Below the pieces are notes generated by a model, which ran no database searches, was not told where the DNA came from, and worked only from the letters and a program-made list of their open reading frames with translations. Of a DNA stretch of 20,314 nt, positions 1-20,314 are shown one piece after another. Position 1 is the stretch's first letter, and every line of letters starts with the position of its first letter. Source of the DNA: a virus; IMG/VR virus record IMGVR_UViG_3300048927_000086, positions 1 through 20,314 of that record; one strand, given 5' to 3'. Both the position numbers and the translations under genes were made by a program.

Positions 1-134
1 AGTGGTTCCCGGTCACGTCGCTGATGACCACTCCGCAGCTTTCGCAGTACCTGGAATCAGTCCAGCGCCATTACCAGCGGCTTGGCGTGTGGTTGGAGTT
101 CCCCGAGCCGCAGAACAAGCAGAGGGCAGCGTAA
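1..134 (+). CDS. Partial phage protein, C-terminal end only
   Basis: The reading frame is open from the left edge to a TAA at 132-134 and encodes the last 43 residues of a protein whose start lies outside the window. The visible part contains MTTPQLSQYLESVQRHYQRL, which looks like an amphipathic helix, followed by a short polar tail. The next gene starts inside its stop codon (TAATG), so the two are translationally coupled. Position just upstream of YbcO-type and RusA genes, together with this kind of C-terminal helix, would fit a NinB/Orf-like recombination mediator. That is only a guess from context, because the diagnostic part of the protein is missing. Confidence 0.55.
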   Translation, partial: WFPVTSLMTTPQLSQYLESVQRHYQRLGVWLEFPEPQNKQRAA

Positions 135-475
135 TGGACGATGGATTCATTAACGGCTACGTGGCCGCGATCAACAGCATGTGGGGTGGCATGCGGGAAG
201 GGATCGAGCGCGCTGAAGCTCGAGAGAGGGAAATGGCTGTTGAGTACGAGCGCAGCCTAGGCCCCAATCGTCAGCCGCCATGGTCGCTCGCTCCGGATTG
301 GGCGAACTGGGTTGCCATGGACTGCATCGGATCGTGGTGGTGGTCTTTCGATGAGCCCCGCTGGGATTGGTACTTCGGTGACTACCGATTTGACAGCCGA
401 AGAGAGCGAGCGGGCGTCGCCAACTCTTGGGATCGCAGCACTGTGAAGAACTCTATCCAGCGGAGGCCGAAATGA
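134..475 (+). CDS. Hypothetical phage protein, tryptophan-rich
   Basis: 113 residues. The ATG at 134 is chosen over the upstream GTG at position 2 because it overlaps the stop of the preceding gene (TAATG), the rule in this operon. I do not recognise a family. The N-terminal third is a charged helix (around residues 15-40), and the middle has a dense aromatic patch (SWWWSFDEPRWDWYFGDYRF, about residues 64-83). There is no signal peptide or membrane segment. The 3' end carries the GGAGG ribosome binding site and ATG of the next gene (ATGA overlap). It is probably an accessory delayed-early protein. No function can be assigned. Confidence 0.6.
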   Translation: MDDGFINGYVAAINSMWGGMREGIERAEAREREMAVEYERSLGPNRQPPWSLAPDWANWVAMDCIGSWWWSFDEPRWDWYFGDYRFDSRRERAGVANSWDRSTVKNSIQRRPK

Positions 476-798
476 ACCTCGAACAGATCGACACCAGCAA
501 TACGGCGGGGAAGCGGCGCGTCATGGAGTTGGCGGAGCAGGGCAGGAGGGTTGCTGCCGCTCGCCGTGGCGGGCAGAAGATTTTCGGCTATGTCAGTAGT
601 CCCAACTGGAATTGGGAGGTATGCGACTTCGCCATCATCGCCGAGCCGGTTGGGCCGGAGGAGGTGTGGGCAGTAGTTAATGGCAGGCGCGGACTCGTTG
701 ACGCCTACGTATCCGAGCAGGAAGCAGGCGCAGCTGTGAATCGCGGACAGGAAAAGGTGAAGTACATCCGCGCCGACCTCGCCGGGGAGGGGAAGTGA
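472..798 (+). CDS. Hypothetical phage protein
   Basis: 108 residues starting at ATG 472. A GGAGG at 462-466 lies five bases upstream, and the ATG overlaps the preceding stop (ATGA). An earlier in-frame ATG at 427 is possible but lies well inside the preceding gene and has no better ribosome site. The protein begins with a basic helix (KRRVMELAEQGRRVAAARRG) and continues with a mixed alpha/beta region that has aromatic residues. No membrane segment or recognisable catalytic motif is seen. It sits in the string of small coupled genes before the late switch. Function unknown. Confidence 0.65.
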   Translation: MNLEQIDTSNTAGKRRVMELAEQGRRVAAARRGGQKIFGYVSSPNWNWEVCDFAIIAEPVGPEEVWAVVNGRRGLVDAYVSEQEAGAAVNRGQEKVKYIRADLAGEGK

Positions 799-1019
799 TG
801 GATGCTCTCCTAATCGGATACCTGGCGCTGTGCATCGTCCATATCGCCGTAGACGCGGCATGTTGCGTGATCGCGCGTTCGCCTTTCCGGCCCATGGTGA
901 TGGTTTTCACCGCACCTCTGTGGCCTGTCATGTGGCCTGCCGTGACCGTAATGGCGGCTCTGATGTTGAAGGGCATGAAGGACGCGGGCCTTGTGCCTGA
1001 AACCAAAGGGGTGAAGTGA
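798..1019 (+). CDS. Small membrane protein with two predicted transmembrane helices
   Basis: 73 residues. ATG 798 overlaps the preceding TGA, and a purine-rich GGGGAGGGGAAG lies directly upstream; a GTG at 795 is a less likely start. Residues 4-25 (LLIGYLALCIVHIAVDAACC) and about 34-57 (VMVFTAPLWPVMWPAVTVMA) are hydrophobic, with a basic RSP turn between them. The tail is short and polar. It is a likely inner-membrane protein. It lies outside the lysis cassette, so a holin role is not the first choice. An accessory or exclusion role is possible but unsupported. Confidence 0.65.
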   Translation: MDALLIGYLALCIVHIAVDAACCVIARSPFRPMVMVFTAPLWPVMWPAVTVMAALMLKGMKDAGLVPETKGVK

Positions 1020-1210
1020 TGGACTTCTCCGACTACAAGACCCGCAGCCGTCTGACTGAGGCTAGCAACGCCGGCTACAGCGCCAGGCTTGAGCGCAAGC
1101 CGATCACCTCATGCCCGTTCGATGAAGGCACGGACGAGGCCAAGGCGTTCCAGCACTACTGGGGCCGGGCGGACCAGGACGAGCATCTGCGGCGGGGGAG
1201 GGTAGCGTGA
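1019..1210 (+). CDS. Rmf-like small protein (ribosome modulation factor family)
   Basis: 63 residues, coupled to its neighbours at both ends (TGATG at the start, GTGA at the end). The spacing of RL-x2-A-x3-GY-x-A, then a CP-aromatic motif (SCPFDEG), then W-x-x-A (WGRAD) follows bacterial ribosome modulation factor, which has RLERAHQRGYQAG, CPYQT and WREA at nearly the same intervals. Rmf binds the 30S platform and drives 100S ribosome dimers in stationary phase. A phage copy might alter host ribosome availability, or the fold may have been reused. The family call rests on my own motif alignment, and the function is inferred. Confidence 0.6.
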   Translation: MDFSDYKTRSRLTEASNAGYSARLERKPITSCPFDEGTDEAKAFQHYWGRADQDEHLRRGRVA

Positions 1211-1509
1211 ACTACCGCGACCGATCCCTGCTGGACCTCGCCTACCAGCTCAACTGCACCCTCCAGATCGACGGGGTGTGCGAGGGCGGCCCGGGCGAGC
1301 CGTGCCACAGCAACCAGTCCCGCCACGGCAAGGGCGGGAGCATCAAGGCGCACGACTGCTTCTTCGCCAGCGGGTGCCGGAGCTGCCACCGCGAATTGGA
1401 CCAGGGTAAGCGCTTCACCCGCGAGGAGAAGGCCGATATCTGGCAGCGGGCACATGACCGGACGATGCTCCATCTTTGGGAGCAGGGCCTCATTAGGGTG
1501 GCCGCATGA
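1207..1509 (+). CDS. YbcO/DUF1364-type zinc-binding putative nuclease
   Basis: 100 residues starting with GTG 1207, preceded by GGGGGAGG and overlapping the previous TGA (GTGA). The sequence has the hallmarks of the DUF1364 (YbcO) family: LLDLAYQLNCTLQI at the start, then GPGEPCHSNQSRHGKGG, KAHD and a CRSCH cluster. Cysteines and histidines at 25, 33, 34, 40, 49, 57, 60 and 61 form a likely metal site of HNH/endonuclease-VII type. Members sit in the nin-like region of lambdoid phages beside RusA, as here. A role in DNA recombination or late DNA processing is expected from family and context, but the activity has not been shown here. Confidence 0.85.
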   Translation: MNYRDRSLLDLAYQLNCTLQIDGVCEGGPGEPCHSNQSRHGKGGSIKAHDCFFASGCRSCHRELDQGKRFTREEKADIWQRAHDRTMLHLWEQGLIRVAA

Positions 1510-1850
1510 GCCTCGTCATCCTTCCATGGCCCCCGTCAGTGAATCGCTACTGGCGCACCTTCCGGGGCCGGATGCTGATCTCGGCGGATGGGCGCAGCTA
1601 TCGACAGGAGGCGGTCATAGCCGCCATGCCAGGACAGCGATTCGGCGCCGCCAAGGTCCGGGTCAGCATCGATGCATGGTTGCCGGACAACCGCCGCCGT
1701 GACGTAGACAACCTGCTCAAGGCTCCGTTGGATGCCCTGTGCCACGCCGGGATCTACGACGACGACAGCCAGATTGTTGAGCTCTCCATCAGGAGGGCAG
1801 GCCTGGACAAGGCCAATCCTCGTCTGGAAATCACGCTGGAGGCCGCATGA
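1506..1850 (+). CDS. rusA: RusA-type crossover junction endodeoxyribonuclease
   Basis: 114 residues, the usual RusA size (E. coli RusA has 120). RusA is a dimeric, metal-dependent resolvase that cuts Holliday junctions. The N-terminal PWPPSVNRYWR strand is typical. The catalytic aspartates fall in RRDVDNLLK (Asp66, Asp68) and YDDDSQI (Asp87), with the same spacing as Asp70, Asp72 and Asp91 of E. coli RusA. The start overlaps the previous stop (ATGA), and the stop overlaps the next start (ATGA). It probably resolves branched replication or recombination intermediates before packaging. Confidence 0.93.
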   Translation: MSLVILPWPPSVNRYWRTFRGRMLISADGRSYRQEAVIAAMPGQRFGAAKVRVSIDAWLPDNRRRDVDNLLKAPLDALCHAGIYDDDSQIVELSIRRAGLDKANPRLEITLEAA

Positions 1851-2080
1851 GCCGCGCCGAGAAGATCCGCCAATGGCTGCAGCAGAACCCAGGGTGGCAC
1901 TTCATGGGCGATGTCTGCGCTGGCCTATCCGGAGTGGACCGTAACCAGGTGACTCGCGACGTGGACCAGATGGCACGCCGGGGGCAGATCCTGGCAGTAG
2001 GCAAGCAAGGCACCAAGCGATACCGGTTAGGGCGAGATGCCCGCAAATACATCCGACAGGGGGAACAACATGCAAGCTGA
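1847..2080 (+). CDS. Small winged-helix-like putative DNA-binding protein
   Basis: 77 residues with GGAGG four bases upstream and an ATGA overlap with rusA. The protein starts with a helix (MSRAEKIRQWLQQNPGWHFM) and continues with GLSGVDRNQVTRDVDQMARRGQI, a helix-turn-helix-like segment. It then has VGKQGTKRYRLG, resembling the wing of a winged helix. It is highly basic. These features suggest a small transcription or replication accessory factor. Its 3' end overlaps the start of the Q-like gene by 11 bases. No precise family is recognised. Confidence 0.65.
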   Translation: MSRAEKIRQWLQQNPGWHFMGDVCAGLSGVDRNQVTRDVDQMARRGQILAVGKQGTKRYRLGRDARKYIRQGEQHAS

Positions 2081-2504
2081 CACCTTCGGGGCCTATGTCC
2101 GGGCGGAGCTGGACCATTGGGGCAACGAGTTTGCCCTGCATCGAGACTGCGAGTATCTGGGTCACCAATCCAAGAACCTGCTCGCCGTACTGATTGAGCA
2201 TGAGGGCGAGATGCCTGGGCGTGTGCTGGGGTTCAAGCCTCTGGAGACCGACATCCGAGCCCAGCGGATTGAGGACATCGTCTACAGCATCGGCAAGGAC
2301 CAGCCTGTCTATGCCTGCATCCTGCGCGGCTACTACTGCGGTATGGGGCGGCGGAAGGTGGAGCGCTGGGAGACGGCCAACCTGCTACTGGCCAACATGG
2401 GCGAAAGGCCAGTCAGCCAGCGGCACTATCTGACCTTGCACGATGTGGCATTCGCTGAGGTCAAGGGCGCTATGCGAGGGATAGCGATGGCCCGAGCGGC
2501 CTAA
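2070..2504 (+). CDS. Late antiterminator Q-like protein
   Basis: 144 residues from ATG 2070, with GACAGGGGGA upstream; an ATG at 2037 has no such site. The C-terminal half (residues 66-140) reads like a sigma-region-4-type fold: IEDIVYSIGKDQPVYACIL, then YYCGMGRRKVERW and a helix-turn-helix-like VSQRHYLTLHDVAFAEVKG. This is the pattern of phage Q-type antitermination proteins. The location supports it: last gene of the rightward delayed-early string, immediately followed by a candidate promoter region and a strong terminator before the lysis genes. Q proteins load on RNA polymerase at the late promoter and let it read through such a terminator. The Q subtype is uncertain. Confidence 0.68.
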   Translation: MQADTFGAYVRAELDHWGNEFALHRDCEYLGHQSKNLLAVLIEHEGEMPGRVLGFKPLETDIRAQRIEDIVYSIGKDQPVYACILRGYYCGMGRRKVERWETANLLLANMGERPVSQRHYLTLHDVAFAEVKGAMRGIAMARAA

Positions 2505-2505
2505 T

Positions 2506-2565
2506 TTGAAGTGTTTTCAGAGCAGGCATCTTGTAGAGGTGCGCACCTCTAGCGTAACTTTTCAG
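2506..2565 (+). promoter_or_regulatory. Late control region with an 18-bp perfect palindrome
   Basis: Between the Q-like gene and the terminator lies TAGAGGTGCGCACCTCTA at 2534-2551, a perfect 18-bp palindrome. It is flanked by two copies of TTTTCAG at 2514-2520 and 2559-2565. Possible weak promoter elements are TTGAAG at 2506 and TTGTAG at 2531 paired with TAACTT at 2555 (18-base spacing, with the palindrome in the spacer). None is close to consensus. The position fits a late promoter (pR' equivalent) with an operator or a Q-binding element. The palindrome is certain. Its function is inferred. Confidence 0.5.
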
Positions 2566-2580
2566 GCACTGTGACATAGA

Positions 2581-2610
2581 AGCCTCCGGACATCCGGGGG
2601 CTTTCTTTTT
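2581..2610 (+). terminator. Rho-independent terminator before the late genes (tR'-like)
   Basis: A nine-pair stem (AGCCTCCGG with CCGGGGGCT, one U-G pair) and a four-base ACAT loop are followed by TTTCTTTTT. It lies between the Q-like gene and the first late gene, with no gene in between. This is where a Q-controlled phage places the terminator that Q-modified polymerase reads through. A second AGCCTCC at 2613-2619 could compete for the right arm of the stem. Confidence 0.8.
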
Positions 2611-2620
2611 GGAGCCTCCA

Positions 2621-2812
2621 ATGGGAGCCGCATGCGTTGTACATGGCGTTTCCGCAGCCGTGGCAAATGAGCAATGGCGCCGGGTCGCGAGATACGACGG
2701 CCTCGTTGAGGTGAAGAAGCCGGAGCGTACGAAGTGCGAAGGCTGCGGTTCCTATGAGTCGCGGCCCAGCGTTTCTGGTCCTGTCTGTGCCTATTGCCGC
2801 ACCCCAAAGTAA
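2621..2812 (+). CDS. Small zinc-ribbon protein
   Basis: 63 residues from ATG 2621, with GGAG six bases upstream; a TTG at 2609 is in frame but less likely. Four cysteines in two CxxC knuckles (Cys39, Cys42, Cys56, Cys59; CEGCG and CAYCR) form a rubredoxin or zinc-ribbon-type site at the C-terminus. The N-terminal half has a tryptophan-containing stretch, EQWRRVARYDG. It is the first gene after the late terminator. The ribosome site can be covered by a small hairpin, TTGGA with TCCAA at 2609-2621. Function unknown; nucleic-acid binding is possible. Confidence 0.6.
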   Translation: MGAACVVHGVSAAVANEQWRRVARYDGLVEVKKPERTKCEGCGSYESRPSVSGPVCAYCRTPK

Positions 2813-2891
2813 CCTTTCTTTGCCCGCTTCCCCGTCCAGATCAACCCTCGCGCATAGCTGGCAGCGGGGCGGGCGCCCATTGGAGAGTTCC

Positions 2892-3335
2892 GTGTCTGCC
2901 CTTGCCTATGCCATCTCACTGATAAAGCGGTGGGAAGGGTGCAGGCTCGAGGCATATCCGGATCCCGGCACAGGTGGAGAACCCTGGACGATTGGCTATG
3001 GCGCCACAGGTCCCGGAATCGCCAAGGGTGTGAAGTGGACGCAGGCGCAGGCAGATGAGCGCCTAGCGCAGGACGTGACCCGGTTCCTCAAAGGTGTGCA
3101 GTCAGTGGTGAAGAAGCCAGCGACTGACGCCCAGATCGGGGCAATGACCAGTCTGGCCTACAACGTGGGGGCCCGAGCTTTCGCAAACTCAACGCTACTC
3201 AGAAAATTCAACGCCGGAGATCTGGGCGGTGCGGCTGCGGAGTTTGAGCGCTGGAATCGATCTGGCGGGCGAGTAATGAAAGGCCTGACGAACAGGCGTC
3301 GTGATGAGCGAAGAGTGTTCGAGGGTGCTGAATGA
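2892..3335 (+). CDS. Endolysin, GH24 lysozyme (RrrD-like)
   Basis: 147 residues from GTG 2892, with GGAG six bases upstream. This gives the normal length for the family. An ATG at 2754 would add 46 residues that are translated out of frame through the preceding zinc-ribbon gene, so it is rejected. The catalytic triad of T4-type lysozymes is present: Glu15 in [13 protein letters not shown], Asp24 in the same block, and Thr33 in PWTIGYG. The family body ([15 protein letters not shown]) follows. It cleaves the MurNAc-GlcNAc bond in peptidoglycan. No clear signal or SAR segment is seen in the 147-residue form, so export would depend on a holin. Confidence 0.92.
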
Positions 3336-3718
3336 GAGCAAGAAAGCCAATCGCAGAGAGGTTCTGGCCAAAAGTTGACTCGAGCGCGGGTCCCAGCGCT
3401 TGCTGGCCGTGGACTGCCTCCTGCAAAGTCAAAGGCTATGGGCAGATAGGTGCGGGAGGGCGGCAGAGGCCGCTTCTTGCGCATAGAGTTGCATGGGAGA
3501 TCGCAAACGGCCCAATCGGCGAAGGATTGGTTGTATGCCATTCCTGCGATAACCCGAAGTGCTGCAACCCTGCGCATCTCTTCGTTGGCACACAGGCCGA
3601 GAATCTGCAGGACATGACGAGTAAGGGCCGGAGGTGCTCTGGCGAAGCGATGACGGCCGCTCTTGTGGCTTCAAACGCCAACCGCCACCTGGACGAACAG
3701 AGGGTGTTCCGCGAATGA
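3332..3718 (+). CDS. HNH endonuclease (homing-type) inside the lysis cassette
   Basis: 128 residues. ATG 3332 overlaps the endolysin stop (ATGA). The core reads [36 protein letters not shown], then TQAENLQDM. The conserved His51, Cys69-His70, Cys72, Cys77-Cys78-Asn79 and His82 are those of the HNH_3 family of free-standing phage endonucleases. An N-terminal ERFWPKV and CWPWTAS are also typical. Such genes insert between late phage genes and spread by cutting alleles that lack them. The last residues (DEQRVFRE) resemble the last residues of the endolysin ([10 protein letters not shown]). They also resemble the NAKLT-DEQV tail common in HNH proteins. It is not needed for lysis. Confidence 0.9.
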
Positions 3719-3963
3719 ACTGGCAGATCGTGGTGAACGTCGCTGTGGGCGTTCTTATGCCGCTGGTCATCTTCGCCCTCGGCTACATCGTGAGCCTGTC
3801 AAAGCGCATCACTGACCTTCGGGTGCTGGTGTCGGACGAGTTCGTCAAGAAGCCCGAAATCACCCGCATTGAGCAGACCATGGCCACGATCAGCGCGACC
3901 TGCACTGAACTGCTAAAGGCCGTGGCCGAGATCAAGGGCGAGATCCGAGGGTCTGGGCGGTGA
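3715..3963 (+). CDS. Small membrane protein with cytoplasmic or periplasmic coiled coil, lysis region
   Basis: 82 residues from ATG 3715 (ATGA overlap with the HNH gene); an upstream ATG at 3634 lies within the HNH gene and is rejected. One hydrophobic segment near the N-terminus (about residues 4-28, [20 protein letters not shown]) is followed by a polar, heptad-like region that ends in a charged tail. There is no Cys lipobox. The location between endolysin and holin candidate suggests a lysis accessory protein, such as a holin or antiholin. Single-span proteins of this shape also occur as uncharacterised phage membrane proteins. Confidence 0.7.
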
Positions 3964-4283
3964 CTGACCGCCTAACCGACCCGCTGGACCGCCTGGAGGC
4001 GAGCATCAGCGACCTGAGCGTGCTTATGAAGCCCTCGGGCAGCAACAACATGAACACCATTCGCATCGAGGGCGCCGGCTCCATCTGGAACGGCATCGCC
4101 ATCGGGATTGCGCTTGGTGCTGTCACCGTCGGCACCGTCTGGACGGCCAGCAAGATGCAGCAAATGGACATCCAAAGCCAGCAGGCAGAGGCCTATCAGA
4201 AGGCCGTCTACATGCTGGCTCCGCGCTTCGCTGAAGAAGTCGACAAAGAGCTGGACCGCCAGAAGGAGCGCGAGAGCAAATGA
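3960..4283 (+). CDS. Small membrane protein of the lysis region
   Basis: 107 residues starting with GTG 3960, overlapping the preceding TGA. The N-terminal part (residues 1-38) is a polar helix. A single hydrophobic span lies at about residues 43-64 (WNGIAIGIALGAVTVGTVWT), and a highly charged helix (EEVDKELDRQKERESK) closes the protein. It is coupled to the holin candidate by ATGA. The topology could be that of an antiholin or a class III-type holin. Nothing in the sequence decides this. Not recognised as a named family. Confidence 0.7.
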   Translation: MTDRLTDPLDRLEASISDLSVLMKPSGSNNMNTIRIEGAGSIWNGIAIGIALGAVTVGTVWTASKMQQMDIQSQQAEAYQKAVYMLAPRFAEEVDKELDRQKERESK

Positions 4284-4558
4284 GCAGCCCCACCCCGATC
4301 ATCACCAAGCCGCCGAAGGTGGCCAAGTCCAGCCTGCTGCCTCAGGGCATTGCGCCGATCAAGGACACCCTGAAGCACTGGACCACCTGGCTGTGGGGCG
4401 TGCTACTGGCCAGCCCAGATGGCCTGTATGCCGGCGCCGCTGCTCTCGGGATGCTGGCAGACGAGGCCATGCCGGGCGCGATCACCACCTTCATCCGTGT
4501 GTTCGCGGGCGTCGGCCTGATTGCCAAGTTCATCAGCCAGCGGAAGCCGCAGGGCTGA
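4280..4558 (+). CDS. Candidate holin
   Basis: 92 residues from ATG 4280. The protein has a polar N-terminus rich in Pro and Lys, then KDTLKHWTTWLWGVLLASPD, a hydrophobic segment (about residues 37-58), a short loop with acidic residues (ADEAMPG), a second hydrophobic segment (about 67-86) and a basic RKPQG tail. This is the size and two-span topology of a class II holin, similar in layout to the holins of Pseudomonas and Xanthomonas podoviruses. It directly precedes Rz. It would release the endolysin by permeabilising the inner membrane. Among the three membrane proteins here it is the best holin candidate. Confidence 0.7.
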   Translation: MSSPTPIITKPPKVAKSSLLPQGIAPIKDTLKHWTTWLWGVLLASPDGLYAGAAALGMLADEAMPGAITTFIRVFAGVGLIAKFISQRKPQG

Positions 4559-4559
4559 G

Positions 4560-5024
4560 ATGAGCATCCTCACCCGCGCATTGCTGGTGGCTGTCGCTGC
4601 CCTGGCATTGCTTGCCATCTGGCAGCGGGGAACGGTCGCTCAGGCAGAGCATGCCCAAGAGAACGCCCAGGTTGCCAAGAAGGTGGCCGAGCAGGAGCGG
4701 GACAACGCTATCGCTGTGATTGCGGTAGAGCGCCAGAGGGTCAAGCGGGCCGAGGCAGTGGCCACCCAGTATGAGCAGGAGAAGGCAGATGCTGAATCGA
4801 AAGGTGCGGCTGTCGCTGATGGCCTGCGTGCTGGCAACATCCGCCTGCAGCAGCGCTGGGCAGGCTGTGAGGCCCGAGTGTCCGACCTTGCCGCCAGCTC
4901 CGGCCCCGTTGATGACAGCGCCGACGACCGAGCAGAAGGTGCGAGCGATCTTGTTCGAGCCGCAGCAGAAGCCGACGCCCAAATCCGTGGGCTCCAAGCC
5001 TTGGTGAGGGCTGACCGTGAGTGA
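4560..5024 (+). CDS. Rz: i-spanin, Rz-like
   Basis: 154 residues from ATG 4560, one base after the holin stop. An N-terminal membrane anchor (LTRALLVAVAALALLAIW, about residues 4-21) is followed by a long charged coiled coil (residues 28-95; repeated AEQERDNA and VKRAEAVATQYEQEKAD-type segments) and a C-terminal helix. This is the architecture of Rz i-spanins, which sit in the inner membrane and span the periplasm. The embedded Rz1-type lipoprotein gene in the +1 frame supports the call strongly. Together the pair fuse inner and outer membranes at the last step of lysis. Confidence 0.88.
   Translation: MSILTRALLVAVAALALLAIWQRGTVAQAEHAQENAQVAKKVAEQERDNAIAVIAVERQRVKRAEAVATQYEQEKADAESKGAAVADGLRAGNIRLQQRWAGCEARVSDLAASSGPVDDSADDRAEGASDLVRAAAEADAQIRGLQALVRADRE
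4789..5007 (+). CDS. Rz1: o-spanin lipoprotein, Rz1-like, nested inside Rz
   Basis: 72 residues, encoded entirely within the Rz gene in another frame. The ATG at 4789 has AGGAG seven bases upstream; an ATG at 4771 has no ribosome site. The signal peptide LNRKVRLSLMACVLATSACSS ends in a cysteine at residue 20 that can be lipidated, although the residue at -3 (Thr) is not ideal. The mature part is proline-rich (CPTLPPAPAPLMTAP), as in Rz1 proteins. It would sit in the outer membrane and bind the C-terminus of Rz. The Rz/Rz1 nested layout is common in lambdoid and P22-like phages. Confidence 0.85.
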   Translation: MLNRKVRLSLMACVLATSACSSAGQAVRPECPTLPPAPAPLMTAPTTEQKVRAILFEPQQKPTPKSVGSKPW

Positions 5025-5421
5025 CATTGGGCGAGTGACCCGCTGTGTGGTGTCGGGCCACAACCGAGACCGCGTGCACTACGGGCAGATCTACAGCCCA
5101 GAGCGCCGGCAGCTGGTGACCGACTTCAACGGCGCCCTGCCTCCTGGGGTGACGATCACCAAGGCTACGTGGAACACCATGGACAACTGGACCGGCGTCA
5201 TGTCTGACCCGGTTGTGGATGGCCGCAAGGTGACGATCAACGTGCAGGCTCAGATTGACGGCGCCTGCTGCATTCGACTGGACGCTGAGCTGAGCAATGG
5301 GGAGCGCTACTGCCAATGGCACGTGCTGCGCATCCTCCCGGCTCGCTACGTCCGCAACGACAACTGGACTACCGGCCCTCAGCAGCTGGTGGCATTCCCT
5401 CCTGAGACTCCGCTTCCTTAA
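5017..5421 (+). CDS. Conserved-looking hypothetical protein before the terminase
   Basis: 134 residues starting with GTG 5017, overlapping the end of Rz by eight bases. No signal peptide or membrane segment. The sequence alternates short hydrophobic strands and turns (for example VTITKATWNTMDNW, then VMSDPVVDGRKVTINVQAQI, then CCIRLDAELSNGERY), suggesting a beta-sandwich or Ig-like fold. Similar unnamed proteins occur next to terminase genes in podoviruses of Burkholderia and related hosts, as far as I recall. It may be a minor virion or decoration protein. Not proven. Confidence 0.65.
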   Translation: MSDIGRVTRCVVSGHNRDRVHYGQIYSPERRQLVTDFNGALPPGVTITKATWNTMDNWTGVMSDPVVDGRKVTINVQAQIDGACCIRLDAELSNGERYCQWHVLRILPARYVRNDNWTTGPQQLVAFPPETPLP

Positions 5422-5424
5422 GCC

Positions 5425-5823
5425 ATGGCACGCCCGACCGTATACAAGCCTGAGTACTGCGACCTTGTCGTAGACCTAGGGAAGCAGGGTAAATCCGTGG
5501 TCCAGATGGCCTGCGCCATCGATGTCGTCCGCAGCACTCTGTATGAATGGTGCAAAGATCACCCTGAGTTTTCGGACGCCTTTACGCGAGCGAAGCAGCT
5601 GAGCCAAGACTGGTGGGAAACCCAGGCTCAGTGCGGCCTGACGGCTGACAGGTTCAATGCTCAGCTGTGGTCTCGCTCAATGGCTGCGCGCTTCCCTGAG
5701 GACTATCAGGAGCGCAAGGGCGTGGAGCTTAGCGGCCCGGGCGGGACGGACATCAAGACAACCACGCGCATTGAGCTTGTGGCGGCGGTAGCGCCGGACT
5801 CGGATGTCAACGGTACAGATTGA
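5425..5823 (+). CDS. terS: Terminase small subunit
   Basis: 132 residues. After MARPTVYKPEYCDLVVDLGK comes a helix-turn-helix (GKSVVQMACAIDVVRSTLYEW, about residues 24-45) and KDHPEFSDAFTRAK. This is the same arrangement as in the small terminase subunit of phage Sf6. The rest is helical and ends in a polar tail. The small subunit recognises the packaging site and forms a ring that stimulates the large subunit. In P22-like phages the pac site lies in this gene, but I cannot point to it here. The large-subunit gene starts 20 bases before this stop codon. Confidence 0.87.
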   Translation: MARPTVYKPEYCDLVVDLGKQGKSVVQMACAIDVVRSTLYEWCKDHPEFSDAFTRAKQLSQDWWETQAQCGLTADRFNAQLWSRSMAARFPEDYQERKGVELSGPGGTDIKTTTRIELVAAVAPDSDVNGTD

Positions 5824-7102
5824 GCTTCCTCCGAAGCTGATCCCCGTCTTCACTGGCGAGGCTGACTACCGAGGGGCTTATGGCGGGCGAGGCTCAGCAA
5901 AGACCAGAAGCTTCGCGCTGATGGCCGCTGTAAGGGCCCACATGTGGGCTCAGGAAGGAAGAACGGGCGTTGTGGTCGGCGGCCGAGAGTTCATGAACTC
6001 CCTGGCCGATTCGTCCATGGCAGAGATCAAGGCGGCGATCTGGTCACAGCCTTGGCTGGCTCCGCACTTCGATATCGGCGAGGAGTACATCCGAACCGTT
6101 GACCGGAGAGTGGAATTCGCCTTCATAGGCCTGCGCCGGAATCTGGACAGCATCAAATCGAAGGCTCGCATCCTGCTTCTATGGGTGGATGAGGCCGAGA
6201 ACGTGAGCGAGACGGCCTGGGAGAAGGCAATCCCAACAGTTCGTGAGGAAGGTTCAGAGATCTGGGTTACCTGGAACCCTGAGCGCAAGGCCAGCGCCAC
6301 GAACAAGCGCTTTCGAGAGGATGCGCCGAGTCGCAGCAAGATCATCGAGCTGAACTGGCGTGACAACCCGTTCTTCCCTGACTCCTTGAACCGCAAACGG
6401 CTTGAGGATGAGGAGAAGCGACCAGACAGTTACGAGCATATCTGGGAGGGCGGGTTCAAAACCGCACTGACCGGCGCCTACTACGCCAAGGCGCTGGGCG
6501 ATGCCAAGCGGGCCGGAAGAATCGGCGAGGTCGCCATCGACCCGCTGATGACCATCCGCGCGTATTGGGACATTGGCGGAACTGGTGCCAAGGCAGATGC
6601 CTGCGCCATCTGGATCGTGCAGTTCGTGGGGCAGGCAATCCGAGTACTCGACTACTACGAGGCCATCGGCCAGGAGCTGAGCGTCCATGTCGATTGGCTG
6701 CGTAGCTCGGGCTATGGCAAGGCGCTCTGCGTTCTCCCTCATGACGGCGCCAACCACGACAAGGTGTTCAAGGTCAGCTATGAGTCGGCCTTGAAGGCGG
6801 CGGAGTTCCAAGTTCGTGTTGTGCCCAACATGGGCGCTGGCGCCGCAATGAATCGCATTGAAGCCGCGCGGCGACTGTTCCCATCCATCTGGTTCAACGA
6901 CAAGACAACTGAGCCTGGGCGCGATGCGCTTGGCTGGTATCACGAGAAGCGCGATGAACAGCGGAACATTGGCTTTGGCCCAAATCACGACTGGGCCAGC
7001 CATGCCGCTGATGCGTTTGGCCTCATGGCCGTTGACCATGCATCGAACAAGCATGTCCAAACCGCCCCCGTCCGCCTCAACTTCGCATCGGAATTCGCTT
7101 AA
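5804..7102 (+). CDS. terL: Terminase large subunit (Terminase_3-type)
   Basis: 432 residues. The packaging ATPase has a Walker A GGRGSAKT at 27-34, Walker B LLLWVDEAE at 125-133 with the catalytic glutamate following the aspartate, and a coupling motif VTWNP at about 156-160. The C-terminal nuclease domain starts at YWDIGG (Asp257). It has acidic residues at Asp266 (KADACAIW), Asp315 (PHDGANHD) and near the end in HAADAFGL. It cuts concatemers and translocates DNA into the prohead. The stop overlaps the portal start (TAATG). Full length compared with the Sf6 gp2 type (about 470). Confidence 0.95.
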   Translation: MSTVQIELPPKLIPVFTGEADYRGAYGGRGSAKTRSFALMAAVRAHMWAQEGRTGVVVGGREFMNSLADSSMAEIKAAIWSQPWLAPHFDIGEEYIRTVDRRVEFAFIGLRRNLDSIKSKARILLLWVDEAENVSETAWEKAIPTVREEGSEIWVTWNPERKASATNKRFREDAPSRSKIIELNWRDNPFFPDSLNRKRLEDEEKRPDSYEHIWEGGFKTALTGAYYAKALGDAKRAGRIGEVAIDPLMTIRAYWDIGGTGAKADACAIWIVQFVGQAIRVLDYYEAIGQELSVHVDWLRSSGYGKALCVLPHDGANHDKVFKVSYESALKAAEFQVRVVPNMGAGAAMNRIEAARRLFPSIWFNDKTTEPGRDALGWYHEKRDEQRNIGFGPNHDWASHAADAFGLMAVDHASNKHVQTAPVRLNFASEFA

Positions 7103-9138
7103 TGGCTGAGTACAAGAACACGCCAGAAGATCCGAAGTTCGCCACGGAGCGTTCGGGCGTGAACAAGGAGGATCTGCACAAGGAGATGCTGACTCGCCAC
7201 CAGTACGCCCGCGACTACTGGCGCGAACAGTACAGGCTGGCCGAGGAGGACATGGAGTTCGCCTTCATGCCCGATACGCAGTGGGATGAGTGGATGGCGC
7301 AGAGCCGCGTTGGCCGGCCCATGTACACCGTCAACAAGCTGCGTCAGGCCATGAAGCAGATCACCAACGACCAGCGCCAGAACAGGCCGCAGGCGAAGGT
7401 GAGGGCGGTTGAGGATAGTGACGCTGACCTGGCAGAGATCCGCCAGGGCCTGATCCGCAATATCGACCAGACGAGCGAAGCGGACCGAGCGCGCGATACC
7501 GCCTTCCAGTTCGCGGTGGGCGGCGGTTACGGCGTGTGGCGCGTCAACTACAGCTACGAGGACGACGGCGGCTTTGACATGGTGATTCGGAAGGAGGAGA
7601 TCTCCAATCCGTACACCGTGGTATTCGACCCGGCAGCCAAGGCAAAGGATCGTCGGGATGCCCGTTTCGCCTTCGTGGACAGTTCCTGGGCGCGTTCAGC
7701 ATTCCGTGAGAAGTGGCCTGATGCCCAGCTTGTGTCGGTCGATGACTGCAGCGAGACGAACAAGAACTGGTTCCAAGAAGAAGACGTTACGGTCTCTGAG
7801 TATTGGTACAAGACCAGTGAGACCTACACGCTGGTGCTGATGTCTAACGGTGCCTCCTATGACGAATCGGAGATCGCCGATGTCATGGATGAGATGGCGC
7901 AGGCTGGCATTACGGTTCAGCGTAGCCGCAAGGCGACCCGCGAGAAGGTCTGGCAATGCATCGTCTCTGGTGCCGAGATTCTGGAAGGCCCGAACGAATG
8001 GGCAGGCCGCTTCATCCCGCTGGTTCCGGTCTGGGGCGAAATCCTCAACCTTGGCGGGAAGGAGACATTCTTTGGTGCGGTGCGCTTCGGCAAAGACGCC
8101 CAGCGCATGTACAACTACGAGCGGTCGACCTTCATTGAGGTCCTGTCCGACCAGCCGTACAGCCCGTTCATGGCGCCGGCAGAGTCGCTTGCGGGCTACG
8201 AGGGGCAGTGGAATAGCCTAAAGACGAAGCGCCCACCAGTGCTTCTCTACAAGGCAAATGCTGAGCTTCCTAACGCTGGCAAACCATCCCGTGAACCTAC
8301 TGCGCAGTTCCCTGCCGCGCTGGCTCAGGCGGCAGCCATCAGCAGCGACGACATCAAGGCAGCCACAGGCATCTATGACGCCAGCTTGGGCGCCAGATCC
8401 AACGAGACCAGCGGTCGGGCAATCCTTGCCCGCCAGCGTGAGGGTGATGTAGCCAACTTCGACTACATCGACAACCTGTCGTACGCGATGAAGTACGACT
8501 TTGAGATCACCAACGACCTGATTACCAAGATCTACGACACAGAACGCCAGATCCGCATTATCGGTGAGGATGGAGCGGAGAAGGTCATTCGGGTCAATCA
8601 GGCCGTGCTTGACCAGCAGACGGGCCGCGAGGTCACGCTTAACGATCTGTCGCAGGGTCGCTATGACATCGCAGTCACTGTTGGCCCGAGCTACACGACC
8701 CAGCGAATGGAGGCTGCCGAAGCCATGATGCAGCTGGCGAACGACCCGAGCCCGCTGGGCATGGTCGCCAAGTATGGCTTCATCAAGTCGCTGGACATGC
8801 CGGGGCTTGAGGACGTTCGCAAGGCAGCCCGTCGCATCGTCGTTCAGGCCGGCCTGCTTGAGCCGGAAGAGGGCGAGGAAGCGCCGCAGCAACAGCAGCA
8901 GCCGAGTCCTGAGCAGATGGCGCAGGCGCAGAAGATGCAGGCCGATGCCAAGAAGTCTGAGGCGCAGTCGGTCAGCTACATGGCATCGGCGCAGAAAGAT
9001 GCGGCCCAGGCCGAGTCAATCCAGTTGGACAACCTATCGAAGGAACAGCAGGCGCAGCTACAGGAGCTGTACCGAACGTTCCTGACAACTCAGATCGGAA
9101 TGCAAGGGGCCCAGATGGGCCCCTTCTCATTTCAGTGA
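7102..9138 (+). CDS. Portal protein, P22 gp1 family
   Basis: 678 residues (P22 gp1 has 725). The N-terminal region contains YTVNKLRQAMKQITNDQRQ, then AVGGGYGVWRVNYSYED and PYTVVFDPAAKAKDRRDARF. These are blocks I recognise from P22-type portals. It forms the dodecameric ring at one vertex through which DNA enters and leaves. The C-terminus (from about residue 590) is a Gln-rich helix (EEAPQQQQQPSPEQ, then long Ala/Gln/Lys heptads), matching the coiled-coil barrel that extends from the P22 portal into the head. There is no strong ribosome site, so it is probably coupled to TerL. A perfect hairpin overlaps its last codons. Confidence 0.94.
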   Translation: MAEYKNTPEDPKFATERSGVNKEDLHKEMLTRHQYARDYWREQYRLAEEDMEFAFMPDTQWDEWMAQSRVGRPMYTVNKLRQAMKQITNDQRQNRPQAKVRAVEDSDADLAEIRQGLIRNIDQTSEADRARDTAFQFAVGGGYGVWRVNYSYEDDGGFDMVIRKEEISNPYTVVFDPAAKAKDRRDARFAFVDSSWARSAFREKWPDAQLVSVDDCSETNKNWFQEEDVTVSEYWYKTSETYTLVLMSNGASYDESEIADVMDEMAQAGITVQRSRKATREKVWQCIVSGAEILEGPNEWAGRFIPLVPVWGEILNLGGKETFFGAVRFGKDAQRMYNYERSTFIEVLSDQPYSPFMAPAESLAGYEGQWNSLKTKRPPVLLYKANAELPNAGKPSREPTAQFPAALAQAAAISSDDIKAATGIYDASLGARSNETSGRAILARQREGDVANFDYIDNLSYAMKYDFEITNDLITKIYDTERQIRIIGEDGAEKVIRVNQAVLDQQTGREVTLNDLSQGRYDIAVTVGPSYTTQRMEAAEAMMQLANDPSPLGMVAKYGFIKSLDMPGLEDVRKAARRIVVQAGLLEPEEGEEAPQQQQQPSPEQMAQAQKMQADAKKSEAQSVSYMASAQKDAAQAESIQLDNLSKEQQAQLQELYRTFLTTQIGMQGAQMGPFSFQ

Positions 9139-9180
9139 TCCAAAACCTTACCGGTGAGGTTCACCGGGCAGATATCGCCC
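9104..9180 (+). other. Cluster of hairpins between portal and scaffold genes
   Basis: A perfect nine-pair stem AAGGGGCCC/GGGCCCCTT (9104-9125, loop AGAT) lies at the end of the portal gene. It is followed by a seven-pair stem CCGGTGA/TCACCGG (9151-9167, loop GGT). GGGC/GCCC then brackets 9166-9180. The first is not followed by a good T-tract, so it is a weak terminator at best. The cluster may stabilise or process the messenger and help give scaffold and coat more product than portal. Confidence 0.5.
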
Positions 9181-9190
9181 AGAGGCGCAC

Positions 9191-10096
9191 ATGACTGACG
9201 AAACGACCAAGCCGCAGCCGGTGGACAACAGTCACCTGGACGCGGGGATTGCCGCGCGAGCCGAGATTGCCGAATCCAAGAAGCAGGCGGAGAAGGATCC
9301 CGTCGAGCAGAAGGATGAAGTACAGACCGGTGAGCAGAACGACACCGAAGGATCGGCAGCTTCGGAAACGGATGATGCGGCCGCCCAGAAGCCCAAGAAC
9401 AAGGGTGTGGGGAAGCGCATCGATGAGTTGACGCGTGAGAAGTATGACGCGCAACGGGAGCGTGACTACTGGCGTGAACAGGCTATCCGCAACCAGCGGC
9501 AGCCAGAGCAGCGCCAGGAGCAGGTAAGCCAGCAGGACGAAGCCTCCGACGAACCGACCATGGAACAACATGGCTGGGATGTTGCCGCCTACACCAAGGC
9601 TTTGTACGACTGGCACAAGCAGCGTGACGCCAAAACTGTGCAGAAGGCCAAGGAGGCCGAAAGCCAGCAGGAACGTGCCAAGCGATATCAGGACAGCGTC
9701 CAAGCATTTGCCGAGACGCATCCTGACTTCTACGACGTGTTCCACGGTGGTCTGCCCGTATCGGAGCCGATGGCCGAAGCCATCACCGAAGCGGACAACC
9801 CCGCTGCCATTGCCTACTACCTGGGACAGAACCCCGAGGAGGCCGCTCGTATTGCGGCCATGACCCCAACGGGCGCTAGCCGAGCCATCGGACGCATCGA
9901 GGCAAAGCTGGAATCCCAAGCCGCACCCGCCGCCGTCGAACAGGCGCGCCAGCCCGAAACCAAAACCGTGACCAAAGCCCCGCCCCCGGTGACTACGCTC
10001 TCCGGCGCTCCGGCCGTTGTGAAAGACCTTGGCGAAATGTCCATGGCCGACTACGACGCGCAGCGCAGGAAAGAGCGAAAGGCCCGAGGGCTCTAA
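9191..10096 (+). CDS. Scaffolding protein, P22 gp8 family
   Basis: 301 residues, almost the same as P22 gp8 (303). AGAGG five bases upstream supports ATG 9191. The protein is very hydrophilic and mostly helical, with an acidic N-terminus. The central region contains KGVGKRIDELTREKYDAQRE and THPDFYDVFHGG, blocks typical for scaffolds of this group. The C-terminal tail MADYDAQRRKERKARGL is basic and helical, like the coat-binding helix-turn-helix of gp8. It guides coat assembly into the procapsid and then leaves. It lies between portal and coat, as in P22. Confidence 0.9.
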   Translation: MTDETTKPQPVDNSHLDAGIAARAEIAESKKQAEKDPVEQKDEVQTGEQNDTEGSAASETDDAAAQKPKNKGVGKRIDELTREKYDAQRERDYWREQAIRNQRQPEQRQEQVSQQDEASDEPTMEQHGWDVAAYTKALYDWHKQRDAKTVQKAKEAESQQERAKRYQDSVQAFAETHPDFYDVFHGGLPVSEPMAEAITEADNPAAIAYYLGQNPEEAARIAAMTPTGASRAIGRIEAKLESQAAPAAVEQARQPETKTVTKAPPPVTTLSGAPAVVKDLGEMSMADYDAQRRKERKARGL

Positions 10097-10108
10097 GGAG
10101 ACCTTCCC

Positions 10109-11299
10109 ATGGCAAATCAATTCCTCAATACCCAGCTCATCACCCGCGAAATCCTGTCGGTCCTGCGCCAGAAACTGACATTCCTGCGCAAGATCAACAT
10201 GGAGTACAAGGGTGAGTTCGCCGTCACTGGCGCCAAGATCGGCGACACCGTCAACATTCGTGTCCCGACCCACGCCAAGATCCGCAGCGGCCGCATCATG
10301 GATGCGTCCAACATGGTGGACAAGACCGTCCCGCTGACCATTACCGATCAGACTGGTGTCGATCTCGTGTGGAACAGCTCGGATATGGCCCTGAAGATCG
10401 ATGACTTCAGTGCCCGCTATCTCGACCAGCCCATCGCCGATCTGGCATCACGCATCGAGCAGACTGTTCTGCAGCGCGCCCTGCCGTTCGCCGCCAACTT
10501 CGTCCCCAACGCTGACGGCAAGCTGGACTTCGTGGAAGCCTTGCGCGCCAACAAGGTGCTGACCGACAACCTGGCCCCGACCCGTCGCTTCATGGTCACC
10601 AACACCAGCGGCACGGTGCAGGTTGTCGACCAGCTGAAGGGCTTCTTCAACGCGCAGGATCGACTGGCGGAGCAGTACGAAGACGGCCTGATGGCTCGTG
10701 CGGCCGGCTTCGACTGGTTTGAAACCACCAACATGCCGGCACAGGCCTACGGCACCTCGGCCATCCCGGGCGCCTACCTGATCAACGGTGCCAACCAGAC
10801 CGGCAGCTCCATCGCCGTCGATGGCGGCACTGGCACCTTGGTCGCTGGCCAGCACGTCACGTTCGCGGGTGTGTTCGCAGTCAATCCGGCGACCAAGGTG
10901 TCGACCGGCGTCCTGCAGACCTTCGTTGTCACTGCCAACTACGCAGGCGGCAACGGAAACATCCAGATCGCTCCGGCCATCGTCACCAGCGGCCCTGAAC
11001 AGAACGTCACCACTTCGCCGGCCGACAACGCCGTCATTGTGGTTCTGGGTGCTACCACCCAGACCGGCGTCAACCTGGGCTTCGCTCGCGACTTCCTGAC
11101 CTTTGCCACGGTCGATCTGCCGCTGCCGGAGAACAAGGAAGCCAGCCGTATGCAGTTTGACGGCCTGAGCCTGCGCATGATCCGCGACTACGACACCGTC
11201 AACGATCAGTTCCTGAACCGCGTCGACATCCTGTGGGGTTCGGCCGTTCTGCGTCCCGAGTTCGGCGTGGTCATCCCGAACGACCCGACCAACTTCTAA
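10109..11299 (+). CDS. Major capsid (coat) protein, P22 gp5 family
   Basis: 396 residues (P22 gp5 has 430). AAGGAG eight bases upstream supports ATG 10109. The start (MANQFLNTQLITREILSVLR) and the block RGKIGDTVNIRV-like region (AKIGDTVNIRVPTHAKIRSG) are those of P22-type HK97-fold coat proteins. A Gly/Thr/Val-rich part at about residues 228-320 corresponds to the insertion domain and neighbouring beta region. The C-terminal NRVDILWGSAVLRPEFGVVI closes the domain. It builds the T=7 head. The strong ribosome site and codon use fit a highly expressed gene. Confidence 0.93.
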   Translation: MANQFLNTQLITREILSVLRQKLTFLRKINMEYKGEFAVTGAKIGDTVNIRVPTHAKIRSGRIMDASNMVDKTVPLTITDQTGVDLVWNSSDMALKIDDFSARYLDQPIADLASRIEQTVLQRALPFAANFVPNADGKLDFVEALRANKVLTDNLAPTRRFMVTNTSGTVQVVDQLKGFFNAQDRLAEQYEDGLMARAAGFDWFETTNMPAQAYGTSAIPGAYLINGANQTGSSIAVDGGTGTLVAGQHVTFAGVFAVNPATKVSTGVLQTFVVTANYAGGNGNIQIAPAIVTSGPEQNVTTSPADNAVIVVLGATTQTGVNLGFARDFLTFATVDLPLPENKEASRMQFDGLSLRMIRDYDTVNDQFLNRVDILWGSAVLRPEFGVVIPNDPTNF

Positions 11300-11311
11300 G
11301 GAGAAGACACG

Positions 11312-11515
11312 ATGGCACTTCCGTCCGATACCGTCGCCGCTGCTGCGACCGAAACCCCCGATGGCACCTTGGTTGGCCGCAATGCCGACTCCAAGGTGGG
11401 CTTCTACGGCGCAACGCCGACTGCCCAGCCGGCCGCATTGAGCTTGGCGACGGTCACCACCGCCCAGCTCGCCACCGCTCTGGCCGCCATCGGCCTGATC
11501 AAGACCACCGCGTAA
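11312..11515 (+). CDS. Small protein next to the coat gene, possible head decoration protein
   Basis: 67 residues, with GGAG eight bases upstream, directly after the coat stop. A flexible start is followed by LVGRNADSKVGFYGATPTAQ and a short Ala/Leu/Thr-rich helix ending in AIGLIKTTA. The GFYGATPxAQP motif recurs in short tail-fibre and head-fibre proteins of several phage groups. P22 has no gene here. Position and strong ribosome site suggest an abundant minor virion or decoration protein. No direct proof. Confidence 0.65.
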   Translation: MALPSDTVAAAATETPDGTLVGRNADSKVGFYGATPTAQPAALSLATVTTAQLATALAAIGLIKTTA

Positions 11516-11525
11516 GGAGGCCGTC

Positions 11526-11795
11526 ATGGCTGAGTTCAAGCACGCCAAGTACCTGCACAAGGACGGCGGGGTAAAGCTGTTCGCAGGCGATGAAGTCGAG
11601 GATGCCCTGGCTGACGGTTGGGAGTATCCGAAGTTCCCGCGTTCAAACGGCGAGGAATGGAACCCGGAGGTCCCGGCTGATGAGGTGTCCGCTGCTGATG
11701 CGGCTGCCGAAGTCCAGAAGGCCAATCGCGCACGCCAGGAAAAACTGGACGCCCGTGAAGCCAAGGCCGATGCCAAGCCGGCTGGCAAGAAGTAA
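11526..11795 (+). CDS. Small charged protein of the head module
   Basis: 89 residues with a near-perfect ribosome site (AAGGAGG) nine or so bases before ATG 11526. The first half has short strands and aromatic residues (EFKHAKYLHKDGGVKLFAGD, WEYPKFPRSNGEEW). The second half is an Ala/Lys/Glu/Asp helix ending in a basic AKPAGKK tail. Not recognised. It is the last gene before the terminator that separates the capsid genes from the tail genes. A minor head role is likely from position only. Confidence 0.65.
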   Translation: MAEFKHAKYLHKDGGVKLFAGDEVEDALADGWEYPKFPRSNGEEWNPEVPADEVSAADAAAEVQKANRARQEKLDAREAKADAKPAGKK

Positions 11796-11818
11796 TCCAC
11801 CGCAGTAGTCAGTGAATT

Positions 11819-11848
11819 GGGGCGTCCTTCGGGGCGCCCCTTCTTTTT
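11819..11848 (+). terminator. Rho-independent terminator with UUCG tetraloop
   Basis: A nine-pair stem (GGGGCGTCC with GGGGCGCCC shifted to pair, one U-G) is closed by a C(UUCG)G tetraloop and followed by TTCTTTTT. It lies between the capsid genes and the gp4-like gene. It can end part of the late transcripts and so keep tail gene expression below coat expression. Q-modified polymerase would read through. Confidence 0.85.
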
Positions 11849-11859
11849 GAGAGGGCGTT

Positions 11860-12267
11860 ATGGCGACTGTCGCAGAAATTGTCAGCGGCGCGCTCGGTCT
11901 GCTGCGCGTGCTTGACGCCACCGAGGCTCCAGAAGCCGAAGACATGGAGACGGCTATTTCGGCCCTCAACATGATGATGGTTCGCTGGGAGGCCAATGGC
12001 TACTCGGTGGGCTGGTCGCCAGTCTCCAACCCCGCAGATGTAATGCCGAATGTGCCTGAGGCCGACGAGGCCATCATGTACAACTTGGCCGTCAAACTGC
12101 GCCCGCGCTATGGCGTGTCGATTGATCCTGACGTTTTCGCCGACGCCAGCCGGCTGAAGTCGGACGTACTGGCCGATGTGTTCGCGTCCAGCCCGATGGA
12201 GATGGAGCGGGGCATTCCCGGCTGGCGCTGCCGGTACAACATCCGTAGCGACGGATACCGCTACTGA
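11860..12267 (+). CDS. Head-to-tail adaptor, P22 gp4 family
   Basis: 135 residues (P22 gp4 has 166). The N-terminus (MATVAEIVSGALGLLRVLDA) and the block SALNMMMVRWEANGYSVGW are typical for the gp4 tail accessory factor. The helix EADEAIMYNLAVKLRPRYG is also a family hallmark. It binds the portal ring after packaging and is the base on which gp10 assembles. GAGGG precedes the ATG. The stop overlaps the nozzle gene (TGATG). The C-terminal extension of P22 gp4 appears shorter here. Confidence 0.88.
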   Translation: MATVAEIVSGALGLLRVLDATEAPEAEDMETAISALNMMMVRWEANGYSVGWSPVSNPADVMPNVPEADEAIMYNLAVKLRPRYGVSIDPDVFADASRLKSDVLADVFASSPMEMERGIPGWRCRYNIRSDGYRY

Positions 12268-14717
12268 TGCGCGCTCAGCCCGTAGACCTGATTGGCGGCT
12301 TCTACAAGGACGACAGCCTGCCGTGGTCGTGCCAGGACACGGTGAACTGGCTGCCTGTGCAGGCTGAGGTATCGGGCACGCGCTCGGTGGCAAAGCTCTC
12401 GACTCCGCCTGGGCTAAAGCCGTGGTTGACCGTTGGATCCGGTCCCGTTCGCGGCATGCACGATCTGGAAGGTGGTCGCTTCGTGGTCTCTGGGCAGACG
12501 CTATGCCGGATCAACCCGAACAACAGCGTTGATCCCATCGGCACGATCCCTGGCGTTGGCCGCGTGCAGATGACGCACAACCAGTTCAAGACCGGCTATC
12601 AGCTGCTGGTGGAGAACGGGCAGGGAGGTGGCGGTTATGTATACGACACCAATACCAGCACGTTGACCAAGATCGCCGACGAGGGCTATCCGGGCTCAAT
12701 CTCGTCGGACTACCTCGACCAGTACATCCTCGGCGTGGAGCCGCAGGGAAGATTCTGGTTCCACTCAAACCTGGCGGACGCTACCGATTACAACACGCTT
12801 GATCGGTACGAAGCCGAGTCCGCCCCCGACAAGATCGTGGGGCTGGCCGCAAACGCGTCTGAGGTTGTTGTATTTGGCGAGCGCACAACCGAATTCTTCT
12901 TCAATTCGGGTGCGGCAACAGGGACCTTCCAGAACCGCAGGAGCTCAATCACAAAGGGCTGTGCATCTCGGCACACAATTCAGAAGCTGGATAACAGCGT
13001 CTTCTGGCTCGGCAACGATGGTGTTGTGTATCGGTTGGAAAATGGGTACGCGGCCCGTCCGATTTCCACCCGCCCGCTGGAAAAGGCCATCAGCGGCTAC
13101 AACTGGCCTGAGGCAGTCGCGTACGTCTGGGAGGATCGCGGCCACAAGGTCTATTACCTGACCTTCCCAGACGGCCAGACGTTCGGCTACGACGTGATCA
13201 CTGGCCTCTGGCACCGTCGCGAGTCTTTTGGACTGAACCGCTGGAGGTTGAGCCACATCATCAGTTGGGGGCGCGATTGGTTCGGCGGCGATTTCCAGAG
13301 CGGCCGTATATGGCAGCTGGACTGGGACTACATCATGGAGGGTCAGGACCCGTTGGTCCGCCGCCGTGTTTCTCCTGTTGCTGCAGATAACCAGAGTGCC
13401 ATGACGAACCCGATGGCCGAACTGGTGTTTGATGTCGGTCGCGGCCCTGAAACGGTGGCCCTCTCCTTCCCGAACGCCATCACGATCAATGGAATCCCCC
13501 CGAGTACGTTGGTGGGCCTGACCTATCCGACGTTCTCGTTCACCGGCTCAGGCGGAACGGCCCCCTACACGTTCTCCATCGCCAGCGGATCGCTGCCGCC
13601 AGGGTTGTCCATGAGCGGCACGGGAGCTATTAGCGGGCTGTCTAATGCCGGAGGATCCTATCGTTTCACGGTTCGTGCTTATGACTCGCGTGGCGCTTGG
13701 ACAGAGGCGGATTACTCAATTCTAGTGATCGCTGGAGTCATCGGCCTGGCAACTCCGGATGTTCTATTCACCGGTAGCTACGAGTCTCTTGTTCCGTCTG
13801 CGCCGATATCTGCGCCATTCCCAGCGCAGAAACGAGCATTTGATGTATCTCCAAGCACTGCTTTCGCAGCAGTCGGCATTGGCACATCACCGTTCTTGCG
13901 GATGTATGCAATCAATCCGGCCAGAACGGCGTATGCAGAGATCCCGGTTGCGTCTCCGCCCTCGGGCACCGTTTACAGTTTGGGGTTCAATGCCGACGGT
14001 TCTATTCTTGCCGTCTCCTGTACTGACGGAGGGCAGAGCAGGTTGGTCATCTACCGTCTGGAGGCTGGTGCGTATGTGCGCAAGTCGTTCACGGCTATTG
14101 GCAGCCCTGGGCATGCAATGCGGTGGTCGCCTACGCGCAGTCAGCTGGTGGTATGGACGACCGCAGCGAGTCCTGATTTTGGATTCAGGGTGTTCAATAT
14201 CGATGCTGCGGCAGGGACTGTGTCCGGGTCGTTCTCGCCAACGCAGGCGCGACAAAGCGCCTCCTGCTTCGCCTTCTCGCCTGATGGTAACTACCTGGTT
14301 GTAAGTGGATTCCTGTCCACTAGTCCCACCGTCTATGCGATTGGTGAGGCGTCAATTTCCTACTTTACGACGGCTACGGGCCTAACGAATACGGAAATTG
14401 GCGTCTCGTTCTCTGGCAATGGTCAATGGATCTACTTCGCTTCTACCGCCGCAGCTCCTGCAAGTCAGAGGGTGATCGCATGCCCATTCAATTCCGGAGT
14501 AATTGGCTCGCCGTCCTATCCATTGGCTTCGGTTCCATTCTCCATCTATGACCTGAACGTGTCGCCAGCTGGAGATTATCTGGCTATTAGCAGATCAGAC
14601 ACGACGGGCACGGGGCTGGCGGTGTACAAGGCTAACGGGTCATCTCTGACTATTTCGCCGGACCAGCCGTCGTACGCGTTCAGCGCAGGCGCTATTTCCT
14701 TCACCTGGACACCGTGA
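12267..14717 (+). CDS. Tail nozzle (P22 gp10 family), N-terminal part fused to Ig-like and propeller domains
   Basis: 816 residues. Residues 1-397 match P22 gp10, the hub or nozzle below gp4: VDLIGGFYKDDSLPWSCQDT, VNWLPVQ, TPPGLKPWL and the conserved FHSNLADATDYNTLD. Just after FDVGRGPETVA (about residue 398) homology stops. Residues about 399-490 form a He_PIG Ig-like domain (APYTFSIASGSLPPGLSMSG, then GSYRFTVRAYDSRG). Residues about 493-816 hold WD40-like blade motifs (FNADGSILAVS, FSPDGNYLVVSG, FSGNGQWIYFAS, VSPAGDYLAISR). The missing gp10 C-terminus is the next ORF. The insert has lower GC than its flanks. Assembly as a two-chain nozzle is inferred. Confidence 0.88.
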   Translation: MRAQPVDLIGGFYKDDSLPWSCQDTVNWLPVQAEVSGTRSVAKLSTPPGLKPWLTVGSGPVRGMHDLEGGRFVVSGQTLCRINPNNSVDPIGTIPGVGRVQMTHNQFKTGYQLLVENGQGGGGYVYDTNTSTLTKIADEGYPGSISSDYLDQYILGVEPQGRFWFHSNLADATDYNTLDRYEAESAPDKIVGLAANASEVVVFGERTTEFFFNSGAATGTFQNRRSSITKGCASRHTIQKLDNSVFWLGNDGVVYRLENGYAARPISTRPLEKAISGYNWPEAVAYVWEDRGHKVYYLTFPDGQTFGYDVITGLWHRRESFGLNRWRLSHIISWGRDWFGGDFQSGRIWQLDWDYIMEGQDPLVRRRVSPVAADNQSAMTNPMAELVFDVGRGPETVALSFPNAITINGIPPSTLVGLTYPTFSFTGSGGTAPYTFSIASGSLPPGLSMSGTGAISGLSNAGGSYRFTVRAYDSRGAWTEADYSILVIAGVIGLATPDVLFTGSYESLVPSAPISAPFPAQKRAFDVSPSTAFAAVGIGTSPFLRMYAINPARTAYAEIPVASPPSGTVYSLGFNADGSILAVSCTDGGQSRLVIYRLEAGAYVRKSFTAIGSPGHAMRWSPTRSQLVVWTTAASPDFGFRVFNIDAAAGTVSGSFSPTQARQSASCFAFSPDGNYLVVSGFLSTSPTVYAIGEASISYFTTATGLTNTEIGVSFSGNGQWIYFASTAAAPASQRVIACPFNSGVIGSPSYPLASVPFSIYDLNVSPAGDYLAISRSDTTGTGLAVYKANGSSLTISPDQPSYAFSAGAISFTWTP

Positions 14718-14944
14718 TGGCCGATACCGACCACTACGTAGAGATCCGCTACAGCAACGACGGCGGCCACAACTGGCAGAACTGGAAGCGTCGTTCCATC
14801 GGAAAGACGGGCCAGTACGAGCAACGGGTGAAGATCCACCGCCTGGGTCGATTCCGCCAGCGAGTCTTTGAGATCAAGGTGTCCTCGCCGCGCAAGTCTG
14901 ACTTGCTCACTGCCGTCGTCAACTTTGAGCCAACGGACGACTGA
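14717..14944 (+). CDS. C-terminal fragment of the gp10-like tail nozzle as a separate ORF
   Basis: 75 residues. ATG 14717 overlaps the stop of the preceding ORF (TGATG); a GTG at 14714 is in the same frame. The sequence YSNDGGHNWQNWKRRSIGK, then YEQRVKIHRLGRFRQRVFEI and VSSPRKSDL, is the conserved end of gp10-family nozzle proteins, which are normally one chain of about 472 residues. The two gp10-like parts sum to about that length (397 plus 75). No ribosome site is evident, so translation probably relies on reinitiation. No -1 slippery heptamer is visible. It may be a functional split subunit or a decaying remnant; the intact frame favours function. Confidence 0.82.
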   Translation: MADTDHYVEIRYSNDGGHNWQNWKRRSIGKTGQYEQRVKIHRLGRFRQRVFEIKVSSPRKSDLLTAVVNFEPTDD

Positions 14945-15501
14945 TGAAGATCGCGACCGATCCATGCTTCCTGCAGGAAGTCATGGATCACCCCGCTGTG
15001 CGTCCGTGGATTGGGCCGGATGGCGTGGAGGGGTCGTGGCCGCTTGCTGCGATCTTCGATCAGGGGATCGGGGTTGAGTTCGACGGCGGCGGGTTCTTCT
15101 TCCACCGCCTCGGTGATGGCGTGGTTGAGGTGCACACGGTGTTTCTCCCTGGCACGAAGGGCGTGGCACGGTTCTGCGCGCAGGCGGCTGAATACCTGTT
15201 CTGTGGCACCGAAGTGACCAAGATTGTCACGAAGGTTCCCGTCGACAACGTGCCGGCCCTGCGCCTGACCGAGCGGGTGGGGTTCCGCCTGGATTACGTA
15301 CGTCCTTTCGCTTTCCTGCGCGGCGGCGTGCTGCACGACGTGAGGCACTACAGCTGGGACATCGATCTCTGGCTGCGCGGCACTGCGGGCCCTCAGTGGG
15401 CCTATGAGCGCTGCTGCGAACTGGACAACAAGAACAAGGGCCTGCGCCTGCGATACCGCTGGGCAGTGATGAACGACGACTATTCGGTATTGGAGAGCTG
15501 A
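14944..15501 (+). CDS. gp14-like protein with a GNAT-like fold (DUF2824 type)
   Basis: 185 residues, TGATG overlap with the preceding gene. The middle and end read like an acetyltransferase fold: VEVHTVFLPGTKGVARFCAQ, then TKIVTKVPVDNVPALRLTER and VGFRLDYVRPFAFLRGGVLH. The NxPALRLxxxxGF pattern is the usual GNAT C-terminal part. P22 gp14, a minor protein needed for infectious particles, belongs to DUF2824, and the place between gp10 and gp7 is the same. Whether it binds acetyl-CoA is unknown; the P-loop-like acceptor motif is only partly conserved (PGTKGVA). A cytoplasmic assembly role is the likely function. Confidence 0.78.
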   Translation: MKIATDPCFLQEVMDHPAVRPWIGPDGVEGSWPLAAIFDQGIGVEFDGGGFFFHRLGDGVVEVHTVFLPGTKGVARFCAQAAEYLFCGTEVTKIVTKVPVDNVPALRLTERVGFRLDYVRPFAFLRGGVLHDVRHYSWDIDLWLRGTAGPQWAYERCCELDNKNKGLRLRYRWAVMNDDYSVLES

Positions 15502-15502
15502 T

Positions 15503-16369
15503 ATGCCAGCTGTAGGTGCAATTGTTGGGGCTGCCGGCAGCCTTGTTGGCGGGAAGATGCAGAGTGACGCGGCAGGAAAGGCTGGCGACGCATCCACTGC
15601 GGCCTCCCGCGATGCGATCCAGGCCCAGGTGGCGATGTACAACCAGAGCCGTGCGGACACCATGCCGTATCAGGTGACGGGTACTGGCGCGCTCAACATG
15701 CTGGCCGGGATGTATGGCCTGCCGACCTACTCGGCGCCGATGTCGAACGGGATCACGATCACGCAGCCCGAGCCGGCCAAGAAGAAGAAGCGCAGCCTCT
15801 TCGACAAGGTGACGGACCCTGCGAACCTGGCCGGTCAGTTCGGCGGCACCAGCTACGACCCGATGGGCTTCTTTAGCAGCGGCACGACTGGTGGCGGTGG
15901 CGGCCTGACCATCTCAGCTGGCGGCGGCGGTGGTGGCGGCATTGCTGGCGGGGCGGGTGGCGGCGTTATCACCCCTGGCACCCAGCTGGCGGACTACAGC
16001 CAGTTCTACGAGACCCCTGACTATCTTGTAGCCCGAGACGAGGGCATCAACGCGCTGGACCGTGGTGCTGCGGCCCGTGGCGGTCTGTACTCCGGTGGTG
16101 CTGACGCTGACCGGATGACGTTCGGCTCCAACCTCGGTTCCAAGGCCTTCGGAAACTTCCAGAACTCCCTGTTCCGGCTGGCCGGCCTCGGTGGCAGTGC
16201 GAACAGTGAGCTCAACAGCCTCGGGCAGAACACCGCAGGGCAGATCGGCAACCAGCTGACCAATGCTGGCAATGCTCGCGCCTCGGCTTACTGGCAGCAG
16301 GGGCAGGCCCAGGCCAACACGCTCAACAACCTTGCCGGGTTCGCCGGCAGCTACTTCGGGAGCCGCTGA
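15503..16369 (+). CDS. Ejection protein, P22 gp7-like
   Basis: 288 residues. ATG 15503 follows GGAGAG. It starts with a hydrophobic Gly/Ala segment (AVGAIVGAAGSLVGGKMQ), then RDAIQAQVAMYNQSRADTMP, a KKKKR patch at about 93-97, a polyglycine stretch (about 129-154), and TPDYLVARDEGINALDRGAA with GGLYSGG. The last block is common in virion DNA-transfer proteins of this type. P22 gp7 (229 residues) leaves the head before the DNA and helps build a channel across the cell envelope. The order gp7-gp20-gp16 is kept here. The extra length comes mostly from the glycine-rich linker. Confidence 0.8.
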   Translation: MPAVGAIVGAAGSLVGGKMQSDAAGKAGDASTAASRDAIQAQVAMYNQSRADTMPYQVTGTGALNMLAGMYGLPTYSAPMSNGITITQPEPAKKKKRSLFDKVTDPANLAGQFGGTSYDPMGFFSSGTTGGGGGLTISAGGGGGGGIAGGAGGGVITPGTQLADYSQFYETPDYLVARDEGINALDRGAAARGGLYSGGADADRMTFGSNLGSKAFGNFQNSLFRLAGLGGSANSELNSLGQNTAGQIGNQLTNAGNARASAYWQQGQAQANTLNNLAGFAGSYFGSR

Positions 16370-16370
16370 C

Positions 16371-17792
16371 GTGGCAGACATCTTCGATTCGTATGCCCGT
16401 GGCCTGCAGGTGGGCCAGCAGCAGAAGCAACGTAACCAGCTCGCCGAGCTGCAGACGCTGGCCCCCCAGGTCATGGGCGGCAATCTGGATGCAACCAGCC
16501 GGGCCTACGCGCTGGATCCGCAAACCGCCCAGGCCTACCAGACCGAGGGCAACCGCCAGCAGCAGCAGCTCGTCGGCCTCGCCAAGACGCTGAAGCAGTT
16601 CGCCAACAACCCGCAGATGCAGGCGGGTGTATACCGCTCGGCCCTCCCATACCTCAAGCGCAACTTCGGCGCCGAGATCCCCGATGACTTCGATGCAGCT
16701 TCGGTCATGCCGATTGTCGATCAGGTGCTGGCGGTGGCCCAGAACGCTCCCAGTAACGGTGGCGCTGGTGGAACCTTGCAATCGCAGCGGATTCTTGAAG
16801 ACGGCAGTATCCTTAATACCTATCGTGATGGTCGAACCGAGAACACTGGGCTCAAGGCTGACCGTCGTCAGTGGTTCCGTGATCAGCCAGGTTTTGAACC
16901 TGAGATCATCAACGCGGACGGGACGATTACTTCTATCGGCGGGGCTCCTGCTCCGGCACGTGGCGGTCAGGGCGTCAATGTTGGTCAGGGCGCAGGTGCT
17001 GTGCGGATGAACATCGAGGGCATTCCTGCCGAGCAGCAGCAGCGCATGGCCCAGACCGTTTCCATGATGCAGCAGGCAGGCTATCCAGAAGCTGATATCG
17101 CATCGTTCCTGCAGAGCCAGCTTCCTCCCGACGTTCCCGGGCTTCCGCAGGCAGGATCGCCCCAGCTGCAAGCCATGAGCCGCGCCCGCCCCACAGCTGC
17201 TCAAGATGCGGCGGCGGTAGAAATGGCACGTCAGAACGTCCAGCTCTCCGCACTTCCTGCCGAACTGGGGATGAGGTCTCAGGCCGCTATCTCTCAGGCA
17301 GAGGGGATTGAACGCGTAAAGTCACAGCAAGAGCGCGAATCCAACGCCCGAACTAAAAACGCATCCCTCAACAACGTTGACCGTGGGCTAAAGCGCATCG
17401 AGTCAGCCATGAACGGGCTCAGTGGCAGATTTGTGGACACGGGCCCCATCGATGGTCGGATCATGAGCAGCACACCCGCAGGGCAGGAGCTTGAGGCCGC
17501 AGTAGGCGCGATCCAGAACGATGTGCTGGCGCTGACGCGGGTTCCCGGTATTGGCTCGCAATCCGATCTGGAAGCGAAAATTGCGAATCTGAAGTATCCG
17601 TCGATCTACAACGCCCCTGATGTCAACGCTCGTAATGTCCAGCAGCTCAAGGCCTTCATCAAGGATCTTAGGGATGGCATTCAGGGGGGCTCACAGACTG
17701 GAGGCAGTGGACCGGCGCCGGGAACCGTAGAGGATGGATATCGCTTCCGTGGGGGCAACCCATCCGATCCCAATAGCTGGGAGCGCATCTAA
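16371..17792 (+). CDS. Ejection protein, P22 gp20-like
   Basis: 473 residues from GTG 16371 (P22 gp20 has 471). GGGAG eight bases upstream supports it; an ATG at 16263 lies inside the gp7-like gene and would add 36 unrelated residues. The protein is Gln/Ala-rich and helical: DSYARGLQVGQQQKQRNQLA at the N-terminus, a central region with TYRDGRTENTGLKADRRQWF, and a long helical part near SLNNVDRGLKRIESAMNGL. The name rests on gene order, length and composition more than on motifs. It would be packed in the head and injected with the DNA. Confidence 0.75.
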   Translation: MADIFDSYARGLQVGQQQKQRNQLAELQTLAPQVMGGNLDATSRAYALDPQTAQAYQTEGNRQQQQLVGLAKTLKQFANNPQMQAGVYRSALPYLKRNFGAEIPDDFDAASVMPIVDQVLAVAQNAPSNGGAGGTLQSQRILEDGSILNTYRDGRTENTGLKADRRQWFRDQPGFEPEIINADGTITSIGGAPAPARGGQGVNVGQGAGAVRMNIEGIPAEQQQRMAQTVSMMQQAGYPEADIASFLQSQLPPDVPGLPQAGSPQLQAMSRARPTAAQDAAAVEMARQNVQLSALPAELGMRSQAAISQAEGIERVKSQQERESNARTKNASLNNVDRGLKRIESAMNGLSGRFVDTGPIDGRIMSSTPAGQELEAAVGAIQNDVLALTRVPGIGSQSDLEAKIANLKYPSIYNAPDVNARNVQQLKAFIKDLRDGIQGGSQTGGSGPAPGTVEDGYRFRGGNPSDPNSWERI

Positions 17793-20185
17793 TGGCTGGC
17801 CCGTGGGAGAAGTATCAGGCCGCCCCCGTGGAAGCTCCCGCTGTCGAAGGGCCCTGGGCGAAGTATGCGGCAGCTCAGCCCGATGCCGAGGCAGAGCAGC
17901 TGCCCTCAGAGGTGGTCGATAAGCCGCTTGAAATTGAGATTGTTGGTGGGAAGAGGGCGCCTGACGGCTGGGAGTACGGACCCGGTCGAGATCTCGCCTT
18001 TGGTGCCCGCTCGCTCCTGCAAGGTGCTGGCGGTTTGCTTGGCGCTGTCGGTGGCGACGCGTTTAACAACTACGTAGCCAACCCCATTGCGCGGGCTGTT
18101 GGCATGCAGGAAGCTCGCCCGTACCGAGAGGAAGCGGCGGCTCTAGCTGATCGTCTTGGCCTGCCGCAGGCTCAAACTGCTGGTGACCGAGTACTGGGGG
18201 ACGTGGGCGAAGCACTGACTGGAACCGGGCTGACGCTCGGCATCGGCGCAGGCGCCAATGCACTTTCAAACGTCGGCCGTGCAGGCACTGCCCCGGCGAC
18301 AAACCGCCTAGGACAATTCCTCACCGCTCAGCCTGGGCTGCAGACGATCTCGGCCGCAACTGGTTCCGGCGCGTCGTCTACTGCTCGCGAATCTGGTGCT
18401 TCACAGGGGAACCAGCTGCTCGCCGGTCTGGCTGGTGGGCTTGGCCCAGGACTGGTAACGGCGGGAGGAGGTGCGGCACTGCGCGGAGCTGTGCGTGGGA
18501 CCTCTGGCGAACAGATGCGGAACACGCTGGCTGACTTTGAGCGCCTTGGTGCTAATCCATCAGTTGGTCAAGCCTCGGGGAATCGGCTTCTTCAAGGGGC
18601 TGAAAATCTTCTGGCTCAGTCTCCGACAAGTGCTGGAGTCATGGCGCGTGCAGCAGAGCGTCAATCTAGTGAGATCAGATCTGGGCTCCGCAGCTTCGCA
18701 GATGACCTCTCACGAAATGCCAGTGGCGAACGTGCCGGGCGTGCCATCAAGCGCGGGATATTCGATGAGGGCGGCTTCAGCCAGCAGTTCAAGGCAACGC
18801 AAGATCAGCTTTATGGAAAAGTGGATGAACTTGTCCCGCCTGACACCGGAGTCCTGCTTGGTAAGACCCGGGCCGCCCTAGACTCGTTGAGCAACCCCAT
18901 CAAATCGCCAGGGGCGCCGAACGTCGCGCGGCTGTTCCAGAATGGAAGGATTACCAGCATTGGTAATGCCGTTGAGGCTGACGTTGCGCTTCCTACTCAG
19001 CAGCAGCTTTCGCTGGACGAGGCTGTTGCGAAGCTCAACCAGTTGTACGCCTCCCGGGACGCGGCAACCCAAGATGCCGGGCGGTTTGCAGCATTTGCCA
19101 ACGATCAAGGAAACATCGCCCGTCAATCTCCACAGGCTGGGATGGCGCAGAGAAATGCGGTCGCTGGTCAGCAAGCAGCCGATGAGGCTACCGGCATCGC
19201 ACGTGAGAGGGTGTCTCAGGCGGCGGAAATCGAGCAGACCCTTGGAGAACTAACGGCGGCTGCCCAGGCGTCTGGCGGTCAGCTGCCCTATGAGGCGGTT
19301 AAGAAACTCCGCTCCCTGGTTGGCGAGGAGCTGCAGGATGCCGGGCTGATGTCCAACTTCCCGCGTTCCAAGTTCAAGGCGCTCTATGCAGCGTTGTCTG
19401 ACGACCTTGAGTCCACTGTTCGTGAGGCTGGGCCAGAAGCTGCAGCAGCCTACAGCCGTGCCAATGCCTACACGCGCGCTGGCATGCGGCGCATGGAGGA
19501 TATCGAGAGCGTCATCGACCGCAATGGCGGCCCGGAGAAGATCTATTCGGCGGCGCTTGCTAGCGGCAAAGATGGCGGGACTACGATTAGGGCTGTAATG
19601 CAGTCTCTGCCTAAGGAGAGCCAGAAGGCCGTAACTGCTGCCGTCATCAAGCGCCTTGGCCGTGCAAATTCTGGAGCGCAAGACGCGGGTGGAGAGGTAT
19701 TCAGTGCAAGGACCTTCCTCACCAACTGGGACAACGTCAGCCCGGAGGCGCGCAAGGCGCTGTTCGACCGATACGGCGAAGGGTTCAGCAAGCAGATCGA
19801 CCAGTTGGCAAGAGTGGCCGACCGGATCGACAGCGGAGCGGGAGTCTTCAAGAATCCTCCGGGCACAGCGAAAAGTGTGGCCGCTCTCACCTATGGCGCG
19901 TCACTGGTAGGCAGCCTCTTCACTGGAGGAACGGGCTATTTGCTAGCGGGAGGATTGACGGCAAATGCTATGGCAAGGCTTATGACCAATCCAACCGTGG
20001 TCAGGAAGTTGGCGCACGCCACGACAATGCCAATCGGCGGAGTCTTAGCAACTGCAAGGAGCCTTCAAGAGGTCGCGAATAGGGAGGATGACCCCGATAT
20101 TTCCGCACTCGCTGCATACCTATCTCAAGACCCACAGCGCGAACTGAATCAGCCCGTACAGAACGACAACCCCGGATACCAATAG
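17792..20185 (+). CDS. Ejection protein, P22 gp16-like, large
   Basis: 797 residues (P22 gp16 has 609). ATG 17792 overlaps the preceding stop (TAATG). The N-terminus carries two copies of GPW(E/A)KY at residues 3-8 and 20-25, a motif seen in large internal virion proteins. Hydrophobic segments occur at about 64-84 (GARSLLQGAGGLLGAVGG), 135-158, and 695-730 (VAALTYGASLVGSLFTGGTG), interspersed with long charged helices. P22 gp16 is injected and inserts into membranes to let DNA cross. The place after the gp20-like gene supports this role. The C-terminal 66 bases overlap a minus-strand gene. Confidence 0.78.
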   Translation: MAGPWEKYQAAPVEAPAVEGPWAKYAAAQPDAEAEQLPSEVVDKPLEIEIVGGKRAPDGWEYGPGRDLAFGARSLLQGAGGLLGAVGGDAFNNYVANPIARAVGMQEARPYREEAAALADRLGLPQAQTAGDRVLGDVGEALTGTGLTLGIGAGANALSNVGRAGTAPATNRLGQFLTAQPGLQTISAATGSGASSTARESGASQGNQLLAGLAGGLGPGLVTAGGGAALRGAVRGTSGEQMRNTLADFERLGANPSVGQASGNRLLQGAENLLAQSPTSAGVMARAAERQSSEIRSGLRSFADDLSRNASGERAGRAIKRGIFDEGGFSQQFKATQDQLYGKVDELVPPDTGVLLGKTRAALDSLSNPIKSPGAPNVARLFQNGRITSIGNAVEADVALPTQQQLSLDEAVAKLNQLYASRDAATQDAGRFAAFANDQGNIARQSPQAGMAQRNAVAGQQAADEATGIARERVSQAAEIEQTLGELTAAAQASGGQLPYEAVKKLRSLVGEELQDAGLMSNFPRSKFKALYAALSDDLESTVREAGPEAAAAYSRANAYTRAGMRRMEDIESVIDRNGGPEKIYSAALASGKDGGTTIRAVMQSLPKESQKAVTAAVIKRLGRANSGAQDAGGEVFSARTFLTNWDNVSPEARKALFDRYGEGFSKQIDQLARVADRIDSGAGVFKNPPGTAKSVAALTYGASLVGSLFTGGTGYLLAGGLTANAMARLMTNPTVVRKLAHATTMPIGGVLATARSLQEVANREDDPDISALAAYLSQDPQRELNQPVQNDNPGYQ

Positions 20186-20314
20186 AGTTGCAATCAAGAA
20201 CCACTCCTTGAGACCAAGCCCAGGTTCAAGTCTTTTTTCATGCTCTTTCTGCATCCAATCTTTCGGGCGGCCACCTACGTTAGATAGGTCGAACTTCGGC
20301 TTGTTGCTCATCAT
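20120..20314 (-). CDS. Small membrane protein, convergent; possible superinfection-exclusion gene
   Basis: 64 residues, start at ATG 20314 or 20311, at the window edge, so an earlier start cannot be excluded. The N-terminal half is polar and basic (SNVGGRPKDWMQKEHEKRLE), and the C-terminal half is one hydrophobic span (WFLIATLLVSGVVVLYGLIQ). It would be an inner-membrane protein with a cytoplasmic N-terminal tail. The gene is the only minus-strand gene here and has visibly lower GC than its neighbours. P22 has the opposite-strand sieA exclusion gene at this place, although no sequence similarity is claimed. A moron or exclusion role is inferred from synteny. Confidence 0.6.
   Translation of the reverse strand: MMSNKPKFDLSNVGGRPKDWMQKEHEKRLEPGLGLKEWFLIATLLVSGVVVLYGLIQFALWVLR

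Follow-up and report, generated by a model that had tools for sequence, protein, structure and literature searches.

The window, meaning the whole 20,314-nucleotide stretch of DNA analysed here, is a 20.3-kb virus record (IMGVR_UViG_3300048927_000086) with a P22-like head and tail module, in which profile matches identify genes for terminase, portal, coat, a gp4-like adaptor and a gp10-like nozzle. The gp4–gp10 gene order is retained, and genes of the fibre or spike type sit downstream, past the ejection genes, in addition to the cassette carried on the nozzle gene. That nozzle gene is divided between two ORFs, the first of which carries the cassette at its C-terminus and the second of which supplies the remainder of the nozzle (Table 1).

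Table 1. Features of the split nozzle locus and its upstream neighbour (positions in the window).
Feature	Position	Strand	Evidence or remark
P22 gp4-like tail accessory/adaptor gene	11860..12267	+	PF11650, E 9e-6; PHROG 637 head-tail adaptor, E 4e-24; directly upstream of ORF1
ORF1, 816 aa	12267-14717	+	TGA at 14715-14717
ORF1 residues 1-394, gp10-family nozzle: N-terminus, propeller and first strand beyond	12267..13448	+	PHROG 578, PF11134
ORF1 residues 419-487, Ig-like (He_PIG) domain, start of the cassette	13521..13727	+	PF05345, E 1e-9; pLDDT mostly 80-89
ORF1 residues 490-816, predicted seven-bladed beta-propeller (WD40/PD40/YVTN-like), exchangeable terminal domain	13734..14714	+	AlphaFold2 model, structural matches
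TGATG, ORF1 stop (14715-14717) overlapping ORF2 start (14717-14719)	14715..14719	+	Sequence
ORF2, 75 aa, gp10 C-terminal (platform-like) beta piece as its own chain	14717..14944	+	PHROG 578 positions 403-471, E 1.7e-12

The nozzle part of ORF1 matches positions 1-400 of PHROG 578, the head closure Hc3/gp10 family, with an E-value of 9.8e-113, and ORF2 takes up the same profile at position 403 of 486. In many phages, the two match neighbouring stretches of one unsplit gene, and a counterpart of ORF2 lies within unsplit genes in 32 phage records. In Vibrio phage FGH, for example, the ORF1 nozzle part matches 16971-18026 and ORF2 matches 18048-18239, with 21 nt between the matches; the loop at which the break falls reads, for instance, EFTPGVGLQTGQGQNPQIMMRWSNDGG in the unsplit gene of Xanthomonas phage PBR31. 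An earlier sequence-only reading of this DNA had described ORF1 as a gp10-type nozzle for about 397 residues and the next ORF as the 75-residue gp10 C-terminus, the two summing to about 472, the length of P22 gp10. The alignments bear out each of these points, since both ORFs fall on adjacent stretches of what is a single gene in unsplit relatives. A single uninterrupted polypeptide is a trait of P22 gp10-type nozzles, and here it is replaced by a stop and a restart in 35 loci. Judged by sequence, the nozzle half of ORF1 and ORF2 belong to the P22 gp10 family by descent, as a variant derived from the family rather than a standard member.

The intervening cassette is, as had been proposed, an unrelated addition composed of a He_PIG domain and WD40-like blades. 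The He_PIG match scores 39.1 bits against a curated cut-off of 24, and WD40/PD40 profile signals start at about residue 566. In an AlphaFold2 model of ORF1, pLDDT ranges from about 60 to 90 across the cassette and is mostly 70-90 in the propeller region. Residues 490-816 of this model align with the seven-bladed propeller 1l0q_A (Z 29.9, rmsd 2.7, 288 residues aligned) and with several further seven-bladed propellers at Z 26-29, which establishes the seven-bladed propeller as the predicted fold. The strongest of these matches are to an archaeal surface-layer propeller and to 6-phosphogluconolactonase-like folds, a resemblance that does not imply a common function. The cassette or propeller of the window is carried by none of the named phages among 50,697 phage records, and a search of 91 Stenotrophomonas-group genomes for a free-standing cassette of this type returned only one nozzle-borne copy and a TolB-like chromosomal protein. 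In eight full-length records and in the window, the cassette DNA matches only itself, save for one 39-nt match with an E-value of 0.008. A diversity-generating retroelement, a shufflon and a silent second cassette were considered and rejected, with no second copy found within the eight full-length records or the window.

The split nozzle is not confined to the window. A first search recovered 17 close viral relatives, and a subsequent search with a nozzle alignment extended this to 80 loci; the nozzle-alignment search of the host family was positive in 18 of 395 genomes. Single-sequence searches reached few genomes and few distant loci, and alignment searches reached more. With one profile for the nozzle part and another for the C-terminal piece used to score each locus, 35 distinct split loci with a readable junction (the window included) share the same architecture, a recurrence that places it far beyond chance. 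These loci come from isolates as well as metagenomes, with many Xanthomonadaceae prophages and metagenomic viruses among them, and hosts are named for two: Stenotrophomonas sp. BIGb0135 and [Pseudomonas] hibiscicola ATCC 19867 (the records behind L019 and L020).

A tree of 71 nozzle parts requires 7 label changes to account for the split form, compared with a shuffled mean of 24. This low count indicates clustering of the split, which was gained or lost several times. Single-chain relatives fall both within and outside the split group, and one nozzle (L097) bears a LamG-type cassette without a recognisable ORF2.

In 33 of the 35 loci, the junction is either an overlap of 8, 4 or 1 nt between the ORF1 stop and the ORF2 start or a spacing of 1-3 nt. 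The full range of junction gaps extends from -8 to +24 nt, mostly -8 to +3, and L161, one of the two remaining loci, would show a 4-nt GTG overlap if an upstream GTG is counted as the start. The start of ORF2 is nearly always its own ATG, placed at a constant residue (M-x-DTDH or the like), and an SD-like motif precedes it in 12 of 35 loci, compared with 12% of random positions. This layout fits coupled re-initiation of ORF2, as far as can be read from the junctions.

The same junctions bear on two simpler explanations of the split. From one locus alone, a sequencing error or a degenerating gene with ORF2 as its relic could not have been excluded, and the sequence-only reading had itself allowed for unsplit relatives combined with an error at 14714-14719. 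Such an error is excluded by a break that recurs, in one and the same loop, in 35 loci from isolates and metagenomes, and decay is rejected along with it: complete copies of ORF2 are intact at 66-76 aa, and ORF2 is under purifying selection, with a median NG86 dN/dS of 0.26 over 194 pairs and a value of 0.04 between the window and L002. Artefact and decay therefore have a negligible probability, and the split is established as a recurrent and conserved arrangement. Somewhat less remote, though still very improbable, is a fusion of ORF1 and ORF2 by programmed frameshifting or stop-codon readthrough into one long nozzle chain resembling those of L150 or L106. Single-chain relatives with inserts in the same loop do exist, and ORF2 of the window lies in the -1 frame relative to ORF1. 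Against this, the relative frame of ORF2 is 0, 1 or 2 in 3, 13 and 19 loci, respectively, the gaps vary, no common sequence precedes the junction across the 35 loci, and ORF2 has its own start. Variable frames together with recurrence exclude both sequencing error and programmed frameshifting, and the same lack of a constant frame relation leads to the rejection of fusion.

The contents of the slot at the break are of at least eight kinds. They include WD40/PD40 propellers, BNR/sortilin-like propellers, LamG domains (E 3e-17) and a SPRY-like type with profile matches to the SPRY domains of RanBP9/10, RyR and TRIM proteins (E 3e-4 at best), as well as a type without a named domain (L006 and L012). 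Whole genes can also occupy this position: one or two separate the nozzle part from the C-terminal piece in L093/L094 and L148, and in L100 the halves flank a free-standing ORF of 236 aa whose C-terminal part is SPRY-like. The middle gene of L093 is assigned to the tail-fibre family PHROG 4176 (E 4e-56); among 61 records of homologues in named phages, 35 are from Xanthomonas phages and 24 from Stenotrophomonas phages. Unsplit relatives carry inserts in the same loop, of about 150 aa in L087 and L092 and about 480 aa in L106, with further examples in L150 and L151. In these last two, a GTA TIM-barrel (GTA_TIM, PF13547, E 4.6e-112 in L150) is contained within a single 997-aa chain that ends in the gp10 C-terminus, and among its nearest named relatives is a protein of Xanthomonas phage LucasX annotated as "gene transfer agent host specificity protein", with 61% identity. 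The PHROG 19101 profile, 595 positions in length, starts almost exactly at the L150 insertion point (residue 408) and reaches the end of L150; these limits suggest that some viruses may place the break ahead of the cassette rather than after it. The earlier description of an inserted cassette thus stands insofar as an Ig-like domain and a propeller do break the nozzle, and it is too narrow as a single event, given the variety of contents and the existence of unsplit inserts.

Comparison of closely related loci establishes that the cassette is swapped. L004, L005 and L009 have nozzle parts that are 96-97% identical and ORF2s that are 92-96% identical, and their terminal domains (a propeller of the PD40 type, a SPRY-like domain and a LamG domain) show no blastp similarity to one another. 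In DNA sequence, L004 matches L005 at 89% identity between the nozzle ATG and codon 393, has no detectable similarity to it across the cassette, and becomes similar again exactly at the ORF2 ATG; for L004/L009 and L005/L009, similarity restarts 2 and 3 nt ahead of that ATG. L005 and L009 have in common only the nozzle part and a short ORF2-bearing block, with different outer genes on both sides, a pattern indicating that the nozzle part and ORF2 travel together across the exchanged cassette. Across 29 loci, nozzle identity correlates with ORF2 identity (r 0.90) far more closely than with cassette identity (r 0.16), and mean cassette identity is 28% within a clade whose 21 loci share at least 67% nozzle identity. 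This joint travel of nozzle and ORF2 is co-inheritance and not proof of contact. As read from these alignments, the cassette is a hot-swap module between conserved flanks, and L004, L005 and L009 display a trait of receptor-binding proteins, an exchangeable distal domain on a conserved virion anchor.

The nozzle half of the window's ORF1 is modelled poorly by AlphaFold2, with pLDDT below 50 over most of residues 137-403, and for this reason the nozzle geometry is borrowed from L087, which has both halves in one chain and a mean pLDDT of 74 (low in the insert itself). Residues 2-611 of the L087 model align with residues 2-472 of P22 gp10 (8eap_D) with a Z of 37.9 and an rmsd of 2.1 over 434 residues, skipping the insert. 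The last strand ahead of the insert spans 377-388, and five strands follow it at 545-612. In T7, the fibre dock is on the outer surface, between the propeller and the C-terminal platform and beside the adaptor (PMC6702177). In both T7 and SU10, the platform joins the N- and C-terminal parts of the chain, and fibres dock at nearby nozzle sites (PMC6702177, PMC9509320). A platform already built of separate chain segments is a plausible site to tolerate a chain break. On this borrowed geometry, the cassette is expected to project laterally from the nozzle close to the adaptor, at the level of the platform and fibre dock. The proposal that the module hangs from the tail tip is therefore not upheld, as the break follows the propeller and precedes the C-terminal platform strands, which is the position of the T7 fibre dock (PMC6702177).

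The reading that best accommodates these observations, with a probability of about 0.68, is a two-chain nozzle in which the C-terminal platform piece is a separate subunit and the junction displays a swappable accessory host-contact module. Under this model, ORF1 and ORF2 would be translated from one message by stop/start coupling and would assemble on the gp4 ring. ORF1 would contribute the N-terminal platform strands, the propeller and the first strand beyond it, and ORF2 would complete the platform with the remaining five C-terminal strands, which meet the adaptor. The break would lie in a surface loop tolerant of large additions, leaving ORF1 with a free C-terminal arm, an Ig-like spacer followed by the terminal domain, that could be presented around the tail at fibre-dock level in up to six copies per virion. 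The terminal domain would act as an accessory host-contact module through surface binding, perhaps with glycan hydrolysis in some relatives, and homologous recombination could swap it using nozzle sequence up to about codon 393 as the left flank and the start of ORF2 as the right flank. The presence of both chains in one nozzle, the outward display of the module and its contact with a receptor are inferred. The module is considered accessory, adding to the fibres, because these phages retain separate tail-fibre or spike genes. The module may bind or cleave a host structure, and cassette swapping, together with the tail-fibre gene or GTA TIM barrel found in the slot, lends strong indirect support to the idea of host contact. 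Tail tubular proteins A and B of Vibrio phage OWB bind a host receptor (PMC7241545). A more far-reaching proposal, for and against which the odds appear evenly balanced, is that the nozzle became two-subunit to permit exchange of the host-contact module as one piece. Its platform would be completed in trans by the 75-residue subunit, and the break itself would be the exchange slot, filled by an Ig-propeller, SPRY, LamG or BNR arm or by a free-standing tail-fibre gene, with single-chain relatives filling the same loop with other inserts, including the TIM barrel.

Two other roles for the cassette have to be weighed against host contact. The cassette may instead be structural, stabilising the nozzle, shielding the tail or docking the tail fibres, with its diversity tracking that of the fibres. 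The nearby docking of fibres in T7 and SU10 (PMC6702177, PMC9509320) and the tail-fibre genes downstream are compatible with such a role, which nevertheless seems unlikely: near-identical nozzles exchange terminal domains that are either a GTA TIM barrel or of binding types (LamG, SPRY-like, BNR/WD40 propellers), whereas a fibre dock is expected to be conserved along with the fibre N-terminus. Less probable again is that the terminal domain is chiefly an envelope-directed enzyme, a glycan or peptidoglycan hydrolase rather than an adhesin. The GTA_TIM domain of L150 has homologues among GTA-type tail proteins, and tail tubular proteins with reported hydrolytic or growth-inhibiting activity are the subject of published work. 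Beta-propellers and LamG folds occur in glycosidases too. However, most cassette types belong to no recognisable hydrolase family, and the best structural matches of the window propeller carry no implication of function. Accessory host contact by way of a two-chain nozzle thus remains the preferred account.

Nozzle genes are part of the conserved structural core of short-tailed phages, and here a core gene is cut in two. The use of the cut as a slot for surface domains suggests a dedicated place for altering host contact. If assembly in trans is correct, this would be a natural split-protein system in a DNA-gating ring and a second route, besides tail fibres, for varying what touches the host. 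The split will probably escape annotation, in which ORF2 would pass for a 75-aa orphan and the cassette for a protein of the WD40 or Ig type. Neither the open-access literature searched nor the phage records inspected yielded a split nozzle with a swappable slot. Within that literature and those records, nozzles with inserted domains are already known, and the new element is the combination of split and swappable slot.

Like the P22 gp10, Sf6 gp8 and Pam1 and Pan3 nozzles (PHROG 578, PF11134; PDB 8eap, 8u10, 7sg7, 7eeq, 9vyg), the split nozzle has the sequence and predicted fold of the family in both pieces and the same gene order. Known members of the P22 gp10 type are, however, cassette-free single chains of about 440-475 aa, whereas the window encodes two chains with an exchangeable module at the break. 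T7 gp12, SU10 gp17 and the phicrAss001 gp44 muzzle also have large domains within the nozzle, some of them Ig-like, that are thought to meet the cell surface; their inserts open the propeller at about blades 2-3, form the distal tip and are fixed in one chain (PMC6702177, PMC9509320, PMC10172136). The family described here differs in the site, which lies after the propeller and before the C-terminal platform strands, in the splitting of the gene, and in the swapping of contents among close relatives. The Vibrio phage OWB tail tubular proteins provide a precedent for receptor contact by a nozzle or adaptor protein, and its abstract describes neither a dedicated exchangeable domain nor a split (PMC7241545). 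Modular tail-fibre and tail-spike receptor-binding proteins share the principle of a conserved anchor with an exchangeable C-terminal domain. In the window, by contrast, the anchor is the nozzle itself, and the conserved part restarts downstream as a separate gene.

The PHROG 19101 profile (595 positions) aligns with residues 408-993 of L150, an unsplit relative, beginning almost exactly at the cassette insertion point. These profile limits point to a nozzle that, in some viruses, may be split on the opposite side, before the cassette, so that module and C-terminal piece would form one chain.

The L097 nozzle bears an Ig plus LamG cassette, and its stop is overlapped (ATGA) by a next gene that is not ORF2, the separate gp10 C-terminal piece of the window; a search for such a piece near this nozzle found none nearby. 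In L017, another related locus, the nozzle frame is interrupted after residue 272 and continues in a different frame; either the prophage is decaying or the sequence contains an error.

The gene directly 3' of ORF2 is also swapped among loci (window, L002, L009 and L100). One allele is a GNAT-like acyltransferase of 185 aa, and further GNAT-like alleles span 146-151 aa. An alternative occupant, a protein of ~181 aa unrelated to these alleles, resembles a 2OG-Fe dioxygenase on visual inspection.

Coordinates of nozzle genes and of genes following ORF2
Feature	Locus	Position
Gene after ORF2	window	14944-15501
Gene after ORF2	L002	6672-7217
Gene after ORF2	L009	6135-6506
Gene after ORF2	L100	6121-6756
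Interrupted nozzle	L017	4001-4876
Nozzle with Ig + LamG	L097	2354-4501
Duplicated nozzle gene	L150	G389:C2:103393-104565
Duplicated nozzle gene	L151	G389:C2:140663-141835

The gene for the 997-aa nozzle with a GTA TIM barrel is present twice on one contig of a single genome, ~37 kb apart, in what look like two tandem or duplicated prophages. Within the P22-type nozzle of L150, the GTA TIM-barrel domain occupies residues 624-899; in this analysis, the other proteins with this domain are GTA-type tail proteins from different phages, and the module seems to cross tail types.
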